This document shows positions 1 through 64,000 of a DNA stretch of 64,000 nt, in pieces. Source of the stretch: Owenia fusiformis (taxonomy: Eukaryota > Annelida > Polychaeta > Sabellida > Oweniidae); the NCBI GenBank assembly GCA_903813345.2, contig CAIIXF020000001.1, positions 60,593,885-60,657,884 of the forward strand, given 5' to 3'. Each line of letters opens with the position of its first letter. The first letter of the stretch is position 1. The notes under the pieces are model-generated. The model was not told the origin of the DNA. It was given only the letters and a program-made list of their open reading frames with translations, and did no database searches. Position numbers and translations under genes: made by a program.

Positions 1-3000
1 ACCTCCCTGAAACCTGAACCCCCTCCCACACATAATTCTCTATCAAAACATCAATATATAAACTAGATATGATCTCAAAACTTCTGTTGTTAAATCAGGT
101 CAGGCTGACATCATAGAAGATGGAATAATTGACATCATCGTGGGTAAAAACTGACATCGCATGTCAAATAATTAGCGTATGTTTAAGAAATAATTGAAAT
201 CATCAGGCAGTAATTCCTTATGAGAATCTATCATGGAATAATATGCTTCAATTAGAGATGACAATTCCATTTATTTAAACATTTATTAAAATGGCCAATT
301 TGGTTATGCTGCACATCTCTAAAAAGAACATGTTGTGGCACCCCCCCCCCCTATTTTCTATTACCTCAACACTTTCCTTGAGAGAAAAATAAAGCAGGGG
401 CAGATCTGGGAACCAACAAGGGGGGGGCCCAAACCTCTGGCCTGAGGAAAAAAACTTCCACGATTGCCTAGAACCAAACAATTTTGAAATTTATGACCAA
501 AAATTTATGACCAAAAAGGCCCACTTTTTGGGGCCTCAAGGCTTGTTTTGGCTCAACATTTTTTGGGTCCAATTTTTTGCCCCCCCCCCCCCCCCCCCCC
601 CCCTTCCCCCCAGATCCGCCAGTGTAAAGGGAGATCAAGTGATTTTGAAATTCTGAAAGTTCTGAATTCTGAAGCCAAACTCCAAGATCAGTTCTATTCC
701 ATGTTAGTCCTAAGGTACAAGCTTACACATTTCAATAGCTGAAAATACTTTATGATAAGCCATTGGAATCTGGCAATAACTATCGCATTATCTTCAAGTA
801 TGTAAGAGATGATATAACTGGAACAATGATTGTAGCAATGAATGGATGATCATTTCACATATTAAATAACCCAAAGTTACTAAGTAATCAATCTGCTCTA
901 CAAACAGTTCTTTCCATTCATTTCCCTCAAAATAACAGGTAGTATCTGCACTAATCATACTGAGAGCTGTGCAAGCTCCTGGTATAATTGGCACATTGAT
1001 ACTACCACGCTAATATTACCAGCTAGTAGTTTTGGACTTGTTTGCTAGTATCAATCCGTTATTCCCTCGATCCCCTCACCCCCTTCCCCTGCTAGGATAG
1101 GACTGGTTAGCATAAATTTCATTTTCTAAATATATGTTCCTGAGCCAAAAGAACAGAAGTGTTGAATTGACAGAACTCATTAGAGTCTGTATGTTGATGT
1201 AAACCAGCCTGAGGCTACAACTTACAGCTAGATTGGAGTCCTTCCAGCTAAAATATCACTCAGGACATGTTACTCCATCCCATTCCTCTAAAATTTGAAC
1301 AAACAAGTTGGTTTCTAAACAGTTCTTAGAGAAGAGTCCCTATATTATATATCTATTTCTAATTGGCTTAATGCAGATATACTCTGTTCCATTTCAAGAT
1401 CATGTACCTTAGTATGACCACCAGGAGGATGTGTTATCTTTACATAAGCTGGTTACATTGGCTGTTTCATGTGTATGGTAATACTAATGTTCTATTTGAT
1501 AACTTACATAAACCAGAACCAACCACCATGAATGCAACAGAACTCCTAGTCAATATTTCTTTTTTAAGTTTTCTAGCAAATTATTTACAGAAAAAGAGCC
1601 TGGATGCCAGTTTGGAGTTGCAAAATCAAATAAGTTACATTTAACTTCTATTGCATCAAGCCCCTCTCTTCTCCATCCCCTCCATCTATAAAACAGCACA
1701 GATGACCAGGGAGCAGGAGGGGTGTTGATGCGAGACTAGACTATTAGATCAGCCATTATATTGAAGATGTACCTGCCTAATAAGAACTTGCTTTAGAGTA
1801 TTAGCACATGCCTCCCAGACCCAGTCTGAGACAAGTAAACATTTAGAACTGGGTTTTGCCTATCACTCTGTTGAATTGTGTAGGCAGGTTTTAAAAATAT
1901 CAAATTGTTTAGACATAGTTTTTTCAAAGTGGAACACATGACCTAACGCTGAAGTCAAGTGCCTCCACAGTTATTTCCTAGCATACAGATGTATTGTGGA
2001 TATCATAAAGAACTACACATGACTCTGTTGGTTTCACTGTCACGTCTGATTCATACAATCGTTAACATTCTTCACAAACCATCATCATTGCATCCTCCAT
2101 ACAAAGTAACAATTTGTTCAAGCTCAAAATTGATTCTTTTCACTATTGAGGTGATATCTTTTTTTCATTTAGCATTTAAACCTGATTCCTTTTACTTGTT
2201 AAGTGGTGGTGATATTTAGATGACAAAATAATTTAAGAATATGACATGTCTTATTGCCATATATTATAATTCATTCATTCTGAAAGGGCCAGGTGAAACA
2301 AAATACATCAAACTAGTTCTATGATAAAAACATCCAAAAGTACTTCTTTTCCATTGCAGGATCAGAAAAGGGATATGACTCTAGAGCTCCTCATGTTCGA
2401 TCCCACAATCATTTTTGAAAATGACTTTGATTCCATTTTTGGACCTCATAATATTCTAAGAGACAAAGGAATATGAAACAAAGGGGGCTTGAAACGAGAC
2501 TAGTCCATGTATTCTTTATAACTTAAACTCAATAAGACACAAAAGACAGGAAATGAAATGAAGCATATCAGAATGATGATGGAATTGATTAGTAGTATCT
2601 CTGGCCTTAACCCCATTGGACTCAATGGTATATCTTAGATACCAGGATGTGCTCACTGAGTGTCTACCTAGGGAGCTATATTCTTGAAAACTAAATTGAT
2701 AACAATGCACAGGAACTTTAACTTGTACAAATGTACATGAATATAGTGAATGTAGCCAACAACAATTTATATTAATCTATTGAATTCAAAACATTCATGT
2801 GGATACCCTGAGGGTTACAACCTATAGAGTGATTTTTAACATAACCAAAGTCATTCACAAACTTAAATCTATAAGATTCTTTAACCAGCTGCAAGGGGGG
2901 AGAGATCAAGGCTATATTTGCCTTTTTGGTTTCGGCAACTTACATTTTGACAATCTTTTGTGGCTATACCCCTGTGTGTGTTAAAATCAGTGCAGTTTGT

Positions 3001-3969
3001 TGGCAGCTATATATAATATCTTGTTCAAATGACAAAAGGCATACATCACATTTATAACAAATGCTTAAATTCAGCTATTTGACATCGAATCATTCCTTGG
3101 TGCTAAGCAAAGAGCAATCAAGGCCACAAGGGCATAATCATGCCTAACACAACTAACTCAAATAGACAACAAAATTGGGAGTAATTTTGACAGAATGAAA
3201 GTCGGCAATCAATTTCCAGATAAATATCCGGCACAAATGACCACTTGCGAAATTCCTATTGCTCATCTCTATGATAAGATAGAACCTAGCAACCGAATGC
3301 TGTAATTATGGTCCAGTAATAAATTATGGGCTAGTCGCATCATTGTCATTTGAGCACAAGTTCTAGAATATCTAGAGTTATCATGATAAGTAAAACTTGG
3401 ATTTCTAAGGTCTGAAATTTTTTATTGAAAATAAAACTGGTAAAGGAATATGGCCAAACCAGGTCTTTCTTTTGATTTATTATATTTTCTGTCTTTGGAA
3501 TTTTAAATAACTGCAAGACAAACAGACATGATAGGCATAAGAATGGGTTAAGAACAACGTAATTGCTCATAAAATACTCACAATCTATCTCCCCCCCTAT
3601 CTGCTATTCTGGTTAATCCAGAAAAAACATTTTCCAAGCCAAACATATTTCTCGTATTTCTACGATCTCAATAGTTTGATACTTAAATCTGTCTTTACCT
3701 CAGTCAGAAGACTGTAGAGCCAAAATAGCAACTTGCTATATTAGATTCTAATAAGATGTATCCTCTCTGGAAAAACTATTCAATTTGGGTTATGATATTT
3801 TAGATATCTCTTAGATTAGTTCAGATGTTGGTATTGGCAAAATATATTTGAGTAGTGGATAAGCAATCAGATGCAGATAAGAGCTCCTTTATTACCAAAT
3901 CATAAATGATAACAAGAACACAAATGTGTACAAAATGTCCCCACCAATGGGTGATCCCACCGAATGGTT
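1..3969. other. Presumed AGAP intron 1, no gene seen
   Basis: No exon with splice sites and recognisable coding was found on either strand. It contains homopolymer C/G runs (about 340-351, 421-427, 581-603) and AT-rich sequence. Short ORFs of 60-86 codons show no family features. Confidence 0.5.
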
Positions 3970-4690
3970 ATCCTAAAAATAAGTAGAGAAGACTTTACTG
4001 ACACAATTTGAGGATGGAAAATCCAAAATGGCCACCTTAAAATTTACCCAGAATGCCCAAAAATTAGTTAGTTCTAGATTTTCATACTAAGAATCATCCT
4101 TGAAAATTTGAAATTGATCTACCAAACAGTTCACCTGAAAACGTGTAGACTTTACAGACAAGATTTTAGAAGGGAAAATCCAAAATGGCGGCCTTGACAT
4201 TTACCCAGAATGCCAAAAAACTAATCAAATTTAGATTTTCATACTAAGAATCATCCCTGAAAATTCGAAATTGATCTACTAAACAGTTCACCAAAAAACG
4301 CGTAGACAAGACTTTACAGGCAAGATTTTAAGACGGAAAATCCAAAATGGCTGCCTTGACATTTATCAAGAATGCCAAAAAACTAATCAGATCTAGATTT
4401 TCATACTAAGAATCATCCCTGAAAATTTGAAATTGATCTACCAAACAGTTCACCTGGAAATGCGTAGACAAGACTTTACAGACAAGATTTTAAGACGGAA
4501 AATCTAAAATGGCTACCTTGACATTTACCCTGAATGCCAAAAAACTAATGAGATCTAGATTTTCATACTAAGAATCATCCCTGAAAATTTGAAATTGATC
4601 TACCAAACGAATCACTTGAAAATGTATAGACAAGACTTTACAGACAAGATTTTAGGACGGAAAATCCAAAATGGCCGACAATAAAAAAGT
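3970..4690. repeat. ~160-bp tandem array (four to five units)
   Basis: The phrase GATTTTCATACTAAGAATCA recurs at 4077, 4234, 4396 and 4558, a period of 157-162 bp. Units also share 'ccaaaatgg', 'tttaccca' and 'aaattgatct'. A degenerate single unit lies at 31190-31290. The array is followed at 5155-5245 by a GACGGACGGATGGACGG run and a 'gtggccccacactatgtggtggggaca' type palindromic tail (see next entry). Confidence 0.85.
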
Positions 4691-4859
4691 GATTATGAGT
4701 TTTTGCTGATTTCCTTTTACAAAATTGTCACATATAACCGCTGTTAACAATAACATAGGCTTTTACAACAAAGTACACCTGAAATTATTTATAAAGCTAC
4801 TAAATAGTTGAAGTATGAAAACTCAAAAAACACCATTCAATATGATACAAAGTATTATC

Positions 4860-5250
4860 GCGCGCTAACTTTTCTTAAGACATTCAAAATGGCTGACATG
4901 ACTGAGCTAACAGGTCCAAAACCTAATCAGATCTAGAATGAAGTGAGCTGAACAAGATCTTAAAGTTTTAAAAGCAACTGTGAAGCCGTTTTTCTTAAAG
5001 TTTGCAGACATGGATTTTAGCATTTGACTTCAAAATGGCCGACAGGAAGTAGGTATCGACTTTAATTTTTTTCATCCACATCTGTAAGCACTTATAAGTT
5101 ATCCCTGAAAATTTGAAGGTGATATCTGTAGCGGTTTTGGAGAAAACTGCCGGATGTACGGACGGACGGATGGACGGACAGACAGACAAACAGACGGACG
5201 CGCCTAGGCCGACAATGTGGCCCCACACTATGTGGTGGGGACATAAAAAC
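4860..5250. repeat. Repeat tail with GACGGA run and GTGGGG palindrome
   Basis: After 'aaaatggccgacaggaagt' phrasing comes a GACGGACGGATGGACGGAC simple repeat (about 5159-5200) and the palindromic GTGGCCCCACAC ... TGTGGTGGGG at 5216-5240. The same style of repeat (protein-like phrases, then GACGGA run) appears at 57240-58040. These are dispersed non-coding repeats; the ORFs on both strands here are chance. Confidence 0.7.
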
Positions 5251-6573
5251 CAACATAGAATTAAAGAAAATATTTATGAATTGAAGGCAGTTTTGTGTTG
5301 AGTCAGTGAATCCTTTAGTCATATAGACAGATGCAATTTGTAAAATAACATCAATTTCTAGTTGTACTACTGTTCATTGACCCCCTCGTTACTTCATTCT
5401 CTTGTGCCTTTTTGTACAATATCATCAGGCCACAGTGACCTAGTAAACATTTCAATGAAAGCTTTAAACAAACAGTGACATTGTTGTTAAAAGTACAGAA
5501 TGTAAAGCTTACTTCTATTCTCATCACACCCTTTTTCAACTTCGATGACAGAAGGCAAGGCATTATACTATTGCGATGCAATTTGCCATCAATATTTTCA
5601 AAGAACTCTCAAGAATTCCAATAAGTAGTTTATTCTACGTATTCTTTCCTATTTACTTACTAATACAGACATACTTAAATAAATAAATGATCACGTGCGA
5701 AAATTAAAAATTATACAATCCAGTCCTTTACTCAAGAGAGAACAAACTATTACAAGCGAAAGACCACAAAGCAATTCAAATTTTTCCTGTCATATCCAGG
5801 TTAAATAGTCCACAATAAATCTTCACACAACAGCTGACATGCTTCTTAATAGAACAGTTGCTTTATGGTTGCTATAGAAACCAGATTGGGAAGAATTTGT
5901 AAATGGTCAATAAAATCTATCAAACTTGAAAATCAAATTAAGCAAGTAAGCTTCGTTTACAATAACATAGCAGTTTGTACTTGGTCTGTGTATTGTTTTC
6001 ACCATGGTCTTTCAAGAGAAGAGCCTGTTTTCAGCAATGTTGGTGTTTTATTTAGGTCAATTTCCATAATTTTAATAAACACTAACAACCTAAATAATCA
6101 TTGCTTCATGGTTCTCAAAGGCCATACATATTGTGTGCTCCAAAGCCTTTGGCTAGAACATTACCCTCTGTACTTAACAATAACAATATTTTTTAATATG
6201 GAATCCCAGGTATGGAATAATAATAGCTGAAACAAATATAGTTCTGAACATTCTGATACTCATCACATCTTTCTTTTAACACTATCAATGAAAGGAAACT
6301 GATATAACCAGTTGAAGGATATGATCCCTCTGAATTTTCAATTGCTTTATTGAGTTTGATGGTTTATCTGAAATTTAAGAGTAGGACAATGCAGATCACT
6401 GTGGAAGGGTATTTAATTATTGCACCACAACAATGGAAAATGGATTTTAATATTACAGTTTATTGTTACATGCATTAATACATGTGAATCAATACAAGAA
6501 GCATATTGATACATGTTGTTAATTATGGTAATTTAAGAGAAATTAGGATATTGCTTCATACGAATCATGCATC
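5251..6573. other. Presumed AGAP intron 1, no gene seen
   Basis: AT-rich sequence. The 121-codon ORF at 5865-6230 has no recognisable motif or coding-like composition and is left out. Confidence 0.45.
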
Positions 6574-6879
6574 TACAGGGTGATCCAGAAGTAACGTCAA
6601 AGATGTTGTAATTTCAAAAGTATTTATCAGATCTTCATGAAATTTGGTATACATGTACCAACAACATTTCTGAGTTACCATCTCAAAGATTGGAATTCAA
6701 TCATTTCATTGGTTGAAATTATGGTTGCTATAGTAACCCGATATCGCGTAACCCGGGGCAAATTACTTAACGTGTAATGCGTAATCTCAAAATATCAACA
6801 AGATCTGAAATTGTTATATCCTCAACATTTTATTTCACAACAATATAAATCATACTATTGCACAGTTACTAATAATAGT

Positions 6880-8169
6880 TCATTCTACATAATTGCCACC
6901 ATTTGCAACACATTTCTCATGTCTGGATACCCATTCCTTGAACACAGAATTAAATCCATTAGAACTCATTCCTTGTAGGGCTAGTACTACGGCATTTTTC
7001 AATTCCTCACAGGATTGAAAATTATTTCCACTAAGGTTTCCTTTTAGTTCCCCATACAAATAAAAGTCACTGGGGGCAAGATCAGGTGAATAAGGGGCAT
7101 GTTCAAGTTGTTGAAATCCAAGTGTTTGGACTGTGTTGCTGGTCAGGATTGCAGTGTGCGTAGGGGCATTGTCCCAATGCAAGATAAACTGCTGCAGATG
7201 TCCGGGACGCTTTTTCCTCAGGGAACGTTGAAGATCACGCTTCAGAACCTGAAAAACAAATGTTTAATGGTTGTTAAACCAGTTGTTTCATTGATTGGAT
7301 TTGGATTTGAATCATGGCCATGGAGTTATAATTATATTGACAGTGAACAACATTTAAATACTTTAATTTAAAAATAAAATTCACAGTATGATGTATTATT
7401 AGAACAAATGATATCTTACCTTTGCAATGTAAACGGCATTAATTCTCTGGCCAATGGGAACAAAATGGGTTAACACCATTCCTCTAATGTCAAAGAATGT
7501 CACAACCATTTGTTTCTTTTGTGGAATTCCTGGTACTATTTTAGGCTTGGTTGGTGTTGGGGAGTTGTCATGTTTCCACGATGAACTTTGTTGCCTGGTC
7601 TCTGGGATGTAGAATGATAGCAATGATTCGTCACTCGTAATGATCTTGTTAAGAAAGTCATCTCCATCTCTCCGATATTTTGCAAGAAAGTCCCTTGAAG
7701 CCTTAACACGCCGGTCTTTCTGCTCCTGTGTCAAGTCATGCGGCACCCATTTAGCAGACACCTTCTTTAACAGACAGTTCTTTGTCAGTATCCGTTGCAC
7801 AGTCCCATAGCTCAGATCGTGTTTTTCAGCCAATTCTCTGATAGAAATTTGCCTATTGTCCATAACATCAGCTTCAATTGCTTTGATGGTTTGATCATCG
7901 AATGATGACACTGGCCTGCCTCCTCGCTGCTTGTCTACCACTTCATCATATCCACTGGAATACTTGTTAAACCACCTGTAAATGTTTCTCTCAGCAATGG
8001 CAGCTTTACCATATGCCTTCTTTATCTGTCTTATAGTCTCTTTTACACCTTTCCCCAACTTTACACAGAACTTAATGTTTGTTCTTTGCTCTATTCTACT
8101 CTGACTTGGCGCCATCTTGAATTGATGATTTGCGATCACCGAATGGATTCTGTCTTTTAGTGACGTCAC
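6880..8169 (-). CDS. Mariner-family transposase, intact, one intron
   Basis: This transposase cuts and pastes the surrounding element. Exon 1 is 8169-7420 (250 codons) and exon 2 is 7248-6880, joined in phase 0 across a 171-bp GTAAGA...CAG intron (INAVYIAK|VLKRDLQ), giving 372 residues with no stop or frameshift. The N-terminus has two helix-turn-helix units (TIRQIKKAYG...NIYRWF and SIRELAEKHDLSYGTVQRIL), then the mariner WVPHDL motif. The catalytic residues are D in ITSDES, D in HWDNAPTH and D in LAPSDFYLYG, with 34 residues between the last two, which is the D34D spacing of mariner. An intron in a mariner transposase is unusual; an alternative is that the intron is a small insertion that resembles one. 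Confidence 0.9.
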
Positions 8170-8333
8170 AATTAGGTCACCCAGCTTTAGATGCTTGATT
8201 TTGAGAGATTATCTTCTATATTTCGTGCTTTATTGATTTATTTTTCTGAAAACGTTCTATTTGACTAGATCAACATTCATGCTAAGCACATACCAAGTCT
8301 AAGGTCTTACTGACATGATTTAGATAGCGGTTT

Positions 8334-8368
8334 AGCGCCCCCCGATTTTGACAAAAACGGGGGGCGCT
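8334..8368. repeat. GC-rich hairpin in the mariner leader
   Basis: AGCGCCCCCCG at 8334-8344 is perfectly complementary to CGGGGGGCGCT at 8358-8368, with a 13-nt loop. It lies 165 bp upstream of the transposase start within the element and could be a regulatory structure; no function is shown. Confidence 0.6.
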
Positions 8369-9061
8369 TATAGGCATCGATGTTTAGTATGAATTTCACC
8401 CAAACTTCGCATATAAATAGACATACTCATGATCTAGTCAAATAGGCATACCTGGTAAATATCCGACCCATGGTTTTTATATAAGAAACGACAATATTTT
8501 TAGCTCAAAACTGCCACGTGTCCGCCATTTCGTGATTCCATCATGTCTAATATCATTTCTATATGACGTCATACCAATAAGACGAAATACGTGACAACAG
8601 TATCCATAAACAAAATTCCTGAATTCTGATCGCAAAAGGTCAATTGGGTGGGTTAGTGTCCTTGGTCATGTTAGTATTTGTCATGGATGATGGAAGCAAT
8701 TCAAAGAAATTGAAAGCTTTTTATGAATGCCTATTGTGACATCACAACTATTACATATTTGTTACCATGGCAACAAATATAAAAATCATAGAAAACAAAC
8801 AATGAACATTTTCAAATGTTACTGACTTTTTAAATTAGAGAAATTCACAAAAACGTTATGGTTTCTCTTCAATTTGCCCCGGGTTACGCGATATCAGGTT
8901 ACTATAGCAACCATAATTTCAACCAATGAGATGATTGAATTCCAATCTTTGAGATGGTAACTCAGAAATGTTGTGGGTACATGTATACCAAATTTCATGA
9001 AGATCTGATGAATACTTTTGAAATTACAATGTCTTTGACGTTACTTCTGGATCACCCTGTA

Positions 9062-12000
9062 GTGATGTATTTATGGTATATCAAAATATTATGATATAAA
9101 AGTAATATGACTTTGTTGTTTGAAAACAAAACATCAAGTGAAAACTGAGTGTTCACCCTATTTTGGGACCTATTCTATTTATAAATGTCAACACATGTTT
9201 GGAATTCAAGAGAATATGAAGTTGTTTGCCTTTTGTAATTTTTCTGGAGGGTCCTGAGTAAAATGATTCCATCCCCTCACAAGGACCATTTTAACACAGG
9301 AAGTTAAATTTCTAACAAATTTAATCTTTAAATAATCTTTGGCAACTAACCATTATATAAATGAAGAAGTAATACCATGAAATTATCTGTCAAATTTCCA
9401 ACAATTTTTACATAAAATGATTGTTGATGGAATGTGATACTTTTAATCAACTAAACCATATGGAAGTATGTATTCAAGATATAAAAAGTAAAACCAGTAT
9501 TTGAAGTATGCAAGGTCAGTGGGGCTAAGAACTATTTATGTACAACAAGCCTTATATCAATTGAGCCCTATAATTGTAGTATTGACATTTTGGCAATAAT
9601 ATTACAAACAGTCAATTGCACTACTTTTCAAAACTGGATGGAACGTCCTTTCGTTACTGAATTAAACCCAAATGCAATTATAATTTCGAACCAAAACATT
9701 GCAAATAATAAACTTTTGATAATTTGATAAAAACCTGGCAAACCTCCCCTGGCCTCTCTCCCCCAGTCTACTAGTGCAGCGCAGTGATTATATGGTACAC
9801 TTAGCTCATCAAGGCTTATCATTGCATTGGAGTTAGAGTTTATCATTCTAAGTGGTACATTTGATCTGACCCCAGTTGCCATTGGAGCAATCTGGAGCAG
9901 TTATCTGCTATAAAGTACATAAAAGTGAATGTAATAACACTTGCAAAGATACTGGCAAATTGAAATCAACCTAAATCTTTTTATTACTCAATCTCGGAAA
10001 GCAAGAAAATTTCAAAGAGAAGAGCATATGTTCTGAAACATTTTCATACCATTTGTGTCTATAATAGCAAAATGCACCGAATTAAAAAAGTTCTGAGAAA
10101 AATGGTTTCCATGAACTTTTCTCAAAATCACATTATTTCTAAAACAGTAGAAATCGCAGTTAAGAATTCGAAAACTACCTTCATGTTTTTCAAGTTATTT
10201 TACAAACATCAAAATTTATTTAATATCTCTGTGTCTTCCCAAAAAAGTGGTGTTACCAATGGGTAGGTCGACAGTTCCTTCCTAAATCCACACTGTTACC
10301 AAAATGTTGACTCACATCTACTAATTACCCTTTGGTACATAAACAAAGCCCTAGAGTACAACTCTAGGCTGTAAATGCATCAACAAGGCCTAGACTCTGA
10401 CCACAACCCCAATAGATCAGTCACTTTCATAAACATTCCAAATAAACATGAGATGCCTTCATATTAGCCTCGCAAGCTCTATCACATTACTATACAACCC
10501 CAGCTATGCTAGTATCTCACATAGTTTTCATTAACCCTTCAAGTTGAGCTGGTAATTTTATGGATATTGCATTATATAATCACAGTAGAACCAGTCTAAT
10601 CCCAATGCCTCTAGAACTGACAGATAAGATAAGAAAGGTGTTCAAATATATAGGTTTCACTGTAAATACTCTCTCTGATATAAGTCCAAGTGATCAATCA
10701 GAGCAACCTTCAAACAACTCTCTGGGCTATGATTCTACAGTCAGGTGATCAACCAATCAGATGGAACTACAGATCAGCGTTGATATTCCTACATCGTAGA
10801 TCAAGGAAATAGAAATGTGTTTGAGGGATGTATGTTTAGATGGGATTAGCAAGTTGGAAAAGTGTATCAGTTTTATGAAGAGCATGAGAGGAACCTGATT
10901 TTGCAAAGGGTAATACAATATACAAAGAACATGAATCTTACAACACAATACTCTTTTGATAATAATTCAAGTACCCATTAAGATTATAAAAGAGAAAAAA
11001 TAAACAACATAAACACTGTGCTTAAACTTTGTACACATTACCTATATCAAAAGAAAACTGAGCAAATATGATTGTATGTACACTTGCAATGCCGAACTTT
11101 ATATCTAGATGAAAGAGAGAGCATGTGGAAAATACAGTGATCTCACTGATGATGTAGTAAAAGAGCATTGTGACCGAAGAAGAACACACTTCATTCAAGT
11201 ACTGTATCAGTAGTATCTGTATGCAATACAAGTTCACGTGGTATACAGAAAGGTTCATTCGTATTAAAGAACCTCCCCATATCCTTTATGAAATACACAA
11301 CTTGGAAATATATATTGACAGCTCCTCAGAAAAAAACTCATTTGGTATACTGTACAGAAAATCTGTTTTTTCAATCTCAATATTCTTATCAGCATTCTCA
11401 ATCTACAAATTTTTAATCAACTTTTACAAGCTTTTGCACATCAGTCTGACATAGCTGACCTTTATCAAAAAACAATCTATGTTTTTGATAGCCAGAAGTT
11501 ATAATGAAATTGAGACTTATTTGACCCTTACATAAGATCTATTTATGGCAAATTATTTTACAGTTTGCAGTTTATTCAAATAAGTACCAGTGCTCTCCCC
11601 ACACCAGAATCTCTGAGACACAGCACCTCAATGTATTTTATGAAACCAAAATGCTCCTCAATGTAGTTAGATGTTGCACAAGAAAATACAAAACTGTAAA
11701 ATGCTGAACAAAAAATTACAAAATCATAAATTGTTACACTAAAAAAATCCTCCACATATTAGGGAGAGCACTGAGTAAAAAATCTGCTTGAAATCCAGCA
11801 ACTTTTCCATTACATTTTAAGCAACTCTGATATTATCTACAGTGTATGACCCAAAAATTTATGATCAAATTATATTTGTATATTTCTGACATAATAGCGC
11901 ACAATGCCTCTGAAGCAGATTATTCACTATTATGATAATCTATATTGATCTGAGTTTTGTCCGTTGCACTCATTCAAGGTCAACAACACTTACCCACAAT

Positions 12001-13227
12001 TCACAGATTTATTGGATTAATATTTACTGTTATGGCTGCGACCTACTTGTAACAATAAAATAATCAGCTTAAAATAAAATAATCAGCTTAAATTTTCAAA
12101 TTGTGACTTCTCCTTCATGCAAAGCTGCCAAATCTTTCAGAGCAAATTTTGAAAGAAAGGTTATAAGTAACGAATGGTCTATCAGATCTTTGGCAATCAA
12201 ACTTTTCTTATCTTTAGGAATCCTAATTAGAATTTATTCTTCAAAAAAGTTATGTTATTCTTTCTTATCACATTACATGCTTCATTTTGAACTCTGAGTC
12301 AATGAAATAGTGATATACTGTTCAATACATTTGTTCACTTTTTATAACTACATATACATGTACTTTGTACACAAGTACAAATGAGTCAAAAATGTCAAAG
12401 TGACCAAGCTGGCAAGTTTACAAGGCGTGTAATATGTTTCAAATATAAAGATGTATTTAGTGCAATCAAATACAATGTACCTTTTGAAAGAACATTCAGT
12501 TTAACATTTGTGGTTGATTCCTACATCCTAATGATATGATAGGTGTATAATACAGACATTCGTGGAGGAACAAATGTGACTTCGAAAAATGCATCAACAC
12601 TGAAAATCTCACATTTGCTATTTGTGATAGTTTTAAAATGTCAGATTTGAAATTGTAAGGTGTAAGACGTCTGGTGAGGTAAATGTTGATGCCATTTCAT
12701 CTTGAAGTAACTTTGACACCTTGTTGTTTATGTGGCTTTAATTTCCAATCGAGGATAAATATCTTACAAGATTTTGATTACTACCGATATCAAACATAGA
12801 GCGAGAGTTTTAAATAAGTAAGTGTCGGATAAGTAAGATACCCCATTTCTTGTGTCAAAGCTACCTCAGCCCAGGGCCTCTATTATTGAATGTAAAACTG
12901 TATAGGTAAATGTAGACTGGCACAGTACAAAGCCAATGTATCAATAATGGAATATGAATGTGTTCACCAGTCGTATATATGTGTGTAATATGAAGTCCTG
13001 TTTTGTTCAGGATCAATGCTAATGTTCAAAGGTAAGCTTCAGAGATCAAAGAGTTTGGTCATAATGAATCACTGAAGTGAATGAAAATAAAGCTATTTCC
13101 TGGGCCTTTTCCAAAATGGGTGACCTTTCTAAAGAGTGTATTCAAACTGAAAGGAATCGCTGAAATATCTGATTCTTTGTCTGCTTGAAGATGAATGAAT
13201 GTAGAATAAGTAAGATATACTACATAC
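9062..13227. other. Presumed AGAP intron 1, no gene seen
   Basis: AT-rich sequence with one short pogo-like MITE (10583-10662), a direct duplication of about 22 bp at 12054-12094 (aataatcagcttaaa repeated), and a small hairpin near 10350-10371 (CCTAGAGT/ACTCTAGG). No exon recognised. Confidence 0.45.
10583..10662. mobile_element. 80-bp pogo/Tigger-like MITE
   Basis: It starts CAGTAGAACCAGTCTAATCC and ends with the inverted form (GGTGTTC ... AGGTTTCACTG) followed by TA. The same terminal sequence (CAGTAAAACCTGT) occurs at 49365, 61665 and 63101. Confidence 0.6.
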
Positions 13228-13405
13228 CCTCGATGCAGACGACATGTTCCCGTATTTGTTGTTGAATGAGGGGGTCTGGAATTGCTTCGATCAAATCATA
13301 AATCGCATAGATGCTCGGATGTACACTTTCAAACCTCTGGATTTCTTGTCGTATGGTTAACGAGTTGCCTAAATAGGGCTGTAGGTGGGTCCTTGGGTTC
13401 AACAT
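13228..13405 (-). CDS. AGAP: AGAP (centaurin-gamma) Arf-GAP, first coding exon only
   Basis: This is the N-terminal exon of an Arf GTPase-activating protein of the AGAP family (GTPase-like, PH, ArfGAP and ankyrin domains; endosomal trafficking). The 59 residues contain [20 protein letters not shown] and QQQIREHV, which match the vertebrate AGAP1/2/3 N-terminus I remember, just before the GTPase-like domain. The start ATG has a good context (ACCATG). The exon ends in phase 1 at a GTATGT donor, the phase expected for the conserved Ile-Glu-Asp junction. No GTPase, PH or ArfGAP exon is visible further left, so the remainder lies beyond position 1 and intron 1 is longer than 13 kb, consistent with the very long first introns of vertebrate AGAP1. 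The gene is head-to-head with ABRACL. Family assignment is strong; the paralogue is not resolved. Confidence 0.88.
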
Positions 13406-13640
13406 GGTAAATCCTATGTGTCATTTATATCCATTATAGGTCTTTAACATGTAGAAAATCCATAAAATATAAACAAAATAAAGGTGAAATTATTTTGAAA
13501 AATGGCCTAATATCCCGATGCGCATGCGTAAACTTCAATATGGCGCATGCGCATCGCTAATTATTGGTGGATTTCCGGTTTACTTCCGCATACAACAGAC
13601 ACGAAAAGTATCTTCTTCAAAGATTGTTTTCTCCATTTCT
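13406..13640. promoter_or_regulatory. Bidirectional promoter AGAP/ABRACL with two NRF1-like sites
   Basis: The ~235 bp between the AGAP start codon and the ABRACL 5' UTR donor (13641) is locally CpG-rich in otherwise AT-rich DNA. It holds TGCGCATGCGT at 13519-13529 and GGCGCATGCGC at 13542-13552; both fit the NRF1 consensus. An ETS-like TTCCGG lies at about 13573. No TATA box is apparent. A GTAAGG donor at 13641 implies a non-coding first exon of ABRACL that splices to the acceptor at 14251. The promoter role is inferred from position and motifs. Confidence 0.6.
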
Positions 13641-14272
13641 GTAAGGTAGGCTAACCTTTTGTGTATTTGTAATTAAACATGAATATCCATTTGTCATTTA
13701 AGTAATTATTTTGTAACTTTTTGGTGTTTCAATAAGCTACATTTTAACTTTGAAAATTCCTTTCATGAACTTCTAAATTTTTTTTTTTGTAAAGAATCTG
13801 TGACAAATGTCACTGAGAGTGACATGGATGGAGAGTTGGAGACCAGCATACAAATTAACATTTTTGCATTTTTCATTTGGTTTATACCATTTTATATTTG
13901 TCTCAATCTACAGTAACCGTTCAAATAGGAAAACTCAAATGACACATCTATCTATATGCCCAATGAATCTGTTGTAAAATGTAATATCATGGGGTTTCAA
14001 ATAGCTATTGGATGGGTATTGTTATATTTGGCTCTCATAATCTTAGATGAATACACTTATGATAAAGGATAATCAAAGGTAGATCAAACAAAAAATGATT
14101 TTTATCCCATATCATTATGTTTGATGATGACAAATCAACTGTATATGATTATCACCACACTGTTTGCCTGCACTTCCTTTTCTTCATTGAGTCAACATTT
14201 CCTCATTTGCTTATATCGTCTTCCTCAAATTCAAAATAAATTGCTTTTCAGGTATCTGAATACAAAGCCACC

Positions 14273-14808
14273 ATGAATGTAGAACATGAAGTACAGCTTT
14301 TGGTAGAAGAAATTAAAAGGCTTGGAGCTCCAAGTAAGTTGATTATATTTATTTATTGATTATATTTTGGGTATTTAGTATTTACAAAGAGAAATGTATC
14401 AGATATATACTTTGTTTGTTCAAACAAGATGTTTGGAGGATACTCCTAGTAAAACGGCCAGATACTATGAATACTATGAATATTCATAGATAATTTTTAG
14501 ATAGACTAGACTACAATAAGCTAAACCTTTCATTTTAAAATAAAGAAACAAGTAACTTACAACTAATGCACTGCATACAATATAGATAATTAATGCATGT
14601 TTTGTATTACCTTATTCCAGATTCTGATGGACTGATTGCTACCACATTTGGAGTTTTATTCCATGATGACCGTTGTGCTAACATATTTGAAGCTTTGGTT
14701 GGGACACTCAGAGCAGCAAAACGCAAGAAGATTGTCAAGTATGATGGAGAGCTGTTGCTACAAGGTGTCCATGATAAGGTTGAAGTTGTACTATTGAAGG
14801 AGTATTAG
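14273..14808 (+). CDS. ABRACL: Costars family protein ABRACL
   Basis: ABRACL is a small actin-regulating protein of the costars family, a winged-helix fold related to the C-terminus of ABRA/STARS. Coding exons are 14273-14333 and 14621-14808, joined in phase 1 (CCA A|AT TCT), giving 82 residues; human ABRACL has 81. Recognisable blocks are MNVEHEVQLLVEEIKRLG, FGVLFHDDRCANIFEALVGT and YDGELLLQGVHD, close to identical with vertebrate ABRACL. The start has a strong Kozak context (GCCACCATG) and follows an acceptor at 14250-14251, so a non-coding first exon near 13590-13640 is likely. A poly(A) signal AATAAA at about 15552 would give a 3' UTR of roughly 750 bp. The gene shares a bidirectional promoter with AGAP. 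Confidence 0.96.
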
Positions 14809-16084
14809 ATGAATTAAAGACTCTGTACATTTATATTACATGGACGTAATACTCAAGTGCAATGAGTTTCCAAAATATTTTAGTCCCTTTTCTATAAATC
14901 CTTATTCAAATGTAAAATATGGACACTATGCACAACATATCATGTTTGAAAACAGACATTTACTATATGTAGATGTAACTCGTAATGATAATGATGCTAG
15001 ATTTTGCAGTATATAGCCAATGACTAGTACATTGTACATGGTTGTTTCAGTGGACCAAAACAACACAAAAGCTCAAATATGGCTTAGATGTATTGTTTTT
15101 GGCATTTAAAACCTAATTTTTATGCAGATGTATATGCTGAATATAGTAATTATAGTATATGGGATTTGTCTTGCCATAAGTTCCCTTCATTATCATGGAC
15201 CATATTTTGAAATAACTTTCAGAATAATGTGTGTGGTTAATTTATGGAGAAATTATCAAATTTCCATTCAAAAAATATGTTCAGCAGATGTAAGGTCTTA
15301 CTTCCATTTAACAGCCCAGGGCTTTATTACAAGGAAATTGTTACATGTATTCTTGAAGAACCACAGGGTGTTGACATATTCAGGTAATTGACTGATTTTG
15401 TATTTTGATTAGCCTTGAAATAATATGGACAATTAGCATTTTGTCACTTTCCTTATAATGCACAATACACAACAAAATGTATGCAAAAACAGATCTCCAT
15501 TTATTTTTTATAGAAATATGAATCATACATTGTATGCCATAAGTTCTTTGTAATAAATTATGTGGATATTTGTATTTAAGATGTTGTTATTCAAATTGTA
15601 AAAATGAAACCATTTACCATTGAAATTATCAGTTAAATGGTAATGCAAAATATGGATATGAGACATACACATCCCCCAGTTTCAAAGATTATAAAAAAGG
15701 GACAGCAAAAGATGTTGATAACCCCGGCCCAAAAACAGGTTTGAAGTATTAGTTAATTAGCTCACATTATGAATTTATCTTTTTAGAGCTCCCTATGAAT
15801 CATTCTGTTTAGGCAGTGTCACCTGAGAGGTCTCACAATTATCCCCCTTTTGGAGAGGGGAGGGGGATAAAATTAGATTTATCCGCCCCTTGAAAAGGAT
15901 GACATGCTTTATAGTCTTTGTAAAAATTGCCTTGAAGTAATGATTTTTGTTCTGAATTTGTCTCTGGCGTTGAGTAAAAAGGAACAAACACGAGTCAAAT
16001 AAATGGAAAGTATGATGAATCGATATTATATTAATTTCGTTTCACATGTTGACGTTGGACATTTCCATGCGGAAGTAAGCAGAT
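14809..16084. other. ABRACL 3' UTR and spacer
   Basis: AATAAA at about 15552 is a plausible ABRACL poly(A) signal. A C-rich/G-rich pair near 15842-15890 (CCCCTTTT...GAGAGGGGAGGGGG) is simple sequence. No other gene seen before the ZMYND12 promoter. Confidence 0.45.
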
Positions 16085-16095
16085 TGCGCATGCGC
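16085..16095. promoter_or_regulatory. NRF1-like site upstream of ZMYND12
   Basis: TGCGCATGCGC lies 75 bp upstream of the ZMYND12 start codon and fits the NRF1 palindrome. It is the third such site in the window; all three occur at gene starts. Function is inferred. Confidence 0.5.
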
Positions 16096-16169
16096 GAGCA
16101 TAGTTAGCAACAAAAACTTTTTCAAGAAATGTCTTACAAAATACTGTTTTAACGCTAATTATCTTCAAT

Positions 16170-19100
16170 ATGACATTGAATCCGTTGGCGAACCCGAAGG
16201 GAATAAAACTTCTGTGCGAACTTTGCCAAAAACCGGCGTTTATACAATGTACAAAATGCAGAGTCACTTATTATTGGTAAGTTTCAAAACCAAACAAAAA
16301 ATATTTTCAAGACATCATGATCATCAATGATCAAATCTGAAATCAAAAATTAAAGAAAAAGGTCTAACCAAGACTAGTAAGCTTACTTATAAATTATTTT
16401 CAATGTCAGTGATCTCTCTAGGATATTTCCCATTTAGTTATTTGCTGGCCCCAATTCTATTCACCAGGTTATGAAAGTGAAATTCCCCTTTCATTTCTTC
16501 ATTGCTATTGCGCATGCAGGCCTGATAACCAGGATTTGCTACTGACATTTTAAAACCACAAGATTTCAATACACAACAAGTAGTTGTGTGGGTGATTTGA
16601 AAAATTAAATCCGCATTTATAGCCAAGCCAAGGGGATTCAATTTCTGGCCAGGGAGTGTTTTCTCGAAACCCCCGAATTTCCCGAAATTTATTTGTTGAT
16701 AATTCCAATTTAAATAAACTTACATGTAGAAGGCAATGAATGACAAAGTAGCCATTAACATCCCTCCCTACATCAGACCCCAAAACCAATTCGTCACAAC
16801 AAGGAACTCTCATCCCCTCAAATTCATAATCCCCAATACTAGGACAGACTTGTTAAATATGGTTTCATACCAAGAACAAAAGTGGAATGGAATAAATTAC
16901 CTGGGAACATTTTAGACTCACAAGTGCCAACATTCAAACATTCTGTGATTGGCCATCTTAGAAACATGTAGATAACTGCAGGTCAGTTCATGAATATAAG
17001 AATGCCAATTTTTAGTCAACTGCATTTTACATTAACTATTTTAGTAACTAAACAAAGGGAGGCTGTTTTCCCTATCAAGTATACATTATTTCCCCGATAC
17101 AGTGAAATAAAGTTCACTACAGTATTGTATAAACATTTTAAATGTGGCAGCCCCATTGCTATTCAACACAGATGAAATCATCCAGTGTCTCACTCGTGAT
17201 ATAATGTTTAGAGCAGGGGTTGCATACAACTGTGATATAATAAAAATTTTCATTTTCAAAATTACTTATTTGGATAAACTTTCAGTGATTTGCCTAATAT
17301 TTAGCCTTTTCAAATCATTTAATTTTTTTGATGATTTTGGTGATATCCTCATTTATCCCAGGGGAATGACTTACTATAGTGAACAAGCCAGATACAGACA
17401 TGAACGTTTGTCAAATTCAATGTCCTATATCAAACCTGGACCCTAAGATCCAAAGTCCAATACTAACTTGCTATTCAGGGTCATTACATTCAACATTTCA
17501 AATTATTTAATGGATAAACTTTTGGTGATTTTGTACAATTTTAGGATATTATCAGAATTCTACTGAAAGCTCATGAAAATATTCGAGACCCTATCTGTTG
17601 CAAGACTTATGCCTGGCACAACCGTCACCATGTTATTAACGTGTTGTTAAGTTTCACAAGGATCCTGCCATGACCGTGGTAGTGTTATCGTGATAGCTTG
17701 GTATAACCATGACAATGCTATATTATATTGCATGGCCTGTCATGGCCGTGGTAATGATAAAGCCTGGTTTCCATTATTCTTGAAAAATGATAATCAGGAA
17801 ACGTGTAGATGAGATCTCTGAAGTTCAGTGGATCAGATAGGACATGTTTCATTCCAAAAGTAAGGATCTTGTTCTAAAGTTGTGTAAAATATGAATAAAT
17901 AAATAATATTTAAACATTTATTTTCAGTGGAGTAGAGCATCAGAAAACAGACTGGTTGGGAATACATGAGAAAATATGTCAACTCTTAATTCCACTCAGA
18001 ACTCAAGTGCCATTTTTGAGTTCAGAGGAAGAGCGACAACATCGGAAAGATCAACTAGTGCAGCGTCAAGTAAGTTTAACAGTTTGTACACATGAAATTG
18101 AGAAACTTATTAGTATTATACAACCAGAGCCACATTTGTGTTATTGTGATTGTGCTTTATCGTGATCGTGCTATTGTGTTTTATAAACTTATAATACTCT
18201 CAGCATCAAAGGAAACTTCAACTAAATTATTGTTTACTTAATTAATACAATTAGACAACATTAAAAAACAAAAACTCATAAAAAAATAAAGCAGTTAAGT
18301 TTGCAAATATTGATGTTCATACATGAGAGTAAACTAGCATGTAAAATCTGTCATGTCTGAACATCATAGCAGTTGATCATAGGCTATGAATTAGGAACTG
18401 ACTAAAAGTGTTCAGAATGGCAGGTGTTCACATTTCAATGTGTTTTAACACAAATGTGTATGGCATATTCAAAAAAAATTGGACCAAAAAATATTCACAT
18501 TGATGGTGTTTGGAGAAGTGTTTTGCAACACTGGATGGGAATTTATGTACATAAATGGTCATGTGATTTAATATTGTTTATTTGCAGAGGCAAATGATAG
18601 ATCTCACGAGGACCACGGGACAGAAATTACTGTTTGAAGGACGTCATGAACAAGCTGTTCCTGCAGCAATGCAGTCATTAAGATTTGCTATAGAAGTCCA
18701 TGGTTTAGCCAGTATAGAACTGGTACCTTCATATCTCATCCTGGGAGAAGCTAGCATCGGTAAATAGTCTGTTTGTTTGTATTAATTGTTTTTTTTTTGT
18801 TTTTGGTGTTTGGTTCTTCTTTTGAGGATTTGGGTAATTCCTCGAGCATAAAGTTTTGCCAAGATCCAATTTCAGCCTTTTGTTTTTAACATTGCCTCAT
18901 GACTTAAAATCCATTTACTCACTGTGTAAACGCTGAATATAGAACATGATTTTATATAGCTATATTAGATGCATAGTTTACATGTGTACAATTTTATTCA
19001 AGGTTTAGGTAGACTAGCGCAGGCTGAAGAGTATTTGTCCCAGGCTAACTGGACAGTTGTGAAGACTCCTGAATGTTCAAATGCAATCAAATCTAAACTC

Positions 19101-20997
19101 TACAGAAACCTAGGACTTCTGTATGCAGCTAAAGGAGATTATGATGAATCTTTGAGACAGTTGGCTGATGATGTAAGTACAGTTTACTGAACCAACACTC
19201 AAAGGAAGTGTAAGTTGTCACTCCACAGAAATTCCGTACAAAATTTCCCTGATCATCACCCTAATTTCCTGATTTCGAGAAAATATGTTTTGAGACAGAA
19301 TAAAGGTCAGTGAAGCAAATTAGAAGGTGGTGTCAAATTACTACAGAAGTTGATTTTGAACTGTTAACAGACATGACTTCAAAATCACCAAAAAGTCGAG
19401 TGACGTTCTACATTTTATCCATTCTTAATCAATTTATCATAATTGAGGAACAAAATACATGTAGTGGATAGCATAATTTTGTGAATCTATCATTGTGTAT
19501 CTTCATGTTGTAGATTTTCCATGCATCAACTGAGTTTGGCACAGATGACATAAGAACTTCTGGAGGATATTTTCATATGGCCAATGTATTCTTCAGACAA
19601 AACAAAATGGACATTGCTGATTCTCTATACGAAAGGGTGAGCTTCAAAATCCTGCTATATCTTATAAGACCAAGTGTATTTTATGATGGTTATGGCATAT
19701 GCAGAACAATGTTTTAAAAGCAATATGTCACACGTCTAAAACCAAATTTATAAAGTATGTAAAGAATGTACTTTCGAGAAAATTTTGATTTGGAAAATAA
19801 ATCGTTTTGTTTGTTGGGATTTGCTACTTCCTGGTGTTGCCATTTTCTGTGTAATATCCACTTTAATTCACTCACATGCTCTTTGCAGGTGACAAACATA
19901 TGGTATGACCACCTAGACAAAATAGTGTCCATACGTACAAAGACACCAGACACTCCTAAAGGCCCACTCTCTATAGAAACTGATACTGAAGAAGAAGAAG
20001 GCCTTGGTAAATATATTTTATTACACTGAAAGTGATATTATGATCAAGCAGAATTATTACCCCGTCACCATGTTTCCACTGCATGGGTGTATCCAGGGAG
20101 TGCAATGGGTGCCCCTGCTCTGGATTTACAGTAAAACCTGTAATTCTGAACACCCCCGATTATGAACACTTTCTCTCATTCATTTTGTTCATAGAAAGTA
20201 TTTTATAGTTTAATGTACAAATCATTTATCAGTTTTTAAAGAGGCATTCAGCTGATTCAACTCATCAGATCCACAATCAAAAAAAATGAGAAAACATGAA
20301 AAGAAAAACACTTCAATGACAGCTCAATCAAAATTCCTTGACCTTGGGTTTGTCCTTGCTTTCACTTCTGGCAATAGTACAGTATTCTGTGTTCAGGCTG
20401 CAATGTCCATATGAAAAATTGTATTTTGTTCATTACAGATGAAGCCCAGGAAGCTGAAGCCAAACAGGTGTTGAATGCAATTTATGACATGAGGGAACAT
20501 CAGTCCAACCAGACTCCCCACACACTAGCCAAATCTGCTCATGCTTTGGCTATGCTAAACTATGTACTGCATGATATTGAAAAGGTAAAAGCCAGACTAT
20601 CTGTAAACTTGTGAAGCCAGTAAAAATGTTTTATTGAAAACATGTAATATTCATTGTTGTATTGTGAAAGTTTTATCAAGCTTCATTTTCTACCTGATTG
20701 TGTTTTCTATTATCTTTAGTTTTGAAGAATCACAAAATCGATATACTAGTTAAAGAAAGTCTAAGAAGATATGAAGCTATTCTTGATCTATACTTAAAGT
20801 TCATGCTTTACAAACAAAACAAGGGTCAAAAATGGAAATCTTTACAAGTACATGTACTTTGATCCAAAATCCTTTATTTGCAGGCCAAAGAATATGGACG
20901 TAAAGCCCTAGTGTCTACAGATGGTAATCCTGAGGAAGGACTGAGTCAATCTATTGTTGAGTTTATGAAAGTTTGTGAGCGTGTGCATATGTTATAA
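16170..20997 (+). CDS. ZMYND12: Zinc finger MYND domain protein 12 (ZMYND12)
   Basis: ZMYND12 is a TPR-containing protein with an N-terminal MYND zinc finger, linked in vertebrates to sperm flagellar axoneme assembly. Eight coding exons: 16170-16276, 17928-18069, 18588-18759, 19003-19172, 19514-19636, 19889-20006, 20439-20584, 20884-20997. All junctions are GT-AG and frame-consistent (phases 2,0,1,0,0,1,0), giving 363 residues against about 365 in human. The MYND finger is at residues ~15-53, with CELC, CTKC, YYCGVEHQ and HEKIC supplying the ligands. TPR-like helices follow: EERQH, PAAMQSLRF, ELVPSYLILGEASIG, QAEEYLSQA, YRNLGLLYAAKGDYDESL, RTSGGYFHMANVF and DEAQEAEA all have clear counterparts in human ZMYND12. 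A glutamate run closes exon 6. An NRF1-like site lies upstream and an AATAAA at about 21532. Confidence 0.96.
18411..18550. mobile_element. Degenerate pogo-MITE fragment in ZMYND12 intron 2
   Basis: Phrases 'gtgttcagaatggcaggtg', 'ttcacatttcaa' and 'ggaccaaaaaatattcac' parallel the 3' half of the pogo-like MITE at 61665-62133. Terminal repeats are lost. Confidence 0.45.
20130..20240. mobile_element. Pogo-like MITE end in ZMYND12 intron 6
   Basis: TACAGTAAAACCTGTAATTC followed by 'tgaacac' matches the left end of the pogo/Tigger-like family in this window. The right end is not clear. Confidence 0.45.
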
Positions 20998-22285
20998 TTA
21001 AGAACTCACAATGGGACATTAGATCACACGTACGTGCATAATTCACCTGATGACAATCTGCTTCTTCATATAAAGTACTAGCCAAAAGTGAACTATGAAA
21101 ATGACTTAAAAGATTGTTTCACAGATAATGAATCACTAAACTTCCTGTCACTCAATTAGAAAACCAACATGATAATAATATTTGCAAAATTTCCAATCAC
21201 ATTAATGCCAGAATTTTACAAATGCTCTGAAGTCAGGACATCAATATCTGATATTTCCCCAGAAAAATTCACTATGGTTCATTCAGCTTTCTGCAATTTT
21301 CTAAATTCCTTAATGGGAAGTGAAGTGGAAAACATGGTATGAAAAATACACTCATTCATTTCAACAATTATCGAAGGAGCCTATTATTGCACAGAATGCA
21401 CTTGTCCGTCCATCAATGAATTTATCCATCCATTGGATATATGGATTTTTGAAAAACATATTGTTAAATTTCATCAATATTATGTTTATTTCAATATTTG
21501 TCAAAAAGTGTAGTTTTATGTATAAAATGTAAATAAACGAGTATATTTTATGTATACATGTATAAATATACAAAATGGAAATATATTAATGCTCTATGAA
21601 AGATGTAACTTAACTATATTTCTTTTTTTGTTGCATATCAAAAATAAAAAATGTTTGACTGTGTTCACACCTTATATGGTTTTGGGGCTTCATGATTTTA
21701 ACAAAATCAAAGTAATATATTTAGGGAGCCACACCCATGATAAATAACACTGCCCTGAAGATTTTGAAAAAAATCTAAAAAAATTACTGAATCCATGAGT
21801 TCTCTCTAAATTGTTCAGAGGAAGCATAACGATTGTTACAGAAACCAAACTCAGATCACAGATGCAAATTACCAATCACTAAAATGTTGGAGAGTATGAC
21901 AATGTCTCACTTGCTGATAAAACCAATTTTCAAATTTTCCATGCAAGCAAGGAATCAAAAAACATAATCATTACTGATCAAATTACGCTCTTCAAACATG
22001 ATAAACAAAAGTGTCAAAACATTAATTAGAAAAATTCAATTAATTTTTCTGTCATAATGGGGTATTGTTTAAGTTTTTTTGCATGGAAAGATCAATGGAA
22101 TTATTTCAATAGGAAACACAGGTTAATGAAACCTAATTTGATTTTGGCATTCTGGTGCATTGTCAAGTAATTTATGGATTAAAATATGCCACTTTGGTTG
22201 TAAATTTGTAATACTAATTCAAATATTACCACATTGAATTCAAATTGAAATAATTCAAAAAGACTGGACATTAGATACATGTGCA
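20998..22285. other. ZMYND12 3' region and sulfotransferase upstream region
   Basis: AATAAA at about 21532 may end the ZMYND12 transcript. AT-rich; no gene recognised. Short ORFs at 21320-21573 on both strands show no coding features. Confidence 0.45.
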
Positions 22286-23836
22286 ATGCCTACCCACTCT
22301 ATGAGAACATATTCTACGATAAGAAATTACACAACATTGGTATTGGGGATTTGCATAATTTGGCTTATTATGTCTTCAGTAATGGAAAATTATTATGAAA
22401 AACGGATGCTGGCCAAAGCGCCTCCAATACACAGGAACTGGATTGAGGAATCTGAAAAGGATTACGAAGAATTGGACATTGGACCTGACATCACGATTAA
22501 GAAATATAATGATGATGATGATACCGATGAAAGTGATGTAAATGAGGATAATGATGCCAGGAATAATATTGATGAAACTGATATAAATGAGGATAGTGAT
22601 GACAGTGATGATAATGATGAAAGTGATATAAATGAGGATAGTGATGACAGCGATGATAATGATGACAGTTATGAAATTGAAGATATCGAAAAGGATTCAG
22701 ACGGAAGCCCTAACATTGAGATTGAACCAAAGTGCACTGAGGTTCAAAACGTTGTATTCTTAAAAGTTCACAAAACTGGAAGTACAACAATACAAGGGAT
22801 ATTCCAAAGATATGGTTTTGTGCGCAATCTTACATTTGCACTACCTGCCAGAAGCGTAATATGGTTCAACTATCCTAACCCCATTTTACCCTATAACATA
22901 AAACCTGCCCCAGAGGGTAAAATGTACAATGTACTGATGAACCATATGGTTTTTAATGCAACAACTCTGCATCGCGTTATGCCACCTAGCACCAAATACA
23001 TTGGGGTTCTCAGAGAGCCAATCAGGAGGCTCGATTCTGCATTCCACATGTGGAGCATTCATAAACGTCTAGGAATCAATTCAAGTAATCCAGTTGCAGA
23101 GTTCCTGTCTAATACTGATTTCTACTATGCAAAATGTGACTTTAATCCATGTTGGAGATCTAAAAATGGCATGTCCAATGATTATGGATATAACCCTAGC
23201 ATACATGCAGACATTGAAGCCTTCGTAAAACATATTGCCACTAACTTTGATATGGTGATCATACTTGAATACTTGGATGAATCCTTAGTGCTAATGAAAC
23301 GATTGTTATGTTGGTCCCTAAAAGATATCCTCTATAAAGGGTGGAAAATCAGAGGATATGGTTCAAAATTTGAAGAATACCCACCAAAAATCATTGAAAG
23401 CTCCAAAAAGTACAGTCCAGTGGATTATGCAATGTATGACCATTTTAACAAAACCCTTTGGGAAAAGATCAACTCTGAAACTGACGATTTTTACGAGGAG
23501 GTTGAACAATATAGATACATATTAGTTGAAACTATGAAGTACTGTAACAAATGCGATAGTTCTCCAATGGTTTTTGAAGCTGGGAAATTTCACGATAAAT
23601 TTGAATTAACGATTGAGGACTGTATGATGTACAAACTGCATGAAGCTAGTTTCTCCCAAGTTATCAAACACAAGCAGTATGTCAATGGATCTATGGTACT
23701 CTCTGATTTTTTCCAGGCCAAGGGCTATACTGAATGTTCTAAAACAAATTTGGAAAAGTTTGCCAATCGTTCAGGGAGTAGCTTTAATCTGTCAATGTTG
23801 GCAAATGAGGACAATTCTGAAGACTATCAAGTGTAA
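22286..23836 (+). CDS. Galactose-3-O-sulfotransferase-like, type II Golgi enzyme
   Basis: This is a Gal3ST/galactosylceramide sulfotransferase family enzyme, expected to transfer sulfate from PAPS to the 3-OH of galactose on glycolipids or glycans in the Golgi lumen. It is one uninterrupted 516-residue ORF. Residues 15-33 form a single transmembrane anchor after a short basic cytosolic tail, giving type II topology. The 5'-phosphosulfate-binding loop is at 160-172 (KVHKTGSTTIQGI) and the 3'-phosphate-binding region at 238-253 (YIGVLREPIRRLDSAF). Residues ~75-138 of the stem are extremely acidic (Asp, Ser, Asn, Glu) and contain a duplicated unit DINEDSDDSDDNDES. N-glycosylation sites are present (NLT, NAT, NSS). 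The intronless form fits a retrocopy or the single-exon families common in marine invertebrates. AATAAA lies at about 24155. The acceptor substrate cannot be told from sequence. Confidence 0.9.
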   Translation: MPTHSMRTYSTIRNYTTLVLGICIIWLIMSSVMENYYEKRMLAKAPPIHRNWIEESEKDYEELDIGPDITIKKYNDDDDTDESDVNEDNDARNNIDETDINEDSDDSDDNDESDINEDSDDSDDNDDSYEIEDIEKDSDGSPNIEIEPKCTEVQNVVFLKVHKTGSTTIQGIFQRYGFVRNLTFALPARSVIWFNYPNPILPYNIKPAPEGKMYNVLMNHMVFNATTLHRVMPPSTKYIGVLREPIRRLDSAFHMWSIHKRLGINSSNPVAEFLSNTDFYYAKCDFNPCWRSKNGMSNDYGYNPSIHADIEAFVKHIATNFDMVIILEYLDESLVLMKRLLCWSLKDILYKGWKIRGYGSKFEEYPPKIIESSKKYSPVDYAMYDHFNKTLWEKINSETDDFYEEVEQYRYILVETMKYCNKCDSSPMVFEAGKFHDKFELTIEDCMMYKLHEASFSQVIKHKQYVNGSMVLSDFFQAKGYTECSKTNLEKFANRSGSSFNLSMLANEDNSEDYQV

Positions 23837-24454
23837 ATACAGACAATTTGAGAAATATCAAGAAATGATGCGAAATGATGAGGAACTCAGTGGATTTTTA
23901 GAATGCAATGATGACTATTCAAGGTGTACATGTATCAACATTTTGATGATGACAAATTATTTAAAATTTGTGTCTCATTCTACAAAATGTTACATTTGTG
24001 CAAACACTATCCTGACATATTTATCCAATACTTGATGAGGTATTTTGAAACATGTTTATCGCACTTTGTCAACCGCTGGTGAAGAAGCTATTCACGTTAT
24101 TCCTCACCAATGCATGGAATATATCATTTACTTTTGTAATAAAAATGTAATAATAATAAAATGTTGAATACATGTATATGTAAATGTAGAATTTAGAGTA
24201 AATCATTTATGACAGTACATTTATTAGATTATGTAACTGTTATCCTTTAACAACTTAGTTTTACACAATAATAGAACTGGACATTTGACATGTTTGGAAA
24301 TGATTTTTAAATAATCGATTATGAGTGTTGATCTAAATAATAAAAGTAATTATTTTCAGTGCTTCTAAGAATAATTCTTTATTTTCCAAAACATAAGTAT
24401 AAAAAACAAAAACAAACGAAGCAAATGTAAATTACAGTACTCCTACAATATCCC
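23837..24454. other. Sulfotransferase 3' UTR and spacer
   Basis: A TAATAATAAA cluster ending at 24160 contains the likely poly(A) signal. A 131-codon ORF at 23640-24035 in another frame is a shadow. Confidence 0.5.
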
Positions 24455-24865
24455 AGATGCGATGCGAGTAGAAATAATCTTGATTTACGTCATATTTGGA
24501 ATCCACATGTAAAATTACATTTAGAAATGTCGTTTTGAAAAGAGTTTATCAACTTTGAAAAATTAATTTTCTTTGAAAATGTGACTTCTAGGTCGGGGAG
24601 ATTCCCCAAAAGATTTCACTTTTTGTGGTTTTACAACATGGGGTCTCCATGTTGTAAAACCACAAAAAGTGTAATATCTTTTCTCGTGTTGGGCAGATAA
24701 TATTTTCTTTTACTGGACATATTTTAATTTGTATAACTATCAGAAAAGTGAACCACTAAAACTGATGCATATCAAGTTTAAGGGAATTTTGTAATACCCT
24801 GCCATGTTAATTCCCCCGAATCAGCCACCTGGTGGCTAAACTGGTAACTACCTAATTGCATCTGA
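24455..24865. mobile_element. MITE copy 1 with AGATGCGAGTAG ends and central hairpin
   Basis: Ends carry (A)GATGCGAGTAG and, inverted, a decayed form (TAGTTAC...GCATCTGAG). Near the middle a 25-bp perfect inverted repeat lies at 24617-24641 and 24647-24671 with a 5-nt loop. A second copy in the opposite orientation is at 41070-41496, sharing 'tttactggacatatttt', 'ccaggtggct' and 'tttcactttttgtg'. Confidence 0.7.
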
Positions 24866-25797
24866 GTAATTAAACCATCCTTAAAGGGACAAAGTGCGTA
24901 AATGAAGTCTCATTTTTGATCTTCATAGTATTTCCGATGGATTAATAAACACCTGATCTTTCATATGACACCAAAAAAAGCTCAAGCATACCTCATCAGA
25001 GTTGACACTAGGTCATGAAAAAATATTTTTGATCTATGAATTTATATATGTCAAGTTTTTAGCAATGCCATAGAAAGATGGCATTGTTGTTTGCATTAAT
25101 TATCCATTCAGTTTTGACAGGATTTTCAAGCATACGCCATCTTTTAATCCAAAAGTTATTCAAAACATACACTTTGTGAAAAGTGGTAAACTTCAAATGC
25201 TGTTTTCTATGCGAGTAATTTTTTATTCACTACAGTATTATCCCAAATTAAAGTTTTTATCATATTTGATTGACTGTGTGAGTGACATGTCTCAAACAAT
25301 ATTTTGTCCTTTTTCCTTCAAAAATAGGCGCATTGCCTGTTTAAATGGTAGGTATGAATTTATTTGCTGAAAAAATAGATGACAGCACGTGTGTTGGTAG
25401 AGAATACATTGAGACATATGGCAAGACACTTAATTTCTTGATCTTCCTAGTATTCCATTTTGGACTAACATTGAACACCATTGGAATATAACTACATGAT
25501 CTTGTTGATTAAAGGTAAATAACTGCAAATCAAAGTTGTTTTGATAGAAACACAAAGAATTCAAATATGCCATCAAAGAGAAGAAAATGTTGATCTTGAA
25601 TACATGTAGTTTAAGACGAATCTCCTAAAATCTAATTAAAAAACTAGACTTCAACGAGATTTTAAAGCAATTTATGTTATCATGTTTTTTACTGTCCATG
25701 TTTTCAATATTCATTGTTTTCAACATTTACAGATATATTCACATTGTCAAGTTTTACTGTCGAGTATTCAAATATTCACAAATTCAATTCACAATTG
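24866..25797. other. ALG2 downstream spacer
   Basis: AT-rich sequence between a MITE and the ALG2 stop. No gene recognised; part is presumably ALG2 3' UTR. Confidence 0.4.
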
Positions 25798-28489
25798 CTA
25801 ATTACTACACAGTTTTTCAACTATCCCATTGAGTTGGTTCGTAAATGAATCAAAAGAGAACTTAGTGATAACTCTACTGTGACCCGCATTCCCCATCTTT
25901 TCACTCAGTTCAAGGTTTTCCACAAACTTCATCATCGCATCAGAAAATTCCTTTGCATTTTGATCACACAAGAATCCAGTTTCACCATCTGATACTGTTT
26001 CTAGGGGGCCTCCACTTTTTACAGCTATCACAGGGGTCCTCATATACATTGCCTCGATTGGAACAATCCCGAAATGTTCATTATGTGGCGTGTAAATCAA
26101 GCAAGTGGCGTTATGTAACAGAGACCTCTTTTGAGCATCACTAAATGATCGCAAAAATGAGACGTTATCGTTTAATCCAAGTTTCTCAGTAAGTTGACGT
26201 AATTCCAGGTAATGTTCTTTATTCTCTGCGACACGTTCATCATAACCTCCCGCCATTATTAGATGAACATCTTTTGGATCTGTCTTCCCAATCAATTCAC
26301 CTGCAATTTATGTAAATGCTTCAATATGTCTTACACAAAAAAACTACAATTTTGAGGAACAAAATCAAAAACAACAGAGTTATGTCAAAAAATAATGTGC
26401 ATTAAATAACAAGAATCCTTGTATAATTGTAATTTATTTTATAATAGTTATCTTTGAGTTTAATGTTATTCTAGTTGAAAACCCATGGTTATAACAAGGC
26501 ATCATTCATCACTTACTGCATTGTTTTTTTCTTTCAGAGTAATGCAACTTTTTAATTTTGGAATGACATTCTTATTTCTTGGTCATATTCTACATGAAAT
26601 ATTCTATTGTGTAAAAGTAAATAAAGCATATATACCCAAAGCTTCTATTGCAAGTCCAAGATTTTTCTTGCGTTCGTATCTATTGATTGACAGAAATATG
26701 ACACGCTTATTCTTCGGAATATCATCATTTTTAGTTGGCACTGGCTTGTTGAATGCTGAGAAATCAGGAATTGGATAAAGAACCTCTGGCGTGATCCAAC
26801 TGAGGCTTGTGAATGTTTCTTTGAAAACATTGGCTGCAAAAGGTTAATTAACAAAATGAATATTTACAAATCTCACATTTAGATCATACTGTACTCCAAA
26901 CTGCCACCAGTGTTTTTAAACTTTGGCAGTCATTACATGTGTATTTTGTATGTACTAAAATTGATGAAGAAGAATGAAAAAAAAAATTGTACTCCAACTA
27001 AAATTTGCAGCTATTATTTTTGCTTTTTTACGATATTGAAGTTCCGTGGCCATTAATTTTTGTCTATTTTCAGTCTGTTGAAATTTTGCAGCTAGTAATG
27101 TTCGCAGATTTGTGACTTTTCAAAAATTTCCCAGCTTCTTTTTCTAATTTCTTTGAATAAAATCTTTTAAAACCCAAAATAAATTCAATAAAATTGAATC
27201 TTCCTTTTTTTTATCAGCCAACACAGAAAAAAAATATTGTGAACATTAAATGAAATAAATTCCCCAATTATTTTTCGACTATTATATTCTGCGAATTAGA
27301 ACCATTGGAATTTTGCGAATTTTCCAAAACCCATGAGAAATGTGAAATGTTGTAGCACGCAAAAATTTCTAGGAGTACAGTACATGTATATGAGTCTTTT
27401 CAGAGCTTTAAATATGTTATGAATTTTCTTAAAATTATTTGAAACTAAATAACTAAATCAAAAAATACAGAACTTGGAACATTTTCCAATTATGCAATAA
27501 ATATAAGTGGAAGTTTTTGCCTAAAAAAGCAAACACATCTGACTAAGGTAAATAAGATATTAAATGAGCAATTATAATGGGACATTACTGATTGTTCAGG
27601 GAGAAATCTGGATGACTGTCTGGGTTTAAACATTTTTTTGATCTCACGCACAAGGATTATGCGGGTCAGGGTGAGTAAAGAAAAATTATGTGAAGCTCGC
27701 AGAATCATATATAACTTAGGACAGTGCAATATAACAAGTACTGTATATGTACTGTACTAGTTATATTGCACTGTCCTAGGTTTTATGTGATTATGCAAGT
27801 TTCACATATTTTTGTACATGTACATGTACTGTAGACTTACAGAAATTACCCAAAAATACCCAGAAATACCCCAAGTGGGCTTCCCAGAGCAGAAAGTCTG
27901 TATGTATACTCAACACACAGTAACTTAAAAAGTTCCCTGTTCAACCTTACATGAGATACCTACCTGTAAATTTACTGTTAACTAGAACGCAATGTGCCAT
28001 TCCTGTTGTTTTCTCTTCTAACCAATCAATTGGGGCCCTATACATCTTCTTCCAGAAACTCTTTCGCTGTGTGAGCAGCATGTCTGGGAAATGGCAGTAA
28101 AATAGAATTCGAGAATTTGTCCATCTAAGAACAGGAATGCATGCTGAGATTTGGTCGCAGAATATCAAATCAAACTTCATTCCACTAAATATTACTAAAT
28201 AAATGGCAGCATAAATCATACGTAAGTAGGCACACATAGCATAACATTTTCCAAATATGCTCCTTGGTAGCCAGTCCCCAGCAACAGTGACTTTAAAAGT
28301 TCCATCTTTGGTTTCAGTAAAGCAATGTGTGGGGTCATGGTGCGCTGTCAGAAATTCAACAGAGTGTCCACGAGATTTCAACGCAAGTGCTGCATCGATG
28401 ACAGCCTTTTCCGCACCTCCTATTCCAAGATCTGGATGCAAGAAGACTACATTAACCATAGTGCCCGAATCAAACGGCTCTTCAATCAA
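25798..28489 (-). CDS. ALG2: ALG2 alpha-1,3/1,6-mannosyltransferase
   Basis: ALG2 adds the second and third mannoses (alpha-1,3 then alpha-1,6) to the dolichol-linked N-glycan precursor on the cytosolic ER face. Exons in gene order: 28489-27964, 26833-26636, 26300-25798, both introns phase 1, giving 408 residues (human ~416). The N-terminal GT4 fold begins with [50 protein letters not shown] and [10 protein letters not shown] follow. The donor-sugar domain has [30 protein letters not shown] and the EX7E catalytic pair in [13 protein letters not shown], then SGGPLETV. A hydrophobic segment (YAAIYLVIF) lies near residues 100-110, as in the human enzyme. A second in-frame Met at residue 11 is an alternative start. 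Intron 2 holds little; intron 1 carries a MITE (26888-27381) and a hairpin (27716-27777). Confidence 0.96.
26888..27381. mobile_element. MITE in ALG2 intron 1, ACTGTACTCC ends
   Basis: ACTGTACTCC at 26888-26897 is the inverse of GGAGTACAGT at 27372-27381. Internally AT-rich with 'attttgcag' and 'tgtactccaact' phrases repeated. No ORF. Confidence 0.5.
27716..27777. repeat. 62-bp near-perfect hairpin in ALG2 intron 1
   Basis: Left arm AGGACAGTGCAATATAAC(A)AGTAC pairs with GTACTAGTTATATTGCAC TGTCCT on the right, one mismatch, with a short AT-rich loop. It is pre-miRNA-like in size but could be a solo palindromic MITE. Confidence 0.65.
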
Positions 28490-28736
28490 TCGTTGATGAG
28501 TAAATGATGAAATATTAAGATTTCAAAAAGTTTTGTTTTCGCCAACAAGGCGGAAGTAGGTTCTTACCTCCAGTTTGAAGATCAAAAAGTACCCATTAAA
28601 TATATTCAAGTATTTGGTCAGTTCAATTGCCCTTATTAGCTTATCGGGAAGATTAAATCAGAATATTTTGCAACAGCCGACATACATAACTTAAAAATTA
28701 ATTTATGATATAGTTTCACGGCTGCTGAAATTTCAG

Positions 28737-28845
28737 ATGTCAAAAGATTTCATCAAATTTCTTTATGATTTCAAGGAAGGGCCAAGGAGGAAGTTAATCG
28801 ACATCGAGAAACAAGCAATCAGGTCGAAGTCTCTCTATTTAGTTG
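28737..28845 (+). CDS. Candidate first coding exon, unknown product
   Basis: An ORF opens with ATG at 28737 and runs 36 codons without stop to a strong GTAAGT donor in phase 1. It lies 247 bp from the ALG2 start codon in divergent orientation, so a shared promoter is plausible. The peptide is basic and helical (FIKFLYDFKEGPRRKLIDIE, then KQAIRSKSLYLV) and does not look like repeat translation. I could not identify the protein or its next exon. Splicing directly to the acceptor at 37105 gives the wrong frame for the CHHC-finger gene, so it is either a separate gene, an exon needing an intermediate partner, or chance. Confidence 0.35.
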
Positions 28846-28999
28846 GTAAGTACATTTTTGTTTTGGCTAAAAAGCAGTAAAAAGTACTTTAAACGATCTA
28901 TAAACCATGTGTAAATAGTTCTATGTGGACCTGGGTAGACTAGACCTTGGAATAAAATAGTATTCCCAGACTTGACTAAACTGTAAGAGTCCTGCTAAC

Positions 29000-29278
29000 T
29001 AGTTCAACAAGTTAAACCCAATACCACGGCTTTCATTTATTAATCTGAATGTTCTTGTTGCCGTGGTTGGGTTTAACTTCCGTGCTATGCTTTCATTTGT
29101 TGCAAATTCTCACTATCAGTTATTAATTAAACGCGCATGGAATTCCATGCGCTACCATAGGCCACCATTAAATTTTTTGCATCAAGGGCCGAATAGGCAC
29201 GGACGTTAAACCTAGGGCGGGCCACAAGATATGTCAGATAAGAAATAAGGCCCAGACTAGGTTTAACTTGTTGAACTA
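29000..29278. mobile_element. 279-bp MITE with 9-bp target duplication (MULE-like)
   Basis: TAGTTCAACAAGTTAAACC at the left end is inverted at the right end (GGTTTAACTTGTTGAACTA). CCTGCTAAC directly flanks both ends (28991-28999 and 29279-29287), a perfect 9-bp target duplication. A nine-base duplication suggests a Mutator-like origin, though other superfamilies are possible. A nested inverted pair (TAAACCCA...TGGGTTTAA) lies inside. Confidence 0.8.
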
Positions 29279-31506
29279 CCTGCTAACAGGCCTGTGGCTC
29301 AAAAATTCAAAGCATAAAGACAAGTAGTGTTTTACATGATATGATATGGGACAGCATCTTTTCCATTCAATCTAGGTTGGGCCATGCAGCCGAAGGTAAG
29401 CCATACAACCGAAGGTAAGCCATACAACCAAATTTTGCCGATTCAATCTGACGGAGAATGCTGAGCCTCTCTTTTTGACCTACTAGAGACGTCCTCTTCA
29501 CATTTGTGGTACCCTCGGCCAACTTCGTTTGCAAAGAAAATCTTCGGCAATCTCCGGCTTTTCTTGAGGTATCTTCGGTTGCAAGCCAAAAGTCGACACC
29601 CGATATGATATAGTCTAGTTTAAGACAAATATAATTTGAAAAAATGAATGAAAAATAATTGCCCTCCCAGATGACTGTCTTTCGATATATTTTTACTGCC
29701 AGTACTCCAGCGTCAAATTGTCAACAGTGCATGCATGTACGCAGGCCCGTCACTTTTCTTCAAGTAGGTGCGGTTTTCACAAGAATAAACTGGTCAATTT
29801 TTGCAACATAAATCGACAGCAGTTTAAGTCGGATTGGGGGGGGGGGGTCCATATCTTTCAAGCATTTGAATCATTGGAATCAATTCATAGAAATTCAGAA
29901 TATATCAATTGTTTTTTTTTCAGTGAGGGGGAGATGGAAATCTTATTATTTCAAGATGCTGTCTGGTTATTTCTCGACATTGTTAATGTGTTTAAGTTTA
30001 TAAATGCATAGCTTTTGAGTTTAGTTATGTTATCCAAGCAAGAAATGTTGACCAATTCAAGAACAGGTTGGATGACCATCGGTACAACCACCCACTGAAA
30101 TTAGATAAGAGGCATAAGCCTTAGGGTACATGCCAATTGCCAAATATGACTTAATGTGTACAACAAATACACACACCCATACAGGCAAAAGGCTACATAA
30201 GCCTACAAGCTGGTGTTTATCTTATCTTTGGGGTGCCAGAAATTTATAAGTTAGTATTAAGGGATAAGTGATCTAACCCACCCAAGATGTATCCTCAATT
30301 AAGTCCTAATTCCATCTCAATGGGGACAATCTAGGGCATGTTCTAATCAGTGGACTGGCCCCAAGAAAAGATGGACTGGACTCTGGGCCATCTTTTAGAC
30401 ATTGCTTCACAAAATTACTAAAAAGTGGACTTAACCCTCTATACTCCATTATGGGCCACACTTTAGGTTTTCTATAAGTATTTTGACTAAAAGATGGCCT
30501 CAAGCAATACATATCTAAAATTGAATTTAACTTATCAATATCATTATCCCAGCAAATGAAGTTCGATAGGGATGTCATGAAGCCCTCCATTTATCAAGTC
30601 CTTTTCCCAAGCACAATAAAAGATATGTGGATTTTTAAATTTACTCCTTTCAAATTAAAAATATGGAATTTAGAAGGTTTGACCACCAAGGGTCGAGCAC
30701 AGACACACATAACATGAGTAGCGGGATGAGTAGACGGTGTTTTTCTAAAATATAGCTTTGTTACATGCAAGAGGAAGGCATTTTAGTGTAGATTGGAGAG
30801 CAGGGGCGTAGTCAGCTCTCAGTCAGGGGGGTACAATCACCAAATTTTCGGGTTTCAGTCAAGTGGGTGGATAATCGTGGCATAAGCAAGGCAAAACAAA
30901 AAAATAAGATCTGTTTTGAGCTAGAAGCATAAAAAAGCATTTTAAAGCTATTTTCTTCCACTATCTAATGGTTCTATTTTTATTGGTTATGGAGGGGATG
31001 CGACCCATCACATTCCCCTCTGGCTATGGAGAGATTGTGTTACCCGTAAGCAATTCACTCACAAGGAATAGAATATTGTTACATATAATATATTTGTTCT
31101 CTCATTAATATGCTACTGATCTCCAGATGGCAGGTATTTAAATTAATCCAGTTGTTTCTTTCAAAGGGTTCATCTGTAAATGTGTAGATAAGTCTTTGCA
31201 CACAAGATTCAGGATGGAAGATCCAAAATGATCGCCTTATCATTTACCCAGAATGCTTAAAATCATCCCTGAAAATTTTAAAGTTGACATGGCAGATTGA
31301 TATTAAGTTAAAGTTCAGCATGTATCCAAGTTTCAGTGTGATAATTTGGATCACTAGTCGAATTATGAAGCAAACAAGTGAATGTCTATGATCCCTGTAT
31401 GTTCATGTATAACTCAGTAATACTATGTATGCCAGATAATCCATTTGAGCATCGCTATATCAAAAAACTTCATTAAATCCAGCAGCAAAAAAGACATGCT
31501 AACTAC
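29279..31506. other. Intergenic repeats, no gene seen
   Basis: Contains a tandem 'gccatacaaccgaaggtaa' phrase (29388-29430), a G run (29836-29845), and a segment (30230-30590) related in inverted orientation to 34740-35010. The 94-codon minus ORF at 30306-30590 lies in that repeat and is not supported as a gene. Confidence 0.45.
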
Positions 31507-32942
31507 CCCAGCCTTTCAGTAGGTGATGTAGGTTCGAACCTAAAGCGAACCTAAAAGTGAATCCCACAATTTGCTGACTACCTAAACGAACCTACAAAAA
31601 GTAGGTTCGCTTTAGGTTCGAACCTAATCTACCTAAAACACTGTAAAACTTGTAGGTAGTTTTAGGTTCGAACCCAAAGCGAACCTAAAAAACATAGTCA
31701 TTCTTCAAGAGTTACCTAAAGCGAACCTAAAAATCTTAAATCTACCTAAAACACTTCAAACTTGTAGGTACTTTTAGGTTCGAACCCAAAGCTACCTAAA
31801 GCAAACCTACAAAACAGAAGTTCTGTCACAGCCACTAGGGGCGCTGATAGCAGGAAGTATCAATGCATTGTGGGTATAATATTCAAACTAAAATCAGTTA
31901 GACAGGAAATTTGGAAATAGCCAGGAAAATGGGGAAATATGCTGAAATAACCATCACATAAGTGCTCATTTACAAAGTACATGTAAGTAAGTGTACAAAT
32001 GATCAATCAATATATTATTTTAACCTCTTGAATACCCAGAATGACGGATATATCTGTCACAGAATTTTTCACTAAAACTGCTCTAACTTTGGCAATTTTT
32101 ATCCAATCTTCACAAATGATGTTTTAAAATGAATGTAATGGGTCTATGTTTACTATTCTTATGAAATCAAACATCAACTGTTGTGTTTTTAGATGTAAAT
32201 ATCAAAAAAACTGGCAAAAAATAAACAATACTCTGGTTTCAAACCCTTTTTAGAGGCTGGTATTCAAGAGGTTAAGTGTTATAAAAGCATGCAATTATAA
32301 AATAGGAGGAATTTTAAATAAATGTACCTGAGTGAGAAACTAAGCATCAAAATGTGTGAGAAATAAATAAACAGTTGACATATAGCCTATACAGTTCACA
32401 AGTTTGTAGGGTCCAGACACCCGGCTACCTCCATAGGCCAGCTTAGGACCATCATTGTAAATAAATGTACTTGCGTGAGAATGCATCAAAATGTGTGAGA
32501 AATATATAAACAGTTCAAATCAACAAATCAAGTCACCCAGCTGCTGGGTGGTCTAAAGCCAACCCAGCCCTTGGAAGTATTTACCTAATGCGAACCTACG
32601 TAGGTTCACTTTAGGTAGTTTTAGGTTCACTTTAGGCGATGTTCAAATATGCTAATTAGATTCAGGTTCGCTTTAGGTGACCACCTAAAGTGAACCTATA
32701 ATTACCTAGAGCGAACCTATAATTACCTAAAGCGAACCTACCTAGGTTCGCTTTAGGTAGTTTTAGGTAGTTATAGGTTCGCTTTAGGTGATCACCTAAA
32801 GTAAACCTAGACCTAATTAGCATATTTGAACATCGCCTAAAGCGAACCTACCAATGGAGTTTTTATATGGGGAACTACCTAAAGCGAACCTAGAAATCCT
32901 AGTTAAATATATCACCTAAAGCGAACCTACTGAAAGGCTGGG
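31507..32942. mobile_element. 1.4-kb element packed with an iterated AGGTTCGCTTTAGGT motif
   Basis: The ends are inverted copies of CCCAGCCTTTCAGTAGGT. Both flanking thirds (31520-31815 and 32580-32935) consist of many head-to-head copies of TAGGTTCGCTTTAGGT and its complement. Between 32634 and 32840 there is a longer palindrome, GGCGATGTTCAAATATGCTA pairing with TAGCATATTTGAACATCGCC. The middle (31830-32570) is unique-looking AT-rich DNA without ORF. This could be a non-autonomous DNA element with subterminal binding-site arrays. Confidence 0.7.
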
Positions 32943-33103
32943 ACTGAACTATATTCATCATGTACCCATTGTGTGAATTCAATATCAAGCGTGGTCATTT
33001 CCATAAAGATTATGAAGCATGTAAATTTGAGATTTTATCATTTTAGAGATAAAGTATGTAAAGGTATTAACCACATGCAATTTAGCACTTATGAATTTTC
33101 ATT

Positions 33104-33731
33104 TAGGTGCGGAAACCGACTTTTATCAACAAGTGATACTATATAATTTCATTGTTACCAGCCAGCCCGAAAAAATATATAATAAATAAAAGTGATAGTT
33201 TTGATAAAAGTTAAATTACCAAAATTAGCAATAGATTTGATAATTATCAATTGTTTTTATAAATTATCAGATAATGCTAAGTTCACACGGGCCCTTTTCT
33301 ATGAAACATTTGCTAGAAATAGTTATCAATAAAAGTGATAGTTTTGATGTAACTAAAATTATAACTGTTAGCAATAGTTTTGATAATTATCAATATTATC
33401 TGATATTATCATATGAACATTTGTCCTAACTTTCTTGATTTAGTGAAAATATGACGATTAGCAAGAGTTTTGATAATTATCTAAGTTTATTATCTATTTT
33501 AACTTGGGCAACATTTGCCGAAGACCACAAAAATGTTAGTGATAAAAAAGTGCTGGAGGAATAATTGCCATTAACGATAATACTCAAATCACAAGGGCTT
33601 TAGCATGTTCAATTTTTCAGATTTAGTCTTTATAAGAATAAGCGAAACTTGTGGCAATTTTTGATAAAAGCTACCATTCAAATGACATGGGGCTGGAAAA
33701 ATTAGCAAATAAAAGTGACTTTCCGCACCTA
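33104..33731. mobile_element. 628-bp MITE with TAGGTGCGGAAA ends
   Basis: TAGGTGCGGAAA at 33104 is inverted at the right end (TTTCCGCACCTA, ending 33731), extended by imperfectly matched 'acttttat' sequence. Inside are repeated phrases 'gatagttttgat' and 'taattatcaa'. Its right end is also part of the large inverted repeat described next. Confidence 0.6.
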
Positions 33732-35225
33732 CCTCCATATTTCCCTGCCATTAAGAGTCGACCCTTTTGATGGAATGATAAATAATTCTGATATAGTTAC
33801 AAAACCAAAAAAATGAATGGTTTTATATTGGTCATTTTACAAAAATATAATTCAACACTACGCCATATGTTTTTTTCATTTTCATAAAATATATACTGAA
33901 GGATTTAAACTACTGACTGCAAACTTCTATGATATTTTCAGTAAGGGAACTTTTTATATCAATTGGAATTCACATCTGTCCTTACAAATTGATAGTTGTG
34001 GAAAAAAGTAAGTAAATTTAATCAATTGTTTTACCATTACCCCCCCCCCCTCTCCAAATTAAATTGAGTTAAGGTTGGTTGTCCAGCCCCGGGGTTCAAC
34101 ATTATAACATGAGGAGCTTCACTTTTCAAAATATACAGTCAACATTTGTAAGGGAAACAACAAAGATATTTAGTCCCCATTGAAAAGAATGTGAAGGATA
34201 ATTTAAGTTTGACAAATTATGCAAATATTATACAAGTGTGGTCATACTAAAATTATAAAGCATGTCAATTTCAGATTTTAGAGATAAAGTATGAGAGCCT
34301 TGTAATTCAGCTCTTCCAGATTTACTCTGCATTAAACTTACAATGGAATGCTATTGATTCTGATATATTTACAAAAAATGACGTAACTTCATAATTTTCA
34401 TCAACAATAGAATTCAACTATATCTAGTTCTTTTATTTTTTGCAAATCACAGCTTAAAACTAATGATTGCAAACTCCTCCAACATAATCATTTATTAGGG
34501 AAAATTCTATATCAATTGGGATACACATATACCCTTACCAACTCCGAGTTGTGGAAAAGTTTGTAATTAATTTTTTTAGCATTGTTTACCCCCACCTTTC
34601 AACATTAAGCTGTCTCGAGGCTGTTTTGGGTCATGTAAAGTTATGAAATCAGAGCTTCATTGTTTGTGATAATTGTTACTTTGACAAAATTATATAAAAT
34701 TTTAAAGGGATACTAAGATACAATAGTTGATGGTGTCAGGTACAGATTGTATCACTTGATAAGGTTTTATGACTCAATTAGGCATGCATCTTGGGTGGGT
34801 TGGATCACTCAGTACCATCCTTTTACTTAACCCTTTATACTCCAGTTTGAAGCCACTTTTTAGTCATTCTTCTATCTAAATACCTAAACAGTGGCCTTTG
34901 TATCAGTCCACCTTTTAGTCATTTTAACCACACAATGACTAAACAATGGATAAGGCCACAGAGTCCACTAAATTGGAGCCAGCACACCTTTTAGAACATG
35001 CCACAATCTAGCCGGACAATCTTGAATCTATACCCAAAACTCATCTACATGCCTCCTAAATATCTTTGTTGTTTCCCTTACAAATCTTGAGTGTAAATTT
35101 TGAAAAGTGAAGCTCCTAATATTATAATGTTGAACCCCGGGACTGGAAAATTTAATTTGGAGAGGGGGGTAAGCAATGGTAAAACAATTGATTAAATTTA
35201 CTTTTTTCCACAACTATCAATTTGT

Positions 35226-35599
35226 CATACTCGTTTCCCAGTTTGATTTTCAATCACACTGGTATCAGTGGGCAACTTTTCTATCTGAAAAACAAACAAA
35301 CCATCTGATTGGTGCATGTTAAATCCAGCGCACAATCAGATGATTTGTTTGTTTTACTTAGATCTCATTGGTCAGACTCCCTTTAAACCATAGTTAATGA
35401 CCCTTAATTGACTACTAATGAGGTTGACTGCTCAGCTTCTATTTACCTAATACATAAGAATTAGCATAATGTAGGCTGGATAAGATGATATCTCATTCAT
35501 CACAATCCTCAATCTTTGACAAATTAATAGGGTTTTGGGCAGAAATTTCAGCCTGATATTCCAAGGTATGCAAACATCATACCTTGGAAATCCAAGATG
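35226..35599. mobile_element. 374-bp insertion with 9-bp target duplication
   Basis: TCAATTTGT flanks both sides (35217-35225, 35600-35608) and the uninterrupted sequence is seen in the other arm of the inverted repeat near 33985, which shows the insertion event. An internal inverted pair (CATCTGATTG... AATCAGATGATTTG) lies at 35303-35350. Class not determined. Confidence 0.6.
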
Positions 35600-35704
35600 T
35601 CAATTTGTTAGGACAGATTAGAATCCCAATTGAAATAAAATGTTCCTTTATTGATAATAGCATAGAAGTTTGCAGTCAGTAGTTTTAATCCTTCAGTGTA
35701 TATA

Positions 35705-36110
35705 TATATCTTTTATTGACTCTCTGATGTCATTACAATGACATATTAGTCACTAAAAAACTAAAAACTACAATCTTCAGAATTGACCTAAGACTAAACT
35801 AACTACTGAATACAAAAATAAAGTTGTTGTAATACAATTCTAATTACATCATCAAATGTAAAATACAAAAATACAAGATAATTGTAAAATACAGATACGA
35901 ATTGTCATCATCACTCTTTTGAGTATCCCAATATGTTTTATGAAGAATGTTTCCCAGTGATAGATGAAGTAAACGGAGCCAATATTTAATTAATTTGATT
36001 GCAAAACATATTTTTAACGGGTAGCGTCCCAATTCTCCATAAATTGTTGGTGTTGCAGTTGATTTTTTAACACCCAAAAGACATTTAAGAAAAGATAGGT
36101 GCATTGTCTA
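35705..36110 (-). pseudogene. LINE 3' fragment: reverse transcriptase C-terminal remnant
   Basis: The minus-strand frame 36104-35844 reads LGVKKSTATPTIYGELGRYP and IKYWLRLLHLS, the familiar C-terminal phrase of non-LTR retrotransposon polyproteins (VKKST...YGELGR...I.YW). The rest of the element is missing, as in a 5'-truncated insertion; the 3' end near 35705 is (A)TA-rich. A related 3' end (ATGTCATTGTGATGACATC) occurs at ~45340-45365. The intact pre-insertion sequence is visible in the other arm of the inverted repeat. Confidence 0.7.
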
Positions 36111-36350
36111 TATATATTATAAAAATGAAAAAACATATGGCTTGTAGTTGAATTATAATTTTGTAAAAATGACCGAGAGTAAATCATTCATTTTTTTGTT
36201 TTGCAGGTATATCAGAATTATTTATCATTCCAAAGGATTGACTCTTAATGGCAGGGTAAATATGGAAATAGGTGCAGAAAGTCACTTTTATTTGCTAATT
36301 TTTCCAGCCCCATGTCATTTCAATGCTAGCCTTTATCAAAAATTGCTACA

Positions 36351-37105
36351 AGTTTCAATTACAAATGTATTCTTATAATATTGCCAATTGAAGATGTCAC
36401 TTGGTGATTTCTTCGCACTTGCACTTACATGTGTTTAAGTCTGTAATTGGAAATGATATAAAAGTCCTGATTGTTTTATTTTTAATGGATGCCAGAAACA
36501 TTTACACATGCTTATTATAGACAAAAAATCACTTTTTGGGGAGCAGGGAGCTATCTGATGTTGTGGCCCCTATCTCTAAGAAATGTGACCAATCCAAGAT
36601 ACCACTTATTGGGAGTTGTGATGAGTGGCCCACTGCATCAGAGGGGGAGCAAGGAGTTGCCCCCAAAAAACATTTCTGGGCACTTTTAAAGTATATGAAT
36701 GAGAGTTAAGTAAAAAAAAATTTGAAAAAATTGAATTTTTTTGGGGGGTGCATCCCCCCCCCCCCCCCCCCCCCCATCTGATGGCCTTGGTATGCCTAAA
36801 ATTAATGATAGGGTCCAAGTCCAATTTTGATCATTTTGGTATTTCCTTCTTTTACTAAGGTACCTGAAGATACCTTAATCTGAAGATTCCTTTGCCAAAA
36901 AGTCTACTTGGATGACATCGACAATAGATGCCTACGTGTTGTTATGAGCCATTAATCTTAATAAATTGTCAAATTTTACCCTCTTCTTGCCACAACCATT
37001 CTTTTTTCAATTTTCAAGCCCGAAGGTCAATAGGCTGCTGTAAGAGATAGTTTACTAATTGGCTTTTATTTGTGTTTCTAGAGCTGAGCAAGGTTTGTGT
37101 TGCAG
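36351..37105. other. Upstream region of the CHHC gene
   Basis: Holds a 27-base C tract (about 36750-36776). A promoter or 5' UTR exon for the CHHC gene may lie here or much further left; none is identified. Acceptor TTGTGTTGCAG ends at 37105. Confidence 0.4.
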
Positions 37106-37124
37106 AGCTGATTGTAGTTGCAAT

Positions 37125-40100
37125 ATGTCATACTACGCCACAAACCCTGATGCGGATGAAATGCTTGTGTGCCCGTATGAAGATTCACACATGATCTCGG
37201 CACAGAGTTATCCACAACACGTCATAGGATGTGCCAGGGTAATATAAGAAATATTATCAGCAGCATCAATCCATATATCAATTATAAAGTATTATTTATT
37301 TGTTAACAGTTTTTAAAGCACTTTGTGATTGTGTTTATCTATACTGAATTGTTAAGTTGAAGTTAGATCATATCATGTATTGTTCTACCAAAAATATCAT
37401 TTAATATTTTCTCATTCTATTAAACAAGATCATATGATATTCTTCCATTGAATTGAATAAGATCATATGATATTCTTCCATTGAATTGAATTGAATATGA
37501 TCACATGATCATGCGGTCCTAACTTCGACCGTTAATTTGAATTTTTGACCTACCGGATGTTTGAAAATCAAGGATTACGAGTTTCATACTGCGCCGTTTT
37601 TCTTCAAACTTATTCCATTCAAAGCATAACAAAAATCCCTTTCTGATGGTACATTATTCTCTTAAACAGAGTCCCTACTTCCAGCGGCATTTTGGTCCCC
37701 AGCTGTAAGAATGCCTTCTAACACCTGGGGACCAAAATGCTGCTAGAACGAGGGACTCTTTACAATAAAGCAATGCACCGACAGAAAGACAATTTTGTTT
37801 TGCTTTTAATGGTATAGGTTTGAAGAAAAACGGTGCAGTATGAGACTCGCAATCCTTAATTTTCAAGCATCTGGTAGGTCAAAAATTCAAATTAAAGGTC
37901 GAAGTTAGGACCGCGTGATGATATTCTTCCATTGAATTGAATAAGATCATATGATATTCTTCCATTGAATTGTATAAGATCATATGATATTATTCCATTG
38001 AATTGAATATGATCATATGATATTCTTCCATTACGTTGAATAAGATCATATGATATTATTCCATTGAATTGTATAAGATCATATGATATTCTTCCATTGA
38101 ATTGTATAAGATCATATGATATTATTTCATTGAATTGTATAAGATCATATGATATTATTCCATTGAATTGTATAAGATCATATGATATTCTTCCATTGAA
38201 TTGAATAAGATCATATGATATTATTTCATTGAATTGTATAAGATCATATGATATTATTTCATTGAATTGTATAAGATCATATGATATTATTCCATTGAAT
38301 TGTATAAGATCATATGATATTATTCCATTGAATTGTATAAGATCATATGATATTATTCCATTGAATTGTATAAGATCATATCCTATTCTTCCATTGAACT
38401 GAATAAGATGATATTCTTCCATTGCATTGAATAAGATCATATGATATTTTCCCATTTTATGGAATAAAACATTATCATGTTCTCTCTCTTCTATCATATT
38501 GTATGATACAATTAGTCATACCATATTTTGCAGGCATTCCCACATATCAAACTGTTGAACTGCCCATTCAATCACCGCCACAAGTTCAGAAACAAGAAGT
38601 TGTTAGATGCGCATAAAGTCCAATGCCCACACCGGGCTGTTGTGGAGAATGAAATACTTTTTGGTAGGTGAATGCTTTGTGAAAGGATTAAAAGTTTCAA
38701 TGAGTTGTTGATTATTTGCATTATTTTTAGCTTAACAAGAATTTTTTAGAATTATGTTGATTTGGCACATATATTTAATCTCTGTATTATATGTACAGTA
38801 TACTAGTGGTAAGATTGCGATTTGAATCTAATCATTTGTAAAATAATTTCTACTGTATATTGCATGCTTTACCTTGTATATCATACTATGTAACTAATTA
38901 GCTATATCTGTATATATATTAGGTCCACTAAAACTATTGTGTGATACACACAAACTTCAAATTAGTCCTCTAAAATTGTCGTGTGATACACACATACACC
39001 GAATTGGTCCACTAACTGTGGAAGTGTAAATGCTACTATGGTAAGACTTAGCCTGTGCTGTGTTTGTGAATCTGACGGCTTACTTCATCCATAACAAACT
39101 TTGCATCACGCAGAATCAAATAGTCTCGTTGATATCTTCGAGTGTCATCTGAAGTTGTGTATCGTCTTCTCACAAATTCCATATCAACATCAGAGGAGGA
39201 ACATTCAAAGTCACCCATGTGAACTTTCAACTCAGTACAGAGTGCGTATGTGAGGTGTTCCATTTTTTTCTGGATGTTCTGCCGGATTTTACGTGCCAAC
39301 ATTTTGCTCAAGGGGTTTGAATCGGCAGCCTTTTTGTGATCTTCACGGATGAGCTTTATGAAAGCTGTGATCTTTTGTATTGCTATGTAAGACTTCTGCA
39401 GACATTCCCCAGCCTAAAACAAGACATACAATTTTGTAATAATTGAAAGTTTCATGAAAGTCTAAATAAGGGGCAAAGCAAGTCATTTAGCATTGAATGT
39501 CACTGAAAAATAAAACTAATTACCAACTTATTACCAACTAATTTACAACTAATTATCAACAATTCTGCTGGCAATTGGAATTAAAGTTAAGCGTTAATTA
39601 AATCAATGATAATTATGGCCTAATTATCAGTAGCAAGTTCAACGTAAATTAACTTACAATAATGCTGATTTATGATTTTTAGTTGATAATTAAGAAATGA
39701 AATGTTTGAGGGTGATAGTAAGTGGTAAATTAAAACGTTTTTGTTCTGAAGTAGGTTATTGGTTGATAGTTAACATATAGGATGATTATAATGATAATTA
39801 GTTGTAAATTAGGCCCATGATTTAGAAATACAAACCCCCTAAATTTAATTTCAAGATGGTGGAAAAAGAAAACATGTGAGAGATATTTCTCTCATAAAAT
39901 TGAGAATTACAACGTGAATGGTGCGTATACTACCATGAAATTTGGTCAACATTATTATAAGGGTATGTAGAACATGAATACAATGTATGTTAAATCTTAT
40001 TCACACTTCTGTCTGAAATGTTTAAAATCTTTTTGAATCAGATCATATAATATTAATCCTAGAATGCAAGTTAGGTACTGTGCTCTTCTAAATAGTGATT

Positions 40101-43100
40101 GTTAGATCAAAGACATTTCAAAGCATATTTTTGATTATATCTGTTACGTCCTTATTATGTAACATTATAGTCTAATGTTTGTGTTCTGATTTTAGTTGTT
40201 GATGGCAATAATGATGTTTTCACATGCTTTTCATGAATCTTAAAAATTTGCAAAATAGAATAGCTTTAGAAAGAGGGGGAGAAACCCCAGGGTTCAAAGA
40301 TGACATACGCTTATAATGTAAATCTGTATTGAGATGACATCGTCGCTGATTGGTTTAGCGAGTCGATTGTTGATTGGTTTAAAACTAGGTCAATTTGAAA
40401 ACTTTAAAAACCAAGATGGAGGGTACGTTTTCGACAAAAGGTGTGCGAAGGAGCAAATCGTATGTCATCAATTGAATCATGGGGTTTTCCCTCCTCTTTC
40501 TGTGAAATTTCAATAGTTCAAGTTCAATGTTGTCTGTTCTGAAAGATCCAAATTAAGATGAATATTCCGTCACAAAATAGTTCAAGATGAAGCAAAAATC
40601 TCTGAGTGAAAAAGAAGCGAGTCATTTTTGAGATGTCACAAATCTGACTTAAACCTAACTTTCAACTAATTATCAATAGTAAGTTAGGTGATAATTAGAG
40701 ATTAACTTACATCAAACTTACAACTAACTTTCAACTAATTTACGTAAATAGCTCATTTGCATATTGATGGTAGTTAATCGTTAATTAAGTTGCAAATTAA
40801 GCGTTAATTAAGTTGATAATTAGCTCATTTGCATGTGAATTTTTACACCTAACTTTCAACTAATTATCAATAGTAAGTTAGGTGATAATTGGAGATGATT
40901 TTCCATAGGCTTTTTTCAATTGGGAATTCTAAAAAAATGAATGATCAATTGGTTTCCTGTCATTTGCATAATATGCCCTTGTTTACCCACAAAGGCTTTA
41001 TTGGAGGTTATAATATATTGCCTGTGTCATCTCTTGCTTGTTCACATGATCATATCTGGCAAATAACATAGATGCGAGTAGGTAGTTACCAGTTTCACCA
41101 CCAGGTGGCTCGTTCGGGTCAGATAGCATGGCGGGTATAGAAGAAAGTTCCCTTTAACTTAAATTACAACTGTTTTAGTGGTTCAATTTTCATATAACCC
41201 TTATGTATCTAATACAAGTTAAGTAAATTAAAATATGTCCAGTAAAAGAAAATGTTATCTGTCCAATACAAGAAAAGATATTTCACTTTTTGTGATTTTG
41301 TAACATGGGGTCTATGAGGAATCAACCCGAACAAGAAGTCACATTTTCAAAAAAAAGAAAATTTCAAAATTGATAAACAACTTTCGAAACCATATTTTTA
41401 GATGTACTTTTACATGTAGATTTCAAATATGACATTACTTTGACTGAATTTTGAATATTTAATGACATAAATCAAGATTGTTTCTACTCGCATCTAGTCT
41501 ATTGATTGGATGGTGTATCAATTTAATATATGCATAATGCTCATTTATCAGCCAATAGAAAAGGATGTCAACTCCTGGCAAATTGATTGGATGGTGTATC
41601 AATTTAATATATGCATAATGCTCATTTATCAGCCAATGGGAAAGGATGTCAACTCCTGGCAAATTGATTGGATGGTGTATCAATTTAATATATGCATAAT
41701 GCTCATTTATCAGCCAATGGGAAAGGATGTCAACTCCTGGCAAATTGATTGGATGGTGTATCAATTTAATATATGCATAATGCTCATTTTTTAGCCAATG
41801 GGAAAGGATGTCAACTCCTGGCAAATTGATTGGATGGTGTATCAATTTAATATGCATAATGCTCATTTTTTAGCCAATGGGAAAGGATGTCAACTCCTTA
41901 TTAAAGTCAATCTCCTCTTCTGAAGGTATCATTATTCAGTTTCTAAAGCTTACCTGATCTGTGTCTGTAGGCAAGGACTCTCTTGGTGGAAACCCTTCCA
42001 ATGCTGGATACCCAATTCTCATAAGTCTTTGAATGACCCTTCTGGTAACCAGTCCATTCTTATGCTTCAAAATATAATTTGTTAAATCTGCTTATCATAA
42101 ATACTAAAGTTTGTGCAGTTTTAATCTTGAGTAAAAACTAAAATTTAGAAATATTTTAAGAATTTTGATTGATAAATTTATTTTATTTATTTATTTTAGC
42201 ATATCTGCATATAATACAAGGTTGAAGAAATTTAATTAAGATATATTGTACATTAAGATCAGACTGTATACTTACATATACACAATCCATAACAAGTGTT
42301 AGATTCTGACTTATTAGGAAACCCATCCTGCCAAGTGCACAAAAATCAGTGTTTTCGCTAGGTGTATCAGGACATGGTTGACTCTCCCCGTGAGAGAAAC
42401 ATTGTGCTGCTGACATAGCTGCTCCCTCTGACTGTAATGCGCCACATGCCATCCAAACAACTGGAATGATTTGTTTAAATGATAATACATGTTCTATTCA
42501 TTCTTATGATGAATTTATTTATATGAAGTGAAGAAGTATGTTATTTACTTTCATTTTAGAGTAACTTAATGTGGCAGAAAAGAAAAGGAGAGTGTTACGT
42601 GTTTCAAATTCATTTGAAACTCAAAAGGGCATTCTACGTTTTCACTTTTTTGCCAGATAATCTTAAAAATCTAGAAAATTACCATGAAATAAAGTCAGGA
42701 CAACAGGTGAATTTAGAAAAAAGGTATGATGGTACATGTACTGTACATGTATTTTAAAGTGGAATGGGATAAATCATAATTTTTCCAGTAGTGTTATTAT
42801 TTATGTTCTGTCAGTGGTTGAATCAGTCATTAATTAATCAACCTAATTTTTTGACAGAAGCGTTTCAGTTTTTGTTTTGAGTCCTCATCTAGCTATTAGC
42901 ACTCAAAAATCGTTGATGATTAAAATGTGTGCCACTAGAAACTCTTGCATGTGCTTGAGGGGTCAAGTTTTGTCATCATACTACTTAAAACTTAAAATGT
43001 ATGTTTTTGAGAAATTGTGGTTTTTCCATATTGTCAAGATCAGTATTAAAACATCCACTTCCAATCCAAAGCTTGAATACATACCAATAATTGTTAAAAT

Positions 43101-46100
43101 GGCAATCGTCCCAGACCCTGCCATGGTCAGAGATTACAGTCTAATGAAATCCTCAAAAGTTGTTTTAATGCCAAATTGTCCTGTTCTTGATTTTAATGTC
43201 TTTCTTATTCTCAAATGGCTTGTTCTTCCAAAGTGCCCATAGAATTGTTCCATGTTGCCAGACTTCACCAGCCTGGCTTATATACATGCGTTTTGGGCTC
43301 ATATCCTGCAGAAACTGAGATTAGAAGGTGCGGCTTGGAATGACAGTTGCACAGAAATATATCTGAGACGAGGAAAGGAGAAAATATGACATGGAAAGTT
43401 CTTGGAATAAAGTGTGTAGAATAACTATCAGAGTTTGAGTCTCTGACATCACAAAACCAGAGAAGTTTACATTTCCTGGATTGAATTTATTTCGATACCT
43501 CAAAATAATTATATATTGATTCGATTGGTTGTTGAAATTGACATAAGGAAGTTCTGCTTCATGTCATTTGTTTGTCAGTTTGTTTGTTTACCTGTTGGCA
43601 TTTGTTTGTGAAATTATTTTTTGGATATGCAAAGGTGTTGTCCCAAAATTCTCTCGAGTATATCTACATGATTTGTTAGGTCATTACTATATTGGCCACA
43701 TTTGGGAAGGTTTGCTGTTCACCAGTCTTTCAGTCCATGTTTGTAATTAACATGACTGGGTGCCGTTATAACACTTACACATCATGGAGTTTAGCTACAT
43801 GATTTCTGAGATCATATGGGCTTGGCCACATTTGAAAACATTAACCATCCACCATTTTCCAACTGCATGTGGGTTTCTAATGACTGGATGGCAATACAAC
43901 ATTGATGAGCTTTTGGTAAGGAGGGGGTGAATACATGCCTAACAGCCTAGATATGTTAACTTTGTATTTTCAGCTCAAAGAAAGTTTGACAGTGGAACTT
44001 ATGTGAAAGGGAACACGGATGTGCCTTCGTACCACAGAGAGGTCGAATGGCATGAATCTAAAGAGAACTGGGATGATGGTATGTAGAAAGAATGTAAAGT
44101 CACATGGCCCATTGAGGGAATTTGACAAGTACAAGCTACATGTATATTCTCAATTAAAAGAATTAAAATGTGCCATTGTCTTTTGTGTTATTGTCTAATA
44201 CAACATATTATGAGACTTAGAAAATTCTAAATTCTTCATTCAGACTATTCTAATAAGCACCCATATATGAAAGAAGTATAAAATCATTAATGACTGCTAT
44301 TGCATTATTCCATATTCATCATGACATGATGAAATGATAGAAATTATGAAAAGATTCTTCAATATAGGACCTTACTCCAACTAACATACATGTGCTTGTA
44401 GAAATCCCAGAGTTTCCTCGAATGGGTGTTGACCCTGATGTTGTAAGTGGGAGGCCAATGGGAAAGCACATCTTCAAAGACACTGCAGGGTAAGTGGAAA
44501 TAAAACATGGGTTATTCATTTGAATGAGATAAACTGTGAACATAAGATAATCCAATTAATTGAGAACACACACTTGTGGTATATTAAGTTTGAATATGAT
44601 AAACATGGGCTAATTCATTTGAATGAGATAAATGTGGGGTTATATCATTCATTTGAATGAGATAAATACAAGGTTATGCATTTGAATATGACAAACTTTT
44701 GGTAATTCATTTGAATAAGATAATCAAATTATTTGAACAATATAAGCATGTGCAGCGCCGTAGCCAGGATTTGCCAAGGGGGGTCCACTTTTTGAAAAAT
44801 TCCAGGGGGGTTCACTTGTGACAATTTTGGTCCAAAAATGGCCAAAATCACTTAAAAAGTGCTCAGAATGGTGAAAACCCACTTGTGGTATAAAGGGTTA
44901 ATTAACACGAGGACTTATAGTACATTTCTCATGTCCAAATAACAGAAACATTATGAAATATTTGAAGTTGTTAGAATAGTCTGAATGAGCAATTTAGCAT
45001 TTTCTAAGAGTCTCATAATATGTTGTATTAGAAAAAATAGTGAAAGAAATTTTCAATTCATAATAAAAAAAAGAAATATAATCTTTGATATAACTCAAAT
45101 GCTAATTGACAGATATGGTATTCATTTTATATGTCGATGCCTAGGGACAAACAAGCTCTGCTCAAGAAGGAATTTTGAAGATGGCCACTAATAATCAAAA
45201 TATGTTTTGTTTGGTTGGATTTGCTTCTCCGTGGAGTTGCTGTTTTTCTAGTTGCATTTGTCATGCTTTATATATATTTTTATCTTTGTAGTTTTATAGT
45301 TAGTTGAGTTATTCTTGTATATTGTACACTGTACCGACTAAAATGTCATTGTGATGACATCAAAGAGTTAGGAACAGGAATCAGAAAACAAAAGGGTAAC
45401 TGGTAATTCAAGGTAAGGGAAATAATAAAGGCAACAGAATATGTTTTATGTGACAAATAATTATTGTTTGTGTATTTCAAGGATGACAACAAAACAGAAG
45501 AAGGAGTTCAAGGCCAACCTGATGGCCACATTTCAAGATGAACATGATGAATACAGCGAAAACACATTGTAAGTATGCTCAGGCAAACTGTTGACCTCAA
45601 CGGAGGTTAACTGTCAGAGGGGAGGGGGTTTCAATATTTTTTTAGAACTTTGTACATAGCTACCAATAGTACCTCTCTCAGGGAATGAGCTAACCACCAA
45701 TTTATTGTGAGGTCAACAGTCAAAACTACAGACATCTGAGTCTTTGACCTATCGAAACTGAGATTCTAGAATGAGGTAATGACAGCAATATATATGATTA
45801 TGGAGGGGTTTACATTTTGAATACTATTGCTTCCTGTTTCATGTAGTCAATTTGCAATTATATACATGTATGTAAATTGTTGATAGTAATATACAAAGAT
45901 CTACACAATTCAAATAACATTATTGGTCAGAAATAGACATAAATATTCTATTATGATATTTAAATTCATATTTTATTAAAAATTCAATATTGCATCCAGT
46001 ATTTATTCATTGATACAATACCTGGTCTGTACTCTTTTTATAATATTTTATTTTAGACCAGTTGGCATGGATGCCACCCCACCCGGTGGTAACACACCAA

Positions 46101-49100
46101 ATAGAGGTAACACACCAAATAGAGGTAACACACCAAATAGAGGCATCCCAAACAGAAACACTCCACCGATGTGCAATACTCCACCAAGGACCTCCACTCC
46201 AACGAGGATCTCAACTCCACCAAAGATCTCAACTCCACCGAGGACCTCAACTCATCTTGGAAAACCTGCAGTATCCCAACCTCTCAGATTACCCAAAGAC
46301 AAACCTAAGGTGCTAACAATGGCCAATCAGAGCCAAATGCAAAGAACTCTGGGTAGGAACCTGCTGTATGAAAATAATAAATCATAAATAATGGAGACAA
46401 TGTGTTATTAATTGTATGATTAAATTACTTCTAACAGTGAGTGAAATATTTTTAAAACTGATACTCTTGCTGAATACTGAATTAATATTTTTTTAATTTA
46501 TAAATTTATGTGATGTATATAGCTATGGCAGGCATAGGCCGAGGCAAAGCTCCTGGTGGCGGTGGTCAGCCTTTGGGAGCTGCACCAGCAGTTGGGGGGT
46601 TGCAATCCATGAGAGGCAATAATACCTCAAGTAAGTGCATACTTTAAACTATAAATGATGCACAGTTTTGTTTTTGTATCCAGGAATAGTACAGAAAGCC
46701 TTTAATATATGTGAAATGTTAACTGTGGAATACAATGCAAAAATATATTTCTATTGAAGTAAATACTTCATTTTCACAAGTCCTGAAGCTGTGAAGGCAA
46801 AATTGAAAGTGAAAGTCACACAGGCGTTTACCAGAAATGGAATGAAATATTTGCTTTATTATATACTCAATCTCTGACTGGATGTCATGAGTAAAGTAAG
46901 TGAGGATTTGATTTGATAAAATGTAATAGGCTTATTGCTATCAATGCTAAATTGGCCCACCTTTGGCTCATCGTATATCATTAACATACTGTCATATTCT
47001 TGGTGTTCGGTGGCTGGCATCTGTAACAAATGGTAGGTGGTGATATTTTGCATGTTAATGCCTCGTTTAAGGTTAAGAATTGGAATTGTTGTAAGAAATA
47101 AGATGTCTGAAGATCAGAATTATTTACTGTGCATCATGTTTGTTACTCCACTTTAGGTTTACAAGCAGTGACTAGAGTGTTAAATGGCAACACTGATAAG
47201 GCTGAGTCAAACAAATTTGACAGAGAAAAAGCAATCAAAAAGATCCAGAAGAAACTAAGAGAGGTATGAGATCTATACACACATTTCGTATTTTATAGTA
47301 CATTTATTGTTATATAATTGAGGACATTAGAGAACAGTACAGGAATGTGGTTGAAGTAGGAAGCATGATGGTCTATTTACACAAAAATAGTTTAATGGAA
47401 TAAGGTATACAGGGTGTCCATAAAGTGTCTTTACACAGACTTTGTATTGTAATTGTAAAGAGACGTTATGAACACCCTATATATCTTATAACTTGTCTTG
47501 TATATAGCTAGTGCTATGTTGTTTGTCATTTTGAAGTGACCCTGAATTCTTGCTTACTTTTTAACTACACATACTATAAGTGGCGAACGTATTACTTTCA
47601 TTGGTAAGATTGTTTATGATTGGTCAAATATTTTACGTTATGTTTTGCAGATTGAGAAACTAAAAGTAAAGCCTGCCTCAGAGTTGAACAGTGAAGAGGT
47701 TTGTTATGTTTTCATCAAATCATTCAATAACATGTTTATACATTCTCATAACATAAAATAGGCTTGGATGAATATGTAAAAGTTTAGCATATTTCACCTC
47801 ATCTATACTAAACTGCATTGCATGCTCCATGTAGTAATTATGAAAGATAATCAAAAATGGAGTTATTTGAGGTATTTTATAGCGATGTTAAGGTTATAAT
47901 GACAAATTTAATCTGGCGATGTATTTACAATAACCCAAAGTTACAAATCACATGATTGTACATATTAACAATGAATTTACAAGATTTGGAATAGCTCACT
48001 TATGCATTTAACAGTGTTTCCCTGTCCTAGGAATGTCACTAGATGCAGACTCACATTTTAAGATCTTTCCCACTGAATGTATTCTGTATAAGATCCCTGA
48101 TTTCATCCTGATAGTCCACACATTTGCAGCCCTTGATTTACTGGTTTTCTGGTCTATATGTTACACTGACCAGTTATATTGACTAACCATCTGATATTGT
48201 TGAATGGAATGTGCCTAAAGTTTGATATGAGGTTGTTTTAATAGAGTTGCTATGTTGTTCAATTACTTGCTGCTGCTGCCAATCCACTCTCAGGGCTGGC
48301 AGGTTTGAATGAAATCAACAGGAAAAAGTAGCTGACCAGCATTCCAAACACCTGGAAATGAATACATTTGTTGATTGATTGATTGATATAATATAATATG
48401 GCATTTCATTATTGACGTTTTTTATATAATTTTGTATTATCTTATCATTTTAGTCACTCTAAGATTTTCTCAATAAATTATGTCTGTTTTGTATTTGCAA
48501 TAGATTTAAAATGTATCAGATATCACTGGAGACAGAAATGAGACAAAACAAAAACTGGGTTATATGTTTCCATCAAGAAAGGCATTCAGCTTGGCAAGAT
48601 AGCATTTTTCACTGAATGGAACTAGTTTTACCATCAATAAAAGAGAAAACAAAATGAAAAAATCCTAGATATTGTCATGAAGCATAATCAGCCATAAAGG
48701 TTTGCAAAACATATGAATGATGGTTCTCTCATTTTGGTATCTAACTCTGAATAAAATACATATTTAACCCTCTCATATTGTTTCATAATATTAAATATGC
48801 TAGAAACTATGAATCTAATTATACAGGGTCTCAATAATATTTCTTTACACCTGTCACAGACTTTTTATTGGAAGTTAAAAGAGACTTTATGGATAGCCTG
48901 TATTGCAAAAAAGTTTACTTAAAGGATATTGCAAGAATTGTAACTGTGGTATTCAGTAATATCACCATGGTGACGAAAAGACAACATATACTTACTGTAA
49001 GAATGGTAGGACTGTCAATAATGAAGAGACACACAACAGTCAGTCCAATTTGGTCAGGATGTCCAGATAACTTGTTAAGAAATACAGACACCTACAAATA

Positions 49101-52100
49101 AATATATATTTATACATTAAATAATTGTTATGAAACATTTTAGTTCATGATTAAATGCAATGGTATAATAAACTGATATAGAAAACATTTATATTTTTAT
49201 TATTCTGGGTCTCTAGAAAGACCTGCATTTCTTTTGTATCAATCATGCTGAAGTACTTCCTAGATTAGAATAGATATTAGTATTCAATTCAAGTTAAAGA
49301 GTGTCATATGCAGTTTGAATATAAGCAGTATTTACACATACCATAGTTTGAATATGCACAAGTACAGTAAAACCTGTTAAGTGGAACACCTCTGTTGTAA
49401 GTGGAACAACTTGATAGGTGGAACAATTCAAAACACTTCAATGACCTATTGACTAATTTTAAATGAACCTCTGTAAGTGGAACACCTCCTAAGTGGAAAA
49501 CATTTTAGAGGTAAAGAATGTGGTTCACTAACACATGTTTTACTAAATCACATTTTGTCTGATGAGATTACAATGTGAACATTTTTCCTTCTCTTATATT
49601 TTTCTTTGACCTTTTCTCAATACAAAACCATGCGGCACAAATGAAATAGTTTTGAAATAACCTGGCTTTAATTATTAACTAGATCTGTTATAGATTTCAC
49701 TATTCTCATGTTTGTATTGAGTCAACCTGGAGTGTAGAATGATTGGTCAATAATGAAGTGGGAGTTCAGTACCATTCAGTCTATAGATATTATTCATTTA
49801 ACCATTACTTTTAATATATTTATCCTTAAATTTAGATTACCGTTAATTTTACACTGAGCAAAATAATTAATACAACCATGGAACATTGAGGCGTTGGATT
49901 ATGGTTTGGGATAGTTGGAGTTTGATTTCCTTATGACTAGTGTACACTTAGATGGCAGGCCTGTAGTGGGGGGGGGGGGGGTTCGATGGGTTCAAACAAA
50001 CCCTAGCTATTGTGATATTGGCCATCTTTAGGCCAAAGTTGTTAAAAGTGAACCCCCTGAAATTCTGAAATTTTTCAAAATGTAAACCCCCTTGGCAAAT
50101 CCTGTCTACAGGCCTGGATGGCTTCTTTTTCTTGCGAGGCTCTGTGACAATTTTTGGTCGTTTCTCTTTGGCACTTGAGCATACATATTCATGTTCTTGT
50201 TGACATTTGACATTTTCAGGTCTTAATGGAAAGGCCAGTTTGTAGGCAATTGAGATCTTTGATTTGAAAACACCAGATTCAAGACATTTTTTCCACGTCA
50301 TCTATTTAATGACATAAATAGGCTATTGTGAAAATTATTGTTTTACTCATTGAATGTAAATGTACTAGCATAGGGCGAATAGAACAACAGAAGAGCAAAT
50401 TGAAGTATTTTAAAAAATTATCAAAATTTAAAATACCTGGCAAATTCTTGAGCACTCAGTGTAAATTGAAAACTTGAAGGAGCTATATATATTTAATTAG
50501 TATAATACCTGCAAGACTTCTTTTTGGTTCATCTTTCCAAGGTCGAGTGAATGAACGTCATTGTAGGAGTCATGTGCCGTGTGATTTACAGTAGCACACA
50601 TCAGTAAGACCTCTATGAGGATATACATCATTACTGAAATCCAAGATATCATCGTTATCATCAGAAATAAATCTTTTTGGATTTCTTCCAAGTACATAAT
50701 GTTATAAACAATCAACAGCATCACTGCGATTGGAATACCAATGCCTATCAAGTGGTAAAGTCTGAATGCTTCATCAGCGAATCCAGCGAGCTGGCATATG
50801 TCCATGTGGCGTCTTCGATGGGTCTCGATGCTACCTTTTAAACCACCGCATTCATTCAGGCATTCTCTAAAATATTTGTTGTAATTTTTGAATTCATTGT
50901 TAAGCAGCCATGTTATGGCTATGTGAAAAAGGACTCCCATTATGCATGACATGTTGACTATTGTCCCAGTTATACATACCAATACAAACTTTGCAATAAA
51001 CATATCATCTTCATTCCTCTCAAATGGTATTAAGAGTACATCGAAAACAGTGTGGTTAAACTGAACATAGGCAATAAATGAAAAGTTAATAATAACTAAT
51101 GTCCATGAAAATAAAAGTCCAATTTTTATCAGGTATTTGAATTTTCTTAGCGTTTCTTCAGAGTCTCGTCTGTAAAGTGTTTCCCATTTGTAGATGAACC
51201 CAGGGAGCCTTTCTGGCTTTGCCCAACATTTGTAAGTAATCACACATGTTATACCACAACTTATATGCCACATCATGATCATTATCTTTGTCAACAGCCC
51301 TGGCCCAAATTCATTATCTCGCATAAATGTCAACAAGAGTTTTCCAATGTTCAGCCATTGGATGACGATTAAGGCAATGCTCCAGATGCGCGAAGGAGTA
51401 AAATTACCAATTTCTTCAAGGTCGCCTTTCGCATTTTTCACCCCCCATTGTCGTTCATGGTATAGCCCACACAGCTTTAGGGTCCATAGTAATGGCTTCA
51501 TTTCTTGGAAAAGACTACTTCTATGGAATATATCTTTATTGTTATTCAGATCATAATGTTCTACCATCTCAAGGTCGTTGTCATCATAGTCTTCCAAAGT
51601 GTTTGTAGCGTCTGCTGGTGCAACTTGCACATTGAACACGCTCATCTCTGATCACGCTTCCTTTTAATTGCTGTCCTGCGTAATTGAACTCTTTATCATG
51701 CAGTGGAAACAGATTTACAATAAGAAAGCTCAAATATTTAGCTAAATCCGATGTTTTGATTTTTAATGTATTTCTGTGGCATATAACACTGCTTTCTTTT
51801 AAATAATCCAGTACTATTGTGCTTAAATTATGGGATTTTATACTTTGTAATGTTGTGTGTTATACTGTATTATACCAGTTTTCTTTATTTTATTATCATT
51901 GGTATATTTCCTTTCAATCTTCCCATATAACTGAACCATATTCTGTTATGAGAGAAATGTCCATATCCTTGTACCACTTCAACGATTATGGTAATTTCGT
52001 TAATGACCCACTAGATTATTTATGTCTAAATCATGTAACATTTATGTAAAATTTGACGTCAGTCCTGGTATGCAATTCTAATTATTTCTTTGAATGATGT

Positions 52101-54143
52101 ATTATGAAATATCCGGCTTGTGACTTGCAATTTTTGACATCATGCAATCAGCGTTTGTTTACTTTGTAATTAGATGTCATTCGCCTATATTCTCGAACTC
52201 CACTCCCATTTAATTTTTATTGAACAATTCTCCATTTGGTCATTGTGTTTTTGCATTCATTCAAAGCTTTTAGATACAGGACATGGTTATCGGTTTGTAT
52301 TGAGGAGACACATTTTATTTTGAGTTCTTAATTGCATGCTACAATTAAAAAATTAATTATTGAATACATGCAATAAGCAAAAACCTTGAGAGACATTATA
52401 TGAAAACAAACCCTACTGATTGGTAGAATGTGTAAGTACATAATGGTAATTTCTACCATGTCAATTGAGAAGGGTCAAAGAAACAGATAAGACTTCAACA
52501 AAGTATATGATACTGTCAATTTTCATTGCATTAAAACACAAATCAGTATAAATGATAAGAACAGTTTGAAATGACTCAAATAGTATGTACAGGTTAGATG
52601 AAATTTAATTTGGAGAGTAAATGTTTGAGAACATATCACTTTCTGCAGATTATTGATTTGTTTTAGGTTTCAACCCAAATCTTCAGTTTGACAGCCAATA
52701 ATCAATAGCAGTCTCTTGTATAAAGCATCCGATTGCTTCCACGGTCAATACTCTTTTGGCTTATTTTAATTAATGACTGTTTTCTCATTTGAGCCTGTTT
52801 CTACTTTAAGGAACTTTGCTTTTGTGCTGTGAGTTGTATCAAGAGAAATGTAAAAAGTTCTGTATAGCTTGATGATCTGTGCCATGTACCTTTAATTTAA
52901 ATGTGACATGAGAAACTAACTTGTAGTGTGAAGAAAAATTGGAGGTTGGGTATCAATCAAGACTTGCTTTATAATTAGATTGCTCCATTTCAAAGGAGTA
53001 CCAATTTTACAAGGATTTCAAAAGAATTAATGTTTGATGTTTTACTACAAAATGTTCAGATTTCTATCACTACATCCTGTTTGTGCTAACTCTACATTTT
53101 TGCATTTAAAGTTCCTCAAATATTATTGCATTTGCTGCACTACAGATCTATAGCTTAATTGTATTGATTGCACTACAGATCTAATTGTATTGGTTGCACT
53201 ATACATTTTATTGTTTTGGTTGCATGACAAAGCTTTACATATATTGTATTGTTCAAACTACAGATCTTATTGTATTAGTTGCACTTCAAATTGTATTGTA
53301 TTGATTGCACTACCAATTATATTGTATTGATTGCACTACAAATTGTATTGTATTGATTGCACTACCAATTATATTGTATTGATTGCACTACAATCATATT
53401 GTATTGATTGCACTTCAAATCTTATTGTTTTGATTGCAATACGAATTGTATTGTATTGATTGCACTTCAAATCTTATTGTTTTGATTGCAATACGAATAG
53501 TATTGTATTGATTGCCCTATCCATTTCTTATCTTACAAATCTTATTGTATTGGTTGTAACAAATAACGTTGTACTACTATATTGGTTGCTGTAAATCTAA
53601 TTGTAGTTTCTACAAGACTTATTAGACATGTGAATTGCAGAAACACTAATTCCATCTGCATTCTATTTCCAGCGTGAAAAGGTCCAAAAGACATCAGAAC
53701 TGGAAAAGCAACTTCGGCTGCTCACTGAAGCTGTAAGTTTATTAAAAATTATTAACATTAAAATATCAATTGCCATAATTATCAATGTCTTTTAAGTCTT
53801 AATGCTCTGCCATTTCATTCTATTTCTAAAACATGTCATGTTGCCATTTATTACCTCATTGCACATCACACCAACAGACTGAAAAATAGAATATGAAGTA
53901 AGAAAATATTTTTAAGAGGTTCCTTGGCCTTGAAATGTTTGAGAAATAAAATCAGATCCAATCAAAGCAATATTATTACAACATATAAAATTCTACATTT
54001 AAAGATTTAAAACTGTTTTACTCGATTAAGATTATATTTATGTTACCTTACCGTATGAAGAGATTCTGACTGCCATTTTATTACATCTTTAAGAAGTCCA
54101 AGGAATTTATTCATATGTTTATATATTTCAGGTGGGGAAATGA
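37125..54143 (+). CDS. GTSF1-like CHHC zinc-finger protein with eIF2A/PYM-like tail
   Basis: Eleven coding exons: 37125-37238, 38534-38663, 43974-44078, 44402-44489, 45482-45568, 46057-46352, 46523-46630, 47157-47263, 47651-47698, 53673-53732, 54132-54143; all joins are GT-AG and in frame, giving 384 residues. Two CHHC fingers: C16/H22/H32/C36 and C48/H54/H65/C69, the tandem arrangement of GTSF1/Asterix, which assists PIWI proteins. An acidic segment with W107 and W114 (EWHESKENWDD) resembles the PIWI-contacting tryptophan motif of GTSF1. A Pro/Thr-rich linker (~180-245, three NTPNRG repeats) and a Gly-rich patch follow. Residues ~331-381 form two charged helices (KAIKKIQKKLREIEKLK, then EEREKVQKTSELEKQL) like the C-terminal motif of eIF2A and PYM. 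The reading frame stays open upstream of the Met to the acceptor at 37105, so an extra 5' coding exon is possible. Introns host two antisense genes. Confidence 0.85.
37400..38460. repeat. 33-bp minisatellite interrupted by a foldback element
   Basis: The unit is TAAGATCATATGATATTCTT plus CCATTGAATTGAA, about 33 bp, with roughly 17 copies from 37914 to 38450 and a few at 37420-37510. Because 33 is a multiple of three, the minus strand stays open for 201 codons (37892-38497), which is a repeat artefact. It lies in the first known intron of the CHHC gene. Confidence 0.9.
37514..37913. mobile_element. 400-bp foldback element inside the minisatellite
   Basis: CGGTCCTAACTTCGACC at the left end is inverted at the right end (GGTCGAAGTTAGGACCG). 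Complementarity continues almost to the centre, where GGCATTTTGGTCCCCAG pairs with CTGGGGACCAAAATGCTG. The transcript would form a long hairpin of about 180-190 bp. Satellite units on both sides show it inserted into an existing array. Confidence 0.85.
39048..43124 (-). CDS. Secreted four-helix cytokine-like protein (IL-6/IL-12 family candidate)
   Basis: Four exons in gene order: 43124-43085, 42460-42276, 42064-41954, 39413-39048; phases 1,0,0; 233 residues. Start context is ACCATGG. Residues 1-~22 are a signal peptide (IAILTIIVVWMACG). Four predicted helices: A ~52-76 (FCALGRMGFLISQNLTLVMD), B ~116-137 (ECLQKSYIAIQKITAFIKLI), C ~147-172, D ~204-229 (YQRDYLILRDAKFVMDEVSR). Helix D carries LILR followed by a hydrophobic heptad, as in IL-6 and IL-23 p19 from memory, and CLQ opens helix B as in p19. 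A phase-1 intron in the signal peptide followed by phase-0 introns is the IL-6-type gene layout. Seven cysteines remain after cleavage; N66 is a glycosylation site. Exon 3's acceptor (GAAG|CAT) has a weak pyrimidine tract. The whole gene lies antisense in an intron of the CHHC gene. The secreted helical protein is well supported; the cytokine assignment is inference. Confidence 0.68.
39520..40900. repeat. Dispersed AACTAATTATCAA-type repeats
   Basis: ACCTAACTTTCAACTAATTA with 'tcaatagtaagttaggtga' occurs at 40651 and 40848 as a ~50-bp direct repeat; related 'aactaatttacaacta' phrases begin at 39525. Probably a degraded transposable element in intron 3 of the cytokine-like gene. Confidence 0.5.
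41070..41496. mobile_element. MITE copy 2 with AGATGCGAGTAG ends
   Basis: AGATGCGAGTAG at 41070 is inverted at 41485-41496 (CTACTCGCATCT). The interior matches the copy at 24455-24865 in opposite orientation, but lacks the perfect central hairpin of that copy. Confidence 0.75.
41502..41900. repeat. 81-bp minisatellite, nearly five units
   Basis: TTGATTGGATGGTGTATCAA starts at 41502, 41583, 41664, 41745 and 41826, an exact 81-bp period with very little divergence. Being a multiple of three it stays open on both strands (41459-41866 minus, 41510-41794 plus), which explains those ORFs. It abuts the 3' splice side of cytokine-like exon 3 (41954) within 60 bp. Confidence 0.92.
45060..45370. repeat. 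Single copy of the 'gcctagggacaaacaagctc' repeat
   Basis: This matches the last unit and tail of the array at 57440-58040 ('ctcaagaaggaa', 'ggagttgctgtttttctagt') and is followed by a LINE-like 3' end. It lies in a CHHC gene intron. Confidence 0.65.
47410..47478. mobile_element. 69-bp mariner-like micro-MITE
   Basis: CAGGGTGTCCATAAAGTGTC at the left is inverted at the right (GACGTTATGAACACCCT), flanked by TA. Only about 20 bp separate the repeats. A related copy is at 48824-48900. Confidence 0.65.
48259..51645 (-). CDS. Gustatory-receptor-like (GRL) seven-transmembrane protein
   Basis: Three exons in gene order: 51645-50509, 49091-48996, 48351-48259; both introns phase 0; 441 residues. It belongs to the insect-type gustatory/odorant receptor superfamily, which forms tetrameric ligand-gated cation channels. 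A ~80-residue acidic N-terminus is followed by hydrophobic segments at ~87-107, 117-138, 174-196, 219-248, 299-319, 326-352 and ~412-426. HRRRHMDICQLAGFADEAF before TM5 is the usual conserved loop. Exon 2 (VSVFLNKLSGHPDQIG, then LTVVCLFIID) is the family's signature block, and exon 3 has SYFFLLISF where insects have TYhhhhxQF, so Thr and Gln are replaced. Two phase-0 introns before the last TM are the ancestral GR/OR layout. The gene lies antisense inside the CHHC gene intron 47699-53672, which also covers its promoter. Ligand is unknown. Confidence 0.88.
48824..48900. mobile_element. 77-bp mariner-like micro-MITE, second copy
   Basis: CAGGGTCTCAATAATATTTC...ACTTTATGGATAGCCTG, flanked by TA, shares 'ttctttacac' and 'cacagactttttattg' with the copy at 47410. 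It lies in GRL intron 2, antisense to the CHHC gene. Confidence 0.55.
49365..49545. mobile_element. Pogo/Tigger-like MITE in GRL intron 1
   Basis: TA-CAGTAAAACCTGTTAAGTGG at the left, and inverted ACATGTTTTACT at the right. The interior repeats 'gtggaacacctc'. Same terminal sequence as the elements at 61665 and 63101. Confidence 0.6.
51646..53129. other. GRL upstream region within CHHC intron
   Basis: The GRL promoter must lie here, inside the host intron. No TATA box or other clear element was identified and no exon was found on the plus strand. Confidence 0.4.
53130..53560. repeat. Degenerate ~25-bp tandem repeat (TTGTATTGATTGCACTAC)
   Basis: About fifteen imperfect copies of ATTGTATTGATTGCACTACA lie just upstream of the tenth coding exon of the CHHC gene. 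Non-coding. Confidence 0.85.
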
Positions 54144-56545
54144 TTCGATGACAATCAGCTTATGGACATTATATGATCTGATACATGGATAAACTGAATG
54201 TATCCAGCAAATCATTTTGGACTTTATTATCCATTTTGTATGGACATTTTTAGTTTTTATAGTGTGTATTATCAGATTACTTAATATCATTTTGCCATTT
54301 TGGAGCTATTTTGTACATTTCTGTAAATAACATGAATCTTATTTTTGATATACAAGGTGGGCCAATAAAAATGAAACCTCACATATATTCTATTTAAAGA
54401 TGTACAAAAGAACCAAATGTCATGAAAATAATTGAGTGTTAAGTCTTAACATTTGAGGATGTTTATATCCAATTTCAAGTCAAATGATGTATGTTTTATA
54501 ATTTTTTTATTGTCTTTGCTGAACCCAAGATGTGTCTAGGTAGTCTTCAGCATTCTGATACTCATATCATCTTTCTCTGTTGCATCGCAGAGCCTATCCA
54601 GAAGGATAGAGATGGAGAGGGTGTGGCTTACCACGATGAGTCTTCAGTATATTACACTCTACTATACCTAATATCTAGATATGCATAAGATACTCGGTTT
54701 GTCTAATTGTATTGTTTAGTAAAATTTTGAAATTACCTTTTTAACATCTAACAGTCATCCGATAAACCATTAATAAGGATCAGACAAATAAAACCAAATA
54801 ACATTATCATTACATAAGCCAAATGGGTTGCTTATGAACACCAAATGCAAGGTATAGTAGAGTGTATTAAGCAACATTTTATCAATATTGTAACTTTTTA
54901 ATCTATTTTTGTAAGATTTACTTTATATATCGTGATATAAAGTTGGTGACATATGAATACACCATTTTAAAGCTTGTCACATCCCCATCCTTTGGTATAT
55001 GCTACACATGGTTCATTTATGTGATCTTATATGTTTTTAAGAATGATGCAGTTTCCCCATTTTATGGCCACCAGTATAGTTCATCGGAGTCCTTGATGGA
55101 TAAAAATGTTACATGTCATATGTTGTAAATACATGTAGCTCAACACCACCCACATTATCTTATGATATACCATAGTCTTAATTCTGATGATCATGTTTTT
55201 GTGGAATCCTTTTTCTGTAACGAATAATAATCAATATGTTCATCTCCATTTAAACCAATGGATTATGATTTTTTGTAATTGCAATTCAAAAATCAATACA
55301 ATTTAATTTTTCCTAAGATATATATTTCTTATCATTGGTTAATATTCTTTTAACGCAAATGGTCATGACAGTCTTCGTAGGAGTTGGGATAAATCTACCG
55401 GATTATCAACTGAATATGAGATCTCCAATCAGAAAGGTCAAATAGCTTCTTATATAGTCACTTAAATCCCATAGTACATGGATTTGATCATTACTGCATC
55501 AGAATAGTTTCAAAATAAAATCTGGTTGGAGGTTGATCGTGTTTCTTGATAAACAGAACTGATAGAGAGTGGGTTTCCTCCATTTTACTATTTGTAAATC
55601 TCCTACTCCCACTTTGAAGCAACATTTCTTTATTCGAATTTTAAAATGAATATCCTGTTTTCTCAACCTTGAAGTCTTTCGATTTTGAAAGTTTAAAAAT
55701 CCCTGGTACTCATTATAGAGAGGAATAAATTGTAACATTGGTCACCTACATATTCAAATCAATAACTTGACATACACTGGTATAAAAACAGACAGTGGTG
55801 AAAAATATTGTGAGAGACAAATCGAAATGACAATAATTTTAATTATCAAGAATTTGATTAAATTAAACAAAACACCTTGTTAAAATTATATTAGTTAACC
55901 TTCAAAGACTGGAATTTTCAGAGAGAGATTAGCATAAACGAGTTTCTATAAGAATAATTATTGGAGGCTTATAACTGTAAAGTTCAATTAACTTCAACAG
56001 TTAGTTTGATGGTTTGCACATTGGTTGCACATTCAATGGGGCACAGTTCAAAGGTAAATATCTTATTTTAATTATAGTTCTTATCTTATTTTTATTTTAG
56101 TTACATTAACATTTTTTATGTAATAATACTCAATAGCCACTTATAAATATACCCAGAGGGGAAAGTGGACCATTTCACAATTTTTTATCTATTTTTGGGA
56201 TGTTTTTTGAATGAATACTCAAGTTTGTTTTTTATATTATAATTTGCTACACTTCTTGTTTTTTTACATCATATGTTGTATTTTTTATTTAAATTAGTAA
56301 CCTAGTAACATTATTTTATGGCACTATTAGAATAAGAAAATATTTTTTGGAGATGAAGTGAATACTCGAATTCATAATTCAATTACTTGTTAATTTTCAA
56401 ATGTGTTCTAATGAAATCATTTTGTATCTTGTCATGGATGCATCTTCACGCTGTTGACGTTACAGTTGGAACATTTTGACTTGTACCTTTGTCTTGCAGA
56501 TGAAAATTATTTAAAATATAAGAACACTTTGTGTTGGTTTTGTAG
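54144..56545. other. CHHC gene 3' UTR and spacer
   Basis: AATAAA at about 54364 is a plausible poly(A) signal 220 bp after the stop. The rest is AT-rich; short ORFs at 54491, 54943 and 55499 show no coding features. A GTAAAT donor near 56054 could belong to a 5' UTR exon of the eight-cysteine peptide gene. Confidence 0.45.
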
Positions 56546-56944
56546 ATGATGCGAAAGCCAATTCTCTTGATTCTGCTTGGTATAGTGCTTCTAAAATTAT
56601 CTCAGGCAGAAGGAGCTGATACATGTTCCGAAATGCAACAAGACAACGAGTAAGTATGACAGTCGCAGAAATTGGACTTAAAATGAACAAAACCTAAACA
56701 GTACCTGATTGAATGAAGAAAAGAATCATGAATTTTTACAAGTTTAATTGGAATGATTATATATTTTGATTTAATGTTCTCAATACTTTCTAGGTGTTTA
56801 GCTCTTGAAGAAACCTGCATTGAGCTAGCAATGATAACATGTGCTCTTCAATTCTCTACCGCAGCAGGCTGCTGTGAATGCAGAACAAATTGTGATTTAC
56901 CAAATTCTTCATGGCCATGGGTTGGAGGAAACAACCAGATATAG
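56546..56944 (+). CDS. Small secreted eight-cysteine peptide, unknown family
   Basis: Two coding exons, 56546-56649 and 56794-56944, join in phase 2 (GA|G) to give 84 residues. The ATG (two in a row) directly follows an acceptor-like TTTTGTAG, suggesting a non-coding first exon; a GTAAAT donor near 56054 could be its end. Residues 1-21 are a clean signal peptide (MMRKPILLILLGIVLL core, cleavage after SQA). The mature peptide has cysteines at 27, 36, 43, 51, 61, 62, 64 and 68, spacing C-x8-C-x6-C-x7-C-x9-CC-x-C-x3-C, probably four disulfides, then a short Trp/Pro/Gly tail. I do not recognise the scaffold. Roles could include signalling, defence or matrix; none is shown by the sequence. The paired exons, signal peptide and cysteine pattern make chance unlikely. 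Confidence 0.68.
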
Positions 56945-57239
56945 AGGAATTTCATTGGCCATTCTTGACTTTGAAATGAAGCAGTGTGTGTATCTAGTAT
57001 ATATCCTACTTCTCCATTTGCATTTGGAGAAACTCCTAACCTTCGGATTGAAGCTGGAATATACTTAAGAAAAATGAATTAGATAATTAAACAAAGTTCA
57101 ACTGACATATAATTGATTACTAATTGCAGTGTTTCCATGGATATGAATTTATTCTATAATAGAGCAGACCTGTCACAGACATTAGAGTGTGGCCAGATCT
57201 ACCTGTTGCATTTTACCATATTGCTAACAATTACGACTG

Positions 57240-58045
57240 GACAGCATAACGTAGTACTACGATTTTTATTAATTATCCCACCGAACTAAGTTCTAGGGGG
57301 ATATAGGAAAGCCGTCCGTCCACATGGCTAAGAATAAAATAAATACCAAATAAGAAGAACAAAGTTAAAAGAATAAAAATATTCTCAAGTTTAAAGTTCC
57401 TCAAAAGTAGCAGTACAAGCAGCAGACTTCCGTCCGTTTGTCCGGGCGATAACTCAAATACTGGTTGACGGATTTGATTCAAATTTTATATGCTGATGCC
57501 TAGGGATAAAGGAGCTACGCTGAAGAAAAGATTTTTAGAATGGCTGCTAAATACCAAAATGGTGGCAATTTTTCGTAAAAACGTAATCTTTGATAACTCA
57601 AATACCAGTGAACGGATTTGGATCAAATTTAGTATGATGATATCTAGAGACACAGTTCTCTGTTTGACAAAGAATTTTTTTTAAGATGGCAGCTGAATTT
57701 TAAAATAGCCACCATTTTTTGTAAAAAAATGTAATCTTTGATAACTCAAATAGCAGTCAATGGATATTGTTCAAATATATGCTGATGCCTAGGGACACAG
57801 TAGCTCTGTTCGAGAAAGATTTCCAAAATGGCGGCTGAATTTCAAAATGGCTGCCATTTTTCGTAAAAAGGGAATGTAATCTTTGATAACTCAAATGCCA
57901 ATTGACGGATATGGTTTGCATTTTATATATTGATGCCTAGGGACAAACAAGCTCTGCTCAAGAAGGAAATTCAAGACGGCCACAAATAATCAAAATATGT
58001 TTTGTTAAGTGGGATTTGCTACTCGTGGAGTTGCTGTTTTTCTAG
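57240..58045. repeat. ~145-bp tandem array with 'tttgataactcaaat' units
   Basis: GATAACTCAAAT recurs near 57450, 57593, 57738 and 57884. Units also share 'gcctagggacac/aaac' and 'aaaatggcggctgaatttcaa' type phrases. It begins with 'ccgtccgtccacatgg', similar to the GACGGA run at 5159. A single copy is at 45060. Confidence 0.8.
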
Positions 58046-58339
58046 TTGCTAATTGAGCAGACTATAGTATATTATTTGTGTGGCAGATATAGTGTTATAA
58101 AGTTGGATAATCTGTGGTATTTCCCATCTTTGTCAGATAAAATGTAACTGTTAAATATCAATATGTAGTTGACATTTTCAAATGTTACAGCATAATGCAT
58201 GTAATGTAATGTATCTATTACATTAAATGATCCTTTTCTCAGATAAAGTAGGTTGTTATATATTATTTGATGCAGTGCAGTTTCCCAGAAAGCTTTTATG
58301 TTATGCTGTCCTCTGGGATTGACCAAACGTTTTCAGATA

Positions 58340-58466
58340 AGCAGGTGTTCACAATTCAAGGTTTTATAAACATGTTAGAACAATAGAAAATTTGGGACCG
58401 AGAAAAAGTATCCACATTGAGAGGTGTTTAGATAAGAGATGAGTTCGTATACAGGTTTCACTATAT
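58340..58466. mobile_element. Pogo-MITE 3' fragment
   Basis: The phrases 'aggtgttcacaattcaagg', 'gggaccgagaaaaagtatcc' and 'atacaggtttcacta' match the right third of the MITE at 61665-62133. Confidence 0.55.
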
Positions 58467-60120
58467 ACACATGAATGAACAATGTTGCTTGGAAAAATAA
58501 GGATGATTGTTGAAATGCTTCATCTTGGAATTTCACAATTAATTTTTCATAGGATAAACAAAAATGAATTGTCAAATTACTTTTGTAATTATGACGAGCC
58601 TTTTCAGCTAACATGGGGTGAGCTTTTGTAAACACCTGCTTGTCTGTCCGTCCATTTGTGTGTGCCTGGCAATACATTGATGGCACATTTTAGTAATCTC
58701 AACAACTCAAATGATTTCACTTTTAAAATGTATCTATATATAAAGTATTCCCATAAGTGTCATTTTAAAGGCTCGTCTCATATCAAAATGGCCGTCATTT
58801 GTTGTATATATATAAAACGATGTTTTCAGCGCTCACCGTGTAGGTCGAGCATCCATGGTACTATTTTAATTGAATATGCTTTTATAGTGTTGAATGGAAA
58901 ATAGATCACCTTCAATGGCATCTTCAGCTTGATGGGAAACCTGTAATTACAAAGAGCATTTATGCTTCAGGTTTGGCCAGCATCGCGCTGTAGTCAAACC
59001 TGCACAGTTGACGTCAATGACCCGAATGCATTCCTCAGCAGGTATGACCTGAGTGACACGGATAATCTCACTTTTTCGTATCCCCGCAGGTAGGGACGTT
59101 TTGGACGACGTGTGCAGGCTTGCCTAAAGCACATTCAATTTAATTTAATTACAATTTAATTATATTCCATCTTGGGATATTAGCAATATTTGAAAAGGCG
59201 GGGAAGATCTGCATCATCGTGAGTAAAGAAGAATTGTAACGATCTATTTAATAACTTCAAATAACGTAATTTGCTTTACTTAATTAAATACTTAGTTGCT
59301 TTCTGCATTTGTTGTGGCATTGTTTAGAGGTAAGTGTATGGTTTTGCTATTATACTGTTACGTTTTTTCGAGTATGTAGTGGAATTACGCCAGAGAAATC
59401 TTAAACTTCTAAGTGGATATCCTGATTACACTATCATTTCTAATTCGTTTTCAGAATGTTATATTTTCCGAAACGGTCGTTATCCATGCACTTTGACGCA
59501 TGAACGACATCAATATGGAATATATTCAGCTGAAAAGTACATTTTTACATTAAAGTACATGTTTTGAAGCATTCTGAATAACTCATGTCCATATTCATGT
59601 TTTGTTGGGACTTTTTGCCATGATCGGAACAATGTGGACAGAAGGGACCATTAGGCCTATATGTAGGAAGTTGGACACAGATATATCACCTTATTTCCCT
59701 ACTCTTTGGAAGATTCACAAACCTGTTAAAGGGAGTTTCATTTTCCAACTTTTTCGGATCAACAAAGGAAAGCATTCAAAGCAAGCACAAACAAGCACAC
59801 ATATTTCAGCCAAACCCGTTGACGTTTAGACCCCACCCCACACCATATTTGACGTCCATTCATTACCATGTGAATAATCGTATGAAAATTGCAAAAGGTA
59901 GTGTCATCTTCATCATTTTGAGACCTATGTTCTACTCTCTTCTTCATCCTAGGTTCTTCTACCAAAGGCACTTGGGCGATTTTCATCAAAGTCACCTAAA
60001 ATGAGATAACAATGTTTTTTACAAAATATCTTGGTTCGTTGTGATTACACTGAATCTAAAGAACCCCTGGTAAAGAAAACCCTTTGCATTCGTTCGACTT
60101 CACTTCTTAAAAAGAGCTTC
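58467..60120. other. Spacer with a GC-richer patch, no gene recognised
   Basis: Segment 58920-59110 is less AT-rich and has scattered CpGs ('catcgcgctgtag', 'tttttcgtatccccgcag'), so it could be a promoter or old element. ORFs at 59334-60004 show no family features. Confidence 0.4.
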
Positions 60121-60143
60121 GTCGGTAGTTTATAAATAGACTC

Positions 60144-60225
60144 TGCGCGCAGGGTTATCTTGTTCCAACACCATCCTCTTCGTTTCTAGAGATAGTCTTG
60201 GAACGAGATAACGCGCAGGGTAGGT
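60144..60225. repeat. Small palindromic element
   Basis: GCGCGCAGGGTTATCTTGTT at 60145 pairs imperfectly with GGAACGAGATAACGCGCAGG at 60197. Likely a short MITE. Confidence 0.5.
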
Positions 60226-60714
60226 AAAGAACGTATAGGCGCTTTATTAAAACGCATAGCGTAATTTCAGTATCTATCACTTGGTCAAAAAGGATAAATC
60301 TGTTCAAATCCTGTAAATACTTTCTTGTATATTTAACCAATAAATGAGGTAAATGCATTAAATATACAAAAAGGCATTTACACATAAATGAATTCCTGTG
60401 CATCAATGGGGATTTATTAAACTAAGAGTATGCGTATTTGTGGAGAAAATGAATAAGTTGCATTTACCATATTTATGTAAATACACAACATACCATTTAT
60501 CAAAATCTATGCTAATGTTCATTAATGAGCTGATGAGCATTTACGGCACATCATTATTAACGTATAGCTGATCAGATTACAAGTAGGTCACAGTAATAGT
60601 GTATACACAGTCGTATGTATATGAATATTCGAAATAATGTCAGTTAATATGGTTATTTATTCCATAATAACATGTTTTCCCTGGGAAAATAACAGGGAAT
60701 AAAAGTGTTATTTG

Positions 60715-60830
60715 AAAAATCCCGTATCAGATTCCGTATCAGCCAAAATCCCGTATCAGATCCCGTATTGGATCCCGTATCAGCAAAAATCCCGTATCAG
60801 ATCCCGTATCAGAAATATTCCCGGTAATTT
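60715..60830. repeat. CCCGTATCAGAT simple tandem repeat
   Basis: About eight copies of CCCGTATCAGAT and variants, some separated by 'caaaaat'. Non-coding. Confidence 0.85.
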
Positions 60831-60973
60831 CTCTTGAGTTTTACGCTTTTCGTCTAGCACATCTCTACAGGAAGTAAAAAAATCGTTTGGAAAATTGAAA
60901 TTATTGAAATTATTATCATGATTATATCATATTATATCCTCATTATTATCATAATCATTATTATGAAATAAAT

Positions 60974-61154
60974 AGGTTATTGATTGTCGTGATGGAATAT
61001 GGATTTATTCCTTGAGAAAATATGATATTGGCCTCAGAAAATATCATATTGACACTCGGGCTATCGCCCTCGGTCAATATGATATTTTCCTTGGCCAATA
61101 TCATATTTTCCCTCGGAATAAAATCCATATTCCATCCCTCCCATTAAATAACCT
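60974..61154. mobile_element. 181-bp palindromic MITE
   Basis: Ends AGGTTATT and AATAACCT, with GGAATATGGATTTATTCC inverted as GGAATAAAATCCATATTCC further in, AATATGATATTGGCC inverted as GGCCAATATCATATT, and a central GGGCTATCGCCC. Nearly the whole element folds back. Confidence 0.8.
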
Positions 61155-61156
61155 CT

Positions 61157-62396
61157 ATATATATTTTGCAAGTGGATCCAAGAGACCAAGTGGGCGAGTC
61201 AATTATTTTACAGGGGTGGCATGATACACACATTTCAATTTTGTGTATTGTGAATTCCCAGCGATTGATTTCAGTACAGTAAAACTGTCATAATGAACAC
61301 CTCTTTAGTGAAGATCTGTGCCCAGTGAACACTGAACACATGACTCTACTCTATTGAACACCTGTGTATAGTGAACACCGATTTCCAGCCAGTGATTTCA
61401 CTACAGTAAAAATATCATAATGAACACCTCTTAAGTGAAGATTTGCGCACAGTGAACACATGCATCCACTCTATTGAACACCTGTGTATAGTGAACACCA
61501 ATTTCCAGCCAGTGATTTCAGTACAGTAAAACTGTCATAATGAACATCTCTTTAGTGAAGATCTGTGCCCAGCGAACATATGAGTCTACTTTATTGAACA
61601 CCTGTGTAAGCGAACACCAATTACCGCCGGTGATTTCAGTAACTTTTAGAGGGGATTGTACCTACAGTAAAACCTGTCTAATCCGAGAAACCAGCTAAAA
61701 GTGTTCGGATTAGGAAGTGCTCACATTTTGAGGTTTTGCATTTGCAAGATTTTGGATTTTGAAGAAATAGGAACAAATTCTCAATGAATATTTATAGTTC
61801 TTTTGACTACATAGCTTTATGGCATAACAGTGACATGAAAATCCGATTCAAATGAATTAAGTCATCCTAGAAAGCACCACCATGAGTGAGATCATCCAAG
61901 GTTTTTTCAAATATTTGAGCGATTTTGTATGGAACATGTGATATTTTATGAAAAGTGGTCAGATTAGATAGGTTCATTTTTGAAAGCTGACTGTTCACTC
62001 TTCAAATTGGGAGGTGTTCACAATTTAAGGTTTTTTAACATTTGAGTCAATGGGAGGAAAACGGGACCAAAAAAATGTTCAGATTGGGAGGTGTTTGGAT
62101 AAGCCAAGTGTTCAGATACACAGGTTCTACTGTACTACAATTGTTTTCAATCTTTTGGAGGAAAGTGTACATCATTCCAGAGAAATGACAGGTGACACAC
62201 TACCATTGGAACTGGTCATATCAGATGTTCCCACGCTTTACGTCCAGAAGAGGTCATTTCCCAGGATTATAGATGAACTCTTGGCCAATCAATGATATAG
62301 TTTACATCAGAGAAGTATGACTGTATGAATTCTGGGATATTCCTGTTTTGTTGAGACAGATGAGAAAAAGATTAACCCTTTGCAAAATTGATCAAA
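61157..62396. repeat. Segmental duplication, copy A
   Basis: It begins TATATATATTTTGCAAGTGG and ends near 'attaaccctttgcaaaat'. It carries three units of a ~122-bp repeat (ACAGTAAAACTGTCATAATG with 'aacacctctttagtgaaga' at about 61276, 61402, 61524) and the pogo-like MITE 61665-62133. Copy B is at 62831-63828. Confidence 0.85.
61665..62133. mobile_element. 469-bp pogo/Tigger-like MITE, copy A
   Basis: CAGTAAAACCTGTCTAATCC at the left and inverted ACAGGTTCTACTG at the right, flanked by TA on both sides (61663-61664, 62134-62135). No transposase. The interior has 'gtgttc' and 'attaggaagtg' phrases repeated in both orientations. Confidence 0.8.
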
Positions 62397-62830
62397 ACTG
62401 CCTCCAATCATCCAATACTTGGCTCAATATAAGAGTGACCAAGTGGAGAAAATGGACTATTGTTGTAACATTTAACAGGTCCCTCATTGAAAAAATCTGT
62501 GATCCTGTATTTGTGCATTCTAATCTGGCTTTTATTGAATTCACTTCTGATTTCGGAATTTACAGATCTGATATTTATTGACTACTAAACTTTTAGAAGG
62601 TTTTCTTTAAAGATGCATTATGTCATAGGTTTCTCCCCCAGACAATCAATGATGTCCTATTGTTATTGCTCATATATCTCACATACCATGGATATATCTT
62701 GAGAATAACTTTTGGGTATATTATTGCCGAAATATCGGAGATAATCAACAGAACAACCAAACTCCAGAATTAAACACAATCGATTCGTCGGCTATCGAGG
62801 GGAATCCTCATTGAGTCACACAAGCGCGGT

Positions 62831-63828
62831 TATATATATTTTGCAAGTGGATCCAAGAGACCAAGTGGGCGAGTCAATTATTTTGCAGGGGTGGCATGAA
62901 ACACACATTTCAATTTTGTATATAATATAGTGTATTCCCAGCAATTGATTTCAGTACAGTAAAACTGTCATAATGAACACCTCTTTAGTGAAGATCTGTG
63001 CCCAGTGAACACATGAGTCTACTTTATTGAACACCTGTGTGTAAGCGAACACCAATTCCGAGCCAGTGATTTCAGTAACTTTTAGAGGGAATTATACCTA
63101 CAGGAAAAACCTGTTTAATTCGAGGGACCAGCTAAAAGCATTCGGATTAGGAGGTGTTCACATTTTGGTGTTTTGCAATTGCAAGATTTTGGATTTTGAA
63201 GAAATAGGAACAAATTCTCAATAAATATTTATTGTTATTTTGACTACAAAGCTTTTTGGCATTACAGTGACATGAAAATCCCATTCAAATGAATTTAGTC
63301 ATCCTAGAAAGCCCCATCATGAGTGAGATCATTCTCGTTTTTTCAAATATTTGAGCAATTTTGAATGGAACATGTGATATTTTATGAAGTGTTCAGATTA
63401 GATAGGTTAATTTTTCAAACATGACTGTTCAGTGTTCAAATTGGGAGGTGTTCACATTTCAAGGTTTTTTAACATTTGAGTCAATGGGAGGAAAAACGGG
63501 ACCAAAAATGTTCAAATTGGGACGTGTTCAGATTAGCCAAGTGTTCAGATATACAGGTTTTGCTGTTGTACTATTGTTTCCAATCTTTTGAAGGAAAGTG
63601 TACATCATTCAAAAGAATTGACAGGTGACACACTGTTATGGGAACTGGTCAAATCAGATGTTCCCACGCTTTACTTCCAGAAGAGGTCGTTTCCCAGGAT
63701 TATAGATGAACCCTTGGCCAATCAACGATATAGTCTACATAAGAGAAGTATGACAGTATGAATTCTGGGATATTCCTGTTTTGTTGAGACAGATGAGAAT
63801 AAAATTAACCCTTTGCAAAAGATCAAAA
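62831..63828. repeat. Segmental duplication, copy B
   Basis: It matches copy A throughout but has a single ~122-bp unit (62950-63060) instead of three, which accounts for its shorter length. The embedded MITE is at 63101-63565 and its right TA is lost. Confidence 0.85.
63101..63565. mobile_element. 465-bp pogo/Tigger-like MITE, copy B
   Basis: Left end CAGGAAAAACCTGTTTAATT (TA before it), right end ACAGGTTTTGCTG. It diverged from copy A after the segmental duplication. Confidence 0.75.
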
Positions 63829-64000
63829 AAGTTTAAAGTCCCTGTCTAAAGTTTTAAAATATTTTTTTATCATTTATTTACTATTTGCCATGACTTAAAA
63901 AGTTATTTTAGAGATTTTTGAAAAAAAATTATTTCAAAAAAAGTTGTGAGCATGTCATTTCTCAAATATTCAAATTTCCCGCCATTTTTCAAAAAAAGTT

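Follow-up and report, generated by a model that had tools for sequence, protein, structure and literature searches.

A Multigene Family in the Annelid Owenia fusiformis May Encode LIF/CNTF-Like Ligands of gp130-Type Receptors

A Four-Exon Gene on the Minus Strand

The window, i.e., the whole stretch of 64,000 nucleotides that was analyzed (C1:60593885–60657884), belongs to the Owenia fusiformis genome of 498 Mb and 525 contigs. On its minus strand (39048–43124), four exons were found to encode a protein of 233 residues when the exon 3 acceptor at 42064 is used, with seven cysteines following a signal-like stretch. Exon 1 (43085–43124, 40 nt) contains the start codon and the beginning of the signal-like stretch (MAGSGTIAILTII) and ends in a phase-1 donor. 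The remaining signal-like stretch, a cysteine-bearing segment and helix A with the sequon N66-L-T are encoded by exon 2 (42276–42460, 185 nt), the donor of which is located after Tyr75. Exon 3 (41954–42064, 111 nt) encodes the start of the A-B loop (HKNGL … YPALEGFP), and exon 4 (39048–39413, 366 nt including TAA) contains helices B, C, and D and the stop codon. The N-terminus is hydrophobic; the predicted signal peptide and the four predicted amphipathic helices were assessed by eye. Two tandem-repeat arrays, both open in several frames and with units of approximately 81 bp by eye, were observed in this part of the window, one inside intron 3 of the cytokine-like gene (41459–41869) and the other at 37895–38515.

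The codon use of the whole CDS scored +18.5 bits; the scores of 4000 non-coding stretches averaged -25.6 (s.d. 9.7) and did not exceed 10.0. When the three reading frames of the coding strand were compared, the intended one was the best in each exon (joint best for exon 1); for exons 1 and 3 taken singly, one opposite-strand frame each showed a slightly higher codon score. Exon 1 of the window gene is supported by splice signals and hydrophobicity, and exon 2 by the multiple alignment of the paralogues described below (C34 and the N66 sequon). The acceptor at 42064 is a weak signal, and an alternative acceptor at 42058 would give an exon 3 of 105 nt; the former was favored because the exon 3 starts of the paralogues (LGKGL, LGNGL, AGSLV) align with HKNGL.

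Searches among 5.8 billion proteins with the whole spliced protein and with residues 109–231 both gave one match only, P0001, an "unnamed protein product" of 128 aa from O. fusiformis itself; this type of search requires shared 5-residue words, and the absence of matches elsewhere therefore says little. P0001 consists of exon 4 preceded by the seven C-terminal residues of exon 3, which agrees with the exon 3/4 junction, and it begins with M in place of the Leu that a TTG codon encodes in the window. The public Owenia model lacks exons 1 and 2 and the larger part of exon 3, and covers about half of the gene. No relevant match was found in PDB sequence searches.

The extent of P0001, the weak exon 3 acceptor and the fact that exon 2 was matched by none of the four paralogues in a tblastn search of the window would all be in line with wrong exon joins, exon 4 alone being coding as in the public model. 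In the same search, each of the four paralogues matched exon 4 (E from 1.4e-13 to 6.5e-10) and, weakly, exon 3 (E 0.005, 0.010, 0.33, and 2.0). The matches to exon 3, and the presence of exons 2, 3, and 4 with identical phases in each paralogue, argue against wrong joins, which we consider very improbable. The four exons of the window gene are confirmed as genuine, beyond chance, and with the acceptor at 42064 the 233 residues and seven mature cysteines proposed in the first-pass annotation were reproduced.

Paralogue Family and Common Exon Plan

When the genome was searched with the protein, seven matches were obtained, three of them to the window gene and four on other contigs (C7, C6, and two on C5). 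These four paralogues showed 31–33% identity over exon 4 (E 2.2e-10 to 7.3e-6), and exons 2, 3, and 4 were present in order at all four loci in the approximately 10 kb examined around each. The sizes of exons 2/3/4 were 185/111/366 in the window gene and 215/105/381, 224/102/339, 233/105/372, and 233/105/372 in the others, with intron phases 1, 0, 0 around these exons in all five members; exon 2 of L017 was built with a weaker donor (GTACAG). L016, L018, and L019 share a common 22-nt phase-1 exon 1 (MD(M/I)KFIL), and the exon 1 given for L017 is one among several possibilities. L018 and L019 are near copies of one another. That this gene family of at least five paralogues is real can be regarded as practically certain.

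Across the five members, 31 alignment columns were invariant. Among these are the cysteines that precede helix A (C34) and close helix C (C171), N66 of the helix-A sequon N-(L/I)-(T/S), and Y121 of helix B. The A-B loop contributes Y94-P95, F100-P101, and S105-L106, the C-D link D187 and M190, and helix D, where the five members show the pattern RYxRDYLI(L/F)RDxxxVM, contributes R205-Y206…V219-M220. Besides, in three paralogues, CxxC precedes helix A and CC closes helix C. Helices B–D are carried by exon 4 without an intron in all members, and the intron after helix A follows Tyr in four of the five and lies one residue later in L017.

In vertebrate long-chain cytokine genes, intron phases are 1-0-0, with one phase-0 intron following helix A and the other preceding helix B. 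The same arrangement was found for exons 2–4 in all five members and for exon 1 in the window gene and three paralogues. Coding-exon sizes are 19/191/114/147/168 for IL-6, 40/173/108/147/156 for G-CSF, and 19/179/411 for LIF, and the plan of the window gene (40/185/111/366) resembles these. The intron after the helix-A Tyr is placed as in LIF and CNTF; compared to LIF, the family gene has one more intron. LIF contains two disulfides that link the segment before helix A with the end of helix C, and the invariant cysteines C34 and C171 of the family fit these positions; the CxxC and CC of the three paralogues are reminiscent of this pair of disulfides. IL-6 and G-CSF genes have five exons according to the cited parts of two papers (PMC5165036, PMC6389648), and the fourth intron of these genes, between helices C and D, is missing from all five members of the family.

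Comparison with Known Cytokine Families

Profile libraries contained no significant match for the family, and no sequence search tied its members significantly to a known family, LIF, OSM, CNTF, and CLCF1 included. None of the five members scored above the curated cut-off for the Pfam IL-6 model (PF00489) or any other Pfam cytokine model; as a yardstick, p19 itself matched PF00489 with an E of only 0.11. In hhalign comparisons of known human members with one another, 25 of the 28 pairs had a probability below 3%, which means that this method can neither prove nor exclude membership. The lack of a significant cytokine profile match would fit an annelid family of secreted, cysteine-stabilized helical proteins that have another job, as immune effectors or as gland or egg-coat proteins, and in which bundle and exon plan would be cytokine-like by convergence. 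Sub-threshold matches to Pfam Unpaired (PF15972) speak against such a family; they were obtained with L019 (E 0.057) and L018 (E 0.17), covered the part from the A-B loop to helix C, and scored 13.4 and 11.9 bits compared to a cut-off of 27, with no match for the remaining three members and the family consensus. Unpaired is an invertebrate ligand of a gp130-like receptor, the arthropod Domeless, and the Owenia family is perhaps akin to it. L018 and L019 also matched Pfam Rad26-like_N over 21 residues (E 0.093 and 0.34), again with no match for the consensus, and this was taken as chance.

The top alignment of the five-member profile to a profile of human LIF, CNTF, and CLCF1 comprised 92 columns. 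In this alignment, Tyr75, Gly79, Phe100-Pro101, and Tyr121 of the family fell on Tyr67, Gly71, Phe89-Pro90, and Tyr106 of LIF, i.e., on Tyr and then Gly where helix A ends, on Phe-Pro of the A-B loop and on the helix-B Tyr. Column shuffles reached an equal or higher score in 23/400 and 92/1600 cases, and the three-place register in 0/400 and 1/1600, the last value being optimistic, since the Tyr/Gly place was fixed before the comparison and Phe-Pro and the helix-B Tyr were picked after the alignment had been seen. With single proteins, LIF and CNTF aligned in register, CLCF1 deviated by no more than four residues at helix D, and the alignments of OSM, IL-6, G-CSF, p35, and p19 were out of register. 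The three-place register argues against convergence in a family with another job. LIFR-binding cytokines carry FxxK at the start of helix D; this reads YxRD in all five members, the aromatic residue being kept and the Lys not.

A further alternative is that the four-helix ligand belongs not to the IL-6/LIF side but to another branch, which could be growth hormone/erythropoietin-like, interferon-like or short-chain. No in-register alignment was obtained between the family and human GH, EPO, or leptin, which speaks against this alternative.

The features that had been used to liken the protein to IL-6, p19, and G-CSF fared less well. Where the window protein opens helix B with Cys-Leu, the four paralogues have Ser, Ile, Ser, and Ser in place of the Cys, and none of them has the helix-D Phe of the L-x-LR…F pattern. 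Pairwise alignments with human IL-6, p19, G-CSF, and p35 were unconvincing, the best one (G-CSF, global) being equaled by 8 of 300 shuffles. Against a mixed G-CSF/IL-6/IL-23 profile, the window protein scored 8.9 bits, a value that 3 of 5000 full shuffles and 10 of 5000 block shuffles also attained, and with hhalign it ranked above all 200 decoys. This match was not relied on for four reasons: 435 of 5039 segment permutations gave an equally high score, the Cys that it matched is not kept in the paralogues, the mixed-profile register is lost with the five-member profile, and profiles of the single families were non-significant, with 444 (G-CSF), 213 (IL-6), and 2012 (IL-23) of 5000 full shuffles as high. 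The family differs from IL-6, G-CSF, and p19 in both respects, the helix-B Cys and the profile register.

Fold Models, Receptor and Signaling Partners

For a low-confidence model of helices B–D, CNTF was the first, tied, structural match, and CNTF, IL-6, and LIF were placed above interferon, which again disfavors a ligand of another branch. Ferritin-like and pectinesterase-inhibitor bundles matched the same model at similar Z; such bundles match one another easily, a point in favor of a helical family with another job. Foldseek gave no match at E ≤ 0.001 with either model, and no cytokine was found among the 50 matches listed for the single-sequence model (VIA list).

A gp130-like receptor piece and a STAT were sought in the same genome, and both were found. 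The IL6Ra-bind profile pointed to three places, all under the cut-off. One of these (C1:39.125 Mb) reads KPVNIQC...MTCTWDIGRD...TEWTLYY and is followed approximately 0.9 kb downstream by the frame ...FGLVIEAENELGKEESEQV. When this exon pair (L022/L023, C1:39.124–39.125 Mb, minus strand) was joined by hand, gp130 was the best of 51 sequences in PDB (E 1.4e-6), with prolactin receptor and CRLF1 next, and the locus alone scored 25.7 bits for Pfam LIFR_D4 (cut-off 25). The receptor gene is incomplete here, as no WSxWS was present in open frames of at least 40 residues in the fetched neighborhood. A second receptor-like frame, YPKNLQCALVNATAVKCMWERPRHNYKAITHYSLYY, was observed under the IL6Ra-bind cut-off on the minus strand at C9:7364505–7364648. 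The STAT is located at C1:53.98 Mb (STAT_alpha, E 2.0e-16). For JAK, the part of a 2026 survey cited here reports an Owenia protein that lacks either the FERM or the TyrKc domain (PMC13203501).

The gp130-like receptor piece needs a ligand, which counts against a family with another job, and having gp130 as its best match counts against a ligand of another branch. Weighing both sides, we consider convergence in a secreted family with another job unlikely, and give a ligand of another four-helix branch a slim chance; the LIF/CNTF/IL-6 side is favored over the other branches.

Position of the Family among Helical Cytokines

We put the probability at roughly 0.7 that the window gene encodes a secreted, N-glycosylated long-chain type I cytokine with at least five Owenia paralogues, related to IL-6/LIF/CNTF and acting in the following way. 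The protein would be secreted and N-glycosylated, and would fold as an up-up-down-down bundle, in which a disulfide would tie the segment preceding helix A to the end of helix C. Such a ligand would bridge gp130/LIFR-like receptor chains, with the aromatic start of helix D as one likely contact, and the bridged receptors would trigger JAK-STAT signaling. The family as a whole is probably a new, as yet unproven, annelid four-helix cytokine family that is nearer to LIF/CNTF than to IL-12. That its members are true gp130-type ligands, with LIF/CNTF-like exon plan and disulfide and paired with the gp130-like receptor and the STAT, is given somewhat better than even odds.

The first-pass annotation had described the protein as a long-chain type I cytokine homologue of IL-6/IL-12 type. 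The cytokine reading gained support from the family with one exon plan, the receptor exon pair, the STAT, the LIF/CNTF register and the tied first rank of CNTF for one low-confidence model, and no sequence test against a known family was significant; the IL-6/IL-12 label was changed, as the nearest resemblance is to LIF/CNTF and not to IL-12/p19. Because one tested feature of each was not found in the family, it was not filed as IL-6, LIF, or Unpaired.

Owenia is an early-branching annelid. If the relationship is true and the family shares descent with the vertebrate ligands, the IL-6/LIF ligand type would predate the protostome-deuterostome split, and the vertebrate IL-6 family would be linked with arthropod Unpaired. 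In the part of the 2026 survey cited here, IL-6-family cytokines are confined to vertebrates, IL6R is the only receptor that reaches invertebrates, back to Mollusca, and the only invertebrate ligands named are insect Upd and a crustacean lectin (PMC13203501). No published description of an annelid ligand was recognized among the literature matches listed, a result that does not preclude such a publication. If confirmed, the Owenia family would give this type of ligand a distribution reaching far outside the vertebrates. Together, the ligand-like family and the gp130-like receptor piece provide sequences with which the age of the ligand relative to the receptor, and the relationship of vertebrate ligands to Unpaired, can be tested.

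Other Features of the Window

The gene had also been described as lying antisense in an intron. This could not be substantiated: on the plus strand, one exon-like stretch (44368–44489) was detected and no host gene was identified, with no Pfam family at E ≤ 0.1 in 43–50 kb and with 28.6–43 kb scanned for exon-like stretches only. The stretch itself has a good codon score and no Pfam match, and is a possible exon of an overlapping gene. Genes for a galactose-3-O-sulfotransferase (PF06990, E 9.5e-56) and for a group 1/4 glycosyltransferase that resembles ALG2 were found at 22238–23833 (plus strand) and at 25801–26307 and 27950–28522 (minus strand). At 6883–8208 on the minus strand, two frames in the list of open reading frames are, judged by eye, presumably the remains of a Mariner-like transposase. 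A single-exon 7tm chemosensory gene of the gustatory-receptor type (PF08395, E 8.2e-8) is located at 50500–51651 on the minus strand.
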